Positions 1-64,000 of a stretch of DNA of 64,000 nucleotides are shown here, one piece after another (position 1 is the stretch's first letter; each line of letters starts with the position of its first letter). The position numbers and the translations under genes were made by a program. The stretch is from Rhodococcus sp. ARC_M5. GTDB taxonomy: Bacteria > Actinomycetota > Actinomycetes > Mycobacteriales > Mycobacteriaceae. The stretch lies in assembly GCF_022810405.1 (NCBI RefSeq), contig NZ_JALGQE010000001.1, positions 248,001 to 312,000 of the forward strand, read 5' to 3'. A model generated the notes under the pieces. The model saw only the letters and a program-made list of their open reading frames with translations. It ran no database searches and was not told the origin of the DNA.

Positions 1-394
1 CGAGGGTCAGGCCGCGTTCGAGATGCTGCTCCGGCGCGAAGCGCACCTCGGCGTACACGACGCCGTCGTCGGCCAGATCCTCGGCGCACTCACGTGCCAC
101 TCGGAACAGTCCTTCGGGGGTCTGCATCACGGCGACGGTGTGCGCGAACGTCTCGAGGTACCGCACGAGCGAGCCACTGTCCGCGGACTCGCGGAACCAC
201 TCACCCAGTGCCGCGCCGTCGGTGGCGGGAAGATCGCCGTAACCGCACTCGTCGGCCAGTTCCAGCACGGTCTGCGGGCGGAGCCCGCCGTCGAGATGAT
301 CGTGCAGCAACGCCTTCGGAGCTGTCCTGATCGACGCGAGATCGAGTGGCGCACTGCCACCGATCGAGGACTGAGTGTTCTCCGCGGTGCTCAT
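1..394 (-). CDS. add: Adenosine deaminase, N-terminal part (runs off left edge)
   Basis: Adenosine deaminase converts adenosine or deoxyadenosine to inosine or deoxyinosine in cytosolic purine salvage. Only about 131 residues are inside the window; the C-terminal metal ligands and catalytic residues lie beyond position 1. The visible part has the [10 protein letters not shown] motif at residues 31-40, whose H31 and H33 correspond to the first two metal-ligand histidines of the amidohydrolase barrel. A stretch ending [10 protein letters not shown] follows, typical of this family. The ATG at 394 precedes a short unstructured leader. In M. tuberculosis add directly follows deoA; here about 7.6 kb of other genes separates them, although both remain on the minus strand. 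Confidence 0.93.
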
Positions 395-639
395 GTGACG
401 ACGGTAGCGTGCGGCCCGCGCGCACGCGCGCCGGTCATTGCCACTCGGCGAGTCCGCGGATTCCCCCGATCCCTCCCGATTCTTCGAGGTATTTCGTTGC
501 TTTGTTACTCCGATGAAAACAATTCCGTCGATACACAGCGGATCGGCGACGGAAATCGTAGTGTTCATCGCACACACGCGGCCGATTCTTGTCGGGTCCC
601 CTCCGACGTCCTCGGTCGACTCGAACCTCGGAGAGACAT

Positions 640-2142
640 ATGTCCACTGTGGAACCGCCGAACACCCTTCCAGGGAAGGGACTCAACACCGGCGCACTCG
701 GGTTGGTCGGCAACATCGTCATCGGCCTGTCGGCGGTCGCGCCGGCCTACAGCCTCGCCGCGACCCTCGGCTACGTCGTTCTCGCCGTCGGCGACAAAGC
801 ACCCTCGATGTTCCTCATCGCCTTCGTTCCGATGCTGCTCACCGCATTCGCATACCGCGAACTCGGCCGCGACACCCCGGACTGCGGAACGTCGTTCACC
901 TGGGGCACCAAGGCATTCGGACCCTGGGTCGGCTGGATGGCGGGATGGGGACTCGCAGTCTCGGCGATCATCGTGCTGGCCAACGTCGCCGAGATCGCCG
1001 CCATCTACCTGTTCGAGTTCCTGGGGCTGTCGGGATTGGCGGAGTCCACCGCCGCAAAGGTCGCCCTCGGCTCGTTCTTCATCGCCTCGATGACCTATGT
1101 CAGTTTTCGCGGCATCCTCATCAGCGAACGTATGCAGAACGTGCTGCTGGTCGTGCAGTTCGGAGTGCTCATCGGAGTGTCGGTGACGGCACTGGTCAAG
1201 GTGGGGGCAGGGACCGCAGGGCCGCAGGCCATCACGCCCCAGTGGAGTTGGTTGGTGCCGACCGGAGTCACGATGTCCGACGCGGCGCAGGCCATCATCC
1301 TGTGCATCTTCATCTATTGGGGCTGGGATGCCTGCCTGGCCGTCGGCGAGGAAACGAAGGACTCGGAGAAGACGCCGGGACGCGCCGCGGTGATCACGAC
1401 GCTGATCCTCGTCGCGACCTACGTTCTCGTCGGATACGCGGTGCAGTCGTTCGCGGGGTTCGGCGATACCGGCATCGGCCTGAACAATCCGGACAATGTC
1501 GACGATGTGCTCACCATCCTCGGCGGCCCGGTCGCCGGCTCGATCGTGGCGTCGCTGCTGCTGTTGACGGTATCCATCTCGGCGCTGTCCTCGACCCAGA
1601 CGACCATCCTGCCGACCGCGCGCGGAACCCTGTCGATGGCCGACTACGAGGCCCTCCCCAAGCGGTTCGCCAGCGTGCACCCCAAGTACATGACGCCCGG
1701 TTTCGGCACACTCGTGATGGGTGCCGCAGCCCTGATGTTCTACCTGGTGCTCACCTTCGTCAGCGCCAACGCGCTGCAGGATTCGGTGGCGTCGCTCGGG
1801 CTCGCGGTGGCGTTCTACTACGGCATCACCGCATACGCGTGCACGTGGTACTTCCGCCGGACGCTGTTCTCATCCGTCCGAAACCTGTTCATGCGCGGCA
1901 TCTTTCCACTTCTCGGCGGGCTGTCCATGACATGGGCGTTCGTCCAGAGCGCCGTGGACATGATCAAGCCCGACTACGGTTTCACCGTCTACGGTCCCGT
2001 CGGCGGAGTCTTCGTTCTCGGTGTCGGCATGCTGGTACTCGGCATTCCGCTGATGCTGCTGCGCTTCGTGGGGAACAAGGACTTCTTCCAGGGCAAGACA
2101 CTCACCGCGTCCACCGAAGTCAAGGTTCCGGACACTTACTAG
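640..2142 (+). CDS. APC-superfamily amino acid/polyamine permease
   Basis: This 500-residue cytoplasmic-membrane protein has about 12 hydrophobic segments and the APC-type N-terminus [20 protein letters not shown], where the small-residue TM1 break binds the substrate backbone or amine. I start it at the ATG at 640 because GGAGAG lies just upstream; an in-frame start at 589 would add 17 unconserved residues. It heads a two-gene unit with the universal stress protein 19 bp downstream. The nearby aminobutyraldehyde-type dehydrogenase, amine oxidoreductase and class III aminotransferase suggest uptake of putrescine, GABA or a related amine. That substrate is inferred from context and cannot be read from the protein itself. 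Confidence 0.85.
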
Positions 2143-2161
2143 AAGAGAAGGACCGAAACTC

Positions 2162-3016
2162 ATGAAGATCACCGTCGGCTATCTCGCCACCCCCAGCGGC
2201 GACGACGGCGTAGCCCTGGCCATCGCCCTCGCTCGCGCCCTCGACGCATCCATCGACATCGTTCTGGTCATGGCTGTCGACGACCCTGTCATGGAAGGCA
2301 GCGGACCGTACCGAAAAATCCTCGAGGCCAGGGCGAAGGGCTGGGTGGACGACGCAGCCGCCCAGGTGCCGTCGGGCATCGAGGCGACCACGCACGTGCT
2401 CTCGCACGAGTCGTTCGCCCGCGCCCTCATCGACTTCGCCGTACACACCGATGCCGACCTCATCGTCGTCGGCGGTGCCGGAGACGGCCTGCTGAACCGG
2501 CACTCGATCGGTTCGGTCGCCGGTCAGCTGCTGCATGCCTCGGAAGTGCCGCTGGCACTTGCCCCTCGGGGCTACCGGCTCTCGGACGCGCCGATCACCG
2601 ATCTGACCGTTGCCGTGCCCACTCGGGCCTCCTCCCCCAATCCGTTACCGTTCGCGATCACAATCGCCAGCGCGGCGCACGTACCGGTTCGACTGGTGTC
2701 GCTGGTCTCGCTCGAATCGACCGGGGCCCCCAGTGACGAGACCTCGCTGGATACGCGTCGCCGACAGGTCGCTGCCGCGCAAGAGAACCTCGAGCTCGCA
2801 GCACGTACTCTCCCCGACATCGACGGCCTGGAGTCGATCGTCGCCGACGGGTCCTCGTTGGACGAGGCGATGGGCAACCTCGACTGGAAGCCGGGAGATG
2901 TGTTGTTTCTCGGGTCGAGTCGTTTGGCAACTCCCAAGCGGGTGTTCCTCGGTTCGAGTGCGGCCAAGATTCTGCGTGCTGCCCCGGTGCCGGTGGTCGT
3001 GGTCCCGCACGAGTAA
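2162..3016 (+). CDS. Tandem-domain universal stress protein
   Basis: A cytosolic protein of 284 residues built from two UspA-type alpha/beta domains. The first domain ends VVGGAGDGLLNRHSIGSVAG and the second LGSSRLATPKRVFLGSSAAK. Both fit the G-x2-G-x9-G-(S/T) nucleotide-binding signature, so ATP or a related nucleotide is probably bound. AGAAGAGAAGG precedes the ATG, and the gene follows the permease stop by 19 bp, so the two are probably cotranscribed. Usp proteins are often paired with transporters and may modulate them; nothing in the sequence proves that here. The TAA stop sits at the edge of the hairpin at 3016-3091. Confidence 0.85.
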   Translation: MKITVGYLATPSGDDGVALAIALARALDASIDIVLVMAVDDPVMEGSGPYRKILEARAKGWVDDAAAQVPSGIEATTHVLSHESFARALIDFAVHTDADLIVVGGAGDGLLNRHSIGSVAGQLLHASEVPLALAPRGYRLSDAPITDLTVAVPTRASSPNPLPFAITIASAAHVPVRLVSLVSLESTGAPSDETSLDTRRRQVAAAQENLELAARTLPDIDGLESIVADGSSLDEAMGNLDWKPGDVLFLGSSRLATPKRVFLGSSAAKILRAAPVPVVVVPHE

Positions 3017-3091
3017 GAGCGGCTTCGCCGCATGTGAGCGATAGTTCGTAGTAGAGAACGAATTTCCGTGCACGTGCGGCGAAGCCGCTCT
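3016..3091. terminator. Long inverted repeat between convergent genes, probable bidirectional terminator
   Basis: Two 21-nt arms at 3016-3036 and 3071-3091 are complementary except for one G-U type difference and are separated by a 34-nt loop. The left arm touches the TAA of the stress-protein gene and the right arm overlaps the TAG of the convergent oxidoreductase gene, so the repeat fills the whole gap. There is no T-tract, which is common for actinobacterial terminators. The loop holds a smaller TTCGT...ACGAA repeat, so a small mobile repeat is an alternative. Confidence 0.6.
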
Positions 3092-4511
3092 AACTGTCGA
3101 AGCCGAGTCCCAGCGCGTCCATGCCCTTCAGCCACAGTCCCCGCCGTCCCTCGTTCCGGTCGGCTCGGGCGAATGCCGCACGAGTGATGTTGATGCCGAT
3201 CGACTTGAGGGGCTCGGGTGGGAACGGCAACGGCTTGGTGCGCACCATCTTCAGGCGTGTCCGTTCGGTGTCCTTGCCGTCGAGGAGATCGAGGGCGGTG
3301 CGGGCGCCGAAGTGCGACGCGCCGACGCCGAGGCCGGTGAACCCGGCCACCGATGCCACCCGTCCGTTCATGCCGAGATCCCAGAAGGCGCTGAACCGCG
3401 AGCACGTGTCGATCGATCCGCCCCAGGCGTGGGTGGCGCGAATTCCTTCGAGGCTCGGGAACATCTGCAGCAGGTGTTCGGCAAGCAATGCGAACTCTTC
3501 GGGATGTTGGGTTCGGCGTGGGTCGGTGTCGCTACCGTAGAAGTAATGCGCGTCCCACCCGCCGAACAGGATGCGGTTGTCCGCCGTCAACCGGAAGTAG
3601 TGGAATCTGTTGCCGGAGTCGGCCAATCCTTCGCGGCCCGACCAGCCGATGTCGGCGAGCTGCGCCGACGTCAGCGGTTCGGTCATGATCACGTAATCCC
3701 ATACCGGGACGATCCAGTGACGAAGTTTGCGGCGCAACGATTTCGATGCCGACGTGGCCAGCAGAACCTTGGCGGCATCGATGGTGCCGTAGCCCGTCTT
3801 CACTCGAATACCGTTGCCGGATCTGTCGATCGACAGCGCTCGGGTGTTCTCGTGGATGCGAACGCCGAGCGACTCCGCCGCATCGGCCAGGCCCCAGGCC
3901 AGTTTGGCGGGGTCGATCATGGCGACGTCGGGGTCGAACAATGCGCCCCGCGCCATCGGCTAGGTGACTCTGGACGCCACCGCATGGGCGTCGAGATATT
4001 CCATCGGCTGCGACAGTCGCCTCCCCTCGTCGCTGAGTTCCCTCAGGTCGTCCACCTGCCAGTCGAAATTGGCGATGTCGAGTTCGCCGGTGCGCTCGAT
4101 GTCGGCGTCGATTCCGTAGCGGTCCGCAGTCGCGCAGATGGCGTCGAGCGTCTCGGTGCCCATGCGCAGCAACTCGGGTAGTTCGTCGGCGTAGCGGTCG
4201 AGCCCGTTGCTCAATCCGTGCGTCAGGCTGGCCGCGCAGAAGCCCCCGTTGCGTCCGGTTGCACCCTCCGCGATGCGGTCGCCTTCGAGCAACACGATCG
4301 ATCTGTCGGGATTCTCTTCGGCGGCGTGCACCGCCGCCCACAGGCCGGTGAACCCGCCGCCGACGATCACCAGATCCTCTGCAGTCGAACCAGTGTGGCG
4401 TGCCCGCGGTGCCGGGCGTTCGGGACGGTCGAGCCAGTAGGACTCCGGTGCCGCGCCCGCCACCATCGCCACGCCGCGATCGGTGGGTGTGGTTGCCCAT
4501 GGTGCGTTCAT
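3090..4511 (-). pseudogene. FAD-dependent amine oxidoreductase (DAO/PuuB-like), interrupted by an in-frame amber codon
   Basis: The reading frame encodes a 473-codon FAD oxidoreductase of the DAO family, as in gamma-glutamylputrescine oxidase. The dinucleotide fold VIVGGGFTGLWAAVHA lies near residues 48-63 and the GATGRNGGF signature follows. The first 183 codons end ...AVASRVT, then comes TAG at 3960-3962, and the next codons resume PMARGALFDPDVAMIDPAKL in the same frame. Relatives read through this point without a break, so one base substitution explains the interruption. Start ATG 4511 overlaps the TGA of the upstream dehydrogenase as ATGA. Both halves remain well conserved, so the loss is recent, the base is a sequencing error, or the codon is read through. 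With the neighbouring dehydrogenase it would form an amine-to-acid pathway. Confidence 0.8.
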
Positions 4512-6013
4512 CGGACATCTCCCTGCCTTGCAGCATCGACGGACGCGAAGACCGTTCTGTGCCAAGACTTTCGGGCCACACCGGTGATGTCGGTCATGAC
4601 GTGCTTGACGGTGAGGTACTCGTCGAGCGAGTAGCTCGACATGTCCTTCCCGAACCCCGAGGCCCCGAATCCGCCGTGCGGCATCTCGCTGATGATCGGG
4701 ATGTGGTCGTTGATCCAGACGCAGCCGGCGGCAATCTCCCGAGTCGCTCGGCCTGCGCGGTAGACGTCCTTGGTCCAGGCGGAGGCGGCGAGTCCGAACT
4801 CGGTGTCGTTGGCGCGTCGGATCGCATCGTCGTCCCCGTGATGCTTCGAGACCGTGAGCACTGGACCGAACACCTCGTCGCGATAGATCTCGTCCTGCTC
4901 ACCGACATCGGCGATCAGGGTGGGCGGATAGAACGCACCCCGGCCCTCAGGAACGCGACCTCCGATCACCACTCTCGCCCCTGCGTCCCGGGCCCGATCC
5001 ACCATCGCCGCCACCCGATCTCGGTGCGCGACGGAAATCAACGAGCCCATGTCGGTTGCCGGGTCGGTCGGGTCTCCCATCACGACGCGACCCATCAACT
5101 CCGCCACTCCGGCAACGAAGTCGTCGTAGAGGGATTCTGCGACGATGGCGCGGGTGGCCGCCGTGCAGTCCTGGCCGCCGTTGATCAACGATCCCGCGAC
5201 GGCTCCGTGGATGGCTGCATCGAGATCGGCGTCTTCGAACACCACCAGCGGTGCCTTGCCGCCTAGCTCGAGCTGCACCCGCGTGCCGTGCGCGGCCGCC
5301 TGTGCCATCACGCGCCTGCCGACGGGAGTGGACCCGGTGAACGTCATCAGGTCCACGCCCCCATGGGAGGACAGCGCGACTCCGGCGTCGACACCGGTTC
5401 CGGTGACGACGTTGAACACCCCGTCGGGCACACCTGCCTCGGTGGCCAAACGCGCCAACCGCAAGGTGGTCAACGGCGTGAGTTCACTGGGCTTGAGCAC
5501 GATGGAACACCCGGCTGCCAACGCCGGCATCGCTTTCCACACCGCCATCTGCAACGGATAGTTCCACGGAGTGATCGACCCGACCACTCCGACGGCGTCG
5601 CGCCGGATGACCGAGGTGTGCTCACCCGAATACTCGGCCGCGGCCTTGCCGTCCAGGTGCCGCGCCGCTCCGGCGAAGAACTCGATATTGTCGATGCTGC
5701 CCGGAACATCGAATTCCGTTGCCAGTCTTGTCGATTTGCCGGTCTGCGCCACTTCCTCGGACACGAAACCGTCCACATCGGCCGCAACCAGTCTCGCCAG
5801 CTCCATCAACACAGTGCTGCGGTGCGCGGGAGTGGCAGTGGACCATGCGGGAAATGCCGATCGGGCATGTGCGAGAGCAGAATCGACGTCTTCGGCGGTG
5901 GCCAGGCCGACGTCGGCGACGACGGCTCCGGTCGCGGGATCGTCGATCTCGTACCGATCACCGCTACCGTCGACCGAGCGTCCACCGATCCAACAACCAG
6001 GAATGTTCGCCAT
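4508..6013 (-). CDS. Aldehyde dehydrogenase, gamma-aminobutyraldehyde (PatD/YdcW) type
   Basis: NAD-dependent aldehyde dehydrogenase of 501 residues, predicted to oxidise 4-aminobutyraldehyde or a similar omega-aminoaldehyde. It has the PWNYPL segment, the ELGGKAP motif carrying the general base Glu, and the catalytic cysteine C283 in GGQDCTAATR. The GQDCTA context and the C-terminal SEMPHGG...SGFGKDMS segment match remembered E. coli PatD better than general ALDHs. I place the start at ATG 6013 (MANIPG...); the open frame extends upstream into the divergent promoter region with no plausible residues. Its stop overlaps the start of the FAD oxidoreductase, so the two genes are translationally coupled. 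It is transcribed divergently from the Lrp regulator 142 bp away. Confidence 0.88.
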   Translation of the reverse strand: MANIPGCWIGGRSVDGSGDRYEIDDPATGAVVADVGLATAEDVDSALAHARSAFPAWSTATPAHRSTVLMELARLVAADVDGFVSEEVAQTGKSTRLATEFDVPGSIDNIEFFAGAARHLDGKAAAEYSGEHTSVIRRDAVGVVGSITPWNYPLQMAVWKAMPALAAGCSIVLKPSELTPLTTLRLARLATEAGVPDGVFNVVTGTGVDAGVALSSHGGVDLMTFTGSTPVGRRVMAQAAAHGTRVQLELGGKAPLVVFEDADLDAAIHGAVAGSLINGGQDCTAATRAIVAESLYDDFVAGVAELMGRVVMGDPTDPATDMGSLISVAHRDRVAAMVDRARDAGARVVIGGRVPEGRGAFYPPTLIADVGEQDEIYRDEVFGPVLTVSKHHGDDDAIRRANDTEFGLAASAWTKDVYRAGRATREIAAGCVWINDHIPIISEMPHGGFGASGFGKDMSSYSLDEYLTVKHVMTDITGVARKSWHRTVFASVDAARQGDVR

Positions 6014-6155
6014 TACTGCAGAGTACCGTCGGTTCCACGGATTCTCTCTGTTTTCAACCTTTCGACAACCGATTCTGTCGTTCAGATCGAGAATCGACAC
6101 GCTTTTCATCGTCGACGGGTTGTGTTCACGGCCGCGACAGTGACAAGATCGACCC
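6014..6155. promoter_or_regulatory. Divergent promoter region with repeated GATTCTC/GAGAATC elements
   Basis: The 142-bp gap between the dehydrogenase and the Lrp-type regulator is more AT-rich than its flanks. It holds GATTCTC at 6040-6046, GATTCTG at 6071-6077 and the inverted copy GAGAATC at 6089-6095. Multiple dyad elements in a divergent gap next to an Lrp gene fit an autoregulated feast/famine operator. The assignment is inference. Confidence 0.35.
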
Positions 6156-6620
6156 ATGCCCGAGCAACCGCCCATCGCACTCGACGACGTCTCCAAGGCG
6201 ATCATCGAGCAACTCCAGGAGGACGGGCGTCGCTCGTACGCCGCCATCGGCAAGGCCGTCGGACTCTCGGAAGCGGCTGTCCGTCAACGAGTTCAGCGCC
6301 TGACGGACTCCGGGGTCATGCAGATAGTGGCGGTGACCGATCCGGTGCAGGTCGGATTCAAGCGGCAGGCCATGATCGGCATCAAGTGCACCGGGGACAG
6401 TCATGCGCTGTCCGAAGAACTGTCGGCGATCGATGCGATCGACTACGTCGTGCTGACCGCAGGGTCGTTCGACGTCGTCGTGGAAGTGGTGTGCGAGGAC
6501 GACGAACAACTCCTGCAGATCCTGAACAAGCAGATCCGCAGCCTGGCCGGTGTCACCAGCACCGAAACGCTGGTCTATCTCAAACTCGTCAAGCAGCAAT
6601 ACAATTGGGGTACACGATGA
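6156..6620 (+). CDS. Lrp/AsnC family transcriptional regulator
   Basis: A DNA-binding regulator of 154 residues. The N-terminal winged helix-turn-helix (about residues 10-60, with SYAAIGKAVGLSEAAVRQRV) is followed by an RAM/AsnC ligand-binding domain (about 70-145). The TETLVYLKLVKQQYNWG tail is typical of actinobacterial members found next to aminotransferases. Its TGA overlaps the ATG of the downstream aminotransferase (ATGA), so the two are coupled. The gene is divergent from the dehydrogenase-oxidoreductase pair, so it probably controls both arms in response to an amino acid or amine. The ligand is unknown. Confidence 0.9.
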   Translation: MPEQPPIALDDVSKAIIEQLQEDGRRSYAAIGKAVGLSEAAVRQRVQRLTDSGVMQIVAVTDPVQVGFKRQAMIGIKCTGDSHALSEELSAIDAIDYVVLTAGSFDVVVEVVCEDDEQLLQILNKQIRSLAGVTSTETLVYLKLVKQQYNWGTR

Positions 6621-7984
6621 CGCGAACGACATCCGAGCTCGACGCTTCCGCAGCCAGGCATCTGTGGGGCCACTTCACCCGCCACGGCGCAGGGGTCACA
6701 CCCCCGATCATCACCCGCGGTGAGGGTTCGACCATCTGGGACTCGAACGGCAAGAGCTACATCGACGGTCTCTCGGGGCTGTTCGTGGTGCAGGTGGGGC
6801 ACGGCCGCGAGGAACTGGCCGAGGCTGCCGCGAAGCAGGCCAAGGAATTGGCGTTCTTCCCGCTGTGGTCGTACGTCACCGAACCCGCGATCGAGCTCGC
6901 GGAGAGGCTCGCCGGGTACGCCCCCGGCGATCTCAATCGCGTCTTCTTCACCACCGGCGGGGGCGAGGCCGTCGAGAGCGCATGGAAGCTCGCCAAGCAG
7001 TACTTCAAGAAGGTCGGCAAACCCGGTAAGCACAAGGTGATCTCGCGAGCGATCGCTTACCACGGCACCCCGCAGGGCGCGCTGGCCATCACCGGAATCC
7101 CCGCGCTCAAGGAACCCTTCGAGCCGCTGACACCGGGCGCGTTCCGAGTGCCGAACACCAACATCTACCGCGCCCCCGCTCCCCTGGACACCGATCCGAA
7201 GGCGTTCGGAATCTGGGCTGCGGACCGGATAGCCGAGGCCATCGAATTCGAGGGCCCCGACACGGTTGCCGCGGTGTTCCTCGAGCCGGTTCAGAATGCC
7301 GGCGGCTGCTTCCCTCCCCCGCCCGGATACTTCGAGCGGGTCCGCGAGATCTGCGACCGCTACGACGTTCTGCTCGTCTCCGACGAAGTCATCTGCGCTT
7401 TCGGCCGGATCGGGTCGATGTTCGCCTGCAGCGACTTCGGCTACGTACCCGACATCATCACCTGCGCGAAGGGAATGACCTCGGGCTATTCCCCCATCGG
7501 CGCAATGATCGCCTCCGACAAGCTCTTCGAGCCGTTCGACGACGGCACGTCGAGCTTCGCGCACGGCTACACCTTCGGCGGCCACCCCGTCTCCGCCGCC
7601 GTGGCCATGGCCAATCTCGACATCTTCGAGCGCGAGGGCATCAACGCGCACGTCGCAGACAACGCACCGGCGTTCCGCGCGACGCTCGAGAAGCTGCACG
7701 ACCTGCCGATCGTCGGAGACGTGCGCGGCGAGGGATTCTTCTACGGCATCGAGTTGGTCAAGGACAAGACCACGAAGGAGACGTTCAGCGACGCCGAAGC
7801 CGAACGCATCCTGCGCGGGTTCCTGTCCACGGCTCTGTTCGACGCAGGGCTGTACTGCCGCGCCGACGATCGCGGCGATCCGGTGGTACAGCTGGCTCCG
7901 CCGCTCATCTGCGGTCAGAAGGAGTTCGACGAGATGGAACAGATTCTGCGCAGCGTTCTGACCGAGGCGGGGAACCTGATCTGA
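6617..7984 (+). CDS. Class III PLP aminotransferase (putrescine/GABA/omega-amine type)
   Basis: Cytosolic fold-type I aminotransferase of 455 residues. It carries the FFTTGGGEAVESAWK phosphate-loop region, the LVSDEVICAFGR segment whose Asp contacts the pyridine nitrogen, and the Schiff-base lysine K285 in TCAKGMTSGYSP. The overall pattern matches putrescine-pyruvate or beta-alanine/GABA transaminases and M. tuberculosis Rv3329, which lies in the same chromosomal neighbourhood. The start at ATG 6617 is set by the overlap with the regulator stop. Together with the dehydrogenase on the other strand it could convert a diamine to an aminoaldehyde and then to an amino acid. The exact amino donor is not determined. 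Confidence 0.88.
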   Translation: MTRTTSELDASAARHLWGHFTRHGAGVTPPIITRGEGSTIWDSNGKSYIDGLSGLFVVQVGHGREELAEAAAKQAKELAFFPLWSYVTEPAIELAERLAGYAPGDLNRVFFTTGGGEAVESAWKLAKQYFKKVGKPGKHKVISRAIAYHGTPQGALAITGIPALKEPFEPLTPGAFRVPNTNIYRAPAPLDTDPKAFGIWAADRIAEAIEFEGPDTVAAVFLEPVQNAGGCFPPPPGYFERVREICDRYDVLLVSDEVICAFGRIGSMFACSDFGYVPDIITCAKGMTSGYSPIGAMIASDKLFEPFDDGTSSFAHGYTFGGHPVSAAVAMANLDIFEREGINAHVADNAPAFRATLEKLHDLPIVGDVRGEGFFYGIELVKDKTTKETFSDAEAERILRGFLSTALFDAGLYCRADDRGDPVVQLAPPLICGQKEFDEMEQILRSVLTEAGNLI

Positions 7985-7993
7985 CCGACGGCG

Positions 7994-9277
7994 TTACTGC
8001 CCGATGCGGTCGATGACGAGAGGGCTCGGCTCGACCGCCGTGGTCCCTATCTCCCAGCTGGATTCGAGTGCCTGCTGCGCGTATTCGAAGCGCTCGGGGG
8101 TGTCGGTGTACAGGGTTGCGAGCCGATCTCCTGCACGCACCCGATCGCCGGGCTTGGCGTGCAGACGCACACCGGCTGCACTCTGCACCGGCTCACCCTG
8201 TCGTTCGCGACCTGCCCCGAGACGCCACGCCGCCAGGCCGACGCCCATCGCGTCCAACCCGGTGACGACGCCGTCGGCCGTGGCGGTGAAGTCCTGGCTC
8301 TCCCGGGCGACGGGGAGCGCGGCATCGGGATCGCCGCCCTGCGCGGCGATCATCGTTCGCCACCGATCCATGGCGGACCCGTCGGCGAGCTTGTCGGCCG
8401 GGTCGATGCCCTCGATGCCGGCCGCGGCAAGCATTGTGCGCGCCAGCGTGATCGTCAGCTCCACGATGTCGGCCGGACCACCTCCCGCGAGTACCTCGAC
8501 CGATTCCTCCACCTCGAGCGCGTTGCCCGCGGTGAGCCCGAGTGGGGTGTCCATCGCCGTCAACACCGCCAGAGTCCGTACGCCCGCATCGGTTCCGAGC
8601 TCGACCATCGCGGTCGCGAGTTCGCGCGCATCGTCGACGTTCTTCATGAACGCGCCACCGCCCACCTTGACGTCCAACACCAGCGCACCGGTGCCCTCCG
8701 CGATCTTCTTGCTCATGATCGAGCTGGCGATCAGCGGAATCGATTCGACGGTGCCGGTCACGTCTCGCAGCGCGTAGAGCTTCTTGTCGGCCGGAGCCAG
8801 ATCGGCACCGGCGGCGCACACGACGGCACCGATCGCCGGATCGGCCAGGATGCGATGCATCTCCTCACCGCTGAGATCTGCTCGCCACCCGGGGATGGAC
8901 TCGAGCTTGTCGAGCGTCCCCCCGGTGTGCCCGAGCCCTCGACCCGACAGCTGCGGTACCGCGGCCCCACAGGCGGCCACGAGTGGAGCCAGCGGCAACG
9001 TGATCTTGTCTCCCACACCACCGGTCGAATGCTTGTCGACGGTGGGCAGCGGTAGCGCGGAGAAGTCCATGCGGGTACCGGAGGCGATCATCGCGCGGGT
9101 CCACGTGCTCAGTTCCCGGCGAGACAATCCGCGCAACAGAATTGCCATCGCGAGTGCCGACATCTGTTCCGGCGCGACGGTTCCGCGAGTGAACTCCGCG
9201 ATCACCCACTCGATCTGCTCGTCGTCCAGAACGCGACCGTCGCGCTTGGCGCTGATGATGGATACGGCGTCAGGCAT
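7994..9277 (-). CDS. deoA: Thymidine phosphorylase
   Basis: This 427-residue pyrimidine-nucleoside phosphorylase cleaves thymidine or deoxyuridine with phosphate, giving the base and deoxyribose 1-phosphate in the cytosol. The phosphate- and nucleoside-binding signature DKHSTGGVGDK lies near residue 80, followed by SGRGLGHTGGTLDKLES, the family signature. The C-terminal domain with AKPGDRVRAGD is of the pyrimidine-phosphorylase C type. Its ATG at 9277 overlaps the end of cdd by 8 bp, so the pair is an operon. It ends 9 bp from the convergent aminotransferase. Confidence 0.96.
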   Translation of the reverse strand: MPDAVSIISAKRDGRVLDDEQIEWVIAEFTRGTVAPEQMSALAMAILLRGLSRRELSTWTRAMIASGTRMDFSALPLPTVDKHSTGGVGDKITLPLAPLVAACGAAVPQLSGRGLGHTGGTLDKLESIPGWRADLSGEEMHRILADPAIGAVVCAAGADLAPADKKLYALRDVTGTVESIPLIASSIMSKKIAEGTGALVLDVKVGGGAFMKNVDDARELATAMVELGTDAGVRTLAVLTAMDTPLGLTAGNALEVEESVEVLAGGGPADIVELTITLARTMLAAAGIEGIDPADKLADGSAMDRWRTMIAAQGGDPDAALPVARESQDFTATADGVVTGLDAMGVGLAAWRLGAGRERQGEPVQSAAGVRLHAKPGDRVRAGDRLATLYTDTPERFEYAQQALESSWEIGTTAVEPSPLVIDRIGQ

Positions 9278-9683
9278 GGTTGTTCACGCGTCCTTCGTCG
9301 AGGTTGTCGGGGCCGAATGCGTTCGGGAGCAACTCTGCCAGGCGAGCCGGTCCCGAGACGGTGTCGACGAGCAGATCCGGGCCGCCGAACTCGTACAGCA
9401 GCTGTCGGCATCGCCCGCACGGCATCAGGATTTCACGCCGGGAATCGCAACAGGAAAAGGCCACGAGTCTGCCGCCGCCGGTCGAGTGCAAGTTCGAGAC
9501 CAACCCGCACTCCGCACAGAGCCCCAAACCGTATGAGACATTTTCCACATTGCACCCGGTCACAATCCGATCGTCGTCCACCAGAGCTGCTGCGCCGACC
9601 GGAAAGTTCGAGTACGGGGCGTACGCACGGCCCATTGCCTCATGAGCATTGTCGCGCAACGTATTCCAGTCGATTTCGTTCAT
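9270..9683 (-). CDS. cdd: Cytidine deaminase
   Basis: Small homotetrameric-type cytidine deaminase of 137 residues; it hydrolyses cytidine or deoxycytidine to uridine or deoxyuridine in the cytosol. The catalytic zinc site is complete: CAEC provides the cysteine ligand and the proton-shuttling Glu, and PCGRCRQ provides the other two cysteines. The substrate-binding CNVENVSYGLGL lies just before. I use ATG 9683 (MNEIDW...), because the 18 extra residues from the upstream in-frame start at 9737 are not family-like. It is followed directly by deoA and is divergent from sdhC. Confidence 0.95.
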   Translation of the reverse strand: MNEIDWNTLRDNAHEAMGRAYAPYSNFPVGAAALVDDDRIVTGCNVENVSYGLGLCAECGLVSNLHSTGGGRLVAFSCCDSRREILMPCGRCRQLLYEFGGPDLLVDTVSGPARLAELLPNAFGPDNLDEGRVNNHA

Positions 9684-9746
9684 GGTTACCCATCCAAGCA
9701 CGGCGTCTGAATTGATGCAGAGATCCGACCGAAACAACGTCCATCA

Positions 9747-9765
9747 ATTGGGAAGGCAAACCTAA
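9747..9765. promoter_or_regulatory. Weak IdeR/DtxR-like box between cdd and sdhC
   Basis: The 12-mer AGGCAAACCTAA at 9754-9765 differs at one base from the right part of the mycobacterial iron-box consensus TTAGGTTAGGCTAACCTAA. Over 19 bases I count 14 matches. The site lies upstream of sdhCDAB, whose product contains three iron-sulphur clusters and haem, so iron control would make sense. It is a by-eye match only. Confidence 0.3.
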
Positions 9766-9823
9766 CACCGCATTTCGGCACCGTACGAACCTCGAGTCGA
9801 ATTAGTTCCGTGTTTCGAATGGG

Positions 9824-9851
9824 TTTACAGTTTCGAGTAAGCGGCTAGTAC
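9824..9851 (+). promoter_or_regulatory. Candidate sdhC promoter
   Basis: TTTACA at 9824-9829 and TAGTAC at 9846-9851 are separated by 16 bp and lie about 98 bp upstream of the sdhC start. A direct repeat GTTTCGA (9812-9818 and 9830-9836) brackets the -35-like hexamer and could be a regulator site. Confidence 0.35.
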
Positions 9852-9948
9852 AACCAGCACTAGGGCCGAATCGCGACAAATCGAGCCAGGCAAGACCGGC
9901 TACCGGGGCTCGATGCGTCCACCAACGACGTTGGAGGCATTGCACTCG

Positions 9949-10359
9949 ATGAGTAGCACGACGGAAGTCGCTCCGGTCAAGGAGCGCAAGCGGTCTCTGT
10001 ACCGCGGGGATCCGGGCATGTGGTCCTGGGTTCTGCACCGCATCACTGGCGTGTTGACGTTCTTCTTCTTGTTCGTCCACGTCCTCGACACGGCGATGGT
10101 TCGGGTCAACCCCGAGACGTACGACGCCATCATCGAAACCTACAAGACTCCGCTCGTCGGTCTGATGGAAATCGGTCTCGTCGCAGCAGTGCTGTACCAC
10201 GCGTTGAACGGCATCCGGGTGATGCTGATCGATTTCTGGTCCAAGGGACCGCAGTACCAGAAGCCGATGCTGTGGGCGATCGCAGTCGTCTGGCTCGTCG
10301 TCATGATCCCCGGCGCGGGACGAATCTTCTACAACATGTTCACGGCGGGTGGTCACTGA
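9949..10359 (+). CDS. sdhC: Succinate dehydrogenase, cytochrome b556 subunit
   Basis: Membrane anchor of succinate:quinone oxidoreductase (complex II), 136 residues with three transmembrane segments. The FFFLFVHVLDTAM and YHALNGIRVMLIDFW segments carry the conserved histidines expected as haem-b ligands and match mycobacterial SdhC closely. I chose ATG 9949 because GGAGG lies at 9933-9937; an upstream in-frame ATG at 9913 would put this SD inside the gene. Its TGA overlaps the sdhD start (TGATG). Together with sdhD it anchors the catalytic SdhAB dimer and binds menaquinone. Confidence 0.94.
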   Translation: MSSTTEVAPVKERKRSLYRGDPGMWSWVLHRITGVLTFFFLFVHVLDTAMVRVNPETYDAIIETYKTPLVGLMEIGLVAAVLYHALNGIRVMLIDFWSKGPQYQKPMLWAIAVVWLVVMIPGAGRIFYNMFTAGGH

Positions 10360-10811
10360 TGTCGACGCAGGGTCCCGAGGCGAAGGTCCTCGGCACGAAC
10401 TACGACCGTCCGGCCAGCCTGGCGAACCCGCGTTCGCCGCGACGCCAGAGCAAGGGCAACTTCGAGCTCTACGCGTGGCTGTTCATGCGATTCTCCGGCC
10501 TGGCACTCGTCGTGCTCGTCCTGGGACACATGTTCATCATGTTGATGCTCGACGACGGTGTGCACCGCATCAACTTCGCGTTCGTCGCCGGTCGCTGGGC
10601 CAGCCCGTTCTGGCAGTTCTGGGATCTGACGATGTTGTGGCTGGCTCAGCTGCACGGTGGTAACGGCCTCCGGACGATCATCGCGGACTACTCCCGCAAG
10701 GACTCGACGCGATTCTGGCTGACCACGCTGCTGGTGCTGTCGATGATCCTGATCATGGGTGTCGGCACCTACGTCATCTTCACGTTCGATCCCAACATCT
10801 CGGCGAGCTAA
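10359..10811 (+). CDS. sdhD: Succinate dehydrogenase, hydrophobic membrane anchor subunit
   Basis: Second membrane anchor of complex II, 150 residues. A hydrophilic N-terminus of about 35 residues precedes three membrane segments beginning LYAWLFMRFSGLALVVLVLG. HMFIML carries a likely haem-ligand histidine. LWLAQLHGGNGLR is the characteristic loop before the last helices. The start codon shares one base with the sdhC stop, so translation is coupled. The sdhA start follows after a 16-bp gap. Confidence 0.93.
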   Translation: MSTQGPEAKVLGTNYDRPASLANPRSPRRQSKGNFELYAWLFMRFSGLALVVLVLGHMFIMLMLDDGVHRINFAFVAGRWASPFWQFWDLTMLWLAQLHGGNGLRTIIADYSRKDSTRFWLTTLLVLSMILIMGVGTYVIFTFDPNISAS

Positions 10812-10827
10812 GGACACTGACGCTTAC

Positions 10828-12579
<1,752 letters not shown>

Positions 12580-12580
12580 C

Positions 12581-13363
12581 ATGAGCGCACCCACACTGGA
12601 CAAGAAGTCCAACGAGTCCGATCTCCCGCCCGTCCCCGAGGGCGCGGTGATGGTCAACCTCAAGATCGCGCGCTTCAATCCCGAGAGCGGAGACGGTCAG
12701 CGCTGGGACACCTTCCAGGTCCCCACCCTGGCCACGGACCGTCTGCTCAACCTCCTGCTGTACGTGAAGGGCTACCTGGACGGAACGCTCACGTTCCGTC
12801 GCTCGTGCGCACACGGTGTCTGCGGGAGTGACGCGATGCGTATCAACGGTGTCAACCGTCTCGCCTGCAAGGTGCTGATGCGCGACATGCTCCCCAAGGA
12901 CTCGTCGAAGACGCTGAACATCACCATCGAGCCCATCAAGGGTCTGCCGGTGGAGAAGGACCTCATCGTCGACATGGAGCCCTTCTTCGACGCGTTCCGC
13001 GCCGTGAAGCCGTTCCTGATGACGACGGGCAACGAGCCGACCCGCGAGCGGATCCAGTCCGCGGCGGACCGCGCCCGTTTCGACGACACCACCAAGTGCA
13101 TCCTGTGCGCGTGCTGCACCACCTCGTGCCCCGTGTTCTGGAGCGACGGCAGTTACTTCGGTCCGGCCGCCATCGTCAACGCACACCGGTTCATCTTCGA
13201 CAGCCGTGACGAGGGTGCAACCGAGCGTCTGGACATCCTCAACGATGTCGAGGGCGTGTGGCGTTGCCGCACCACCTTCAACTGCACCGACGCATGCCCT
13301 CGCGGCATCCAGGTCACCAAGGCGATTCAGGAAGTCAAGCGCGCGTTGCTCTTCGCCCGCTAG
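12581..13363 (+). CDS. sdhB: Succinate dehydrogenase iron-sulphur subunit
   Basis: Electron-transfer subunit of 260 residues carrying three clusters from SdhA flavin to quinone. The 2Fe-2S ligands are in CAHGVCGSDAM and the later C of NRLACKV. The 4Fe-4S motif is CILCACCTTSCP, and the 3Fe-4S/4Fe-4S region is CRTTFNCTDACPRGI. The last gene of the sdhCDAB operon, it is followed 14 bp later by a strong terminator. The length is in the normal range of the actinobacterial family. Confidence 0.97.
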   Translation: MSAPTLDKKSNESDLPPVPEGAVMVNLKIARFNPESGDGQRWDTFQVPTLATDRLLNLLLYVKGYLDGTLTFRRSCAHGVCGSDAMRINGVNRLACKVLMRDMLPKDSSKTLNITIEPIKGLPVEKDLIVDMEPFFDAFRAVKPFLMTTGNEPTRERIQSAADRARFDDTTKCILCACCTTSCPVFWSDGSYFGPAAIVNAHRFIFDSRDEGATERLDILNDVEGVWRCRTTFNCTDACPRGIQVTKAIQEVKRALLFAR

Positions 13364-13377
13364 TCACCGAATCCGAC

Positions 13378-13419
13378 GACGAAAGCGCCCCTTCGCACAC
13401 GCGAAGGGGCGCTTTCGTC
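13378..13419. terminator. Perfect 19-bp hairpin terminator after sdhB
   Basis: A perfect 19-bp stem (13378-13396 with 13401-13419) closes on a 4-nt loop ACAC and is followed by TGTCCGT. It lies between sdhB and the convergent acyl-CoA dehydrogenase, so it can stop transcription from both sides. Confidence 0.9.
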
Positions 13420-13425
13420 TGTCCG

Positions 13426-14631
13426 TCACACGAACGCGCCGAAGCCCGTCACTCCGCGGCCGACGATCAGGTTGTTGATCTGTGCGGTGCCCTCGTAGGA
13501 GTACAGGGCCTCGGCATCGGCGAAGAATCGGATGACGTCGTGTTCGATGAGAATTCCGTTGCCGCCCAGTATCTCTCGCGCCCAGCCGACGACCTCGCGC
13601 AGTCGCGTCGTACAGAACGTCTTGGCCAGCGCCGCGTGTTCGTCGTAGTGGACGCCGTTGTCCTGCAACTGAGCGACACGAATCGCCATGCCGAGCGAAG
13701 CGGTGATGTTCGCCGTCATGCGCGCGATCAGATCGGAGATCAGCTGGAACGACGCGATCGGAGATCCGAACTGTTCGCGTTCGCGCGCATACGCCACGGC
13801 TCGTTCGTACGCGCCCATCATCACGCCGACGGCCTGGAAGGCCACTCCTCCGCGGGTCAAACGAAGCACCTTCGCGGTGTCGGCGAACGAGTTGGCCTCG
13901 GCAAGCTTGTTGGCGACCGGGACTCGGCAGTTCTCCAGATGGATGTCCGCGTTCTCGACCGCGCGAAGCGAGTACTTGCCCTCGATCTTCTCGGCCCGGA
14001 ATCCCTCGAAACCCTGCTCGACGACAAAGCCCTTGACCTCGCCGTCGGCCTCGTCCTTGGCGAAGACGATGGTCAGATCAGCGAAGGTGGCGTTGCCGAT
14101 CCAGCGCTTGCTGCCGTTGAGGATCCAGTGATCTCCGTCGAGTCGAGCGGTGGTCTCGAGTCCGCCTGCGACGTCGGACCCACCGTGAGGTTCGGACAGT
14201 CCGAACGCGCCGATCTTCTCCATTCGGCGCATGGCAGGCAGCCACCGCTCGCGCTGCTCCTCCGAACCGAGTATCGAGATACTGCTCATCGCCAGCGAAC
14301 TGTGCACGCTGAACATCGTTCCCGTGGACGGATCGACCCGGGCGAACTCCATCTCGAGCCAGCCGGTGAGCAGCTTGCGGGAGGCCTTACGGTCCGAGAA
14401 TGCGTAGCCGAGACCGGCGATTTCGAGCTCAGCGATCTTCGGCAGCAGGTGCACCGGAGAGGCGGCCTTCTCCCAGAATTCGTTCGCCCGCGGCGCGACC
14501 TCGTCCTGCAGGAACCGACGGGTGCGCAGGACCGCCTCGGTCTCGGAGTCGTCGAGCATGCTCTGATACCCGTAGAAATCGGATTCGAGAAAGTCCGGCG
14601 ACAGTGGTCCGAGGGGCTCGTGCTCGCTCAT
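13426..14631 (-). CDS. Acyl-CoA dehydrogenase (glutaryl-CoA dehydrogenase-like subgroup)
   Basis: A 401-residue FAD acyl-CoA dehydrogenase with the three-domain family architecture. GAFGLSEPHGGSDV and WILNGSKRWIGNAT are the FAD/substrate signatures. The catalytic glutamate position is in YSYEGTAQINNLIVGR near the C-terminus, as in glutaryl-CoA dehydrogenases. EQGFEGFRAEKIEGKYSLRA also resembles that subgroup. Substrate is therefore a short acyl-CoA, possibly glutaryl-CoA; no lysine or glutarate pathway genes lie beside it to confirm this. It seems to be transcribed alone, ending next to the sdh terminator. Confidence 0.85.
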   Translation of the reverse strand: MSEHEPLGPLSPDFLESDFYGYQSMLDDSETEAVLRTRRFLQDEVAPRANEFWEKAASPVHLLPKIAELEIAGLGYAFSDRKASRKLLTGWLEMEFARVDPSTGTMFSVHSSLAMSSISILGSEEQRERWLPAMRRMEKIGAFGLSEPHGGSDVAGGLETTARLDGDHWILNGSKRWIGNATFADLTIVFAKDEADGEVKGFVVEQGFEGFRAEKIEGKYSLRAVENADIHLENCRVPVANKLAEANSFADTAKVLRLTRGGVAFQAVGVMMGAYERAVAYAREREQFGSPIASFQLISDLIARMTANITASLGMAIRVAQLQDNGVHYDEHAALAKTFCTTRLREVVGWAREILGGNGILIEHDVIRFFADAEALYSYEGTAQINNLIVGRGVTGFGAFV

Positions 14632-14726
14632 GTTCGGCTCCTTCGTCTGGTGCCTCCGTCGGGCACCGCTACCGATCTTCTACCCGCCGCGCCCGATTCT
14701 CACGCATGGACCGGGGCCCTGGCAGG

Positions 14727-15509
14727 TCAGCGGCGCAGTTCGTCGGAGAGGGTCGCCAGTTCGTCGCCGCCTGCCATTTCCTTGGTGAGGTCGTCGAGCG
14801 AGATGTCGTGATGCGCACAGTCCAACGTCTGACGTCCACGATCGAGCAGGACGAAGTGATCTCCGACCAGGTACGCGTGGTGAGGATTGTGGGTGATGAA
14901 CACGACGCCGAAGCCCTTCTCCCTGGCCGCCGAGATGTACCGGAGAACCATGCCGGACTGTTTGACGCCGAGAGCGGCGGTCGGCTCGTCGAGAATGAGC
15001 ACTCGGGCACCGAAGAAGATGGCCCGAGCGATGGCCACGCACTGACGTTGACCACCGGACAACGAGCCGATGGGGGCATCGACGTCCGGCAGATCGATAC
15101 CCATCTTGCGGAGTTCGTCGATGGTTCTCGCGCGCATGGCATGGGTGTCGAGGGTCTTGAGAACTCTGCCCTTGCGCAGCTCCTGGCCGAGAAAGAAGTT
15201 GCGCCACACCGGCATCAGGGAGACGACCGCGAGATCCTGGTAGACCGTGGAGATGCCCTGTTCCACCGCCTGCTTGGGCGAACCGAACGTTGTCGGGTTG
15301 CCATCGACGAGCAGTTCACCCTCCGACGGCCGATGCAGACCGGACATGATCTTGATCAGAGTGGACTTGCCTGCGCCGTTGTCACCGAGAACGCAGGTGA
15401 CCTCACCGGCACCGACGCGGAGGTCTATCCCGTGCAGCGCAATGATGTTGCCGTAGCTCTTACCCACGCCTTTCAGCTCGATGAGGGGCGTGTTCGCGGA
15501 GGACGTCAT
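14727..15509 (-). CDS. Sugar ABC transporter ATP-binding protein (CUT2/FrcA-like)
   Basis: ATPase of 260 residues that drives an ABC importer of the CUT2 (ribose/fructose) class. It has Walker A GDNGAGKST, the signature SLSGGQRQ, Walker B VLILDEPTA and the H-loop ITHN. Unlike RbsA, which fuses two ATPase domains, it has a single domain and therefore presumably acts as a homodimer. ATG 15509 is preferred because AAAAGG precedes it by 5 nt; a GTG at 15515 overlapping the permease TGA is also possible. It is the last gene of a binding protein-permease-ATPase operon. Confidence 0.9.
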   Translation of the reverse strand: MTSSANTPLIELKGVGKSYGNIIALHGIDLRVGAGEVTCVLGDNGAGKSTLIKIMSGLHRPSEGELLVDGNPTTFGSPKQAVEQGISTVYQDLAVVSLMPVWRNFFLGQELRKGRVLKTLDTHAMRARTIDELRKMGIDLPDVDAPIGSLSGGQRQCVAIARAIFFGARVLILDEPTAALGVKQSGMVLRYISAAREKGFGVVFITHNPHHAYLVGDHFVLLDRGRQTLDCAHHDISLDDLTKEMAGGDELATLSDELRR

Positions 15510-15511
15510 GG

Positions 15512-16570
15512 TCACCTTTTCGCCGCGTAGTTACGGAAGGAGCTGTTCGCGATCACTGCGAACAGCAGCATCGCGCCGAGGAAGAACTTGAACCAGTCCG
15601 GGTTCCAGCCCGCATAGACGATGCCCTGGTTGGTCATGCCGAAGATGAACGCTCCGATGAAAGCACCGACAGCCGTGCCGTATCCACCGGTGAGCAGGCA
15701 TCCACCGATGACGGCAGCGATGATGTAGAGGAATTCGTTGCCCACGCCTTGGCCGGACTGGACGGTGTCGAACGCGAACAGCAGGTGCATGCCGACGAAC
15801 CAGGCGCAGAAGCCGACGAACATGAACAAGCCGATCTTGACCCGGGTGACCGGGACACCGACGGCTCGCGCCGATTCCTGGTTGCCGCCGACTGCGAAGA
15901 TCCAGTTGCCGATTCGGGTCTTCATCAGCACCCAGGTCGCGGCGAGGGTGAACACGATCCACCACACGACGGTGATGCGGACCGAGACCCCCAGCAGCGA
16001 GAACGAGGACGAGAACACGGCCTTCGCCGAGTCGAATCCCTCCATGTCAGAGATGGACGGGGTGGCGACCTGGCCGGTGACGAGCTTGGTGACGGCGAGG
16101 TTGATGCCGGTGAGCATCAGGAACGACGCCAACGTGATCAGGAACGACGGAATCTTCGTCGTCATCACCAGGTATCCGTTGAGGAACCCGACCGCCAGTG
16201 CCAGCAGCAGCGCCAACGCAGAGCCCGCCCAGACGTTCAGGTGCAGGTTGTAGGCCAGCATGGAGGCCATGATCGAGGAGAACGTCACCGCAACCCCGGT
16301 GGAGAGGTCGAATTCTCCGCCGATCATCAACAGGGAGACACCGATCGCCATGATGCCGATGGTCGAGGATGCGTACAGCACGGTGGCCAGAGCCTCGGGC
16401 GATCGAAACGGCGGTGCCACGATGCAGAAGAAGACGAAGATGGCGACCGCGCCGAACAGGGCACCGACCTCCGGTCGAATCAGCAACCGCTGCAACGGTT
16501 TCTGCTTCTTGACCCGCTCGTCTGCAATCACGGTGTGTTCGGACAGAGCCGGATCGGCCTGTGTGGACAT
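15512..16570 (-). CDS. Sugar ABC transporter permease (CUT2 type)
   Basis: Integral membrane permease of 352 residues with about ten hydrophobic segments and a cytoplasmic N-terminus of about 40 residues. The GIMAIGVSLLMIGGEFDLSTG segment and the later FAVGGNQESARAVGVPVTRVK loop are hallmarks of RbsC/FrcC-type permeases, the latter contacting the ATPase. Start ATG 16570 follows AAGGAACATC; the frame is open further upstream without family-like residues. The substrate is a monosaccharide or cyclitol, not further resolved. Confidence 0.9.
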   Translation of the reverse strand: MSTQADPALSEHTVIADERVKKQKPLQRLLIRPEVGALFGAVAIFVFFCIVAPPFRSPEALATVLYASSTIGIMAIGVSLLMIGGEFDLSTGVAVTFSSIMASMLAYNLHLNVWAGSALALLLALAVGFLNGYLVMTTKIPSFLITLASFLMLTGINLAVTKLVTGQVATPSISDMEGFDSAKAVFSSSFSLLGVSVRITVVWWIVFTLAATWVLMKTRIGNWIFAVGGNQESARAVGVPVTRVKIGLFMFVGFCAWFVGMHLLFAFDTVQSGQGVGNEFLYIIAAVIGGCLLTGGYGTAVGAFIGAFIFGMTNQGIVYAGWNPDWFKFFLGAMLLFAVIANSSFRNYAAKR

Positions 16571-16599
16571 GATGTTCCTTCCGCGCCGAAGCGACGTAC

Positions 16600-17592
16600 T
16601 CAGCGCGTGCCGTTGCGGGCGTACTCGGCGACCGCGTCGATGTTGGTCGAATCGATGAACGCGGGCCCGGTCAGCACCGGGGTGCCGCCGCCGATCGTGT
16701 TGCCGTTGTTGAGATAGAGCCACAACGAGTCGATGGCCAGGTAACCCTGCAGGTAGGGCTGCTGATCGATGGCCCACGCCACATCACCGGACTCGATCGC
16801 ATCGACGAGTGCAGCGTTGGTGTCGAAGGTGACGATCGTGGCGTCGCTGCCCGCATTGTTCTTGGACTGCACCGCGGTCAGCGCGATCGGAGCGGCCAGC
16901 GCGATGACGTGGTCGATGGTCGGGTCCTGCTGCAGCTTGGCGGTGATGGTCGACTCGACGGACGGCATGTCCTTGCTGTTGACGTTGAGGATCTCGGTGG
17001 TACCTCCGAAGCCCTGGTTCACGCCTGCACAGCGCGCCTCGAGTGCCACGGCACCCTGCTCCTGGATGATGCACAGAGTCTTGCGTGCACCGTCCTCGGT
17101 GAGGCGAGCCCCGGCGGCCTGTCCGGCGATGGTCTCGTCCTGACCGAAGTACTGCTGGACTCCCATGTCCTTCCAGGAGTCGTAGCCGGAATTGAACGCG
17201 ACGACCGGGATGCCCGCGGCGGTCGCCGCCTCGACGGCGGGCGCCATCGCGTCGGGTTTGGCCAGAGTGACCGCGATTCCGTCGACTTTCGAGTCGATCG
17301 CACTCTGGACGAGGTTGGCCTGGTTGGGTGCTTCGGGATCTGCGGAGTAGCGCAGCTCGATGTTGTCCTTGGCCGCCGCGGCCTCGGCACCCTTGCGAAC
17401 CAGATCCCAGAAGGTGTCGCCGGGAACCTCGTGCGTGATCATCGCGATCGTCGCCGACGGCGTGTCGGCGACGCCCGCGTTGCTCCCGTCGTCGGACGAC
17501 CGAGGAGCACCACCGGTGCTCGAACAGGCAGCGAGAGTCAGTGCCGCGACCGCGCATACCGCGATCGGCCCGCGCCTTTGCCGAACCTTCAT
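16600..17592 (-). CDS. Sugar ABC transporter substrate-binding lipoprotein
   Basis: Exported lipoprotein of 330 residues. The signal peptide ends in the lipobox LAACSS (Cys at about residue 22), so the protein is anchored to the outer face of the membrane. The mature part is a type I periplasmic-binding fold (Peripla_BP_4 class), with TIAMITHEVPGDTFWDLVRKG at the first strand and FDTNAALVDAIESGDVAWAID near the hinge, as in ribose/fructose binders. It heads the importer operon, with the permease 29 bp downstream. The upstream region is shared with the divergent Asp-rich protein gene. Confidence 0.9.
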   Translation of the reverse strand: MKVRQRRGPIAVCAVAALTLAACSSTGGAPRSSDDGSNAGVADTPSATIAMITHEVPGDTFWDLVRKGAEAAAAKDNIELRYSADPEAPNQANLVQSAIDSKVDGIAVTLAKPDAMAPAVEAATAAGIPVVAFNSGYDSWKDMGVQQYFGQDETIAGQAAGARLTEDGARKTLCIIQEQGAVALEARCAGVNQGFGGTTEILNVNSKDMPSVESTITAKLQQDPTIDHVIALAAPIALTAVQSKNNAGSDATIVTFDTNAALVDAIESGDVAWAIDQQPYLQGYLAIDSLWLYLNNGNTIGGGTPVLTGPAFIDSTNIDAVAEYARNGTR

Positions 17593-17745
17593 TGCACTTC
17601 CCTTTCCAACAACCGGCTGTCGAACACCGACGAATCCGACCCGCCGACCTGATCACTGTAAGAAACGATGGGTACCTGTCACGCATCTTCGACGATTATT
17701 CGTCGGTCGAGGAAACCGTGTGCGCACCATCGGACCTCGGACGAC

Positions 17746-17761
17746 ATGAGAGAACTCTCAT
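17746..17761. promoter_or_regulatory. Palindrome ATGAGAGAACTCTCAT, candidate response-regulator operator
   Basis: A perfect inverted repeat, 7-bp arms with a 2-bp centre, ends 45 bp before the GTG of the first Asp-rich gene. The outer ATGAG-N6-CTCAT pattern of exactly the same length recurs upstream of the second Asp-rich gene at 20836-20851. A shared site at both flanks of a two-component system suggests binding by its response regulator. Confidence 0.55.
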
Positions 17762-17806
17762 CTCGGATTCACGTAGCCACAATCCATCGTCGTCAGACTC
17801 GGCTGT

Positions 17807-18118
17807 GTGCGAACCATCATCGTCTCGGCCCTGGGACTGCTCACGCTCGCCGTACTCGTCACGGCCTTGCTGACGACGCGATCGACGGGCGAGCAGACCC
17901 CGTTGCCCGCACCCATCGTCGCACCCGCCGCACCCACGCAATCCGCCCCGGGTACCCCGCAACCCGTTCCCCCGGCACCGGTACCGGGCGAACCCGCGCC
18001 GACCACCGCGCCACAGCCGGTGGCACCGGACGGATTCGTGCCCCCACCGCCGCTGCCTCCTGCCGACTGGGACGATGATTTCGACGACGACTGGGATGAC
18101 GATGACGACGACGACTGA
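17807..18118 (+). CDS. Small exported Pro-rich protein with Asp/Trp-rich tail
   Basis: A 103-residue protein with no family I recognise. Residues 1-24 form a signal peptide or membrane anchor, residues 25-85 are Pro/Ala-rich, and the last 18 residues are an acidic tail of the form ADWDDDFDDDWDDDDDDD. Export is expected, placing the acidic tail outside the membrane where it could bind cations. The start is GTG 17807; no SD is visible, and CAGACT a few bases upstream resembles a -10, so the mRNA may be leaderless. The kinase gene follows within 24 bp, so the three genes form an operon. A related Asp-rich protein lies on the other side of the two-component genes. Confidence 0.7.
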   Translation: MRTIIVSALGLLTLAVLVTALLTTRSTGEQTPLPAPIVAPAAPTQSAPGTPQPVPPAPVPGEPAPTTAPQPVAPDGFVPPPPLPPADWDDDFDDDWDDDDDDD

Positions 18119-18142
18119 CTCCGCTGCGAGACCGACCACGTG

Positions 18143-19612
18143 ATGCGGACGCGACTGCTCGCCCTACGCCCGACGAGCGCCCGAAGCCGCATCCTCTCGT
18201 GGGTCCTTCTGCTGGTGCTGGCATCTCTGGCAGCCGTCACCGTCACCACCTGGCTGCTCATGATCCGTGCGACCGACAATCGCATGCGCGAATCGCTGCG
18301 CACCGAGATCGCCGAGTTCACCACCCTCACCGACGCAGGCGTCGATCCGGGAACCGGTGCACCGTTCGACGACATCGACGACGTGCTCCGCGTGGTGATC
18401 ACCTACAACCTCGCCCGGCCCAACGAGAAATTCCTGGGCTACGTGGACGGTACGTTCGCCGTGCAGAGCAGGCAGCAGGCACCGGTGCGTCTCTCCGACG
18501 ACACCGGCTTCACCGCCGAGGTCGGCACCGTCACCGCGCCGGTGGAGGGTTCGTATTCGAGCGCAGCAGGTGAGGTGGTGTACCTCGCGGTACCGGTCTC
18601 CCTGGCGGGCGACCCGGTGACCGGGGTCGTGGTCGCCGCCTACTTCGCCGACCAGGAACGCGCCTCGGCGAACGAGACCGCGACTCTGATGCTCGTCGTC
18701 GGCGGCGTCACCTCGGTGCTGGCGGCAGTGGGGGCGTGGTTCGTCGCGGGCCGCATCATGTCGCCGATCAGACACATCACCGCCACCGCCAGAACGATCA
18801 CCGAGACCGACCTGTCCGGCCGAATCACCGACGCCAGAACGACGGGTCGAGGCGACGACATAGGAGCCCTGATCGACACGCTGAACTCGATGCTCGACCG
18901 GCTCGAGTCCGGCGCGGCGAGCCAACGTCGATTCCTCGACGACGCAGGCCACGAACTCCGCACTCCCATCACCATCGTCCGCGGTCATCTCGACGTGCTC
19001 GACCACGACGACCCCGTCGACGTTCGCGATACCGTCGCGCTCGTCGACGACGAACTCGATCGGATGAACCGACTCGTCGCCGACTTGTTGCTGCTCACCC
19101 GGGCCGACCAGACGAGCTTCGTCACGCCCGTGGACACCGATGTCGACGCGCTCACTCGAAGCGTGTTCGACAAGGTGACCACCCTCGCCGACCGGGAATG
19201 GGTGCTGGAGGCGAGCGCAACCGTCCACGCGCCGATCGACGCACAACGACTGACCCAAGCACTGCTGGCGTTGGCGGACAACGCCACTCACCACACGATG
19301 CCCGGCAGCCGCATCGGTATCGGTTCACAACTGTCCGACGGCGACATCCGGTTCTGGGTCACCGACTCGGGCCCGGGAATCGAGCGCGACGAGCAGGAAA
19401 GAATCTTCGAGCGCTTCGCCCGCGGTCGAAACGGAACCAGACGCACCGAGGGCGCGGGGCTCGGATTGTCCATCGTCACCGCCATCGCACAGGCACACCG
19501 AGGACGGGTGAGTGTCGGCAGCGCACCGGGGCACGGGGCCACGTTCACCATCACGATTCCACTGACCGATTCCCTACCTCCGCAGAAGGATCGACCATGG
19601 CCCGCATCCTGA
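18143..19612 (+). CDS. Two-component sensor histidine kinase
   Basis: Membrane kinase of 489 residues. TM1 is at about residues 16-40, an extracytoplasmic sensor domain of about 130 residues follows, TM2 is near 180-200, and then HAMP, HisKA with DAGHELRTPIT (phosphoacceptor H270), and HATPase with the N-box DNATHH, DSGPGIE and GAGLGLSIV. All catalytic boxes are intact. GTG 18140 immediately precedes ATG 18143; either could start. It overlaps the response regulator by 16 bp. The Asp-rich partners at both ends suggest that the stimulus is a cation or an envelope charge change, which is inference. Confidence 0.92.
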   Translation: MRTRLLALRPTSARSRILSWVLLLVLASLAAVTVTTWLLMIRATDNRMRESLRTEIAEFTTLTDAGVDPGTGAPFDDIDDVLRVVITYNLARPNEKFLGYVDGTFAVQSRQQAPVRLSDDTGFTAEVGTVTAPVEGSYSSAAGEVVYLAVPVSLAGDPVTGVVVAAYFADQERASANETATLMLVVGGVTSVLAAVGAWFVAGRIMSPIRHITATARTITETDLSGRITDARTTGRGDDIGALIDTLNSMLDRLESGAASQRRFLDDAGHELRTPITIVRGHLDVLDHDDPVDVRDTVALVDDELDRMNRLVADLLLLTRADQTSFVTPVDTDVDALTRSVFDKVTTLADREWVLEASATVHAPIDAQRLTQALLALADNATHHTMPGSRIGIGSQLSDGDIRFWVTDSGPGIERDEQERIFERFARGRNGTRRTEGAGLGLSIVTAIAQAHRGRVSVGSAPGHGATFTITIPLTDSLPPQKDRPWPAS

Positions 19613-20259
19613 TCGCCGAAGACGAACCTCGTATCGCCTCGTTCGTGCACAAGGGGTTGCGAGCGAGCGGTTTCAGCACGACGACGGTCTCCGACGGCAG
19701 ATCCGCGTACGAACACGCCCGCAGTGGTGACTTCGATCTGGTGGTACTCGACATCGGTCTGCCGATCATGGACGGCTTCGAGGTACTGCAGCGGTTGCGT
19801 GGAGAGCACTGCGAGATACCGGTGATCGTGTTGACCGCCCGCGACAGCGTCCAGGACGTGGTGTCCGGTCTCGAGACCGGTGCCGACGACTACATGGCCA
19901 AGCCGTTCCGATTCGAGGAACTGCTCGCGCGTATCCGAGTTCGCCTGGGCACCAAACGAACCGTCGACACCACCCAGCTCGCCGTCGGTGACCTCACCCT
20001 CGACCTGCGTACCCGGCGAGCAGTGGTCGCAGACCGGACCGTCGACCTCTCGGCCCGCGAGTTCGCCCTGGCCGAGACCTTCATGCGACACCCCGGCCAG
20101 GTCCTCTCGCGGGAACAACTCCTGTCGCAGGTGTGGGGCTACGACTTCGACCCGGGCTCCAATGTCGTCGACGTCTACGTCCGCTATCTACGAGCGAAAT
20201 TCGGTGCCGAAAAAATCGAGACCGTTCGCGGAATGGGATACCGGCTGTCGGAAACATGA
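19597..20259 (+). CDS. OmpR-family response regulator
   Basis: A cytosolic DNA-binding regulator of 220 residues. The receiver domain has the acidic pocket EDE, phosphoacceptor D52 in VVLDIGLP, the TAR switch and K101 region in YMAKPFRF. The C-terminal winged helix (about 130-220) ends with the usual VRGMGYRL. AGAAGGA precedes ATG 19597, inside the end of the kinase gene. Likely targets are the ATGAG-N6-CTCAT sites upstream of the two Asp-rich genes. Confidence 0.93.
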   Translation: MARILIAEDEPRIASFVHKGLRASGFSTTTVSDGRSAYEHARSGDFDLVVLDIGLPIMDGFEVLQRLRGEHCEIPVIVLTARDSVQDVVSGLETGADDYMAKPFRFEELLARIRVRLGTKRTVDTTQLAVGDLTLDLRTRRAVVADRTVDLSAREFALAETFMRHPGQVLSREQLLSQVWGYDFDPGSNVVDVYVRYLRAKFGAEKIETVRGMGYRLSET

Positions 20260-20286
20260 GCGGCGTCGGCCGGGCCGACGCCGCTC
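20258..20286. terminator. Hairpin terminator after the response regulator
   Basis: A perfect 13-bp stem (20258-20270 with 20274-20286) closes on a 3-nt loop. It overlaps the response-regulator stop and lies 8 bp before the end of the convergent Asp-rich gene, so it can serve both directions. Confidence 0.85.
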
Positions 20287-20293
20287 ACCGGTC

Positions 20294-20746
20294 TCAGTCG
20301 TCCCGGCCGTTGTCGTCGTCCAGATCGTTGTCATCGTCGTTGTCGTCGTCGTCCAGATCGTCGGCGTCATCGTTCCGGTCGTCCCAATCGTCGTCACGAT
20401 CGTTCCGGTCGTCCCAATCGTCGTCACGACCGTTCAGGTCGTCGTTCCGGTCATCCCAATCGTCGTTGCGGTCGTCCCAATCGTCGTCACGACCGTTCAG
20501 GTCGTCGTTCCGGTCGTCCCAGTCGTCGTAGCGGTCGTCAGCGATCTGCGTCGGAGCCGGCGGCTGCGCTGGGACTGCCGGCTGGACAGGAACCGGATCG
20601 GCGACAGGCTGCCGCTGTTCCACCGAGATCGAGGACGGCCGCTGCTGAGTGGGGTCGTCGTCGGCGATCGCGAGTGCGCCGACGCTTCCGAGAGTGACGA
20701 CAACGGCTGCTGCGCCGACGATCAAGAACTTTCCTGGCATTCTCAT
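20294..20746 (-). CDS. Exported Asp-rich repeat protein (WDDRND repeats)
   Basis: A 150-residue protein with no recognised family. The first 30 residues form a signal peptide with a strong hydrophobic core, then comes a Gln/Pro/Val-rich linker. The last 81 residues are about 47 Asp, with Asn, Arg and Trp arranged in WDDRND repeats (five WDDRN copies). ATG 20746 is preceded by GAAGGAG at good spacing; longer in-frame starts run into the promoter. It resembles the smaller protein at 17807 in layout and in its WDD tail, and both sit behind the same palindrome type. A surface cation-binding or charge-shielding role is possible but unproven. The repeated DNA could vary in copy number by slippage. 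Confidence 0.72.
   Translation of the reverse strand: MRMPGKFLIVGAAAVVVTLGSVGALAIADDDPTQQRPSSISVEQRQPVADPVPVQPAVPAQPPAPTQIADDRYDDWDDRNDDLNGRDDDWDDRNDDWDDRNDDLNGRDDDWDDRNDRDDDWDDRNDDADDLDDDDNDDDNDLDDDNGRDD
20330..20535. repeat. In-gene tandem repeats encoding WDDRND units
   Basis: Short direct repeats of about 21 nt, partly grouped into longer units, carry the recurring pattern GTCGTCCCAATCGTCGT in the plus-strand reading. They encode the Asp-rich repeats of the gene at 20294-20746. Near-identical copies with silent changes suggest expansion by slippage or unequal recombination. Confidence 0.75.
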
Positions 20747-20835
20747 GACTGCTCCTTCGATCCGGGTTCTGTGGGCCACCGTTTCGGTGATGACTCAACG
20801 ATGGCGGTCGAACGTGAGAAGCGAAGGAGCACAAC

Positions 20836-20851
20836 ATGAGCGAGTTCTCAT
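20836..20851. promoter_or_regulatory. ATGAG-N6-CTCAT site upstream of second Asp-rich gene
   Basis: The 16-mer ATGAGCGAGTTCTCAT matches the outer bases and spacing of the palindrome at 17746-17761. It lies 89 bp upstream of the ATG at 20746. Confidence 0.5.
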
Positions 20852-21001
20852 ACTGAATACGGGCGGGTGCCGCGACGCGAGGGGCGACAGTCGGCCGTTG
20901 CCGGTGACGATGTCGAGACCAGAACCGGAGCGGTCGTTCGAGTGATGCTCGCCGGTGGGTCGCCACGTCGACCGACCCCCGAGAGCCTATGGTGATTCGC
21001 G

Positions 21002-22312
21002 ATGAAAAGGATCAGAGTGTGCGTGGCCGTATCGGCGGTGTCGATGGTCCTCGTCGGCATCGGTAGTGGACCGGCTCTCGCACAGCCTGCCGCCGAGCCA
21101 CCCGTCGCGACGACGACACCGCCGTTCACGACGCCCGACACCGACAGCTGCCCGTTCGCGGCGTCGCCTCCCCCTGCGATCGACCTGTCCGAGGTCCCTG
21201 CACCGGGAAGCACTGCTCCGCAGCCGCTTCCGATCCCCGCAGAGGCCGTCGGCGGCGATCGACTCGCCGAGTGCGGCGCAGTGCTACCGGACGGTGCTCC
21301 CCCACTGCCTGCAGACATCTCGGCCACCGGCTTCGTGGTGGCCGACATGGACTCCGGTTCCGTTCTGGCCGCCAAGGATCCGCACGGGAGGCACCGTCCG
21401 GCGAGCACCATCAAGGTGCTCCTCGCGATCGTCGCTCTGAACGAGCTGGACCTGAGTACCCAGATCACCGCGACCGCCGAGGATGCCGATGCGGAAGGCA
21501 GTGCCGTCGGCATCGGAAAGAACGGCGTCTACACCAATCTTCAATTGATGCAGGGTCTGGTGATGGCCTCGGGAAACGATGCAGCGCATGCGTTGTCGAG
21601 GCAGTTGGGCGGAGACGCGGCCACGGTGGAGAAGATGAATGCCACGGCTGCCGAACTGGGTGCACTCGACACTCGCACCGCCACGCCGTCGGGTCTCGAC
21701 GGTCCGGGCATGGCGAGCTCGGCCTACGATCTGGCCCTCATCTACCGAGCGGCCATGCGTAATCCGACCTTCGCGCAACTGATTTCGACCGAGACCGTTC
21801 AGTTTCCCGGCTACCCGAGGGATCCTATGATCCCGGACGACCAAGACCGGCCCGGGTTCACCCTCTCGAACGACAATCAGCTGCTCTACAACTACGAGGG
21901 AGCACTCGGCGGCAAAACCGGGTACACCGACGATGCTCGCCAGACATTCGTCGCAGGAGCTGAGCGGGGCGGTCGACGTCTCGTCGTGACGATCGTGAAA
22001 GGCGATGTGCTGCCGATCCGGCCGTGGGAGCAAGCGGCCCGCCTGTTGGACTACGGGTTCGCGCTCGATTCGAGCCGCGGCGTAGGCGAACTCGTGGAGC
22101 CGCAGTCGACGTCCGCGGCGACGAGCACACGCGCGCCCGAGGCCACGCCGACTCTGGCCCAGCCGCCCGCATCGGCCTCGGGGTCGAGCTCCCGCCAGTC
22201 CGAGATGCAGGCCCAAGGCGACACCGTCGTGCGCATCGCGATAGGTGTCATCGGTTCGATCGTGGTGATCGGGCTGCTGTGGGGAGCTCGACGGCTTTCG
22301 CGCAACCGCTGA
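21002..22312 (+). CDS. D-alanyl-D-alanine carboxypeptidase (class C low-molecular-weight PBP)
   Basis: Secreted, membrane-tethered penicillin-binding protein of 436 residues that trims the terminal D-Ala of peptidoglycan stem peptides. A signal peptide (about 1-27, ending GPALAQP) precedes a Pro-rich segment. The active site motifs are SxxK in RPASTIKVLL, SxN in MASGNDAAH and KTG in GGKTGYTDDARQT. A Ser/Thr/Ala-rich linker and a C-terminal transmembrane helix with basic residues (RRLSRNR) anchor it. It corresponds in position to M. tuberculosis dacB1 (Rv3330). It appears monocistronic and is convergent with the YihY gene. Confidence 0.93.
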   Translation: MKRIRVCVAVSAVSMVLVGIGSGPALAQPAAEPPVATTTPPFTTPDTDSCPFAASPPPAIDLSEVPAPGSTAPQPLPIPAEAVGGDRLAECGAVLPDGAPPLPADISATGFVVADMDSGSVLAAKDPHGRHRPASTIKVLLAIVALNELDLSTQITATAEDADAEGSAVGIGKNGVYTNLQLMQGLVMASGNDAAHALSRQLGGDAATVEKMNATAAELGALDTRTATPSGLDGPGMASSAYDLALIYRAAMRNPTFAQLISTETVQFPGYPRDPMIPDDQDRPGFTLSNDNQLLYNYEGALGGKTGYTDDARQTFVAGAERGGRRLVVTIVKGDVLPIRPWEQAARLLDYGFALDSSRGVGELVEPQSTSAATSTRAPEATPTLAQPPASASGSSSRQSEMQAQGDTVVRIAIGVIGSIVVIGLLWGARRLSRNR

Positions 22313-22343
22313 ACCATCTCCGCCACAAGCCGTCGCGAGAGAT

Positions 22344-23363
22344 TCAGCGGCGTCTGTTGCGCAATCCCGCGACACCGAGTGCAGCGAGGGCACCGGCACC
22401 CACCAGCGCCAGCCCGCCCGTCACGCCCGGTCCTTCGCTGACCTCGACCCTGGTGTTGATCACGGCCGGTTCCGGTGCCGGAACATGCGCTTCTGCGAGG
22501 CTTTCGCGAGTCGTCGCAGCGAACGCCGTGGAGAACAGCACCAGCCGTGACGTCGTGAAGACGAACACCAGCAGACCGATGATCGGTCCGAACACCACGC
22601 CAGCGGGGCCACTCGTCACCGACGCGAGGTAGATGGCACCGAGCTGCTTGAAGATCTCGAACCCGACGGCGGCCAGCAGAGCACCTTTGGCTGCACTGCG
22701 CCACGACACGGGCTCGCGCGGCAGCCGCGAGATCACCCAGGTGAACAACGCCCACGTGCCCGCCAATGCCAGGAGAATCGAGAACACACGCAGTGCGATA
22801 CCGACTCCCGGAACGGAGTCGAGATTGGCCCACTCGAGAATGCTGCGCATCACATCACCACCGGCAAGCGCCGAGAGCGCCAGCGACAACACCAGCGCAG
22901 TGCCCAGCCCGAGCAACGCGGCGAAGTCCTTTGCCTTGGTCGCGAGAAAACCGCCCTGCTCGTGCTGGCTCTCCCACATGGCGGTCAGTGCCTCCCGCAG
23001 GTTGGCGATCCATCCGAGACCTGCGTACAGAGCGCCGAGCAGACCGATGATGCCGACGCTCGTCCGCGATTCGATGGCCGTCTGGATCAACGAACTGATG
23101 GTCTCACCGAAGCTGCCGGGCACGTTCTCGGCAACCTGGGACTGGATCTCGGCAAGCCACTCGGGCTGACTCGCCAGCACGAAACCGGCGACCGCAAAGG
23201 CGACCATCAGCAGCGGGAACAACGCCAGCACACTGAAATACGTCATGCCTGCCGCGTAGTAGTCGCCCTTCTGACCCTGATATCGCTGCGCCGCAACGAC
23301 GGTGTGATCGAGCCACGGCCACCGGTTGCGCCGGTCGTCGAGCATGGCCTTGAAATCTGGCAT
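22344..23363 (-). CDS. YihY/BrkB-family inner membrane protein
   Basis: A polytopic membrane protein of 339 residues with about six transmembrane segments in the YihY/UPF0761 pattern, including the early GMTYFSVLALFPLLM and the GLGWIANLREALTAMW loop. The molecular function of the family is not settled. ATG 23363 is favoured because GAAGG lies 8 nt upstream; a GTG three codons earlier would overlap that SD. It is the orthologue by position of Rv3335c, which also lies next to trpS, and is probably the last gene of the trpS unit. A Gly/Ala-rich C-terminal hydrophobic segment ends in basic residues. Confidence 0.88.
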   Translation of the reverse strand: MPDFKAMLDDRRNRWPWLDHTVVAAQRYQGQKGDYYAAGMTYFSVLALFPLLMVAFAVAGFVLASQPEWLAEIQSQVAENVPGSFGETISSLIQTAIESRTSVGIIGLLGALYAGLGWIANLREALTAMWESQHEQGGFLATKAKDFAALLGLGTALVLSLALSALAGGDVMRSILEWANLDSVPGVGIALRVFSILLALAGTWALFTWVISRLPREPVSWRSAAKGALLAAVGFEIFKQLGAIYLASVTSGPAGVVFGPIIGLLVFVFTTSRLVLFSTAFAATTRESLAEAHVPAPEPAVINTRVEVSEGPGVTGGLALVGAGALAALGVAGLRNRRR

Positions 23364-23477
23364 GGCACTCACCTTCTCGCTGTCGTCGGCCGCTGTCGGA
23401 TCGTGTTGCCACGGTGCTGCACTTCGATACGCCGTTTCGCGAAGGACTGCACGGCGACATCCAGTGTGTCGTAAATG

Positions 23478-24530
<1,053 letters not shown>

Positions 24531-24561
24531 TCACGACCCCGTCGACGCCCACTTCCTGGCT

Positions 24562-25368
24562 CTAGCGGTAGCGCACTGTCACCGGAGCGTGATCGGACCA
24601 CCGCTGGTCGTACGCCTCCGCCCGCTCGGTGCTCGCTTCCTTGGCGCGCTCGGCCAGATCACTCGTGGCCAACTGATAGTCGATCCGCCAGCCGGCGTCG
24701 TTGTCGAAGGCCTTGCCGCGGTAGGACCACCAGCTGTACGGACCGTCGACGTCCGGGTGCAGCGCCCGTACGACGTCGGTCCAGGGAGCCTTCTCGGCGA
24801 GCAATCGCGTCACCCACTCGCGTTCCTCGGGCAGGAAGCCGGAGTTCTTGCGGTTGGTCTTCCAAGCCTTGAGATCGGCCTCGGTGTGGGCGATGTTCCA
24901 ATCGCCGCACACCACCACGTCCCGGTCGTCGGACTTCGCTGCCTTGGCCGTCTTGGCCAGGTACTTCGCGAACGCCGCCATGAAGCGTTCCTTCTCGTCC
25001 TGACGCTCGGTTCCCACCTCGCCCGAGGGCAGGTACAGGCTCGCGACGGTGATATCGCCGAAGTCGCCTTCGATGTAGCGACCGACATCGGCGAATTCGG
25101 CGGCCCCGATGCCGGTGCGAATCGCATCGGGAGCCGCCTTCGACAGCAAGGCCACCCCGTTGCGTCCTTTCGCGGACGGCTCGGCCGAGGCCAGGTGCCA
25201 GCCTGCATCGAGGGCAGGGGCCAGCGCCTTCGTCAGTTCCCCGTCGTTGGCACGGGTTTCCTGCAGGCAGATGACGTCGGCATCGGTGGCCTCGAGCCAC
25301 GGCAGCATGCCCTTACGAACAGCTGCGCGAATTCCGTTGACGTTGACAGTGGAAACAGTGATCGGCAC
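24562..25368 (-). CDS. xth: Exodeoxyribonuclease III (AP endonuclease family)
   Basis: Base-excision-repair nuclease of 268 residues in the endonuclease/exonuclease/phosphatase fold. It is expected to cut at abasic sites and to trim 3' blocks. The N-terminal NVNGIRAAVRKG and LQETRA carry the metal-binding Asn and Glu. CGDWNIAH contains the catalytic Asp/Asn, and the C-terminal WRIDYQLA and WSDHAPV carry the remaining Asp/His pair. It lies between the YidC paralogue and trpS on the same strand. Confidence 0.95.
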   Translation of the reverse strand: MPITVSTVNVNGIRAAVRKGMLPWLEATDADVICLQETRANDGELTKALAPALDAGWHLASAEPSAKGRNGVALLSKAAPDAIRTGIGAAEFADVGRYIEGDFGDITVASLYLPSGEVGTERQDEKERFMAAFAKYLAKTAKAAKSDDRDVVVCGDWNIAHTEADLKAWKTNRKNSGFLPEEREWVTRLLAEKAPWTDVVRALHPDVDGPYSWWSYRGKAFDNDAGWRIDYQLATSDLAERAKEASTERAEAYDQRWSDHAPVTVRYR

Positions 25369-25434
25369 GCCGACGACGGTAGCGGAGCCAACCGACAGAC
25401 GGCGGGCCGCCTTCTGGTGGGCGGCACTGGCCCG

Positions 25435-26337
25435 CTACCGACGCCTGGGCTTGGCCCCGGGCTTGGGCGCAGTGACCACCGATGTCACCTCCGGCACTAC
25501 CACCGGTTCTCGGTCGATGCGTCGGTAGACGAGGTGCTGCTGGGCGTAGGTCCAGATGTTGTTGCTCACCCAGTACAGCAACACCGCGACCGGAAGGACC
25601 GGCCCACCGACGAGCACGCCTGCCGGGAACACCCAGAGCACGAGCTTGTTCATGATCGCGGCCTGTGGGTTGGCGAGCGCCGCTGCGTCCTGCCGGGCGA
25701 CGGACGCCCGCGAGTTCAGGTGCGTGGCCACCGCAGCGACGATCATCAGAGGGACCGCAACGAACGCGATGCTCCACACCGACGGCACTCCCCCGAACGG
25801 ACCGAAGGCCTCGAGCACCTCCCGAGAACTGTTGACGGCAGCCGAGATCGGCGCACCGAAGAGCCGAGCGTCGAGGAAGGACTGCACATCGGCGGCGCTG
25901 AAGACGTAGTTCGCGGTGTTCGCATTCTCCTGCGCCGTCATTCCGAGATGACCGAATCCGGTTCCGGTTCGGTTGAACGAGCGCAGCACGTGTAGCAAAC
26001 CGATGAAAACCGGGCCCTGCGCCAGCAGTGGCAGGCACCCCATCAGGGGGTTGAAACCGTGTTCCTGCTGCAACTTCCGCATTTCGGTTGCCTGCCGGGC
26101 ACGGTTCCCCGAGTACTTCTTCTGTACGGCCTTGATCTGTGGTTGGAGTCTTTTCATGGCGAGCTGAGAACGAATCTGGCTGACGAACGGCTTGATCAGC
26201 AGCAAGCGCAATGTGAAGACCAGGAATATCACGGCCAAGGCCCAGGCGAACCCGTTGTCGGGGCCGAGCACGGACCCGAAGACTCTGTGCCAGAACCACA
26301 ACACCGCGGATACGGGATAGTAGACGAGATCGAGCAT
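25435..26337 (-). CDS. YidC/Oxa1-family membrane protein insertase paralogue
   Basis: Membrane insertase-like protein of 300 residues. It starts with a hydrophobic N-terminus, [17 protein letters not shown], instead of a large periplasmic domain, has the cytoplasmic coiled-coil-like loop [20 protein letters not shown], and the [16 protein letters not shown] transmembrane hallmark. The C-terminus is basic ([10 protein letters not shown]), as in insertases that touch the ribosome. The housekeeping yidC normally lies at the rpmH/rnpA locus near oriC, so this is probably a second copy. Two small related membrane proteins lie directly upstream and may be its clients or partners. ATG 26337 was chosen; an extra five-residue upstream start exists. 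Confidence 0.85.
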
Positions 26338-26400
26338 GGTGGAGCACCTCACTGTGAGAGAAGTCGGTCGGTTGGCGTCTCGACCGGATCTCGCAGTGGC

Positions 26401-26739
26401 TCAGGAGACCTGGAGCCACCGGTCCGGTCCACGGACCGGACCGGGGGCTCTGGGCATGGGGCGACCTGGCGCATCGGGTTGCTGTTGCCTGCGGAACGAT
26501 CCCCGAAGTCGCCGCCCGTCCGCGCCTGCAGCGCACGACGACAGCGGTGCGATCACGGCGAGGTCGGACGGTGCAACGAGGACGACCAGGGATGCCGCGA
26601 CGAGCGCACCGAACATAGCTATCTGTGCGGCGGGTTGGGCGTCGACGACGGCGAAGACGACGAGCAGGACGGCGAGGACGCCGACCAGCGTCCCGGCGTA
26701 GCGTCGAATTGCCAGGTGAAGGGTTCGAGAGTCGAGCAT
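26401..26739 (-). CDS. Small membrane protein with RGSFRRQ..PDAPGRP.PRAPG tail (DUF6412-like)
   Basis: A 112-residue protein with two hydrophobic segments at about residues 14-30 and 35-55, followed by a soluble tail containing LRGSFRRQQQPDAPGRPMPR. The gene 62 bp upstream encodes a second protein with almost the same tail, which argues that both are real and related. I recall such proteins (DUF6412) beside YidC homologues in actinobacteria; that name is from memory. AAGGAA lies at proper distance before ATG 26739. It is probably cotranscribed with the insertase gene 63 bp downstream. Function is unknown. Confidence 0.65.
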   Translation of the reverse strand: MLDSRTLHLAIRRYAGTLVGVLAVLLVVFAVVDAQPAAQIAMFGALVAASLVVLVAPSDLAVIAPLSSCAAGADGRRLRGSFRRQQQPDAPGRPMPRAPGPVRGPDRWLQVS

Positions 26740-26801
26740 TTTCGGTTCCTTGTCACAGCCTCGCGGACAACAGGTTGCGAAGGTGTGGGGGAACTTTCGA
26801 G

Positions 26802-27086
26802 TTACAGTGCCCCCACCAGTGCACCGGGTGCGCGGGGTTGTGGGCGGCCCGGGGCATCCGGGCGATGTTGACGCCGGAACGCACCTCGACGGTGGCGTTC
26901 CTCCGCGGCGGGGCCGACGTTCGGCAGTAGGCGCAGCAGTGCCGGCACATCGACCCGGTGCGCGAGCACCATCAGCGTTGCCAGCGCCGCGACGAGGATA
27001 AGGGCCACGTCTGCGGTTGCGGTCGGCATCGTCAGGTACAGCGACACGAGGAGCAGCGACGTGACGACCATGCTCTGGTATCTCAT
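26802..27086 (-). CDS. Second small membrane protein with RGAFRRQ..PDAPGRP.PRAPG tail (DUF6412-like)
   Basis: A 94-residue protein with two membrane segments (about 7-20 and 25-42) followed by RRGAFRRQHRPDAPGRPQPR. It is paralogous to the downstream protein mainly through this tail. GGGAGG lies upstream of ATG 27086 at good spacing. The tail is conserved more strongly than the membrane part, so the tail probably carries the function, for example contact with the YidC paralogue or the ribosome. That idea is inference. Confidence 0.65.
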   Translation of the reverse strand: MRYQSMVVTSLLLVSLYLTMPTATADVALILVAALATLMVLAHRVDVPALLRLLPNVGPAAEERHRRGAFRRQHRPDAPGRPQPRAPGALVGAL

Positions 27087-27126
27087 TCCGCACCTCCCTG
27101 ACGTGTCACCGAACCCGAGTCGTTGC

Positions 27127-28557
27127 TCAGGGTACAGATACCGAAGGGTCCGTGCACAGGTGCCAGGTATCGCCGACGAACACCGGACCGCGAGCTTCTA
27201 CGCAGGGACGCACGTAGTCGGGCAGTCGCTCCAGCTCCGCATCGGCATCGGCCGACAACCCACCCACGTAGGACGTATCGATGCGTCCGGTCCGCTCGAA
27301 CCGATCGACGTTGTGCCGTGCGATGTACGCATCCGGATTCAGAGCCGCCAGCGCGAGCACGGTGAGAACCGCACCGACTCCCACAGCTCTCGGTAGCCAG
27401 CGCCCCGACATCCGCACGCCCGACACCAGAACCAGTACGAACACCGATGCCAGCCACCACTCGACGGCCGTGACGAACAACCTCAGCGTCGTGTAGCCGT
27501 ACTGCTGCTCGTACAACGACATTCGATGCAGGGCCGACGCAACGATCACCAACGACAGCAGGCACAGCGCTCCGAGCAACGCCCGCAACGCAATTCGATC
27601 ACCCCGGTCTTCTCGCCGAGCCTTCGCGACCGTGACCGCGATGACGAGCAGTGTCAGCACCGTGACCGCGAGCAATTGCCAGAAGCCCTGCCGGGCGTAT
27701 TCGGCGTTGGTCAGCCCCTCGGTGGTGCGAACGTGTCCCTGCCCGCCGAACAGTGTCGGCACCTGGAACCCGACGAACACGACGAACAGGGCCACCACCG
27801 CCCCGAGGGGAACCATCCACTCCCACAACTGCAGTGTTCGACGCGGCGACGGTGCGAGGCGATCGAACCGAGGCGGATGCAGCGCGACGTAGGCGACGGC
27901 GAGCGCACCTGCTGCGGTGAGCACGAAGACGAGAATACGACCGACGATCGACGCGGCATCGAACTCGGGTGTCACCGCGCCCAATGCATCCGAGAAACGC
28001 TTGTCGGCCGCACCGAACAACGCTGCGAACACGACGAGGAGCGCGATCGTGACAATGGAGACCATGCCGATCCGCACCGGCCGTGGCCCCTCCAGATCGA
28101 TCGAACCGGCTCCGCGCCCGGTCCACCGAGCCACGCGCACCGGCAGAAACACCGGCAGTAGACCGCCGAGTGCGATTCCCGTCCACGTCCAGGCACGGGA
28201 GAGCACCACCACTGCGACCACAACGGCAAGCGTCGTCGACATCGTCACGATCCACTCGGCCGCTCGCAGCGCAGACACGCTCGACAACGCCAGCACTCCT
28301 GCCACGCCCGCCCATTCCCACCGCGAGAGCCTGCCGCTGCGCGCTGCGAGCACAACGACCACGAAGGCCAGTGCGGTGATCAGCACACCGAACGTGTTGT
28401 CCACCAATGTCACTGCTCCGATAAGCCCGGCAACAGCGGACCCGAGGAGCACCACACGGGGGGCCTGCGCATACCGCAACACCGGCCAGGTGCGAGGACC
28501 CCACAAAGAGTGACCGTGCTTCGCTGTCGGATGAATCGGAGTGTCGATCGTGGTCAT
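27127..28557 (-). CDS. Polytopic membrane protein of the DUF4153/DUF4173 type
   Basis: A 476-residue membrane protein with about 11-12 hydrophobic segments and a C-terminal soluble segment of about 70 residues. The segment AYIARHNVDRFERTGRIDTSYVGGLSADA matches the remembered DUF4173/DUF4153 pattern, in which NxxR..R and YLxxLSxDA motifs recur. The family has no assigned biochemical function. AAGGAAG precedes ATG 28557; the longer open frame upstream is not family-like. It follows a two-component pair by 88 bp on the same strand, so it may be part of that regulon. Confidence 0.75.
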   Translation of the reverse strand: MTTIDTPIHPTAKHGHSLWGPRTWPVLRYAQAPRVVLLGSAVAGLIGAVTLVDNTFGVLITALAFVVVVLAARSGRLSRWEWAGVAGVLALSSVSALRAAEWIVTMSTTLAVVVAVVVLSRAWTWTGIALGGLLPVFLPVRVARWTGRGAGSIDLEGPRPVRIGMVSIVTIALLVVFAALFGAADKRFSDALGAVTPEFDAASIVGRILVFVLTAAGALAVAYVALHPPRFDRLAPSPRRTLQLWEWMVPLGAVVALFVVFVGFQVPTLFGGQGHVRTTEGLTNAEYARQGFWQLLAVTVLTLLVIAVTVAKARREDRGDRIALRALLGALCLLSLVIVASALHRMSLYEQQYGYTTLRLFVTAVEWWLASVFVLVLVSGVRMSGRWLPRAVGVGAVLTVLALAALNPDAYIARHNVDRFERTGRIDTSYVGGLSADADAELERLPDYVRPCVEARGPVFVGDTWHLCTDPSVSVP

Positions 28558-28645
28558 GGCGCTTCCTTCTTCTGTGTTTCGGGCATGGAAGGTCGGCGGC
28601 TGCAGTCCGGGGCCGTACAGTCGCGGTTCGGATGGATCGAGGGAG

Positions 28646-29620
28646 TCAGTGCTCGGGGATGGCCACTCTGATGTGGCAGCCGAACTCGCTGTCGAGGACT
28701 TCGATGGTTCCGCCGTGCAGTTCGGTGGCCCAGCGGGCGATGCCGAGACCCAGACCTGTTCCGCCATCGGTGGATCCGCCGCGAGTGAATCGGTCGAACA
28801 CCGCATGGCGATCGGCGAGCGCGATGCCCGGGCCCTGGTCGACAACGTCGAATGCGTACGCTCCGCCGATTCGATGGGCCCGCAGCGTCACGGTGCTCGC
28901 ATCGGGGGAATGCCGCACGGCGTTGTCGACGAGGTTGGTGATCACCTGTGTCATGCGAGATCGGTCGGCCACGACTGTCGAAGCGCCCGGCGAGACGACG
29001 ATCGACACTCGTTCTCGGTGAACGGAGGTCGCATCCTCGAGGAATTGCCGCACCGCGAACTCCTCCGGGTCGATGGTGAGCACACCGCCCTCCACCCGCG
29101 ACAGGTCGAGCAGTTCGCTGACGAGGTCTCCGAGTCTTTCGGTTTGGCGCAGCGCCACCGACAGTGTCGCGGGATTCGCGTCGGTCACCCCGTCGACCAT
29201 GTTCTCGAGCACGGCACGCAGGGCAGCGATGGGCGTCTTCAACTCGTGCGAGACGTTGCCGATGAGTTCGCGGCGGTACTTCTCGGCGGCTTCCAGATCA
29301 CTCGCCATGGTGTTGAACGCCGTCGCGAGCTCGCCCACCTCGTCCCTGGACGTTGCCCGCACTCGCGTCGAATAGTCGCCTCGCGCCATCGCTGTGGCGG
29401 CCGAGGTCATCTCGCGCAGCGGTGACGTCATCCCATGGGCGACGAATTGTGTTGCGGCCAAGGACACGACGAGCGCGGCGAGGAGGGTGTAGCGAAATTG
29501 CCAGCCCGCCCCGATCCAGAAGACGACACTCGCGAGCACCAGCACGATGCCCACGACGAGCGAGACCTTGAGCTTGAACGACCGCAACGGATCCAACGGG
29601 CGCGGCAGCATGCGCGTCAT
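28646..29620 (-). CDS. Sensor histidine kinase
   Basis: A membrane kinase of 324 residues. Two closely spaced transmembrane segments (about 18-38 and 43-62) leave almost no extracellular loop, so it likely senses within the membrane or through a partner. HAMP is at about 62-115. HisKA carries H125 in GNVSHELKTPI, and the HATPase domain has the N-box NLVDNAVRHS, DQGPGI and GTGLGLGIA. It overlaps the response regulator stop as ATGA. The short membrane-embedded input resembles intramembrane-sensing kinases, and the adjacent polytopic protein is a candidate partner. Confidence 0.92.
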   Translation of the reverse strand: MTRMLPRPLDPLRSFKLKVSLVVGIVLVLASVVFWIGAGWQFRYTLLAALVVSLAATQFVAHGMTSPLREMTSAATAMARGDYSTRVRATSRDEVGELATAFNTMASDLEAAEKYRRELIGNVSHELKTPIAALRAVLENMVDGVTDANPATLSVALRQTERLGDLVSELLDLSRVEGGVLTIDPEEFAVRQFLEDATSVHRERVSIVVSPGASTVVADRSRMTQVITNLVDNAVRHSPDASTVTLRAHRIGGAYAFDVVDQGPGIALADRHAVFDRFTRGGSTDGGTGLGLGIARWATELHGGTIEVLDSEFGCHIRVAIPEH

Positions 29621-30291
29621 CGCGGCGACTCCACGGCGTAGCCCACGCCGTGCACGGTGCGGATGAGCTCGCCACCGAGTTTGCGACGCAACGCTTTCAC
29701 GTGAGAATCGACCGTCCTACTGCTGGCCGAATCGGCCCAGCCCCACAGTTCCGACAGCAGCGTTTCCCGCGAGACCGCAGTGCGCGGCCGAGCGGCAAGA
29801 TAGGCGAGAATGTCGAATTCTGTTCTGGTCAAGTGAATGTCACCGGAGGAATTGGTCACCCGCCGTTCCCGGTGATCGATCTGCACGTCACCGACTCGAA
29901 CCGCGTGGGGTTCGGCGGCCACCGAACGCTCGGCACGCCGAACCAGGGCATGCACGCGAGCGACCAACTCGCGCATACTGAACGGCTTACCCAGGTAGTC
30001 GTCCGCGCCGACGCCCAGGCCGACGAGCATGTCCGTCTCGTCGGACTTGGCGGTCAACATCAGCACCGGGACCGGGCGGGAGGCCTGGATACGGCGGCAC
30101 ACTTCGAGCCCGTCGAACCCGGGCAGCATCAGATCGAGCACCACCACGTCGGGATCGATCCGGGCGCACGCGTCGACGGCAGACGGGCCGTCGGCGGCGG
30201 TGACGACCTCGTACCCTTCGCCGCGCAGCCGAGCTGCGACGGCCTCGGAGATCGTGGGCTCGTCGTCGACGACAAGAACTGTGCGGCTCAT
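29617..30291 (-). CDS. OmpR-family response regulator
   Basis: A DNA-binding regulator of 224 residues. The receiver domain has DDE, phosphoacceptor D53 in VVLDLMLP and the lysine of YLGKPFSM. The C-terminal winged helix ends HGVGYAVESPR. ATG 30291 is followed by the typical MSRTVLVVDDE; the eight-residue longer form lacks support. First gene of the regulator-kinase-membrane protein series on the minus strand. Confidence 0.93.
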   Translation of the reverse strand: MSRTVLVVDDEPTISEAVAARLRGEGYEVVTAADGPSAVDACARIDPDVVVLDLMLPGFDGLEVCRRIQASRPVPVLMLTAKSDETDMLVGLGVGADDYLGKPFSMRELVARVHALVRRAERSVAAEPHAVRVGDVQIDHRERRVTNSSGDIHLTRTEFDILAYLAARPRTAVSRETLLSELWGWADSASSRTVDSHVKALRRKLGGELIRTVHGVGYAVESPR

Positions 30292-30460
30292 GAGAACTGA
30301 CCCTAGAGGGCGCACGTGGAGGAGCCCGTCGGGAAATGTGGAGGTTCGGTGAAGGTTGAGGCCAGGCGCTTCACGTCGAGTCGGGACACGGTCCTGACAC
30401 TCCGGCCGGCGTCACCGAGCGGTACGGCGACCAGCCCTTGGCCACCGACCCTGGGCGTTT

Positions 30461-31708
30461 CTATGCGGCGGAACGCTTGTCCATCCACATGGCGGTTGCC
30501 AGCACACCGAGACCGGCCACCGCCAGGCCCGAGCCGACGGCGGCAGGTGCCGTGTAGCCGAAGCCTGCGGCGATCACGGCTCCACCGACTGCCGCTCCGA
30601 TGGCGTTGGCCAGGTTGAACGCTGCGTGGTTGAGCGACGCGGCGAGCGTCTGAGCGTCCTCCGCAACATCCATCAGACGAGTTTGTAGTCCGGGGACCAC
30701 CGACGAGCCGGATGCCCCGATCAGGAAGACGAGAAGCAGCGCGGTCACCGGGTTGTGTGCCGCCACCACGAACGCGGCCAGGGACACGGCCGTTGCGGCC
30801 AGGCCGACGAAGGTGCCCTTGAGCTGGTACCGGTCGGCGAGCCATCCGCCTGCATAGTTTCCGGCGACCATTCCGAGTCCGTAGATCATCAGGGCGACCG
30901 GAACGAGCGCGCGGGCGAGACCGGCGACGTCGGTCAGAGTCGACGCGATGTACGTGTACACCGCGAACATGCCACCGAATCCGACGATGCCCACGAACAG
31001 GGTCATCCACACCTGGCTGCGGCGCAGTGCGCCCAGCTCGGTGATGGGACTGGTGGTCGGCATGGCGTCGAGTCGTGGCATCCAGAGGACGAGTGCGGCG
31101 ACGGTGAGGGCACCGATGACCGCCACGAGAGTGAATGCACTGCGCCATCCCAGCGCCTGCCCGATCCAGGTCGCCACCGGCACGCCGACGACGTTGGCCA
31201 CCGAGAGTCCCATCATCACCATCGCGACGGCCTTGGCTCGCTTGCCCGGTTCGGCGAGGTGGGCAGCCACGAGGGCCGCCACACCGAAGTACGCACCGTG
31301 AGGCAGACCTGCGACGAACCGCGAGGCCACCAACTCGTCGAAGCTGGGTGCGAAGACGGTGCCGAGGTTGCCGAGGGTGAAGGCCACCATCAGTGCCAGC
31401 AACAACATCCGGCGCGGAACGCGGGCAGCCAGGGCCGCGATGGTCGGTGCGCCGACGACCACGCCGAGCGCGTACGCGGAGATCATGTGGCCCGCGGAGG
31501 GCTCGGAGATCCCCATCGTCGTCGCTATGTCCGGCAGCAGTCCCATCGACGCGAACTCCGTGGTGCCGATCCCGAATCCGCCGATGGACAGCGCCAACAT
31601 CGCGAGCTTGCGGCGGGTCGAGTGCGGTCGATGACTGACACTCAGGCCACTCGACACCTTGCCGCGCACAGCGCTGACTCGGGACAGAGCGGAATCGGTG
31701 ACAGTCAC
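30461..31708 (-). CDS. MFS transporter (DHA1, AraJ/Cml-type exporter)
   Basis: Major facilitator of 415 residues with 12 predicted membrane helices. GIGTTEFASMGLLPDIA in TM1 and the AYALGVVVGAPTIAALAARVPRR loop, the DHA1 motif A-like segment, are typical of AraJ/chloramphenicol exporter relatives. Proton-coupled export of drugs or sugars is the likely role. I start at GTG 31708 because GAAGGTAG lies 8 nt upstream; no ATG is near, and the longer open frame is not family-like. It is divergent from the methionine leader region. Confidence 0.88.
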   Translation of the reverse strand: MTVTDSALSRVSAVRGKVSSGLSVSHRPHSTRRKLAMLALSIGGFGIGTTEFASMGLLPDIATTMGISEPSAGHMISAYALGVVVGAPTIAALAARVPRRMLLLALMVAFTLGNLGTVFAPSFDELVASRFVAGLPHGAYFGVAALVAAHLAEPGKRAKAVAMVMMGLSVANVVGVPVATWIGQALGWRSAFTLVAVIGALTVAALVLWMPRLDAMPTTSPITELGALRRSQVWMTLFVGIVGFGGMFAVYTYIASTLTDVAGLARALVPVALMIYGLGMVAGNYAGGWLADRYQLKGTFVGLAATAVSLAAFVVAAHNPVTALLLVFLIGASGSSVVPGLQTRLMDVAEDAQTLAASLNHAAFNLANAIGAAVGGAVIAAGFGYTAPAAVGSGLAVAGLGVLATAMWMDKRSAA

Positions 31709-31924
31709 AGCGGTACTACCTTCGTATGCATCAGGGGAAACGAGCAAGAACTTCGAGTCGGCGAGCGACCGCGACGGTGGCACGACCCCGTAGGGAACGC
31801 ACCTGCAGTCCATTGTCTTCCTCGAATCGACGAGCTTTCGAGTTTCTCCGTGGTGATTGTGCTCACCAGAGCATCTGCTCGAGCTCTACCCGAGCCCTTC
31901 TTCCTGCGGCACTGCCGTACCCGC

Positions 31925-31930
31925 TAAGAT
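31925..31930 (+). promoter_or_regulatory. -10 hexamer TAAGAT before the riboswitch
   Basis: TAAGAT lies about 9 nt upstream of the first conserved riboswitch base (31939), so transcription would begin at the aptamer. TTCCTG at 31901-31906 with an 18-bp spacer is a poor but possible -35. Confidence 0.5.
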
Positions 31931-31938
31931 CTTCGCCA

Positions 31939-32056
31939 GGTCATGAGTGCCAGCATCGAGCCCCGGCTTGCTGGCCGGCAACCCTCCAACCGCGGTGGGG
32001 TGCCCCGGGTGAACGACCAGGCCGATCCGGCACGCCAGTGCCGGATCGACAAGCGC
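31939..32056 (+). promoter_or_regulatory. SAM-IV riboswitch aptamer
   Basis: The conserved core is present: GGTCATGAGTGCCAGC, AGCCCCGGCTTGCTGG, GGCAACCCTCCAACCGCGG, TGGGGTGCCCCGGGTGA and GACCAGG in the correct order. A GATCCGGCA/TGCCGGATC stem follows at 32023-32047. These blocks match the actinobacterial SAM-IV class, known upstream of methionine genes, and not the shorter SAM-II or SAM-V classes. It binds S-adenosylmethionine in the nascent RNA and should lower metY-metX expression when SAM is plentiful. Confidence 0.92.
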
Positions 32057-32119
32057 GGGTCCGCAGGAAGCGGACCCACTGAACCTTCGGACCTCAGGGT
32101 CCGAAGCCTGTCAGGAGGT
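32057..32119 (+). promoter_or_regulatory. Expression platform: two hairpins and a possible anti-SD pairing
   Basis: Two perfect 8-bp hairpins follow the aptamer (32057-32077 and 32086-32105, the latter with loop TCAG). Neither has a T-tract, so control is probably at translation. ACCTC at 32091-32095, in the second hairpin, can instead pair with GAGGT at 32115-32119, which is part of the AGGAGG SD of the leader ORF. The mutual exclusion is inferred from base pairing only. Confidence 0.5.
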
Positions 32120-32125
32120 TCTCTC

Positions 32126-32197
32126 ATGTGTTGCTGTACCGATACGCCCCGTAGCGCTCGACTTCTCGAGCTTCATTCGACATTCGATTCGTCTTAG
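32126..32197 (+). CDS. Cysteine-rich leader peptide (uORF) upstream of metY
   Basis: A 23-residue ORF beginning MCCCTDTPRSARL, with three consecutive Cys codons directly after the start. The SD AGGAGG at 32113-32118, 7 nt before ATG, is one of the strongest in the window, which argues that it is translated. Short actinobacterial ORFs with Cys runs are known as cysteine-sensing attenuators in Mycobacterium smegmatis. Ribosome stalling at the Cys codons could signal low cysteine or Cys-tRNA to the sulphur gene metY. The stop lies 35 nt before the metY ATG and overlaps the operator-like site. Confidence 0.7.
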   Translation: MCCCTDTPRSARLLELHSTFDSS

Positions 32198-32210
32198 ACA
32201 GACTCGTCTC
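32195..32210. promoter_or_regulatory. TAGAC-N6-GTCTC site, McbR-operator-like
   Basis: TAGAC at 32195-32199 and GTCTC at 32206-32210 with exactly six bases between differ by one base from the Corynebacterium glutamicum McbR operator TAGAC-N6-GTCTA, which controls metY there. An overlapping GTCT...AGAC repeat starts at 32191. No McbR-like gene is in this window, so the binder is unknown. Confidence 0.4.
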
Positions 32211-32232
32211 AGAAAACGGAGTATCACCAGCC

Positions 32233-33582
32233 ATGACCGATTCGACCCCAGACGTCGTCGACGCCACCGGAGCTCCCACCGAGGATCCGTTCACGGACCC
32301 CTCGGCCGAGTGGAGCTTCGAGACCAAGCAGATCCACTCCGGTCAGACCCCGGACGGCACCACGAACGCTCGCGCGTTGCCGATCTACCAGACCACCTCG
32401 TACACGTTCGACAACACCGATCACGCGGCTGCATTGTTCGGTCTCGCCGAGCCGGGCAACATCTACACCCGCATCATCAACCCCACGCAGGATGTCGTCG
32501 AGCAGCGCATCGCCGCACTCGAGGGCGGCGTTACGGCACTACTGGTGGCGTCGGGTCAAGCCGCCGAAACGTTCGCGATTCTCAACCTCGCGGAAGCAGG
32601 CGACCACATCGTCTCGAGCCCGCGCCTCTACGGCGGCACGTACAACCTGTTCCACTACACACTCCCCAAGCTGGGCATCACCGTCTCGTTCGTCGACGAT
32701 CCCGACGACCTCGAGCAGTGGCGCGCCGCGATCACTCCGTCGACCAAGGCCTTCTACGGCGAGTCGATCTCCAACCCGAAGAACGACATTCTCGACATCC
32801 CCGGGATCTCGGCAGTGGCCCACGAGAACGGCATCCCGCTGATCGTGGACAACACCGTGGCGACTCCGTACCTGTTGCAGCCGCTGAAGCACGGTGCCGA
32901 CATCGTGGTGCACTCGGCGACGAAATACCTCGGCGGGCACGGAACGGCCATCGCGGGCGTCATCGTCGACGGTGGCACCTTCGATTGGACGCAGGGCCGT
33001 CATCCCAACTTCACCACCGCGGATCCCAGCTACCACGGCGTCGTGTTCGCCGATCTGGGTGCGCCCGCGTTCGCATTGAAGGCACGCGTTCAACTGTTGC
33101 GTGACATCGGTGCTGCGGTCTCGCCGTTCAACGCCTTCCTCATCAGTCAGGGTCTGGAGACATTGAGCCTGCGGATCGAGCGGCATGTGGCGAACGCTCA
33201 GAAGGTGGCAGCCTTCCTCGCCGGACGCGAGGATGTCGTCTCGATCAACTACGCCGGACTCGAATCGTCCCCGTGGTACCAGCGCGGGCAGGAATTGTTG
33301 CCGAAGGGCCAGGGCGCGATCATCGCGTTCGAGCTGCAGGGTGGTGTGGACGCGGGTAAGAAGTTCGTCGACGCTCTGACTCTGCACAGCCATGTCGCTA
33401 ACATCGGAGACGTGCGTTCACTCGTCATCCACCCCGCATCCACCACGCATTCCCAGCTGACCCCCGAAGAGCAACTGGCATCGGGCGTCACGCCCGGCCT
33501 GGTGCGTCTCGCCGTGGGCATCGAAGGAATCGACGACATCATCGCCGATCTAGAGGTCGGATTCAGCGCGGCGGCATCTTGA
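32233..33582 (+). CDS. metY: O-acetylhomoserine sulfhydrylase
   Basis: PLP enzyme of 449 residues in the Cys/Met metabolism family; it replaces the acetyl group of O-acetylhomoserine with sulphide to give homocysteine. The PLP lysine is K231 in [13 protein letters not shown]. The phosphate-binding [13 protein letters not shown] and [12 protein letters not shown] segments and the C-terminal [15 protein letters not shown] substrate loop are present. GGAG lies 9-10 nt before ATG 32233. Its TGA overlaps the metX start (TTGA). It lies behind the SAM-IV riboswitch and the Cys leader, which suits an enzyme joining sulphur and methionine supply. Confidence 0.96.
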
Positions 33583-34724
33583 GTCACAGCTGCGACACAG
33601 GCGTTCGTCCGGAGGCGGTTCTTCCGTCTCCGGACGGGCGGTTGGGAACCATCGACATCGGCGGTCTCGATCTCGAGAACGGCGCGCGAATCCCCGAGGT
33701 CACCGTCGCGGTGCAGCGGTGGGGCGAACTCGCCACCGACCGCAGCAACGTCGTGCTGGTCGAACACGCCCTCACCGGGGACTCGCATGTGTCCGGTCCG
33801 CCGGACGCCGATCACGCTCTGCCAGGTTGGTGGAACGGAATGGTCGGTCCCGGCTGCCCCATCGACACCGACGAGTGGTGCGTCGTGGCGACCAACGTGC
33901 TCGGTGGCTGCGGCGGTACCACGGGCCCGAGCAGCGTCTCTCCCGACGGAACGCCCTACGGGTCTCGCTTCCCGGACATCTCCATCCGCGATCAGGTCGC
34001 TGCCGAGGCGGCCGTGGCCGACGTCCTCGGAATCGAGCGGTTCGCAGCCGTCGTCGGCGGCTCGATGGGCGGGATGCGCACACTCGAATGGATCGTGGGC
34101 CATCCCGACCGAGTGGCTGCCGCGTTGGTCCTCGCGGTCGGTGCCAGGGCAACTGCCGACCAGATCGGTACGCAGACAACGCAAATCGCCGCGATCAAGG
34201 CAGATCCAGGATGGCTCGGTGGCAACTATCACGACACCGGCACCTCGCCGACGGCCGGACTCGGCATCGCTCGGCGCATCGCGCACCTGACGTACCGGAC
34301 CGAGAGCGAACTCGACATCAGGTTCGCAAACTCACCGCAGAACGACGAAGACCCGTGGGCCGGTGGCAGATACTCCGCACAGAGCTACCTCGAGCATCAG
34401 GCTGCCAAGCTCGTCAACCGGTTCGACGCTGCGACGTACGTCCTGCTCAGCGAGGCGATGAACCGCCACGATGTGGGCCGCGGCCGCGGCGGAGTGGCCG
34501 AAGCCCTTGCGTCCACAGCTGTTCCGACCATCGTCGGCGGAGTCGATTCCGATCGGCTGTATCCGCTTCGACTGCAGAAGGAGATCGCTCGCGAACTCCC
34601 CCAGTGCCGAGGACTCGAAGTGATCCAGTCTCGTGACGGACACGACGGCTTCCTCACCGAGGCCGATTCGGTGGCGAAGCTGCTCGCCGAGACGATGGAG
34701 CTGGCCCGCCTCGGACGACGCTGA
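33579..34724 (+). CDS. metX: Homoserine O-acetyltransferase
   Basis: Alpha/beta-hydrolase-fold acyltransferase of 381 residues that forms O-acetylhomoserine, the substrate of MetY. The nucleophile S162 lies in [14 protein letters not shown], the catalytic Asp in [11 protein letters not shown] and the His in [11 protein letters not shown]. The start is TTG 33579, which overlaps the metY stop as TTGA; relatives begin at about this point, so translation probably depends on termination of metY. The pair supplies the last steps to homocysteine. Confidence 0.95.
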
Positions 34725-34760
34725 CGCCGCTCTTGTCCGGACCGGCGCGTCGGCCCTGAG

Positions 34761-35078
34761 TCAGTCGGTTCCCAACGGATCGATCGACAGCGACAGGAAC
34801 ACGATCGCTCCGCCGACGCAGCCCAGCGCCAGCACATCGAACCCGCGGCTGCGTACTTGCAGTGTGCCGACACGGGTTTCGGGTAGACACAGCCGCAACA
34901 CGGCTGCGAGCAGCGCGGCACACCCGAAGATGAACGAACCGCGCCGCCAGCGATCGGCCAGCACCAGGATCAGCGCGGCGAGGACGACGACCGAGACTGC
35001 GACGATCGGTAGGTTGCGCGCAACTGCCGCGCGAAATCCCGCGTCGGGCTCGCTCCGCGCATCCTCTGTGTCGTTCAC
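34761..35078 (-). CDS. DUF3017 small membrane protein
   Basis: A 105-residue protein with an acidic N-terminus (VNDTEDARSEPD) and three hydrophobic segments at about 20-40, 46-62 and 80-98. The RRGSFIFGCAALLAAVLRL and LPETRVGTLQVRSRGFDVL segments match DUF3017, which lies next to folD across Corynebacteriales (Rv3355c). The start is GTG 35078, 11 bp after the folD stop. Function is unknown. It converges on metX. Confidence 0.88.
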   Translation of the reverse strand: MNDTEDARSEPDAGFRAAVARNLPIVAVSVVVLAALILVLADRWRRGSFIFGCAALLAAVLRLCLPETRVGTLQVRSRGFDVLALGCVGGAIVFLSLSIDPLGTD

Positions 35079-35089
35079 GTCCGGTTCGC

Positions 35090-35947
35090 TCAGTTCTCGG
35101 CGGCGACGCGTTCGGCGCGCTCGACGACATTGGTGAGCAGGAAGGCCCGCGTCAGCGGTCCGACGCCGCCGGGGTTGGGCGACAGGAATCCGGCCACCTC
35201 CGCGACACCGTCGGCGACATCGCCGCGCAGTCCGTCCTCGGTGCGGGTCACCCCGACGTCGAGCACGGCAGCGCCGGGCTTGACCATGTCCGCAGTGATC
35301 AATCCGGGCACCCCGGCCGCGGCGATGACGATGTCTGCGCGTGAGACCTCGGCCGCCAGATCGCGAGTTCCGGTGTGGCACAACGTGACCGTCGAGTTCT
35401 CCGAACGTCTCGTGAGCAGCAGGCCGATGGGTCGCCCGACCGTCACACCGCGGCCGATGACCACCGCGTGCGCACCGTCGAGCTCGACGTCGTACCGGCG
35501 GAGCAGGTGCACGATCCCGCGAGGCGTACACGGCAGTGCGGCCTCCTTGCCGAGCACGAGACGGCCGAGGTTGATCGGGTGCAGACCGTCCGCGTCCTTG
35601 TCCGGATCTATTCGCTCGAGGGCAGCATTCTCGTCGAGATGTTTCGGCAACGGCAGCTGGACGATGTAACCCGTGCAATCGGGGTTGGCATTGAGTTCGT
35701 CGATGACGGCTTCGAGATCCGCTTGGGTGATGTCCGCAGGCAGGTCTCGACGAATCGAGGTGATGCCGACCTTGGCGCAGTCGTTGTGCTTGCCCCGGAC
35801 GTACGCGGCCGAACCGGGATCGTCGCCCACCAACACGGTCGCCAGACCCGGGGTGATGCCCTTCTCACGCAGCGTCGCCACGCGGGCGGTGAGATCGACG
35901 AATATCTCGTCACGGGTCGCTTTGCCATCGAGAATCGTTGCAGTCAC
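35090..35947 (-). CDS. folD: Bifunctional methylenetetrahydrofolate dehydrogenase/cyclohydrolase
   Basis: Cytosolic one-carbon enzyme of 285 residues interconverting 5,10-methylene- and 10-formyl-tetrahydrofolate with NADP. The catalytic lysine is in [23 protein letters not shown] and [11 protein letters not shown] form the folate site, and [16 protein letters not shown] plus [12 protein letters not shown] form the nucleotide site and C-terminal signature. The start is GTG 35947. It is the upstream partner of the DUF3017 gene. One-carbon supply sits beside the methionine genes. Confidence 0.96.
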
Positions 35948-36003
35948 CCGGTCATTGTTCCAGGTTCGGCGTCAGCAGCGGCGCGCCGGTCCGGTCACCG
36001 CCG

Positions 36004-36612
36004 TCAGCCCTCGACGACGAGCCCCTGTGCTCCCGCGTGCGCCACGGCCTGCATCAGTTCGATCTTCGCGTTACGCAAGCTCGCGCTCACCCACAGCGAT
36101 GCGTCGGCGACGGCTCCGCGGAGATCGGCATCGTCGAACTTCGCATCGACGGTACGGGCACCTGTGAAATCGACCGAGCGTGCAGTGGCCTTCCGAAAGT
36201 CTGCGGAGACAAGGTTCGCTTCCCGCATCCGGCACCCCGTCAGATCGAGGCCCCGAAGGTCCGCGTTGCCCAGTGACGCGAGGGTGAAGTCGACCTCGTC
36301 GTACGTCGCTGGACGCATGCGACTGTCGACGAACATCGACCCCATCATGGTCGAGTGACGAAAAGTGCTGTGCTGCAGATTGGTACGAGTGAAGGTGCAC
36401 GATCGAAATGCGGAGTTCGTGTGAATCGATTCGGTCAGGTCGGTGCCGGTGAAGTCGCATTCGGTGAACACCACCGACTCGGTTCGGACGCCGCTCATGT
36501 CCGCGTCGCGGAAGGTGCACCGCACGAATTGCCTGCCGGTCCACTCCTGCCCGTCCAGTCGCGTGTCGGAAAAGTCCTCGCCGATCGTCTGTTCGTCGTC
36601 CACCTGCCCCAT
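36004..36612 (-). CDS. mfpA: MfpA-like pentapeptide-repeat protein
   Basis: A 202-residue right-handed beta-helix protein of pentapeptide repeats (A(D/N)LxX pattern from about residue 25 to 185). It aligns closely in memory with M. tuberculosis MfpA (Rv3361c), for example SAFRSCTF, LQHSTF, LRPxTxDDVDFTL-like and LRGLDLTGCRMRE segments. MfpA mimics DNA, binds DNA gyrase and can lower fluoroquinolone susceptibility. The N-terminus is about 20 residues longer than in the mycobacterial protein. ATG 36612 lies 33 bp from the divergent methyltransferase. The roadblock/GTPase partner genes mfpB-E, which usually precede mfpA, are not in the window. Confidence 0.85.
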   Translation of the reverse strand: MGQVDDEQTIGEDFSDTRLDGQEWTGRQFVRCTFRDADMSGVRTESVVFTECDFTGTDLTESIHTNSAFRSCTFTRTNLQHSTFRHSTMMGSMFVDSRMRPATYDEVDFTLASLGNADLRGLDLTGCRMREANLVSADFRKATARSVDFTGARTVDAKFDDADLRGAVADASLWVSASLRNAKIELMQAVAHAGAQGLVVEG

Positions 36613-36645
36613 ACTTCCCGGGTTCGTGATGGCAGAGTGAACCGG

Positions 36646-37110
36646 GTGTTTCGACTCATGTTCTTCGAGCCCCGCATCCCACAGAACACCGGAAACGCGA
36701 TTCGCCTGGTCGCCGGGACCGGCTGCGAACTGCACCTGGTGGGCCCGCTCGGCTTCGACATGTCCGAACCGAAGCTCAAGCGGGCCGGGCTCGACTACCA
36801 CGATCTGGCGTCGGTGACGGTGCATGCCGACCTGCCGTCGGCCTGGTCAGCGATGGCTCCGACGCGTGTGTTCGCCTTCACCGCCCACGCGACCCGGTCC
36901 TACGCCGACGTCGCGTACGAACCCGGCGATGTCCTCCTCTTCGGGCCGGAACCCACCGGGTTGCCCGACGACGTCTTGGACGACCCACACGTGACCGATC
37001 GACTGCGAATCCCCATGATCCCCGGCCGCCGATCCCTGAACCTGGCCAACGCGGCGGCGGTCACGATGTACGAGGCCTGGCGGCAACACGGCTATCAGGG
37101 CAGCGTCTGA
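36646..37110 (+). CDS. SpoU-type tRNA 2'-O-methyltransferase (TrmL-like)
   Basis: SPOUT-family methyltransferase of 154 residues with the knotted SAM-binding C-terminus. PRIPQNTGNAIR and CELHLVGPLGF form motif 1, LLFGPEPTGLP motif 2 and IPMIPGRRSLNLANAAAV motif 3. The size and motifs fit TrmL, which modifies the wobble nucleotide of tRNA-Leu; Rv3366 (spoU) is the positional orthologue. GTG 36646 is chosen because VFRLMFFEPRI matches the mycobacterial N-terminus. The 33-bp gap to mfpA must hold both promoters. Confidence 0.9.
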   Translation: MFRLMFFEPRIPQNTGNAIRLVAGTGCELHLVGPLGFDMSEPKLKRAGLDYHDLASVTVHADLPSAWSAMAPTRVFAFTAHATRSYADVAYEPGDVLLFGPEPTGLPDDVLDDPHVTDRLRIPMIPGRRSLNLANAAAVTMYEAWRQHGYQGSV

Positions 37111-37115
37111 CGGGT

Positions 37116-37146
37116 TTGCGTTCGAGCGCGCTCGAAGTCATAGCGT
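37116..37146 (+). promoter_or_regulatory. MerR-style promoter: 19-bp spacer holding a 16-bp palindrome
   Basis: TTGCGT (37116-37121) and TAGCGT (37141-37146) are separated by 19 bp, the long spacer typical of MerR-controlled promoters. The perfect palindrome TTCGAGCGCGCTCGAA occupies 37121-37136 within it. The ATG of the SDR gene follows the -10 by 7 bp, consistent with a leaderless mRNA. A MerR gene lies downstream in the same unit. Confidence 0.55.
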
Positions 37147-37153
37147 GCGTTTC

Positions 37154-38029
37154 ATGACTCGGACACCTACTCCACCACGAACATGGCTCGTCACCGGGGC
37201 ATCCTCCGGTCTGGGTCGCGCTCTGACCGAGACCGCGTTGGCAGCAGGTGAGACCGTGGTCGCGGCGATGCGTCGCCCCGAACGCATCGACGACCTGTTC
37301 GCCGAGTATCCGGAGTCGCTACTGCCGATCGAGTTCGATGTCCGAGACACCGGGTCCGCGCCCGCCGTGATCGAGGCGGCAATCAGCCGGTTCGGACGGA
37401 TCGACGTACTCGTCAACAACGGTGGCGTCGGACAGATCGGTTCCGCCGAGGAAATCGACGACGCCCGGCTGCGGGACATGCTCGAACAGCATGTGGTCGG
37501 TCCTGCCGCTCTCACCCGCGCCGTGCTGCCGGGAATGCGCGTGCGAGGCACCGGCACGATCGTGCAGATGAGCAGCCAGGGCGGCCGCATCTCGTTCCCT
37601 GGTGCGGGCTCGTACTCCGCTGGAAAATTCGCGTTGGAGGGCTGGTCGGAGGCACTGGCAGGCGAGGTCGCACCGTTCGGGATTCGAGTTCTGATCGTCG
37701 AGCCGAGCCGCTTTCGGACCGCCTTCAACAGTGCCGACGTGCTCGAACGCGCCACACCCGTGGAGGTGTACGCCGACGTTCTCGGCGATTTCAGGGCGGA
37801 CATGCTCGCGGCCGACGGTCGGCAGGAAGGCGACCCGCACCGAGCGGCTCTCGTCATCCGTCAGTTGGTCGGGGCAGAGTCCGCTCCGCTGCGTATTCCT
37901 CTCGGACGCGAGGCCGTCCGACGGCTGTGCGAGTCGTACCGTCGTGAACTGGTGTCTGTGGAGACCCACGCCGAACTGTCATCCAGCGCGGACTTCCCGG
38001 GTGTACCCGAATCCGTCCGCCCGGTCTGA
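37154..38029 (+). CDS. Short-chain dehydrogenase/reductase
   Basis: A classical SDR of 291 residues. TGASSGLG binds the nucleotide, NNGG is the structural motif with one change from NNAG, and the catalytic triad is in MSSQGGR...YSAGKFALEG. The arginine of MRRPER after the second strand suggests NADP. The C-terminal region resembles oxidoreductases with bulky substrates; the substrate is unknown. ATG 37154 fits a leaderless start; GTG 37145 would lie inside the -10. It is probably cotranscribed with and controlled by the following MerR regulator. Confidence 0.85.
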   Translation: MTRTPTPPRTWLVTGASSGLGRALTETALAAGETVVAAMRRPERIDDLFAEYPESLLPIEFDVRDTGSAPAVIEAAISRFGRIDVLVNNGGVGQIGSAEEIDDARLRDMLEQHVVGPAALTRAVLPGMRVRGTGTIVQMSSQGGRISFPGAGSYSAGKFALEGWSEALAGEVAPFGIRVLIVEPSRFRTAFNSADVLERATPVEVYADVLGDFRADMLAADGRQEGDPHRAALVIRQLVGAESAPLRIPLGREAVRRLCESYRRELVSVETHAELSSSADFPGVPESVRPV

Positions 38030-38058
38030 CGGCTGCGCCCGGACTATCTTCTGTACTC

Positions 38059-38526
38059 ATGGCGACGACGGACTTGATGAACAGGGCGCTGGCGGCCGTT
38101 GCGGATTCGGAGGCACCGTTGACCGTCGAACTGGTTCACGAGTTGATCGAACCCGGCGAACTCTCCGAACCACTCGGCATCGCCGAGGTCTCCGAGTTGC
38201 TCGATATCTCCCCACACACGCTGCGGTACTACGAGCGGTGCGGCCTGATCGAGGTTGCTCGCGACGGACTCGACCATCGGCGCTACGACGATGCGGCCGT
38301 CCGACGGATCGTCTTCCTCACCCGCAGGCGGTTGTCGGGGATGCCCATGCGCGACCTGCAGCACTACGTCGAACTGGTGGACGGCGGGGAACACACCGTT
38401 CCGGAACGACTCGACATGCTCGCCCGGCATCGAGACAACGTCCGACGACGGATCCGCGAACTGCAACTCTCGCTGGTGGCAACCGAATACAAGATTGAAA
38501 CGTACGGCGGTGCCACCGGTCCGTGA
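38059..38526 (+). CDS. MerR-family transcriptional regulator
   Basis: A 155-residue regulator. An N-terminal extension of about 40 residues precedes the MerR winged helix (IAEVSELLDISPHTLRYYERCGLI), which is followed by the usual RxYDDAAVRRIVFL and a dimerisation helix. There is no C-terminal cysteine cluster, so it is not a metal or redox sensor of the CueR/SoxR type. It lies 29 bp after the SDR gene. It is a good candidate to bind the palindrome in the 19-bp spacer at 37121-37136. Confidence 0.9.
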   Translation: MATTDLMNRALAAVADSEAPLTVELVHELIEPGELSEPLGIAEVSELLDISPHTLRYYERCGLIEVARDGLDHRRYDDAAVRRIVFLTRRRLSGMPMRDLQHYVELVDGGEHTVPERLDMLARHRDNVRRRIRELQLSLVATEYKIETYGGATGP

Positions 38527-39166
38527 CAATCGTGAAGTCAGGTTTTCGATCGTTGCCGGAACCGGACGGCTCAGTAGCCGGCCGCTGCGATGCCGGCAAC
38601 CACGGGAGCGCGGCCCGCGTTGCGTTCCGGAAGCTGCCGGGTGTCGCCCGTGCGCCTTCTTGTCAAAGGTGAAACTCTTTGTGAGGGTCGACAAATCGAC
38701 CCGGCCCGAGAGGTAGTTCTTCTGTGACACCGACCTGTCGAGTTCGCCCAGGTACCGGATCGGGCTGGCGGTAGCCTCGAACTATCGGCCGGAATGCGGG
38801 CTGTCCGGCGAGGATCGAGAGCCGCCCGGTAACGATTTGCTTTCGTTCGGACGGTGTCGAGGACCACCGACGTTCGGAGTCGACGGGCGTCTCGAACGCG
38901 AGCACCGGACGTGCCTCTTCCACCGAAAAATGAAGCGGTGGAACAGAACTCGATCCATCGGACGCAGCGAACGGCAGCAACCCGAACATGCATCGGGCGG
39001 CCACGACAGCTGCAGCCGGGGTGCGAGAAACCGGACTTCTACGACGATCCGTCACCGGATGCCGGCGGCACCGTTACACAATCCGCACCTGCCTGCTGCC
39101 ATGGAGTCCCAGAGCGGGGTACCGTGTGCCGCACCGGCCCGTTTTCGCTCGTGAAGGAGCTTCCTG
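38527..39166. other. 640-bp stretch without a supported gene
   Basis: Several open frames cross this region on both strands, but none has a convincing SD, start, family motif or codon pattern. The last part contains the SD (GAAGGAG, 39153-39159) of the secreted protein. I see no tRNA, hairpin terminator or recognised RNA. It may hold the promoter and a long untranslated leader, or decayed sequence. Confidence 0.4.
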
Positions 39167-39721
39167 TTGTTCTCTGTTTCCCTACCCCGCCTCTCGTCCT
39201 CCACATCCTCCTCCGCGCGCACGTCGAGTCGGTTCGGTAGTCGAATTGCCCGCACCGCAGCAATATTCGCGATGGGCTCCGGACTGACCGTCGCAGCCCT
39301 GTCGGGCACGGCCACCGCGTCGGCAGCCCCCGTCAACTGCGTGTCTCCGCCGTCGGCCAACGACATCCAGGTCGATGACACCGCCAGCTGCGGAGCTACC
39401 TCGAACGGCACCGGACGGGCCACCGCAGGTGCTGCCGACAGCGGCACCGCAGTGAGCGTCAACGACGGCCCCGGCGCGACGACCACCTACGCCAACGGCT
39501 ACGGCGTCGCACTCGGAGCGAGCAAGAATGCGGGCACGGCCTACGCACTGGCACTCGGCGGAGGAATCGCGCACTCGTGGGCCGACGCAGGACAGACGAC
39601 TCTCGCACTCGCCGGGTGGGGATCCGGTGCCACCTCGGAGGCACGGGGTGTCGATTGTGTCGGACCGCTGTCGTTGGCACTGAACCTCACGAGCGGTCAG
39701 TTCTGCGTCCTCGGTAGCTGA
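39167..39721 (+). CDS. Secreted Ala/Gly/Thr-rich protein (DUF6764-like)
   Basis: An exported protein of 184 residues. A long Ser-rich N-terminus precedes a signal peptide hydrophobic stretch (IFAMGSGLTVAALSGTATASAAP), so cleavage is near residue 54. The mature part holds two likely disulphides (NCVSPP, SCGAT, DCVGP, FCVLGS) and an Ala/Gly-rich body with YGVALGASKNAGTAYALALGG. It resembles DUF6764 proteins of Nocardia and Rhodococcus as I remember them; no function is known. The start is TTG 39167, supported by GAAGGAG 7 nt upstream. It seems to be monocistronic. Confidence 0.68.
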   Translation: MFSVSLPRLSSSTSSSARTSSRFGSRIARTAAIFAMGSGLTVAALSGTATASAAPVNCVSPPSANDIQVDDTASCGATSNGTGRATAGAADSGTAVSVNDGPGATTTYANGYGVALGASKNAGTAYALALGGGIAHSWADAGQTTLALAGWGSGATSEARGVDCVGPLSLALNLTSGQFCVLGS

Positions 39722-39762
39722 TTGCCCGATCGCACAACACGACTTCGGTCGAACGGAGCCGA

Positions 39763-40071
39763 TTACCCCGACACGAACCCGTCAAGGTAATCGGCTCCTC
39801 CTACATACACGGTGTGACCGGACTTCTCGATCGGCCCGACGGCAGCGTCCACCACAGCCGCCGCGAATTCTGCAGCCGTGGGAATGGGCCTGTTACCGCG
39901 AAAATGCGCCTGATGGCTGGTGAGAAAGACGATTCGTGAACCTGGTTCCATGCGGTCGGCGACCGCTCGAGCCATTGCCACCTGCGCGTCGCGATTGATG
40001 CTCGTCGCGTAGCCGGGATCTGCACCGAACTGGAGGCCATCAGACGCATCGAGGCACCCTCGTCGACGCAA
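39763..40071 (-). pseudogene. Remnant of a short-chain dehydrogenase gene (internally deleted)
   Basis: The frame encodes GADPGYATSINRDAQVAMARAV and PGSRIVFLTSHQAHF, which are typical of the middle of an SDR with NRDAQ and SHQAHF segments. It then jumps directly to PTAAEFAAAVVDAA and HTVYVGGADYLDG from the C-terminus. About 70 residues holding the YxxxK catalytic helix are missing, as is the nucleotide-binding N-terminus. It is therefore a decayed fragment. It abuts a remnant of a regulator gene on the other strand. Confidence 0.6.
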
Positions 40072-40208
40072 GCGTGCTGATCAAGGACTTCGACGGCTCA
40101 CATCGCCTCACCGAACCGGGTGAAGAATTGGGGCCGGCACTCGAACCACTCCGGCAATGGGCACAGCGGTGGAACGAGGACACCGAAGTGACCGATCACC
40201 AGCCCTGA
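40072..40208 (+). pseudogene. C-terminal remnant of an HxlR-type regulator
   Basis: The frame ending at TGA 40206-40208 reads LVDASVLIKDFDGSHRLTEP then GEELGPALEPLRQWAQRW. This resembles the wing and last helix of HxlR regulators (YxLTExGxxLxPxLxxLxxWA). No start codon or DNA-recognition helix remains upstream because the adjacent dehydrogenase fragment begins there. The two relics probably come from a divergent regulator-dehydrogenase pair collapsed by a deletion. Confidence 0.5.
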
Positions 40209-40321
40209 CCAGACGATTCGGTCCCCTCGAAGCGATTTTTCCGTTTGTGTCGGTGGGTCGAGTTACGCTTCTTTCAGTTCGAACAGGCGTTCTTGTTTCG
40301 GCTCACCGGGGGGTGAAAAGG

Positions 40322-42571
40322 ATGGGTGCAGTACCGACTGTGTCGTTGCAGGCGTTGACCGCCGCCGCGCGCGCAGAAAACCGTCAAGCTTCTCGCAAGA
40401 TCACCGCCTGCTATCGCGTGCACTGCGACTGGATCACCCGCGACACCAAACACCAGCACTACAGCCGGTACGGGCGCACCGAAATGGCAGTGGCGTTGGG
40501 ATGCTCGGCCACCGTCGCCGAGGGGTATGTGTCCGTCGGCGTTGCCCTGCATACCCGGCTTCCACTGGTGAAGAGCGCGTTCGAGTCCGGGGAGATCGAC
40601 CTCCCGCGAGTACGGACGGTGTGCCGGATCCTCGACAACCTCCCCGACGAGATCCTCACGATGGTCGAGGACGAGATCGTCGAAGCAGCCCGCCGGTCGT
40701 CACCGGGTCCCCTCGAGCAGGAGATCTGGGACATCCTGCTCCGTGTCGCACCCGAGGAAGCGGCAGCGCTACGGGAGTTCGCGAAGAAGTTCCGGACCGT
40801 CACCTACACCCCCGCCGGCGAACTCGCCCGCATCCGAGCGGAATTGACCGCACCCGAAGCAGCCGCCGCCTGGCAACTGCTCGAAGAGATGGCCGACACC
40901 CTCTGCCCGAAAGACCCGCGCGGCAGGAAAGAACGCCTGTGCGATGCGTTCATGGCCCGCATGCACGGCGAACCCCACCTGGCATGCCTGTGCCAACGCG
41001 ATGACTGCCCGAAAAAGGATGCGGCATTGCCGGATTGTCGGGCTCCGTTGACGATGATCACCGTCGACATCGCCACCCTGCTCGGACTGCTCGCCAACCC
41101 CGCTTACCTGGCCGGACACGGATCCATCGATGCGGATTTGGCGAGGGAGTTGGCGCGCAACAGTCACTGGCAGATCCTGCTCACCGAAGCAGTCACCCTC
41201 GCCGAGAAACTCGGACTCGCACACCAGAACACCGAGACGGGTGACTGGGAACGAACACCGAAAGATCAGAAGCAGGAGTCGGACTCGGAGTCGAACCCAG
41301 ATACCGATACGGCCACGAACACTGAAGCGACAGCAACAACGGCAACCAGCACCGAAACGGCAACCGCAACGACAGCGAGCACCGATACCGCACCGGCACC
41401 GGAATCCGCTGCCGGTCAGGGAACAGAACCCGACCGTGGCTCCGATCCCGCACCGTCGCATGCAGCATCGGCGCGAGGCCCGGTCGGCGCATCGAGTTCG
41501 ACACCCGACCCGACCGGGGAACCACCTCGAACGCCCGATCCAGCACAAGGACCTGCGCCGGTGCCCACGCCGACACCGGAGCCAGCACCCAGCGTTACTT
41601 CCGATCGACCCGAAACCCACACTGCTCCAGATCAACCCGACCAACCCAGGCCAGCCCCGGCGACACCGACAACGGGGCCACCACCGACAACAGGCCCCAC
41701 GCACAGAACAGTCCCCGCGTCGGAACCGAGGACAACGACATCACCGACCCCGAAAGACAGTCAGGCGGAGGACACCCCTGCCCATCCAGCGGCAGACCCC
41801 ACTCCATCTGACTGCGGCGGCAACGAACCTCAACGACGGACCCAATCGCTGACCTCCGCCGCAGCCCTGTTCTGCACCCACACCCCCGTCGGCCGAGGCA
41901 CACGGCACAGCTCTGCCCTCGACCTGAACGACATCCGACACCCCGCCCGCAACATGAAGGCCCTCGACCTCCGCTCGATGGTCTGGCCGAACCACCACAC
42001 CCTCCACACACCCGCCGACATCCACCTCGGCAACGCCTCCCTCGCCGCAGCCCTCGAAGCCGCCATCGCCGCCGACCCCACCCTCGGCACATCCGTCGGA
42101 CGCGACCCCCTCACCGACCGAGCCCTGATCTACCGACCCGACACCCTCACCACCGCCGCCGTCCGACTCCGCGACCGACACTGCCGCTTCCCCGACTGTC
42201 ACCGCCCCGCCGCACGATGCCAACTCGACCACATCGACCCCTTCGACCACACCAACCCACTCGGCGGCGGCTGGACCACCGTGAACAACCTGCAATGCCT
42301 CTGCGAATACCACCACTCCGTCAAAACAGCCGGCTACTGGACCGCCGTCATGCTCCCCGGCGGAGCCATCCTCTGGACCTCCATCTCGAAGACCACCCGC
42401 ATCACCCTGCCCGCCAACGCAACCACCGTCCCCAACCCCGACAACGACCTCAGACCACACATCCCCACCCAACCGAAACGATCCGGCATCATCGCCTACC
42501 CCAACCCACCCGACAACAACGAGCCCCAAACGGAACCAACAGCCGAGGACACCGAAGACCCACCATTCTGA
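40322..42571 (+). CDS. 13E12-type HNH endonuclease (DUF222) with long low-complexity insert
   Basis: A 749-residue member of the actinobacterial 13E12/DUF222 family. The N-terminal DUF222 domain (about 1-300) contains SLQALTAAARAENR and later LTAPEAAAAWQLLEEMA. The C-terminal HNH domain (about 600-670) has HCRFPDCHRPAARCQLDHID and NLQCLCEYHHSVKT, with the zinc cysteines and the HNH histidines intact. Between them about 190 residues (nt about 41268-41830) are almost only Thr, Pro, Ala, Glu, Ser and Asp. Family copies are multiplied in these genomes and may be selfish nucleases. ATG 40322 is chosen because GGGGGGTGAAAAGG precedes it; an open frame extends 55 codons upstream. Confidence 0.85.
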   Translation: MGAVPTVSLQALTAAARAENRQASRKITACYRVHCDWITRDTKHQHYSRYGRTEMAVALGCSATVAEGYVSVGVALHTRLPLVKSAFESGEIDLPRVRTVCRILDNLPDEILTMVEDEIVEAARRSSPGPLEQEIWDILLRVAPEEAAALREFAKKFRTVTYTPAGELARIRAELTAPEAAAAWQLLEEMADTLCPKDPRGRKERLCDAFMARMHGEPHLACLCQRDDCPKKDAALPDCRAPLTMITVDIATLLGLLANPAYLAGHGSIDADLARELARNSHWQILLTEAVTLAEKLGLAHQNTETGDWERTPKDQKQESDSESNPDTDTATNTEATATTATSTETATATTASTDTAPAPESAAGQGTEPDRGSDPAPSHAASARGPVGASSSTPDPTGEPPRTPDPAQGPAPVPTPTPEPAPSVTSDRPETHTAPDQPDQPRPAPATPTTGPPPTTGPTHRTVPASEPRTTTSPTPKDSQAEDTPAHPAADPTPSDCGGNEPQRRTQSLTSAAALFCTHTPVGRGTRHSSALDLNDIRHPARNMKALDLRSMVWPNHHTLHTPADIHLGNASLAAALEAAIAADPTLGTSVGRDPLTDRALIYRPDTLTTAAVRLRDRHCRFPDCHRPAARCQLDHIDPFDHTNPLGGGWTTVNNLQCLCEYHHSVKTAGYWTAVMLPGGAILWTSISKTTRITLPANATTVPNPDNDLRPHIPTQPKRSGIIAYPNPPDNNEPQTEPTAEDTEDPPF

Positions 42572-42704
42572 CCACAGGCCGCTCCGGGGAGTAGCCCACG
42601 GCACGGCAGACCCGGGACGGCCGGCGCACCACCTGCAGTGCCGGCGAACCGGATCTACGCGGCCTGCAAAACTCTTGTCTTCCCTAGACCTGCATACTCG
42701 AGAA

Positions 42705-43658
42705 ATGAGCAATCCACGTGCAACCGCTCGCCCCCGAGCGCTGACGTTGCACGGCCGCATCCGGGTGTTGACGATGAGCGTGGCTGCTCTAGCCGTAGCG
42801 GTGAGCGCTCTGGCGATCTATCTCGTCGCGGAACAGGCCCTGCGCTCGCAGATCGTCGACCGCGTCGAACGCAACAGCGATGCCATTATTGCGAGCGCCG
42901 CAACGGGGGTACCGGCCAACCTGCTCGGTTTTCGCATCGAGGACACCGAGGGGACCGCGGTGAAGGTCGCGTTCGCGACGACCGACGGCACTCTGGTGAC
43001 GTCGTCGAACGGCTCGGAGCCGTTCACCAATTCCAACGGAGTTCTGGACGACCCGGAAATGTCTGTCATCGACGGCACCACAACTCAATCCCTGCGCGAA
43101 GTACGTGGCTACTACATCTCCGCCAAACGCACCGACGCCGGCGAAACGATCATGGTGGCCGAATCGCTCAGCGCCGCGTCACCTCTCCTGGCCAAACTGA
43201 CGCTGGCACTGGTTCTCGTCGGAGCCTTTCTCGTTGCGCTCGCAGGCGTCGCCGGTGCCGCAGTCGCACGTACCGGACTCCGCCCCGTGACACGACTGCG
43301 TGCCGGCACAGAACGCGTGGCCCGCACAGGAGATTTCGAGCCCATCGACGTGAACGGAGACGACGAACTGGCTTCACTGGCCAACAGCTTCAACGAGATG
43401 CTGGCGTCCCTGTCTCGTTCACGAGCACGCCAGGGCCAGCTGATCGTCGACGCGGGCGCGGAACTGATGGAACCGTTGACCGCACTGCGCACCAACATCG
43501 ATCTACTGATGTCTCTCGACCGGCCGGACACCCCGGAGATGCCGGAGGACCAGCAGGACCGATTGCGCGTCGAAGTGATCGCTCAGATGGACGTCATCAT
43601 CGGTCTGGTGCACGACCTGGTCGACCACGCCCGGGAACCCGCGCCGACCCCGCAGTGA
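42705..43658 (+). CDS. Truncated MprB-like sensor protein lacking the phosphoacceptor His and ATPase domain
   Basis: A membrane protein of 317 residues resembling the N-terminal two thirds of MprB-type kinases. TM1 is at about 28-50, the extracytoplasmic domain at about 50-165, TM2 at 170-195, then HAMP and a HisKA-like segment. In the kinase motif DAGHELRTPLT the sequence here is DAGAELMEPLT, so residue 252 is Ala instead of the phosphoacceptor His. The protein ends at a proper stop after the dimerisation helices and no HATPase domain follows. It cannot autophosphorylate, but it could dimerise with or compete against an intact kinase. It might also be a decaying kinase; the open, well-conserved frame argues against recent decay. 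Confidence 0.75.
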   Translation: MSNPRATARPRALTLHGRIRVLTMSVAALAVAVSALAIYLVAEQALRSQIVDRVERNSDAIIASAATGVPANLLGFRIEDTEGTAVKVAFATTDGTLVTSSNGSEPFTNSNGVLDDPEMSVIDGTTTQSLREVRGYYISAKRTDAGETIMVAESLSAASPLLAKLTLALVLVGAFLVALAGVAGAAVARTGLRPVTRLRAGTERVARTGDFEPIDVNGDDELASLANSFNEMLASLSRSRARQGQLIVDAGAELMEPLTALRTNIDLLMSLDRPDTPEMPEDQQDRLRVEVIAQMDVIIGLVHDLVDHAREPAPTPQ

Positions 43659-43699
43659 CGCCTACCGCCGATCGAGCCGACTGAACGGCCGTCGACTGT

Positions 43700-44629
43700 T
43701 CAGGACGACACGCGCACCCCGGTCAGCTGTTCGGACGCTTCCCACAACCGGCGCGCGTCGTCCATGTTGCGCAGTGGCTTCCACAGCTCGACCTCGGCCG
43801 GCGGCCCGCCGATCAACCGGGTAGGACCGACGAACTGATCACCGCGCGAGGCTGTACTCACCGCTGCGATCACACCCGGTTGCGCGGCGCTGTCCACTGT
43901 TCCCGCGATGCCGACACGGGCAAGAACACCGATGAGGCGTCTTCCGGCAGAATCTTTCGGACGCCCCAGACCCGGTTGAGCCGCAAGCAGATTGGTCGGT
44001 GAAATTCCGGGATGGGCCATGTTGCTGGTGATTCCCCACCCACCGGCCCTGCTGCGTGCGTCGAGTTCGCGGGCGAACAGGGCCACCGCGAGCTTCGACT
44101 GACTGTATGCCTTCATGACGTCGTAGGAACGCTCCCAGTTCAGGTCGTCCCAGTTGATGGTCCCCGATCGCGCCGCGATGCTCGTCTGATGGGTAACTCG
44201 AGCACGACCGGCCCGAAGAAGCGGCAACAGGGCCAGGGTCAGTGCGAAATGACCGAGGTGGTTGGTTCCGAACTGCAGCTCGAATCCGTCCTGAGTGACT
44301 TGGCGCTCGGGTGGCTGCATGACTCCTGCGTTGTTGACGAGCACGTCGATCGGCCGGCCTTCGGAGACGAGTTCGCTCGCCAACGTGGCAACCGAACTCA
44401 GTGACGACAGATCCAACTCGCGGGTGCTGACATGCGCGCCGGTTACCGCAGCCCGGATCGACTCGGCCGCGCGCTCCCCCTTGGCCGCAGAACGCACCGG
44501 CATGACGACCTCTGCTCCGGCGCGAGCGAGACGCGTCGCGATGACCGTGCCGATCCCGTCGCTGGCTCCCGTGACGACGGCGCGCTTCCCGTTCAGGTCG
44601 GGGATGGATAGATCTGCGATGCGGCCCAT
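43700..44629 (-). CDS. Short-chain dehydrogenase/reductase (retinol-dehydrogenase-like)
   Basis: An SDR of 309 residues with TGASDGIG, the NNAGVM motif, and the catalytic YSQSKLA preceded by SIAARSG. The [12 protein letters not shown] segment and the length are typical of the subgroup annotated SDR family oxidoreductase/RDH-like in actinobacteria. AGGAG lies 6-7 nt before ATG 44629. It follows an XRE regulator on the same strand by about 120 bp, and such regulators often control adjacent SDR genes. Substrate unknown. Confidence 0.87.
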
Positions 44630-44748
44630 ATCAAGCTCCTCGGGTGTTGTGGTCGTCCGGCTCGGACGTGCAGAACCCATGTTCGACTACCGTTTCGGGC
44701 TTATCCAGGACCTCCCGATCCACTGATACGGCCGGACCGTCGATCGCG

Positions 44749-45588
44749 TCAGGACAGAACCTGAGTTCCCACCACCGCGAGCAGTTCCAATTTGGCGTAG
44801 CTCTCACTGCCGGGCACTGCCGTGTACACCAGAAGCCGATGCGCTTGTTCGGGGTCCAGAAGGGTCTGGCAGTTCAGTTGCAGCAGACCGACCGTCGGGT
44901 GCAGAAACCGCTTGGACTCGGGTGGGTGCACCCCCACTTCGCGCTTCTCCCACAGGGTTCGGAACTCCTCGCTGACCTCGAGCAGCTCGGCGGCCAGTTG
45001 CGCTGCTGTGGAGTCCGGCCCACGTAGGGTGACGATCTCGCGCAGCCCCGACGCGTACACCCGAGACAGCACGGCGCGCTCTTCGGGTGGATACGACTGC
45101 CGAGCCTCAGGGTCGGTGAACCAGCGATACCCCAGACTTCGGTTCGGCCCGGTGCGCAACGACGCATCCCCGGTCAATGCCACGCCCAGCGGCGTCTGGC
45201 GCAGAGTTTCACCGAGCTCGGACACGATCTCGGCAGGCGTGTCGTTCAGTCGGTCCAAAATCCGCAGCAATCCCGGGCTGATGTGGTCGCTCGAGGCCCC
45301 GCGCACGGGAGGAGCGTGCCCGGCGAGGCGGAACACGTGATCACGCTCGCCCAGCGACAGATGCAACCCCTGCGCAATCGACGCAATCATCTGCTCGGAC
45401 GGAGCAGGACCGGACCCACGTTCGAGGCGGGCGTAATAGTCGGTCGACATATGACACAGTTCGGCGACCTCCTCGCGCCGAAGGCCCCGCGTTCGCCTGC
45501 GCTGTCCACGTGGAAGGCCGATGTCCTCGGGCTGCAAAGACTCGCGTCGCCGCCGCAGAAAAACGGCCAACTCCGGTCGATCGATCAC
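44749..45588 (-). CDS. XRE-family regulator with MmyB-like ligand-binding domain
   Basis: A regulator of 279 residues. The N-terminal helix-turn-helix (about 20-85, including GLRREEVAELCHMSTDYYARLE) is followed by an MmyB-like PAS-related domain (about 105-270), which binds fatty acids or similar ligands in structural relatives. The two-domain layout is common in actinobacteria next to SDR genes. It is divergent from one SDR (45663) across a 74-bp gap and upstream of another (43700), so either may be a target. Confidence 0.9.
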   Translation of the reverse strand: MIDRPELAVFLRRRRESLQPEDIGLPRGQRRRTRGLRREEVAELCHMSTDYYARLERGSGPAPSEQMIASIAQGLHLSLGERDHVFRLAGHAPPVRGASSDHISPGLLRILDRLNDTPAEIVSELGETLRQTPLGVALTGDASLRTGPNRSLGYRWFTDPEARQSYPPEERAVLSRVYASGLREIVTLRGPDSTAAQLAAELLEVSEEFRTLWEKREVGVHPPESKRFLHPTVGLLQLNCQTLLDPEQAHRLLVYTAVPGSESYAKLELLAVVGTQVLS

Positions 45589-45662
45589 CGCAGACCTCCT
45601 TCCGTCGAACGCGGGTGCTGCTTCCGCAATTGTGCCCTCTCCGCGGTGGCTATTGTCGAACG

Positions 45663-46388
45663 ATGAGCGCTCCCTTGACGATCGTCACCGGTGGCAGTCG
45701 CGGAATCGGCGCTGCGGTGTCCCGACGGCTGGTGGCCGACGGGCACGACGTGGTAATCGGCTACCGCTCCGATTCCGCTACCGCGCGAGTAGTGGCAACC
45801 GAATTGTCGACCGACAGCAGAACGGTGATCGCCGTTCGAGCCGACACCACCGACGAGCAGGCGGTGATCGATCTGTTCGGCGCTGCCGCCGAGATCGGCA
45901 CTGTCACCGGTCTGGTGAACAATGCCGGCTCGGCGCATGCCGTAGGGATGCTGGCGGACAACGACATCGAGACCATCAGAGCGGACCTCGACGTGAATCT
46001 CGTCGGGGTACTCACCTGCTGCAAGTACGCGATCGCGGCAATGGCCGAATCGGGTGGCTCGATCGTGAACATCTCCTCCGCTGCCGCGACCCTGGGCAGT
46101 CCGGGAATGTACGTCCACTACGCGGCAGCCAAGGCTGCAGTGGATACACTGACCGTCGGCTTGTCCAAAGAGGTTGCTGCGCTGAACATTCGCGTCAACG
46201 CGGTGGCACCCGGAATCATCGAGACCGACTTCCACCGAGATCGACGACGGCCGCAGAAGATGGCGTCGAGCATCCCCCTCGGCCGCCCCGGTGTGCCGGA
46301 CGAGATTGCCGGTGCGGTGTCGTGGTTGCTCTCCGCCGATGCTCGTTATGCCACCGGAACCGTCGTTCGGGTGGCCGGCGGTATGTGA
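45663..46388 (+). CDS. Short-chain dehydrogenase/reductase (FabG-like)
   Basis: A classical SDR of 241 residues with TGGSRGIG, NNAG (VNNAGSAHAVG), catalytic SSAAATLGSPGMYVHYAAAK and the PGIIETDFHR C-terminal loop. The GYRSDSATA start of the second strand suggests NADP(H). The overall pattern is that of FabG-like reductases such as YgfF-type oxidoreductases. It is divergent from the XRE regulator, which may control it. Confidence 0.88.
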   Translation: MSAPLTIVTGGSRGIGAAVSRRLVADGHDVVIGYRSDSATARVVATELSTDSRTVIAVRADTTDEQAVIDLFGAAAEIGTVTGLVNNAGSAHAVGMLADNDIETIRADLDVNLVGVLTCCKYAIAAMAESGGSIVNISSAAATLGSPGMYVHYAAAKAAVDTLTVGLSKEVAALNIRVNAVAPGIIETDFHRDRRRPQKMASSIPLGRPGVPDEIAGAVSWLLSADARYATGTVVRVAGGM

Positions 46389-46403
46389 ACGCCTCGGCTG
46401 CCA

Positions 46404-46904
46404 CTAACGAGGTGCGATGCGGTGCAGTTCGACTTCGCCGAGCTCTCCGTTCTCGGCGACCGCAGTCATGTACGTGCAGAACGGTTGTCGCCGCCGATCC
46501 GTCGGCGATCCGGGGTTGAGCAGCCGTAGCCCGTTGTCCGCGAACGTGTCCCACGGGATGTGACTGTGGCCGAACACGAGCACGTCGGTCTCCGGGTATG
46601 CCGCCGCCATCCGTCGTTCACGTCCCGTCGCGGCACCGGTCTCGTGCACCACGGTGAACCGAACCCCGCCGAGCACCACGTCGGCGCGTTCGGGCATCAG
46701 CTCCCGCAACTCGTCACCGTCGTTGTTCCCCCAGCACGCAACCAGTCGACGCGACCGCTGCGAGAGCTCCTCGAACGCAGCCAGATTCACCCAATCACCG
46801 GCATGGATCACCACATCGGCGTCGTCGACGGCGGTCCACACCTCGTCGGGCAGTACGCGAGCCCGCTTCGGGAGGTGAGTATCGGCAATCAGCAGCAACT
46901 TCAC
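46404..46904 (-). CDS. Metallophosphoesterase (YfcE/MJ0936 type)
   Basis: A cytosolic calcineurin-like phosphodiesterase of 166 residues. The metal ligands appear in order: ADTH, HAGDW, WGNND, FTVVHET, FGHSHIPW. The small size matches the YfcE family. The start is one of several closely spaced GTG codons (46919, 46907, 46904); 46904 is chosen because relatives begin (M)KLLLIADTH. The physiological substrate is unknown. It is convergent with the SDR 15 bp away. Confidence 0.86.
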   Translation of the reverse strand: MKLLLIADTHLPKRARVLPDEVWTAVDDADVVIHAGDWVNLAAFEELSQRSRRLVACWGNNDGDELRELMPERADVVLGGVRFTVVHETGAATGRERRMAAAYPETDVLVFGHSHIPWDTFADNGLRLLNPGSPTDRRRQPFCTYMTAVAENGELGEVELHRIAPR

Positions 46905-46931
46905 CACTCGATTGTGCACGCCGTCGATCGA

Positions 46932-47690
46932 CTACCGCACATAGACCGCAGTGCGGTGTCCCTCGACGACGTGGACGCGAACCGGGGTGTCGAACACCTC
47001 GCTCAGCACGTCGTCCTGCATCATCTCCTCAGCAGTGCCCGTGTTGACGATGATGCCGTCACGCATGGCGACGATACTGTCGGAGTAGGCGGCGGCGAAG
47101 TTGATGTCGTGCACGATGAGCACGATGGTCTTGCCCAATTCGTCTGCAGCACGACGCAACTGCTTCATCATCAGCACCGAATGCTTGAGGTCGAGATTGT
47201 TCAGGGGCTCGTCGAGCAGAAGATACTCGGTGTCCTGGGCCAGCACCATCGCCACGAACGCTCGTTGCCGTTGCCCGCCGGAGAGTTGATCCAGAAATCG
47301 CCCTTCGAGGGCAGCCAGATTCAAGAACTCGAGGGCGTCGTCGATGCGCGCCTCGTCCTCGGGACCGAGTTTTCCCTTCGAGTGCGGGAACCGGCCGAAC
47401 CCGACCAGCTCACGGACCGTCAATCGCGCGGTGATGTGGTTCTCTTGGCGCAGGATCGACAGGTGCTTGGCGAGTTCCCGAGACTTCGCGACGCGAACGT
47501 CCATCCCGCCCACGGTGATCGTCCCCGTGGTCGGGTCGAGCAATCGCCCGATGACCGTCAGCAAGGTGGATTTTCCTGCTCCGTTCGGCCCGACGAGAGA
47601 GGTGATCCCGCCCTTGGCAATGGCACCGGTGACGGGACCGAGAACGATGGTGTTCTGATAGGACTTGGTCACATCACGAAAGTCGATCAC
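46932..47690 (-). CDS. Iron-siderophore ABC transporter ATP-binding protein
   Basis: FepC-type ATPase of 252 residues. Walker A is GPNGAGKST, signature LSGGQRQRAF, Walker B YLLLDEPLNNLDLKH and switch VHDINFAAAYSD. LRQENHITARLTVRELVGFGRFPHS is the usual Q-loop region of catecholate/enterobactin-type importers. The start is GTG 47690, overlapping the stop of the upstream permease as GTGA. It is the last gene of a binding protein-permease-permease-ATPase operon. Confidence 0.94.
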   Translation of the reverse strand: MIDFRDVTKSYQNTIVLGPVTGAIAKGGITSLVGPNGAGKSTLLTVIGRLLDPTTGTITVGGMDVRVAKSRELAKHLSILRQENHITARLTVRELVGFGRFPHSKGKLGPEDEARIDDALEFLNLAALEGRFLDQLSGGQRQRAFVAMVLAQDTEYLLLDEPLNNLDLKHSVLMMKQLRRAADELGKTIVLIVHDINFAAAYSDSIVAMRDGIIVNTGTAEEMMQDDVLSEVFDTPVRVHVVEGHRTAVYVR

Positions 47691-48706
47691 AGCGTCCCCC
47701 TACGAAGAATCATGACCAGGAACAGGATGCCACCGGCGAATTCGATGATGACGGTGAGGAACCCGCCGGCGTAGAAGATGTGCTGCATGACGAACTGCCC
47801 CAGTAGCAAGGTCAGGAAGCCCAGCAGGAACGCCATCGGGAGGACGTAGATGTGCTTTTAGCTGCCGGTCACCTGGTAGGCCAACGTCGCCACGATGAAA
47901 CCGAAGAATGTCATGGGTCCCACGAGAGCCGTCGAGAACGCCACCAGCAGCGCAATGAGCATCAGCATCGACATCAGTTCGCGCTTGTAGGACACCCCGA
48001 TCCCCATGGCTGCCTCCGGTCCGAGCAGCAGTGCGTCCAAGTGGCGTCGGCGCTTCCACAGCACTACTGCGGCGAACAGGCACACCCCGAACGCCAACGG
48101 CAGGTAGTCGCCCTTCACGGCGCTGAGTCGACCGAACAGTTCGACCGACAGCATGTCGTATTCGGTGGGTGAGAGCAGGCGTTGCAGAAATGTCGAGATG
48201 CTGTCGAATGCCAGGCCGAGCACAACGCCGACGAGCAGCATCAGGAACAGGCTGCCGAGCTTGCCGGAGAACAACCAGCCGTACAGAACGGTGGCGAGTG
48301 CGACCATCAATGCCGTCTGGGCCAACAACTTCGGGATGCCCTCGGTGTTGGCGATGACGGTGCCACCGAAGACGAACACCATGAGCGTCTGCATCAGCGT
48401 GTAGAGCGAATCGAACCCGATGATCGACGGTGTCAGAATGCGGTTGTTGGTGACGGTGTGAAAGACCACCGTGCCGAGGCCGTGCGTGAACGCCGCAACG
48501 GCCATGGCTCCCACCATGTTCAGCCGCCGGGGAAATGCGAAGGCGAACGAACCGCGCACGAACAGGAACAGGAAACACACGACGGCGATCGCCACTATCA
48601 CCGACAGCACCGCCAACCGCATCTTCGGTGTGAAGCGCGACGCCTCCGGTCCGCGCGGTATCGGTCCGGTGATGCGCGGGCCCACACGGGAACTAAGCAC
48701 TGACAT
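47687..48706 (-). pseudogene. Iron-siderophore ABC permease (FecD-type), interrupted by an in-frame TAA
   Basis: A FecCD permease frame of 339 codons, with about nine membrane segments and the FGFIVATLAYQVTGS segment of the family. Codon 283 (47858-47860) is TAA. The same frame continues KHIYVLPMAFLLGFLTLLLG and then the last transmembrane region to a TGA at 47687-47689 that overlaps the ATPase GTG. Relatives have a Tyr or Ser at the interrupted codon before K-H, so TAC/TAT to TAA would suffice. Without readthrough the product loses about 56 residues, including the last helix, and coupling to the ATPase is broken. Alternatives are a sequencing error or a recent null allele. Confidence 0.8.
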
Positions 48707-49661
48707 ACCGGCGCTGCCTCACGATCAGAACGATGAACACCACTGCTCCCAGAACTCCGAGAACAACCGATGCGGGAATTTCCATGGGTGCCACGACTGT
48801 TCGGCCGACGAGATCGCAGGCCAACAGAAGACCTGCGCCGACGAGTGCGACCCAGGGCAGGTTCTTGCGAACGTCGTCGCCGAGCATCATCGACACCAGA
48901 TTGGGCACGATGAGTCCGAGAAACGGAATGAACCCGACGACCACCGTGGTGACGCCCGTGGCCACGGCGACCATCGCGACGCCGATCAGAACGATCTGCT
49001 CGTACCTCATCCCGACGTTCGTGGCGAGCTCCTTACCGAGTCCGGCCACGGTAAAGCGATGCGCGAGCAGGTATGCCAGCACCGCGATGACGATCACCGC
49101 CCACATCGGTTCGTAGAACCCTCGCACTATCCCGCTGAATCCGCCGGACCGCCAGGCCGACATCGCCTGCAAGAGATCGAAAGTCCCGGCGAGAAACGTG
49201 GTGACGGCCCCGACGACGGCCCCCAGCATGATGCCGACGAGCGGGACCACCAATGTGGTCCGGACCGGCAGCCGCCGGAGCACGCCGACGAACAACAGCG
49301 TGCCGACCAGCGCGAACACCGTGGCGACGAGCATCTTGGTCATCGGCGGCGCGTCGGGCAGCACGATCAAAGTGGCCAGGACACCGAGCCCGGCCCACTG
49401 CGCCGTGCCTGCGGTGGTGGGTTCGACGAACTTGTTCTGGGTGATCATCTGCATGATCACCCCGGAGATGCTCATGGCCATGGCTGCGAAGATCAACGCC
49501 AGCGTGCGCGGAACCCGCGAGATCAGGAACATGTTTCTGGCTGCGGGGTCGTCGATCATCGTGGCGAGACTGATGTCGTATCCACCGACGAGTAGTGAGG
49601 CGACGGTCAGCAGCGTCACTACCCCCATGATCACGGCAAGCAGCAGTCTCTTGTTCGTCAT
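48693..49661 (-). CDS. Iron-siderophore ABC permease (FecC-type)
   Basis: A permease of 322 residues with about ten hydrophobic segments. SRVPRTLALIFAAMAMSISG and the FIPFLGLIVPNLVSMMLGDD ATPase-coupling loop are diagnostic of the FecCD family. It overlaps the second permease by 14 bp and follows the binding protein by 32 bp. It pairs with the second permease to form the heterodimeric channel. Confidence 0.94.
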   Translation of the reverse strand: MTNKRLLLAVIMGVVTLLTVASLLVGGYDISLATMIDDPAARNMFLISRVPRTLALIFAAMAMSISGVIMQMITQNKFVEPTTAGTAQWAGLGVLATLIVLPDAPPMTKMLVATVFALVGTLLFVGVLRRLPVRTTLVVPLVGIMLGAVVGAVTTFLAGTFDLLQAMSAWRSGGFSGIVRGFYEPMWAVIVIAVLAYLLAHRFTVAGLGKELATNVGMRYEQIVLIGVAMVAVATGVTTVVVGFIPFLGLIVPNLVSMMLGDDVRKNLPWVALVGAGLLLACDLVGRTVVAPMEIPASVVLGVLGAVVFIVLIVRQRRYVSA

Positions 49662-49693
49662 GTCGGTGATCCGTCGTACGGAGTTCGCCCGGC

Positions 49694-50647
49694 CTACGCG
49701 GCGTTCTCGAACGCGTCCGAGATCGACTGGAACGCTTCGGTGTACGCCTGGATGCCCTCGCGGGTGTAGAAGAACGGATCGAGGTAGATGATCTGGTCCT
49801 CGGTGGTGAAGGTGGTCTCGGCGAACGCTTCCTGTGCTTCGAAGACAGCCTTGGCCGGGGACGAACCTGGCTCACCGGCTGCGGCGTCGCGGTCCAGAAC
49901 GATCACCCAGTCGGGGTTGGCCTGGGCGATGGTTTCCGGTGCCAAACCGGAATCACCGTGAACGTCGCCTGCCTCACCGGCGAACACGTCGGTCAGCGTG
50001 AGAGGTTCGAGCAGACGGCCGATGCGCTGAGCACCGTTGTCGATCTTGCCGCCGTTGACGTTGGCGAGAAATACCGTCTGTCCGGTGGTCTGCGCCGCAG
50101 CAGAAGCCTCGGCCGCGTCGAGGGCCGCGATGATCTCGGCCGCTCTGTCCTGCAGACCGAAGATGACGCCGAGCGTCTCGGTCTGAGTCTTCAGCGTCTC
50201 GACGAAGTTCTCGTCGTCGGGCGAGATGTCGATGGTCGGCGCGATCTGGCCGAGCTCCTCGGTGTATTCCTGGAATCGATAGCCGCCGATGATGAGATCC
50301 GGTTCTGCTTCGCTCACCACTTCGAGGTTCGGTTCGCGATGGGTGCCGACGTCCAGGATGGCGTCGTTGTCGATCCACTCCTCGAAGCCCGTCGACGGCA
50401 TGATGGGTTTGGGAAGAGCCACCGGCTCGACACCGAACGCCCGAAGCGTCTCGAACGAGGTGTTGTCCAGTGCTGCCACGCGCACCGGATTTGCCGGAAC
50501 CTCCATGCTGCCGTTGTTGGTGTCGACGGTGACGGTCGCGGCGTCGGCAGACTCGCCCGTGGTCGAATCGGTGCTGCACGCACCGAGGACAAGCATCGAG
50601 GTCGCGGCGGCTGCGACGAGTAGGCGGGGGGCGCGGAACGTTCTCAC
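49694..50647 (-). CDS. Iron-siderophore ABC substrate-binding lipoprotein
   Basis: Exported binding protein of 317 residues. The lipobox is VLGACST (Cys about residue 24). The type III (helical-backbone) binding fold begins VPANPVRVAALDNTSFETLRAFGVEPVAL, and LEVVSEAEPDLIIGGYRFQ is the second strand. The general pattern is that of FatB/CeuE-type catecholate or petrobactin binders. The start is GTG 50647. An IdeR-like box lies about 60 bp upstream. It heads the importer operon. Confidence 0.92.
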   Translation of the reverse strand: MRTFRAPRLLVAAAATSMLVLGACSTDSTTGESADAATVTVDTNNGSMEVPANPVRVAALDNTSFETLRAFGVEPVALPKPIMPSTGFEEWIDNDAILDVGTHREPNLEVVSEAEPDLIIGGYRFQEYTEELGQIAPTIDISPDDENFVETLKTQTETLGVIFGLQDRAAEIIAALDAAEASAAAQTTGQTVFLANVNGGKIDNGAQRIGRLLEPLTLTDVFAGEAGDVHGDSGLAPETIAQANPDWVIVLDRDAAAGEPGSSPAKAVFEAQEAFAETTFTTEDQIIYLDPFFYTREGIQAYTEAFQSISDAFENAA

Positions 50648-50706
50648 TTCGGTGTACTCCGTTGCTCGATGTTTACTGGGGCTTTGGTTGAGCAGTAAAG
50701 TAGCAC

Positions 50707-50725
50707 TTAGGCAAGGCTATGCAAA
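50707..50725. promoter_or_regulatory. IdeR/DtxR-like iron box
   Basis: TTAGGCAAGGCTATGCAAA matches the consensus TTAGGTTAGGCTAACCTAA at 14 of 19 positions, including both GG half-cores. It sits 60 bp upstream of the binding-protein GTG and just after the end of dnaE2. It predicts repression of the siderophore importer by iron-loaded IdeR or DtxR. Confidence 0.7.
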
Positions 50726-50739
50726 TTCGAGCTATTCGG

Positions 50740-53700
50740 TCAGCGGAAGTCCCTCGATCTGGACGCAACGCGCAGATCCATCAGCTGCAGATGATCGGCC
50801 ACCACGGTCACCGCGCCCTCGGCGTTCTGCACTTTGCCTCGAATCAGCAACGCCGGAGCGGTGATCGCCAGCTTGCGGTACTTGGCCCACAACCCGACCG
50901 AGCACACCACGTTGACCATGCCGGTCTCGTCCTCGAGGTTGATGAACGTGACGCCTCCGGCAGTTGCCGGCCGCTGGCGATGCGTCACCGCTCCGCCGAC
51001 GAGCACCCGGTCGCCATCAGGAATCTGCAGCAGCCGGTTCGCGGGAATCACGCCCAGCGAATCGAGCCGATCTCGAAAGAACTGCGTGGGATAGGAATCC
51101 GGTGACACGCCGGTTGCCCAGACGTCGGCCGAGGCCAGATCGAGATCCGACATCCCCGGTAGCGCAGGCGCTTTCGTCGACGCACCGATCCCAGGAAGCA
51201 GGCCCGGACGCTCCCCCGCTGCCGCACCCGCAGCCCACAGCGCCTCTCGACGAGTGATACCGAAGCGCCCGAGTGCGCCCGCCGTTGCCAGCGCTTCCGC
51301 CTGTGCCACCGACAGTTCGACGCGTCCCGTCAGATCCAGGAACGAGGTGTACGGCCCGTGTGCCTCTCGTGCGTCGACGATCTTCTGGGCCACTGCGGTC
51401 CCGATGAACTTCACATCCGCCAACCCCATGCGAATCTCGAGACCGTCCGACTCGAGATTCGCATGGCCGAGACTGGCGTTCACATCTGCACCGTGAACGA
51501 GCACACCGTGCCTTCTGGCATCGGCTACCAGAGATTGCGGTGAGTAGAAACCCATCGGTTGAGCACGCAGCAAACCGGCACAGAAGGCAGCCGGATGGTG
51601 CAACTTGAACCACGACGAGTAGAACACCAATGAGGCGAAGCTCTGCGAATGACTTTCGGGGAAGCCGAAATTGGCGAAAGCCGACAGCTTTTCGTAGATT
51701 CGGTCCGCTGCCGCACCGGTGATTCCGTGAAGATCGCGCATCCCGTCGTAGAACCGTCCGCGCAGCAGTTCCATCTTCTCCGGTGATCGCTTCGACCCCA
51801 TGGCGCGGCGCAGCTGGTCGGCGTCAGCGGCACTGAAACCGGCGACATCGATGGCCATCTGCATCAACTGTTCCTGGAACAGCGGAACTCCGAGAGTTCG
51901 ATCGAGCGCCTTCTTGAGCGACGGATGCTCGAAGATCACCGGCTCGAGTCCGTTGCGACGCTTGATGTACGGGTGCACCGAACCACCCTGGATCGGACCG
52001 GGACGAATCAGCGCGACCTCGACCACCAGATCGTAGAAGTTCCGCGGCTTGAGCCGCGGCAGAGTGGCCATCTGCGCACGCGACTCGACCTGGAACACCC
52101 CCACCGAATCGGCTCGCTGGAGCATCTCGTACACCTCGGGCTCGGACAGGTCGATCGAGGCGAGGTCGATGTCGATGCCCTTGTGCTCGGAGATCAGATC
52201 CATCATGTAGTGCAATGCCGAGAGCATGCCGAGCCCGAGCATGTCGAACTTCACCAAACCCACTGCGGCACAATCGTCTTTGTCCCACTGCAGCACACTG
52301 CGGTTCTCCATCGTCGCCCATTCCACCGGACAGACGTCGGCGATCGGCCGATCGCAGATCACCATGCCACCGGAGTGAATGCCGAGGTGCCTCGGGAAGC
52401 CCTCGATCTGCCGCGCGAGTTCGAGAACCGACTCGGGAATACCGTCACCTTCCTGATCACCGATTCCGGACCAGCGGGTGATCTGCTTGCTCCACGCGTC
52501 CTGTTGTCCCTGTGAGAAACCGAGCGCGCGGGCCATGTCTCGGACCGAGGACTTACCGCGATAGGTGATGACGTTGGCCACCTGAGCGGCATGGGTGCGG
52601 CCGTACTTGGCGTAGACGTGCTGGATCGCCTCTTCCCGACGATCGGATTCGATGTCGATGTCGATGTCCGGCGGCCCGTCGCGTTCGGGCGCGAGGAACC
52701 GCTCGAACAGCAGCTTGTTGGCTACCGGGTCGACGTTGGTGATGCCGATGGCATAGCAGACGGCGGAGTTCGCTGCCGAACCTCTTCCCTGACAGAGGAT
52801 GTCGTGCGTCTTGCAGAAATGGACGATGTCGTGGACCACCAGGAAGTAGCCGGGGAATTCGAGCCTCTCGATGATGTCGAGTTCGTACTCGAGCTGCGAA
52901 TAGGCCGCCGGGTTCGCCGACTGCGGTCCGTACCGGCGAGCGGCTCCCTCGAAGGTGAGGCGACGCAGATAGCTGATCTCGGTGTATCCGTCGGGCACCT
53001 CGAACGGCGGCAGGCGCGGCGCGATCAACTGGAGATCGAACGAACACTCGCGACCGAGCTCGACGGCACCGCGCACCGCGCCCGGATAGTGCTGGAACAG
53101 CTCCGCCATTTCCGTCCCGGACCGTAGGTGTCCGCCGCCGGTCGGTGCCAACCAACCGGCAGCCTCGTCCAAGCTGCTCCGTGCGCGCACAGCCGCCATC
53201 GCCATGGCCAATCTTCTACTGCGCGGACTGGCGTAGTGCGCGGCCGTGGTGGCGATCGTCGGAAGGCCGTACCGCCGAGCCAGCGTCGCAAGAGCGTCGT
53301 TGCGCTCGTCGTCGTCCGCGACGCCGTGTCGGGTGAGTTCGACGGTGACACGATCGGATCCGAACCGGTCGACGAGAGTGCGCAGCGCGGCCTCTGCCGC
53401 CTCCGGACCACCACGCGTGAGCGCCTGCCGAACGTGACCCTTCCGGCAGCCGGTGAGGATCTGCCAGTGCCCACCCGCCGATTCGGTGAGCTCGTCGAGG
53501 TCGTACTGCGGCTTACCTTTGACCCCGCCTGCCAGATGCGCAGCAGCGATCCGACGCGAGAGCCGGCGATATCCCTCCTGGCCGCGAGCGAGCACCAGCA
53601 GGTGAGTGCCGTCGGGATCCGTCTCCCCGGCTCTGGATCGATGGGTGTCCAGCGAAAGCTCGGCACCGAACACGGTTCCGATGCCGAGAGCTCTGGCAGC

Positions 53701-54018
53701 CTCGGCGAACCGCACGACTCCGTAGAACCCGTCGTGGTCGGTGATGGCGATGGACTCGAGGCCCAGGCGCACCGCCTCCTCGACCATCTCCTCGGGCTGC
53801 GAGGCACCGTCGAGAAAGCTGAATGCCGAGTGCGCATGCAGTTCCGCGTACGGCGTTGCCGGGCGCACCGGCTCGTGATGGCGAGGTCCCTCGTAGGCTT
53901 CTCGTTTCCGGGACCAGGCCGGGCTGTCGCCGCCGTCGCCCTCGGCCATCGGCTTGGGACGTCCGGACAGGACGCGCTCCATCTCCGACCACGTGGGTGG
54001 TCCGTCGTTCCATCCCAT
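50740..54018 (-). CDS. dnaE2: Error-prone DNA polymerase DnaE2
   Basis: C-family polymerase of 1092 residues that performs damage-induced mutagenic synthesis with ImuA' and ImuB. The N-terminal PHP domain begins YAELHAHSAFSFLDGAS, and the catalytic carboxylates lie in PPDIDIDIESDRR and in the later QWDKDDCAAVGLVKFD region. The C-terminal OB fold has VLVGGAVTHRQRP and FINLEDETGMVNVVC. ATG 54018 (MGWNDGPPTWSEMERVL) matches the M. tuberculosis N-terminus; GTG 54027 would add three residues. A LexA box lies 32 bp upstream. Confidence 0.96.
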   Translation of the reverse strand: MGWNDGPPTWSEMERVLSGRPKPMAEGDGGDSPAWSRKREAYEGPRHHEPVRPATPYAELHAHSAFSFLDGASQPEEMVEEAVRLGLESIAITDHDGFYGVVRFAEAARALGIGTVFGAELSLDTHRSRAGETDPDGTHLLVLARGQEGYRRLSRRIAAAHLAGGVKGKPQYDLDELTESAGGHWQILTGCRKGHVRQALTRGGPEAAEAALRTLVDRFGSDRVTVELTRHGVADDDERNDALATLARRYGLPTIATTAAHYASPRSRRLAMAMAAVRARSSLDEAAGWLAPTGGGHLRSGTEMAELFQHYPGAVRGAVELGRECSFDLQLIAPRLPPFEVPDGYTEISYLRRLTFEGAARRYGPQSANPAAYSQLEYELDIIERLEFPGYFLVVHDIVHFCKTHDILCQGRGSAANSAVCYAIGITNVDPVANKLLFERFLAPERDGPPDIDIDIESDRREEAIQHVYAKYGRTHAAQVANVITYRGKSSVRDMARALGFSQGQQDAWSKQITRWSGIGDQEGDGIPESVLELARQIEGFPRHLGIHSGGMVICDRPIADVCPVEWATMENRSVLQWDKDDCAAVGLVKFDMLGLGMLSALHYMMDLISEHKGIDIDLASIDLSEPEVYEMLQRADSVGVFQVESRAQMATLPRLKPRNFYDLVVEVALIRPGPIQGGSVHPYIKRRNGLEPVIFEHPSLKKALDRTLGVPLFQEQLMQMAIDVAGFSAADADQLRRAMGSKRSPEKMELLRGRFYDGMRDLHGITGAAADRIYEKLSAFANFGFPESHSQSFASLVFYSSWFKLHHPAAFCAGLLRAQPMGFYSPQSLVADARRHGVLVHGADVNASLGHANLESDGLEIRMGLADVKFIGTAVAQKIVDAREAHGPYTSFLDLTGRVELSVAQAEALATAGALGRFGITRREALWAAGAAAGERPGLLPGIGASTKAPALPGMSDLDLASADVWATGVSPDSYPTQFFRDRLDSLGVIPANRLLQIPDGDRVLVGGAVTHRQRPATAGGVTFINLEDETGMVNVVCSVGLWAKYRKLAITAPALLIRGKVQNAEGAVTVVADHLQLMDLRVASRSRDFR

Positions 54019-54049
54019 CGAGCCCACCCACCTTCACGCCACCGTCTCA

Positions 54050-54065
54050 TCGAACACTTGTTCTA
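54050..54065. promoter_or_regulatory. LexA (SOS) box upstream of dnaE2
   Basis: TCGAAC-ACTT-GTTCTA matches the mycobacterial/Gram-positive LexA consensus TCGAAC-N4-GTTCGA at 11 of 12 fixed positions. It lies 32 bp before the dnaE2 ATG, so DNA damage should induce the gene. Confidence 0.88.
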
Positions 54066-54157
54066 ATGAGAACACGAGGGTCCGACACGGATCAACTACA
54101 GTCGAATCGCCACTGACCCTTTCCACCGAATCCCTTTCACAGAGCCGGAGCACAGAC

Positions 54158-56287
54158 GTGACGCGTTGGGCCTCGTTCGTCGTATCGCACAAACGATGGG
54201 CACTCGCAGTTGTTGTCGCCGTCGTCGCTGTCGGCGGCGTCTTCGGACTCGGTGTCTTCTCGAAACTGAGCGAGGGCGGTTACGCCGACGCAGGCAGCGA
54301 GTCGTCCGAGGTCGCGCGGCTGGTGCAGGGCATCGGCCAACCGACCCCCGACATCGTTGCGATCTACACCGCCCCCGAGGGCAGCACGATCGACGACATC
54401 GGACCGCAGGTGCAGGCGACGCTCGACGAGTTCAGCAGTCGATACACCCTCGGCAATGTCAGCTCGTACTGGAGCGCAGACCCGATCAGCAGGGAATTCC
54501 TGGTCTCCAAGGACCGAACCAAGGCGCTGGCGACGGTATCTCTCGGAGCGAATTCGGGCGTCACGTTCAACACCTTCGGCGAGCTTCCACCGCAGCTCGC
54601 CGTTCCCGGCATCGAATCGCAGTTCGCTGGCGCGTCGGTGGTGGGGGTATCACTCAGCGAAACCCTCGAACGCGATCTGATCCGCTCCGAGATCATCGCT
54701 GTTCCCATCACACTGCTGCTGCTCATCTTCATCTTCGGCGGGGTGGTCGCTGCAGCGGTTCCGGTGTTCGTCGGCATTCTGAGCGTGCTCAGCTCGCTGG
54801 CGATCCTGCGGGTGCTCACCGAGTTCACCGAAGTCAGCTCGTTCTCGATCAACGTCGCGTCGTTGCTGGGACTCGGCCTGGCCATCGATTACGGACTGTT
54901 CATCGTCAGTAGGTTCCGCGAAGAACTGCGCGGTGGACTGACGCCGATCGACGCGACCATCCGCACCGTCGCCACCGCAGGCAAGACCGTCGTATTCTCG
55001 GGATTGTTGCTGATCTGCGCGTTCGCCGGGATGCTCGTCTTCCCGCAGGCGGTGATCCGATCCCTCGGGTTCGGGGCCATGGCCGCCGTCGCGAGTGCGG
55101 CCGTCCTGTCACTGACCGCGGTCCCGGCATTGCTCGCGATTCTCGGTACCCGCATCAACTCCTGGACGTGGTCGCGCACCGCGTCCGATCGCAGTGATGC
55201 ACGCGCACACAAGTTCTGGGGCGGCGTCGTCACCCGCGTGATGAAGCATCCGGGCATCGTCGCTGCCGTCATCGTCGCCGGGTTGCTGATCATCGCCACC
55301 CCGATCCTCAAGGTCTCACTCGGCGAGGTCGACTACACGGCGCTGCCGAAGGACAACCCTGCGCGCATGGCATTCGAGACTCTCGGTTCCGACTTCGAAT
55401 CCACCGGAGAGGGCGCAACCGTGGTTCTGCGCGGCCTGGACGGCGTCAAGCCTCAAGGCGCACCGATCGCGGCACTGACCTCCGCCGTGGAATCCACGCC
55501 CGGTATCGCCCGCGCCGAATTCCTGGGCTCCAAGGACGATTTCGTGACGTTGCAGGCGTCGTACAGTGAACCGACCGACGGGCTGAGCGAGGCCGAATCC
55601 CAATCCGACGCAGTCTCTGCTCTGCGCTCGATCACTCCCCCGGACGGCACCGAGATCCTCGTCGGCGGCGGACGAGCCAACGTCGACGACGGCAATGCGG
55701 CGATCGCGAAGTGGCTACCGGTGATGATCGCCATCATGGTGATCTCGACGCTGGTGTTGCTGTTCCTCGCGTTCGGATCGATCGTGCTGCCGATCAAGGC
55801 GGTCCTGATGGCCGGATTGAGCCTGGCTGCCACCTTCGGCGCACTCACGTGGGTGTTCCAGGAGGGCCACGGCGCCGGCCTGCTCGGCGTCACCCCCGGA
55901 CCGCTCGAGTCGACGTTCGTGGTTCTCATTCTCGCGGTCATCTTCGGCTTGTCGACCGACTACGAGGTGTTCCTGATGTCGCGCATGGTCGAGGCTCGCG
56001 CGGCTGGAGCGAGTACCGAGGACGCCGTGATCTTCGGCGCTCAACGCACCGGACGCATCGTCACTGCGGCGGCGTTGATTCTGATCGTCGTCACCGGAGC
56101 CTTCACGATCTCGGGTCTGTCGATCATGAAGTTCCTCGGCGTCGGAGTCATTCTGGCTCTGATCATCGACGCGACGATCATCCGTATGTTGCTGGTTCCG
56201 TCCTTGGTCAAACTCATGGGTGAGGCCAATTGGTGGGCACCCACCTGGATGAAGAAAGTGCACGAAAAAGCCGGTATCGGGCACTAG
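54158..56287 (+). CDS. MMPL-family RND transporter
   Basis: Membrane transporter of 709 residues in the MmpL/HpnN class with 12 membrane helices and two extracytoplasmic domains. The proton-relay segment GLAIDYGLFIVSRFREEL in the first half and the GLSTDYEVFLMSRMVEA counterpart in the second half carry the Asp-Tyr pairs. The length is shorter than in mycolate MmpL3, resembling actinobacterial MMPL exporters of lipids or drugs. GTG 54158 is chosen with GGAG 8 nt upstream; the open frame continues through the LexA region. The substrate is unknown. Confidence 0.9.
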   Translation: MTRWASFVVSHKRWALAVVVAVVAVGGVFGLGVFSKLSEGGYADAGSESSEVARLVQGIGQPTPDIVAIYTAPEGSTIDDIGPQVQATLDEFSSRYTLGNVSSYWSADPISREFLVSKDRTKALATVSLGANSGVTFNTFGELPPQLAVPGIESQFAGASVVGVSLSETLERDLIRSEIIAVPITLLLLIFIFGGVVAAAVPVFVGILSVLSSLAILRVLTEFTEVSSFSINVASLLGLGLAIDYGLFIVSRFREELRGGLTPIDATIRTVATAGKTVVFSGLLLICAFAGMLVFPQAVIRSLGFGAMAAVASAAVLSLTAVPALLAILGTRINSWTWSRTASDRSDARAHKFWGGVVTRVMKHPGIVAAVIVAGLLIIATPILKVSLGEVDYTALPKDNPARMAFETLGSDFESTGEGATVVLRGLDGVKPQGAPIAALTSAVESTPGIARAEFLGSKDDFVTLQASYSEPTDGLSEAESQSDAVSALRSITPPDGTEILVGGGRANVDDGNAAIAKWLPVMIAIMVISTLVLLFLAFGSIVLPIKAVLMAGLSLAATFGALTWVFQEGHGAGLLGVTPGPLESTFVVLILAVIFGLSTDYEVFLMSRMVEARAAGASTEDAVIFGAQRTGRIVTAAALILIVVTGAFTISGLSIMKFLGVGVILALIIDATIIRMLLVPSLVKLMGEANWWAPTWMKKVHEKAGIGH

Positions 56288-56321
56288 CACCAGAACTTAC
56301 TTCGGAGTAAGGTCGGCTCGC

Positions 56322-58322
56322 ATGGCGAACTACATCGTGACCGGCGGTACCGGGTTTCTCGGGAAGAACATCCTGCCCAGGCTGTTGGAACGTGATGCAC
56401 TCGCCGCGGTCCACGTGCTGGTGCGTCCGGAGTCGGTGGCCCGCCTCGAACGACTGGCACAGCACCTCGACGGCGGAGACCGAATCCACCCGCTGGTAGG
56501 CGACCTCACCGAGCCGGAGCTCGGACTCCGAGACGTGCCTACCGATATCGACCACATCCTCCACCTCGGAGCCGTCTACGACCTGACCGCAGGCGACGAG
56601 CAGACCCCGACCAACGTGGCCGGGACTGCCGCGGTAATCGACCTCGCCGAGAAGACCGGGGCCCGCCTGCACCACATCTCGTCGATCGCCGTTGCCGGAG
56701 ACTACCGAGGAACGTTCTCCGAGAACGACTTCGATCTCGGGCAAGGCTTTCCGACGGCTTACCATCGCACCAAGTTCGAGTCGGAGAAATTGGTCCGCGA
56801 CAGCACCGCGGACTGGCGGGTCTACCGGCCTGCTGCGATCATCGGGCACTCGGAGACCGGAGCCATCGACAAGATCGACGGCCCCTACTACTTCTTTCCG
56901 TTCTTCGCACAACTGGCCAAGCTGCCCTCCGTGCTACCGATCACGGTGCCGAAGATGGGCAATACCAACCTGGTACCGGTCGACTACGTCGCCGACGCCA
57001 TCGTCGAGCTCGTACATCGAGACACCACTCCCGGCAGCGTGTTCCATCTGGTCAATCCGGCACCTCAGTCGATGGCTGAGGTCTACGCCGCATTCTCGTC
57101 GGCAGCCGGATCTCGCGCGAGAATCATCGACGTGCCAGGGGCACTGGTCGCTCCCGTCGTCTCTCCCAAATCCAGGGCCGTGCGCAAACAGCGCAACGCC
57201 GCCCTCCGCGATGTCGGTGTGCCACCGGTGATGCTCGAACACCTGACTCTGCCCACCGTGTTCGAGTCGGCATCGACACAGAAAGCGTTGCAGGGCAGCT
57301 CGATCACGCCACCACCACTGCGAACGTACGCCGATCGCGTGTGGACGTACTGGCGGGAGAACTTCGACCCCAAGCGCAACCGCCGAAACGACCCACGCGG
57401 GCCGCTGTTCGGCCGTCACATCGTCATCACCGGTGGCTCGTCCGGAATCGGCCGAGCCAGCGCCGAGGCGGCTGCCCGCAAGGGCGCGGTGGTCATACTG
57501 CTCGCGCGCGGTCAGGACCAACTCGACGAGGTGGTCGAGCACATCCGCGAATCGGGTGGCACCGCCCACGGATACTCGTGCGACGTCACCGACACCGAAT
57601 CGGTTGACCAGACCGTGAAAACCGTTCTGAGCGAACACGATCACGTCGACATGCTGGTCAACAGCGCCGGCCGATCCATCCGGCGCTCACTCTATCGATC
57701 CACCGATCGACTGCACGACTACGAGCGCACGATGGCCGTCAACTACTTCGGGGCCATTCGACTGGTGCTGGCACTGTTGCCACACATGCGCGAACGGAGC
57801 TTCGGACACGTCGTCAACATCTCCAGCGCTGCCGTCCTGGGACACCCTCCTCGATTCTCGGCCTACGTGGCCAGCAAGGCCGCGCTCGACGGCTTCACCG
57901 ATGTTGCTGCCGCAGAGACACTCTCGGACGGAATCACGTACACGACGATCCACATGCCCCTGGTGGACACACCGATGATCACCCCGACGGGCGACAAGAA
58001 CGTCGGCCCCGTGTTCTCACCGGAGAAGGCTGCCGCCATCGTGATCAGGGCACTGAGCGACAAGCCCAAACGCATCGACACACCGCTGGGAACACTCGGG
58101 CAATTCGGAGCCATCTTCGCCCCCAAGGGCAAAGACCGCACGATGCACCAGCACTACCGTACGTTCGCCGAATCCGCTGCCGCCAAGGGCGAGGTGGCAA
58201 TACCGATCGAGGACGGGAAAGTGCCGTACCGAGTGCGACCGTACGACCCGAAAGCTCCGAGCGCACGCATCGGCAAAGTGATCCGACGCGTCGGCAGATT
58301 GGTACCCGGCACCAGTTGGTGA
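56322..58322 (+). CDS. Two-domain acyl reductase (Acr1-like, NAD-binding_4 + SDR)
   Basis: A fused protein of 666 residues resembling M. tuberculosis AcrA1 (Rv3391), a fatty acyl-CoA reductase. The N-terminal extended-SDR domain (about 1-330) starts YIVTGGTGFLGKNILPRLL and has YHRTKFESEK with the Y-x3-K pair. The C-terminal classical SDR domain (about 360-600) has VITGGSSGIGRASAE, NSAGRS, and YVASKAALDGF. The N-terminal domain probably reduces the acyl thioester and the C-terminal domain the aldehyde; wax-ester or lipid synthesis is plausible. It follows the MMPL gene by 34 bp on the same strand, so the two may handle the same lipid. Confidence 0.88.
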   Translation: MANYIVTGGTGFLGKNILPRLLERDALAAVHVLVRPESVARLERLAQHLDGGDRIHPLVGDLTEPELGLRDVPTDIDHILHLGAVYDLTAGDEQTPTNVAGTAAVIDLAEKTGARLHHISSIAVAGDYRGTFSENDFDLGQGFPTAYHRTKFESEKLVRDSTADWRVYRPAAIIGHSETGAIDKIDGPYYFFPFFAQLAKLPSVLPITVPKMGNTNLVPVDYVADAIVELVHRDTTPGSVFHLVNPAPQSMAEVYAAFSSAAGSRARIIDVPGALVAPVVSPKSRAVRKQRNAALRDVGVPPVMLEHLTLPTVFESASTQKALQGSSITPPPLRTYADRVWTYWRENFDPKRNRRNDPRGPLFGRHIVITGGSSGIGRASAEAAARKGAVVILLARGQDQLDEVVEHIRESGGTAHGYSCDVTDTESVDQTVKTVLSEHDHVDMLVNSAGRSIRRSLYRSTDRLHDYERTMAVNYFGAIRLVLALLPHMRERSFGHVVNISSAAVLGHPPRFSAYVASKAALDGFTDVAAAETLSDGITYTTIHMPLVDTPMITPTGDKNVGPVFSPEKAAAIVIRALSDKPKRIDTPLGTLGQFGAIFAPKGKDRTMHQHYRTFAESAAAKGEVAIPIEDGKVPYRVRPYDPKAPSARIGKVIRRVGRLVPGTSW

Positions 58323-58679
58323 CGAGTCAGTCCCAGGTACCGCCAGTGTCCACAATTTCCATTTGCGATCGCGGTCCCGTGTGTGGTCGCACAGAGTGGA
58401 CACTCACGGTGGTGGCTACTACGCAGAATCCTCGCCGCTCACGCAGACGCGGATCCAGAACATGCTCGTCATGCCAGGCGTCTGCGCGAAGCGGCGGTGG
58501 TACGACGCGTCAGACAGGGTCGATCGGTGCTGCACGTACGCACTCCCCTCGGGGCGAGTTGGTCGGGCCGATTCGATAGATCCTCCTACGACACGCTGTT
58601 GTTCGGTGATGCAGCGCGCTGACATCGCATCACTCAATGAAGAGGGGGTCAGTCTGGGTGATGTTCCGTTACGGGTCCG
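58323..58679. other. 357-bp stretch without a supported gene
   Basis: No open frame here has a credible start plus family-like residues. An AGAGGGGG run at 58641 and AT-richer bases near 58620-58640 may belong to the leader of the following methyltransferase gene. I see no hairpin or RNA gene. Confidence 0.4.
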
Positions 58680-59300
58680 GTGTCTGAGAAGCTGTCTCGC
58701 GTGATCGCAGAGAAGCTGCCGTTGTTCGTGACCGACCGTTCGATCGCTGCTGTTCTGGCGACAGCATTCACCGGCTTCATGTGGTCGGAATACAAGATGG
58801 GGATGCGGAAACCGCGGACCGGCTCTTCGAACCGAGACAATGGTTCCGGTCGCGCCGTCGGCCGCGGCCTTGCGCTCTCGTATGGCGGAGGCCTTCTTCT
58901 CAGCGTGATCTCGCCGGCCACTGTCTGCACCCGCCACCGACGAGCCGTCTTTGTTACAGGATTGGCCACCGCAATCCTCGGGCAGGCACTTCGGATCTCG
59001 GCAGCTCGCACACTCGGAGAGTCCTTCACGTTCGTGGTCCACACGCACCCTGAGCAACTCGTGGTTCGGACGGGCCCGTATCGGTTCATTCGCCACCCGT
59101 CGTATGCCGGCGCACTGATCTGTGCGCTCGGCTTCTGTGTTGCGTACGGGAACTGGCTTTCTCCCGTCATGGTGACCTTTCTGGCCGGGGGATATGTGCG
59201 CAGAATCCCATCGGAGGAGACGGCCATGCTCGAGGGATTGGGAGACGCATACGGCGAGTACATGACACGCTCGAAACGATTGGTGCCCTTCGTCTTCTAG
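58680..59300 (+). CDS. Isoprenylcysteine carboxyl methyltransferase (ICMT)-family membrane protein
   Basis: A membrane protein of 206 residues with about four to five hydrophobic segments. The C-terminal RTGPYRFIRHPSYAG and EETAMLEGLGDAYGEYM plus RSKRLVPFV segments are the SAM/substrate signature of the ICMT/PEMT superfamily. Bacterial members methylate small hydrophobic molecules or lipids; the substrate is unknown. The start GTG 58680 has no clear SD, so a downstream start near residue 38 is possible. Confidence 0.82.
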   Translation: MSEKLSRVIAEKLPLFVTDRSIAAVLATAFTGFMWSEYKMGMRKPRTGSSNRDNGSGRAVGRGLALSYGGGLLLSVISPATVCTRHRRAVFVTGLATAILGQALRISAARTLGESFTFVVHTHPEQLVVRTGPYRFIRHPSYAGALICALGFCVAYGNWLSPVMVTFLAGGYVRRIPSEETAMLEGLGDAYGEYMTRSKRLVPFVF

Positions 59301-59337
59301 CTGTTCGAGATCAGCACAAGCTGGTGAACGGCGAGAC

Positions 59338-59847
59338 TTACCGCAACAGAGCCTTTGCCCACACTCGCAGAAATCCCTGACTCAGGTACGCCAGTGAACC
59401 GATTGCCAGTATCCATTTGACGGTGCTGACCACGGTGGTGGCACGGACGAGGGTGTCGGTGATCTGATCGCGGTTGTCGACCAGTATCAGTCCGACGATG
59501 TTCTCGATGTAATCACCGGCAGCGGAGGCCACGGGCGCAACCGCCAATGCCGTCGTCGCCGCGGGGCTCAGTGACGTCTTCGCCGCCAGGCTGCGTCCGC
59601 CGGCCCTGAGTGCGATGGCGTAGATCGCCGGATGCACGAAGTCGGGCAGATAGTGGCTGCGGAACCGGGCGATTTCGGTCTCGTCCATACTGGCCAGGAT
59701 CTGCCGGTAACGCTGGGCGGACCACGCCGTCTGCACGGCAAGCACTTTGGGAGCTGCGGGGCCGAGGAGTCGGGCGATATTGGCCTGGGATACGACGAAC
59801 AACGCCGACCAGCCCAGCATTCTGCGATCGAGCGAACCGAGAGTCAT
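59338..59847 (-). CDS. Conserved-looking membrane protein of unknown function
   Basis: A 169-residue protein with three to four hydrophobic segments: one near residues 10-30, one around 80-115 and one at about 140-160. The central part SAQRYRQILASMDETEIARF suggests a cytoplasmic helix. The segment AGDYIENIVGLILVDNRDQI carries two acidic residues next to a membrane helix. I do not recognise the family. It lies directly downstream of the hydrolase gene (11-bp gap), so the pair is probably cotranscribed. Confidence 0.65.
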   Translation of the reverse strand: MTLGSLDRRMLGWSALFVVSQANIARLLGPAAPKVLAVQTAWSAQRYRQILASMDETEIARFRSHYLPDFVHPAIYAIALRAGGRSLAAKTSLSPAATTALAVAPVASAAGDYIENIVGLILVDNRDQITDTLVRATTVVSTVKWILAIGSLAYLSQGFLRVWAKALLR

Positions 59848-59858
59848 GCTTGCAGACC

Positions 59859-60617
59859 CTAATGCGTCAGGAACGGGAGAACGGCGGCCTCGAACGCCGA
59901 GTATCCGTCGCGATGGATGCTGTGTCCGGTGCGAAACGCTTCGACACGGCAGGTCGGAATCTCGGCGACCATCGCGTCGAGCCGAATCGGATCGACCATG
60001 CCGCCGGGACCTCCGCGAAGCACCAGCGTCGGAGCAGTGATGTCGGCCAACGACGCCCACCACTGCGAATTCGGCCGACGGAACTGCTCGAGCGCGGTGG
60101 TGGTCATCGAGCGATCGAAGGCGAGTACCGCGCGGGGATGCAGAACGACGCTGGTCGCTGCGTGCCAGAGTTCGGTGACCGACGGCATCTTGCCGGTCAG
60201 TGTCGGCGGTGCGTCCCCAGGCCGAATCGGTATCGGGAGCTCTTCGAGGACCAGACGGCGGACGAGCTGCGGGCGACGTTGTGCGACGAGCGAGACGGCG
60301 TATCCGCCGAGGGAATGGCCGACGAGATCGACTTCGGTGAGCCCGAGGTGGTCGAGCAGGGCCAGCAGGTCCGCGCCGAAAGAGTCGAACTCGTACGTCG
60401 ACGTGTGCGCGCTCTTGCCGTGCCCGCGCAGATCGACGGTGATCACCCGGCGGCCGTGCGTGGTCAATGCACGGTTGAACCGATCCCAGGTTGTGCTGTC
60501 ACCGCCCATGCCGTGCACCAGCATCACCGGTGCCGAATTCGAGTTCGCATGCCCCTGCGGGGTGAACGAGCGATACGCGATATCGACGCCATCGAGGTCG
60601 ACCGTCTCCGACATCAT
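59859..60617 (-). CDS. Alpha/beta hydrolase
   Basis: A hydrolase of 252 residues. The oxyanion-hole HGMGGDSTTWD, the nucleophile elbow VGHSLGGYAV, the acid in PTLVLRGGPGGMVD and the histidine of FRTGHSIHRDGY make a complete catalytic triad. The small cap domain suggests an esterase, lactonase or C-C hydrolase. Three ATGs lie together (60623, 60617, 60614); 60617 gives the best distance from GAGGG. It lies 28 bp after imuB, so it might be carried on the SOS transcript. Confidence 0.85.
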   Translation of the reverse strand: MMSETVDLDGVDIAYRSFTPQGHANSNSAPVMLVHGMGGDSTTWDRFNRALTTHGRRVITVDLRGHGKSAHTSTYEFDSFGADLLALLDHLGLTEVDLVGHSLGGYAVSLVAQRRPQLVRRLVLEELPIPIRPGDAPPTLTGKMPSVTELWHAATSVVLHPRAVLAFDRSMTTTALEQFRRPNSQWWASLADITAPTLVLRGGPGGMVDPIRLDAMVAEIPTCRVEAFRTGHSIHRDGYSAFEAAVLPFLTH

Positions 60618-60645
60618 CTGCATTCCCTCGAATGTAGCGGTGCCG

Positions 60646-62220
60646 CTATTCGTAGATTCCTTCCACCCGCCACCGACCCTCGTCGAAGACCAGCAGCAAG
60701 GCCCTTTCGTCGTCGAGCACCACCTGGGCTCGCGCCGTCGGACCCGTCGACGCGTGGCCGCTGTCCCACCATCGCTCGTCCACCGGCCACGGTCCGGCCA
60801 GACCCGTCAGTTCCCATTCCTTGGTGCCCCAGCGCAATCGCGACGGCGGCGTATCGAACACACCACGATCGGTGACGCCGATTCCGGTTCCCGCCCGATT
60901 CATCAGCGTCACCGTCGGACGGGTCTCGATCACTGCCGCCGGAGCAGGCTCGGGTAGCCGTCCCGGCCAGGGATCCGACGGATCGGACATCGGCACCAGT
61001 TCGTCGCCGAGCGGACGCAGCGTGATCCGCTCGGCCGGCCCGCGGCCACCACTGAGCACACCGCCCAGCACCGATTCGCCGCCGAGCAGACCCTGCACCC
61101 GCACCAACGCCCGCCGCGCCCTCTCGTCCTCGTCCCCGACACTGCCCCACAAACCCAGCTGCAGCTCACCGGCCGCCACCACCTCGATCGGTTCGAGTCG
61201 CAGGACGGTGATCGCGGACGTCGGCTTGTTCTCGCTGCGCCCGGTGATCCAGCCGTCGAGTTGCCACCGCACTCGGTCGGCTGTTCCCTCCGGTGTCAAC
61301 GGCTCCGCGCACCGCCAGATCCGCGACAGATTCTCGCCGTTACCGGTACTGGCATGCACCAGCAGACGAGTGCACGCGACGGCAGCCGCAGCGAGCTTGG
61401 TGTGCAGCTGCTCGGCCAGGCCGCGCCCGGCGAACGCAGCTGCGTCGACCCGATCGATCGGCGGATCGCACAGGTACTCCACATCCAGGTCCGGCGGTAG
61501 AGCTCTGGCCGACGGCGGGCGTTCGGGCTCACCTCGGGCACTGCGGTGCGCCAACACGGCATCGGTACCGAAGCGCGACGCCACATCCCCCGGGGACAGT
61601 GCAGCGAAGTCGCCGATGGTTCGTAAACCCAAGCGTCGCAACAGATCCACCAGCTCACCGCGATCGGCAGCGGACATGCTCGGTTCCGCCGAGAGTTCTG
61701 CCACCGGCAACGGCGCGAGAAAGCCTGCACCCCCGCCCCGCGGCACCACCTGCGCATACCGCGCGGCGACGACCGCGGTGGACAGCTCGTCGGCGATACC
61801 GATCTGACATTCCACACCGGCAGCCGACGCTTCGTCGATCAACCGTTCCGCAGCCCGATGCTCGGTACCGAAATACCGTCCGACGCCGCGGGCAGAGAGA
61901 ACCAACAGGCCCGGTCGCAGCACTTCCACTCCCGGCGCGATGGCGGCGACGGCCGAGACCACGGGCTCGAACAGTCGCGCATCACGATCGGTATCGGCGA
62001 GAGCGACATGCACATCCGGGCACCGCGCCTGCGCTTCCCGCCTGCGCAGGCCGCGCTTGATACCCGACGCCCGTGCCGTCGCCGAGCAGGCAACGACCCG
62101 ATTGGCCGAGGTGACGACCACCGGATGCGTCGCAGGCAGATCGGCCTGAGCCGCTGCTGCAACAGCAGGCCAATCGGGACACCACAGCGCGAGAACACGG
62201 CTGGAGCGGTCGATGCTCAT
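60646..62220 (-). CDS. imuB: ImuB, Y-family polymerase-like mutasome subunit
   Basis: A 524-residue Y-family-like protein that lacks polymerase activity and links DnaE2 to the sliding clamp in damage tolerance. The N-terminus [17 protein letters not shown] stands where active polymerases have the DMDAFF catalytic motif; the acidic triad is incomplete, as in known ImuB proteins. The QLGLWG motif near residue 360 corresponds to the mycobacterial beta-clamp-binding QLPLWG. Its ATG overlaps the imuA' stop (ATGA). The gene order imuA'-imuB matches Rv3395c-Rv3394c. Confidence 0.93.
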
Positions 62221-63029
62221 GTCGAGACCGCGATCGACAATGGATTCTGCTCGCGCTCCTCGGCATGCCACTCGATGCGGCCGTTCTCCGAACGGAGGTC
62301 GAGTCGAACGGTGCGGGGCCGCATCGCCTTGCCGCGGGCGCACACCGACAATCGGACGCCGCGCAGTCGGCCGCGGCCGAGCTCTCGGCCCGTGCCGAGG
62401 CCGTCGTATCCGTGCACCGATGCGTCCAGTCGTAGCTCTGCCCCGTCCCAGTGCCCGTCGGTCACCAGCAGCGTCGAACCCTTGCTACGCGCTCTGGCCA
62501 CCACCGCCCTGGCCCGAGTGGGCGATACCGACAGGCCGCCGAGACCGAGTACCACGAGGTCGACACCGTCGAGCAGAATGGCCGCCACTTCCACCGGGTC
62601 GGGACCGGGATCGGGAATCAGGGCCAGCTTGCTCAACTGTGCGCCCATCTCCACCGCGGCCAGAATCCCGAAACGAGGTTGCCCGATGACGGCGACATGC
62701 CCACCGGCACCGGTCACCGCAGCCACCAATCCGATCAGGAGCGAGCCTGCACCGGACACCGAGGCCACCGTTCCACGCACCAGGCCGCCGTGCGGTAGCA
62801 CCTCGATCAGCGCAGTCGGCACCGGAAGAACGGGCCGTTGACGGGTGGGACGCTGCGTCGACGGTTCCGGGTGCACGGGCTCGACGGAGTCCGAATTCTC
62901 GATGCGCACCGACGCCGTTTCGCCCCGGGAAGGTACGGCAGCCATCCGGCTACGTAGCAACGCCACGCGCTCCGGCAGCGACAACCCGTCGAGCACATCC
63001 GGCGTGACGGAAGCTCCCGATACAGTCAT
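62217..63029 (-). CDS. imuA': ImuA', RecA-like mutasome accessory protein
   Basis: A 270-residue protein corresponding to mycobacterial ImuA' (Rv3395c), which interacts with ImuB and is required for induced mutagenesis. It has a remote RecA/SulA-like core starting [21 protein letters not shown], without a canonical Walker A. GGGGAG lies at good distance from ATG 63029. Its TGA overlaps the imuB ATG. A LexA box lies about 72 bp upstream. A Pro/Arg-rich segment at about residues 50-80 is unlike the conserved core. Confidence 0.9.
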
Positions 63030-63100
63030 GTCACTCCCCTTCGCGGCGTAGAAAATCGACCCGAAACTTCGGTGTTCGACGAACGCGGGAAGTGGCGTAT

Positions 63101-63116
63101 TCGAACACAATTTCGA
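63101..63116. promoter_or_regulatory. LexA (SOS) box upstream of imuA'-imuB
   Basis: TCGAAC-ACAA-TTTCGA matches TCGAAC-N4-GTTCGA at 11 of 12 fixed positions. It lies 71 bp before the imuA' start and parallels the box at dnaE2, so the three mutasome genes should be coinduced. Confidence 0.85.
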
Positions 63117-63215
63117 TCTGCACTCAGTAAAGCCGCTCGGACGGCAACTCGTCAAGGTGATGCCGAAGCCCCTGGTAGATGCCTCCGTTGCGCGGCTGCA
63201 GGCACGTCTCGCCAT

Positions 63216-63235
63216 CGTCCACTAACCTGTGGACG
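63216..63235 (+). promoter_or_regulatory. -10-like hexamer inside a 7-bp-arm palindrome at the kinase start
   Basis: CGTCCAC (63216-63222) and GTGGACG (63229-63235) flank TAACCT, a good -10 hexamer. The kinase GTG begins at 63235, about 7 bp after the hexamer, which fits a leaderless mRNA. The palindrome around the -10 could bind a repressor. Confidence 0.45.
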
Positions 63236-64000
63236 TGACGGATCAGCAGCGTGTTCGACGGGGCGTCGGGCCCGACTACCTCTTGGCCGGCAGATACCGC
63301 CTTGCCGGCAAGCTGGGAGGTGGAGGCATGGGCGCGGTATGGCTCGCCACCGACACACTTCTGCACCGACAGGTGGCCGTCAAACAGGTCACGTCCACCA
63401 CTCGGTTGACCCCACAGCAGGCCGTGGAAGTACGCAACCGGGCCATGCGCGAGGGTCGTATCGCTGCCCGACTCTCCAGCCCCCACGCCATCGCGATGCA
63501 CGACGTCGCTCTCGTCGACGGCGAACCGTGGTTGGTCATGGAATACCTGTCCTCACGCAGTCTCGCGCAGGCACTCGGCACCACCGATTCGCTACCACCG
63601 TTCGAGGTCGCTCAGATCGGCGCACAGATCGCCGACGCACTGACCGAGGCGCACGAGGCCGGAATCGTGCACCGAGACATCAAGCCGGGCAACATTCTGA
63701 TCGCCGATCGCGGCAAGGATCTGGGCATCGTCAAGATCAGCGATTTCGGTATCTCCCGGGCCAAGGGTGACGTCGAAGAGGCCGATGACAGCGTGATCAC
63801 CGGAACCCCGGCATATTTCGCACCCGAGGTCGCACGCGGACAGGATCCCACCGCGGCCAGCGACGTGTTCTCCCTCGGGGCAACGCTGTACACCGCTATC
63901 GAAGGCAGACCGCCATTCGACATCGATCACGATTCGATCGCACTGTTGCACCGAGTTGCCAAGGGGCAGATCATCGCCCCCACCCGCAGCGGGGATCTCA
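63235..64000 (+). CDS. Serine/threonine protein kinase, N-terminal part (runs off right edge)
   Basis: A Hanks-type kinase; the first 255 residues are in the window and cover almost the whole catalytic domain. The glycine loop is LGGGGMGAVW, the ATP lysine is in VAVKQV, the catalytic loop is HRDIKPGNIL, followed by DFGIS and the activation-segment end GTPAYFAPE. All key residues are present. Any C-terminal transmembrane or sensor domain lies beyond position 64000, so the subfamily cannot be given. The start is GTG 63235; no SD is visible. Confidence 0.93.
   Translation, partial: MTDQQRVRRGVGPDYLLAGRYRLAGKLGGGGMGAVWLATDTLLHRQVAVKQVTSTTRLTPQQAVEVRNRAMREGRIAARLSSPHAIAMHDVALVDGEPWLVMEYLSSRSLAQALGTTDSLPPFEVAQIGAQIADALTEAHEAGIVHRDIKPGNILIADRGKDLGIVKISDFGISRAKGDVEEADDSVITGTPAYFAPEVARGQDPTAASDVFSLGATLYTAIEGRPPFDIDHDSIALLHRVAKGQIIAPTRSGDL

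Follow-up and report, generated by a model that had tools for sequence, protein, structure and literature searches.

The window, a 64,000-nucleotide stretch of DNA from Rhodococcus sp. ARC_M5, carries three adjacent open reading frames (ORFs), all on the minus strand, at the place where an earlier note had put them. The largest, yidC2 (25435..26337), encodes a 300-residue protein with a short basic C-terminal tail. Its product matches the YidC family PF02096 (E = 2e-42) and NCBIfam model NF002899 (480 bits) and is the second of two PF02096 matches in the genome, which bears out its description as a YidC paralog. The most likely start is the ATG at 26337 after the Shine-Dalgarno (SD) sequence GAGGTG, rather than the GTG at 26352; the SD and start region, GAGGTGCTC, occupies 26342..26350 on the minus strand. 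An arginine in the stretch VFTLRLLL, in the first membrane segment of the PF02096 domain, is aligned in 25/25 rows, and we take it to be the groove arginine of YidC/Oxa1 proteins.

Two small ORFs lie on the same strand ahead of yidC2. Copy b, here named apcA2 (26401..26739; 112 residues), is directly upstream of yidC2, and copy a, apcA1 (26802..27086; 94 residues), is one gene further. A simple Kyte-Doolittle scan finds two hydrophobic stretches and a basic tail in both products. The best hydrophobic 17-mers are residues 6 to 22 and 27 to 43 of ApcA1 and residues 16 to 32 and 40 to 56 of ApcA2, and the proline of an R-A-P motif stands at positions 87 and 99, respectively. The membrane segments thus differ in sequence, as the earlier note had remarked, but share one layout. 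A cytosolic C terminus would fit the layout of ApcA, the arrest peptide discussed below. Upstream of apcA1, the minus strand between 27127 and 30315 encodes a DUF4153 membrane protein (PF13687), a sensor kinase with HAMP, HisKA, and HATPase_c domains, and, by eye, a response-regulator-like ORF; ORF clustering places the kinase and DUF4153 genes upstream of apcA in loci L068 and L208 too.

The shared tail and the ApcA arrest sequence

Both small proteins end in the motif RG(A/S)FRRQ..PDAPGRP.PRAPG, and the pair is 44% identical over 68 residues (E = 6e-15). Both also exceed the curated Pfam cutoff of 26.9 bits for DUF6412 (PF19950), a model 30 positions long, with 35.5 bits for copy a and 30.0 bits for copy b. 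They are the only DUF6412 matches in the genome at an E value of 0.001, and with copy a as the query, the next match after the pair has an E value of 0.2. Given the shared identity, the Pfam scores, and the presence of just two matches in the genome, the tail is a real, named family rather than a chance resemblance. Pfam lists the function of DUF6412 as unknown, and a literature search for DUF6412 found no paper naming the family. Thirteen weak DUF6412 matches below the cutoff were discounted as probably due to chance.

The tail matches the arrest sequence of ApcA, a translation-arrest peptide encoded upstream of yidC2 in actinobacteria. According to excerpts of the original report (Sakiyama 2021; PMC7897499), ApcA of Rhodococcus erythropolis PR4 stalls Bacillus subtilis ribosomes, while Escherichia coli ribosomes are not stalled. 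The stalled ribosome holds Pro104 in its P site and Gly105 in its A site (R-A-P|G), and the residues important for arrest are the last seven up to the P site, except Pro101, together with L83, G85, F87, and R88 (PMC7897499, same excerpts). The window tails, RRGAFRRQHRPDAPGRPQPRAPG and LRGSFRRQQQPDAPGRPMPRAPG, align without gaps to ApcA residues 83 to 105, counted back from PRAPG. Residues G85, F87, R88, R98, P99, R102, A103, and P104 are kept in both copies, as is G105 at the A site; L83 is kept in copy b, and the arginine in its place in copy a is the only named residue that differs. The expected stall sites, positioned from published ApcA, are the R-A-P-G codons CGC GCA CCC GGT of apcA1 (26823..26834, minus) and AGA GCC CCC GGT of apcA2 (26440..26451, minus). 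Between the last hydrophobic stretch and the stall lie 44 residues in copy a and 43 in copy b. Excerpts of the published work give a criterion of more than 40 residues between the localization signal and the arrest point, so both window proteins have the spacing expected of ApcA.

Conservation of the family points the same way. Over 2,292 pairs from 70 rows, leaving out pairs with tails more than 90% alike, mean identity is 0.59 in the tail versus 0.34 in the membrane part, which is what a functional role of the tail would predict. We collected 179 apcA-like ORFs, all of which hold R-A-P, a count that partly reflects selection, since ORFs were kept only if they contained R-A-P or R-G-P. Together, sequence and context suggest that the two window proteins are ApcA. 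The tail, which the earlier note had read as a recognition element, would instead be a ribosome-arrest sequence, with published mutational support for the R. erythropolis homolog.

Other Oxa1-family complexes have small partner subunits. A comparable subunit of YidC was also considered for the window proteins; this candidate was dropped once the tail was matched to the published arrest sequence.

Association with a second YidC and with an ABC transporter

In a class sample of 246 genomes, two YidC matches occur in 64/65 genomes with a DUF6412 match and in 13/181 without one (DUF6412 at E values up to 0.001 and YidC at up to 1e-5; Fisher P = 1e-44, to be read as indicative only, because shared ancestry keeps the genomes from counting as independent events). 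When DUF6412 matches are limited to those above the curated cutoff, the figures are 56/57 and 21/189. Conversely, no DUF6412 match was found in 13/77 of the genomes that have two YidC matches, and DUF6412 is present in 1/169 genomes that do not have two. That exception, G050, has one YidC match, and its apcA-like copy precedes an ABC ATPase. Among 25 loci compared, the window included, YidC is directly downstream in 21 and is the only gene at a constant place across families; other shared gene clusters lie at scattered distances, are out-of-frame shadows of YidC, or are confined to relatives of the window. The dedicated link with the second YidC that had been proposed is therefore strongly supported.

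In a tree of YidC proteins, the DUF6412-linked members fall into two sets, a short one from Streptomyces and other families and a Nocardiaceae one (linked loci include L068, L069, L070, L074, L080, and L127, the last of these outside the tree). The short linked YidCs are 25 to 41% identical to the window YidC2 over the matched parts. Nocardiaceae YidCs beyond the near relatives of the window (L067 to L136), most of them without DUF6412, are 63 to 74% identical to it. Linked Nocardiaceae YidC2 proteins group with Nocardiaceae YidC1, and the two have in common an insertion that is missing from other aligned YidCs. The tree and the insertion would fit a replaced partner or an independent origin of YidC2 in Nocardiaceae, yet approximately unbiased (AU) tests rejected neither a single group of all 27 linked rows (p = 0.18) nor one of the 19 Nocardiaceae linked rows (p = 0.28). 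The YidC of L066 (NZ_JASHKQ010000013.1, Rhodococcus sp. IEGM 1381) sits with the relatives of the window; its taxonomy listing reads Cyanobacteriota, an oddity of labeling.

The tail also has a second setting. Among the 179 apcA-like ORFs, 153 are before or near YidC (a count that includes tandem first copies), 20 are before an ABC ATPase recognized from its Walker motif, 5 precede other genes, and 1 lies at the edge of a contig. Examples directly upstream of an ABC ATPase are found in L059:5287-7952, L194:9719-12092, and L195:9653-10708. In six genomes (G050, G437, G444, G445, G454, and G457), the only DUF6412 match is ABC linked. The earlier note had named a tail common in proteins unrelated to YidC paralogs as grounds for refutation, and the data bear this out only in part: the tail does occur away from YidC, as a recurrent arrangement and not as random use. 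A DUF6297 membrane protein follows the ABC ATPase in L059 and L194, the two loci to which Pfam confirmation was limited. Literature searches found no paper naming DUF6297 and no relevant report of arrest peptides with ABC transporters, RAPG, and actinobacteria.

Within the genus, coordinates from 37 genomes place two copies less than 500 bases apart in 19 and 2.35 to 2.36 kb apart in 4; 7 have one copy, and 7 have none. G443 and G456 have one additional match elsewhere. In the separated form, represented by L059 and L063, the gap holds an ABC ATPase and a 462-residue protein. The gap genes of L059 are PF00005 and DUF6297 (PF19814), giving the order apcA1-ABC-DUF6297-apcA2-yidC2, and in L059, L062, and L063, all relatives of the window, the counterpart of copy a lies upstream of the ABC ATPase. 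The junction between the two window copies resembles, on its left side, the apcA1/ATPase leader of L059 as far as roughly the start of the ATPase, beyond which a gapped alignment continues more weakly; on its right side, it resembles the ABC/apcA2 boundary. The best-scoring match to the L059 ATPase in the window genome is 34% identical. The simplest reading of this junction would be a deletion joining the start of the ATPase gene to apcA2. In print, excerpts mention a Streptomyces genome in which two apcA-yidC scaffolds are identical. When the main texts of two large surveys were searched by word, they yielded neither an ABC transporter nor a tandem or duplicated apcA.

Codons of the arrest motif and the yidC2 start site

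The arrest motif is unusual in its codons. Arginine of R-A-P is encoded by CGA or AGA in 92/127 distinct tails (72%), compared with 97/865 (11%) at other arginine positions of the last 30 codons. Alanine is GCA in 66/127 tails versus 38/409 at control positions, and the glycine that follows is GGA in 55/118 versus 62/352. When only tails less than 85% identical are counted, the bias is 55/81 versus 72/548 for arginine and 44/81 versus 27/251 for alanine. The arginine and alanine biases are present in Nocardiaceae, Streptomyces, other families, and ABC-linked copies (for instance, GCA in 7/15 versus 1/52 in Streptomyces and CGA or AGA in 17/25 versus 10/143 in other families); the glycine bias is absent in ABC-linked copies (1/17) and nonsignificant in other families. 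In excerpts of the ApcA report, arrest in B. subtilis was not significantly weakened by synonymous changes in the four RAPG codons (PMC7897499). Something besides the peptide thus seems to constrain the codons.

One candidate is RNA structure around the yidC2 start. According to the same excerpts, the discoverers of ApcA found that folding programs predicted no hairpin that would hide the SD downstream, and they suggested that the mechanism is a distinct one (PMC7897499). When we masked the stretch covered by the stalled ribosome in 19 Nocardiaceae loci, the predicted cost of opening the yidC2 start fell by a mean of 2.9 kcal/mol, compared with 0.6 kcal/mol for codon-shuffled controls. Five loci (L059, L062, L063, L068, and L080) showed nothing special, with the real value reached in at least a fifth of shuffles. 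The predicted partner of the SD was identified in nine loci: it is the R-A-P codons in six (L067, L069, L070 at about half, L074, L127, and L204), apcA bases further upstream in L058 and L061, and a local stretch in the window. The R-A-P codons pair with the SD 86 to 144 bases downstream, as in CGA GCA CCC with GAGGTGCTC.

A separate test used loci less than 85% identical to these first 19, where the idea arose, with one locus per 85% cluster, and controls in which the end of apcA was recoded synonymously so that the protein and codon usage were kept. Other Nocardiaceae genera gave 3.45 versus 0.37 kcal/mol (n = 12, P = 2e-4), and in 10/12 loci the real value was reached by no more than 8% of the controls. 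Rhodococcoides gave 3.56 versus 0.12 kcal/mol (n = 6, P = 0.03; 5/6 loci with at most 8% of controls), and Nocardia-like loci gave 1.70 versus 0.47 kcal/mol (n = 17, P = 0.03; 8/17 loci). The effect was slight in other families (2.03 versus 1.34 kcal/mol; n = 23, P = 0.02; 5/23 loci), nonsignificant in ABC-linked loci (2.82 versus 1.08 kcal/mol; n = 11, P = 0.10; 3/11 loci), and absent in Streptomyces (1.93 versus 1.92 kcal/mol; n = 15; 3/15 loci), where the starts of L010, L012, and L014 are doubtful. Burial of the yidC2 start by real apcA ends, beyond that by recoded controls, is thus predicted to be mainly a Nocardiaceae feature.

The direct helix between the R-A-P codons and the SD has a narrower distribution. 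A usable start was available for 132 of the 179 ORF ends, and the other 47 were set aside. Helices of at least 7 pairs were found in 18/24 Rhodococcoides loci, 9/25 loci of other Nocardiaceae genera, 4/22 Nocardia-like loci, 5/20 ABC-linked loci, 1/26 loci of other families, and 0/15 Streptomyces loci; such helices occur for 7 to 17% of other apcA stretches. When the four codons alone were recoded synonymously, p values were 0.05 or less in 10/24, 6/25, 5/22, 4/20, 2/26, and 1/15 loci of these groups, respectively. We suggest that the direct helix is mainly the Rhodococcus/Rhodococcoides form of masking. Pairing of the R-A-P codons with the SD was also considered as a rule for all ApcA and was rejected, as the long helices are concentrated in a few groups. 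A two-by-two comparison of GAGC in the codons with GCTC before the start revealed no association in any group (P = 0.1 to 1).

In the window itself, predicted masking is weak (0.7 versus 0.0 kcal/mol), and the R-A-P codons are an ordinary match to the yidC2 SD (rank 0.33). The apcA2 gene has GCC where most close relatives have GCA or GCG, and its pairing with the SD is weaker. A perfect inverted repeat at the apcA2 stall site (26419..26444, minus) is predicted to form a hairpin that begins at the stall codon. This hairpin is kept, as a prediction, in most relatives aligned. In a 14-row alignment, its pairs are mostly invariant or changed on one side, one pair has a both-side change in one row, and 2 of all 25 consensus pairs have both-side changes, so covariation is slight. 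L070, L074, and L127 have a long predicted hairpin directly before the yidC2 SD, unlike that of the window.

A regulatory model and its alternatives

We consider it highly probable that apcA1 and apcA2 encode ApcA-type monitoring leaders that arrest translation and control yidC2, and that the tandem arose through loss of ABC genes. The small proteins would be regulatory nascent chains, or monitoring substrates, whose two-helix N termini would be inserted by YidC during synthesis. Prompt insertion would exert a pull on the chain that cancels the arrest and lets the ribosome finish. When YidC is short, the tail would lodge in the exit tunnel and stop the ribosome with the proline of R-A-P in the P site and the glycine in the A site. 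With the ribosome parked there, the end of apcA2 could not fold onto the yidC2 start site, and YidC2 would be made. The ABC transporter genes once headed by apcA1 would have been lost, leaving apcA1 as an extra leader. For ApcA itself, cancellation of arrest by YidC and induction of yidC2 were still open in 2021, according to excerpts of the report (PMC7897499).

An ApcA-type arrest leader of yidC2 is an already known kind of system. In the excerpted descriptions (PMC7897499 and Fujiwara 2024, PMC10987492), ApcA of R. erythropolis PR4 is, like the window proteins, a small membrane protein encoded upstream of an actinobacterial yidC2, with a hydrophobic N terminus, a conserved C-terminal R-A-P-G arrest motif, and the same distal residues. 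At 94 and 112 residues, the window proteins also lie within the range of 80 to 200 residues taken for ApcA. The window departs from these descriptions in having two copies in series, an arrangement they do not report for ApcA, and its relatives depart from them in having one copy at the head of an ABC ATPase/DUF6297 pair. MifM, encoded upstream of yidC2/yqjG in B. subtilis, is described in excerpts as a membrane nascent chain with YidC-sensitive arrest that controls the second YidC, as proposed here. However, its arrest sequence is unrelated and outside the DUF6412 family, and its motif as given there, RIxxWIxxxxxMNxxxxDEED, is absent by eye from both small ORFs. ApdA, ApdP, and the RQH family, which are RAPP-type arrest peptides, share the R-A-P core and the stall position with the window proteins, but ApdA and ApdP have RAPP instead of RAPG, are encoded ahead of secDF, and have a signal sequence or signal anchor in place of a helical hairpin.

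The earlier note had envisaged a dedicated client or adaptor system. Its client half comes close, as the authors of ApcA describe a putative YidC monitoring substrate; its adaptor half is unsupported. Small proteins that are stable membrane partners of YidC2, docked by YidC2 through the tail, would account for the tight co-occurrence and adjacency with YidC and would have the two-helix layout typical of YidC substrates. Nevertheless, the tail matches a published arrest sequence in which the same residues are important for stalling, the membrane parts are less conserved than the tail, and the ABC-linked copies, which include the sole DUF6412 match in each of the six genomes named above, make such a partnership very improbable.

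The role of copy a and the meaning of the rare codons are more finely balanced. Copy b could be the working arrest leader and copy a a relic that stayed behind when the ABC pair was lost and that no longer has a role, an idea that we find plausible without favoring it. The resemblance of the window junction to the two L059 boundaries and the low identity of the best ATPase match in the genome are in keeping with a relic, as is the prediction that a stall on apcA1 does not open the apcA2 start (0.2 versus 2.8 for shuffles). However, copy a keeps the full tail in 11/11 named loci from L057 to L067, at least three of which are ABC linked (L059, L062, and L063), and close tandem copies in 19/37 genomes of the genus are odd for a relic. 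The rare arginine and alanine codons, for their part, might serve decoding, with slow or special tRNAs that deepen the stall, instead of base pairing at the start site. Their bias in every group, including Streptomyces and other families, where masking is not predicted, would be explained in this way, but the published synonymous changes argue against it, as does the Nocardiaceae masking, which holds with the protein and group codon usage fixed; we regard a decoding role as a serious, somewhat doubtful contender.

Returning to the monitoring leaders, we tentatively offer an extended picture that may well be wrong in part. The bases of the Nocardiaceae arrest motif would be dual, serving as codons that stall the ribosome and as RNA that buries the yidC2 start, so that the stalled ribosome lifts its own lid; a second ApcA branch would control an ABC/DUF6297 transporter; and a deletion would have fused the two branches into the double sensor of the window. 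As far as our literature searches and the excerpts that they returned show, the identity of DUF6412 with ApcA, the tandem, the ABC-linked branch, the codon bias, and the Nocardiaceae masking have not been described before.

These observations would give a function to Pfam DUF6412 and recast the idea of a client tag as a gene switch open to testing. If the result on codons and start sites holds, it fills a gap left by the discoverers of ApcA, namely, the means by which ApcA might regulate yidC2. Through the ABC-linked copies, RAPG arrest peptides would reach beyond insertase genes to a transporter, and the doubled leader may be a two-sensor arrangement provided by nature.
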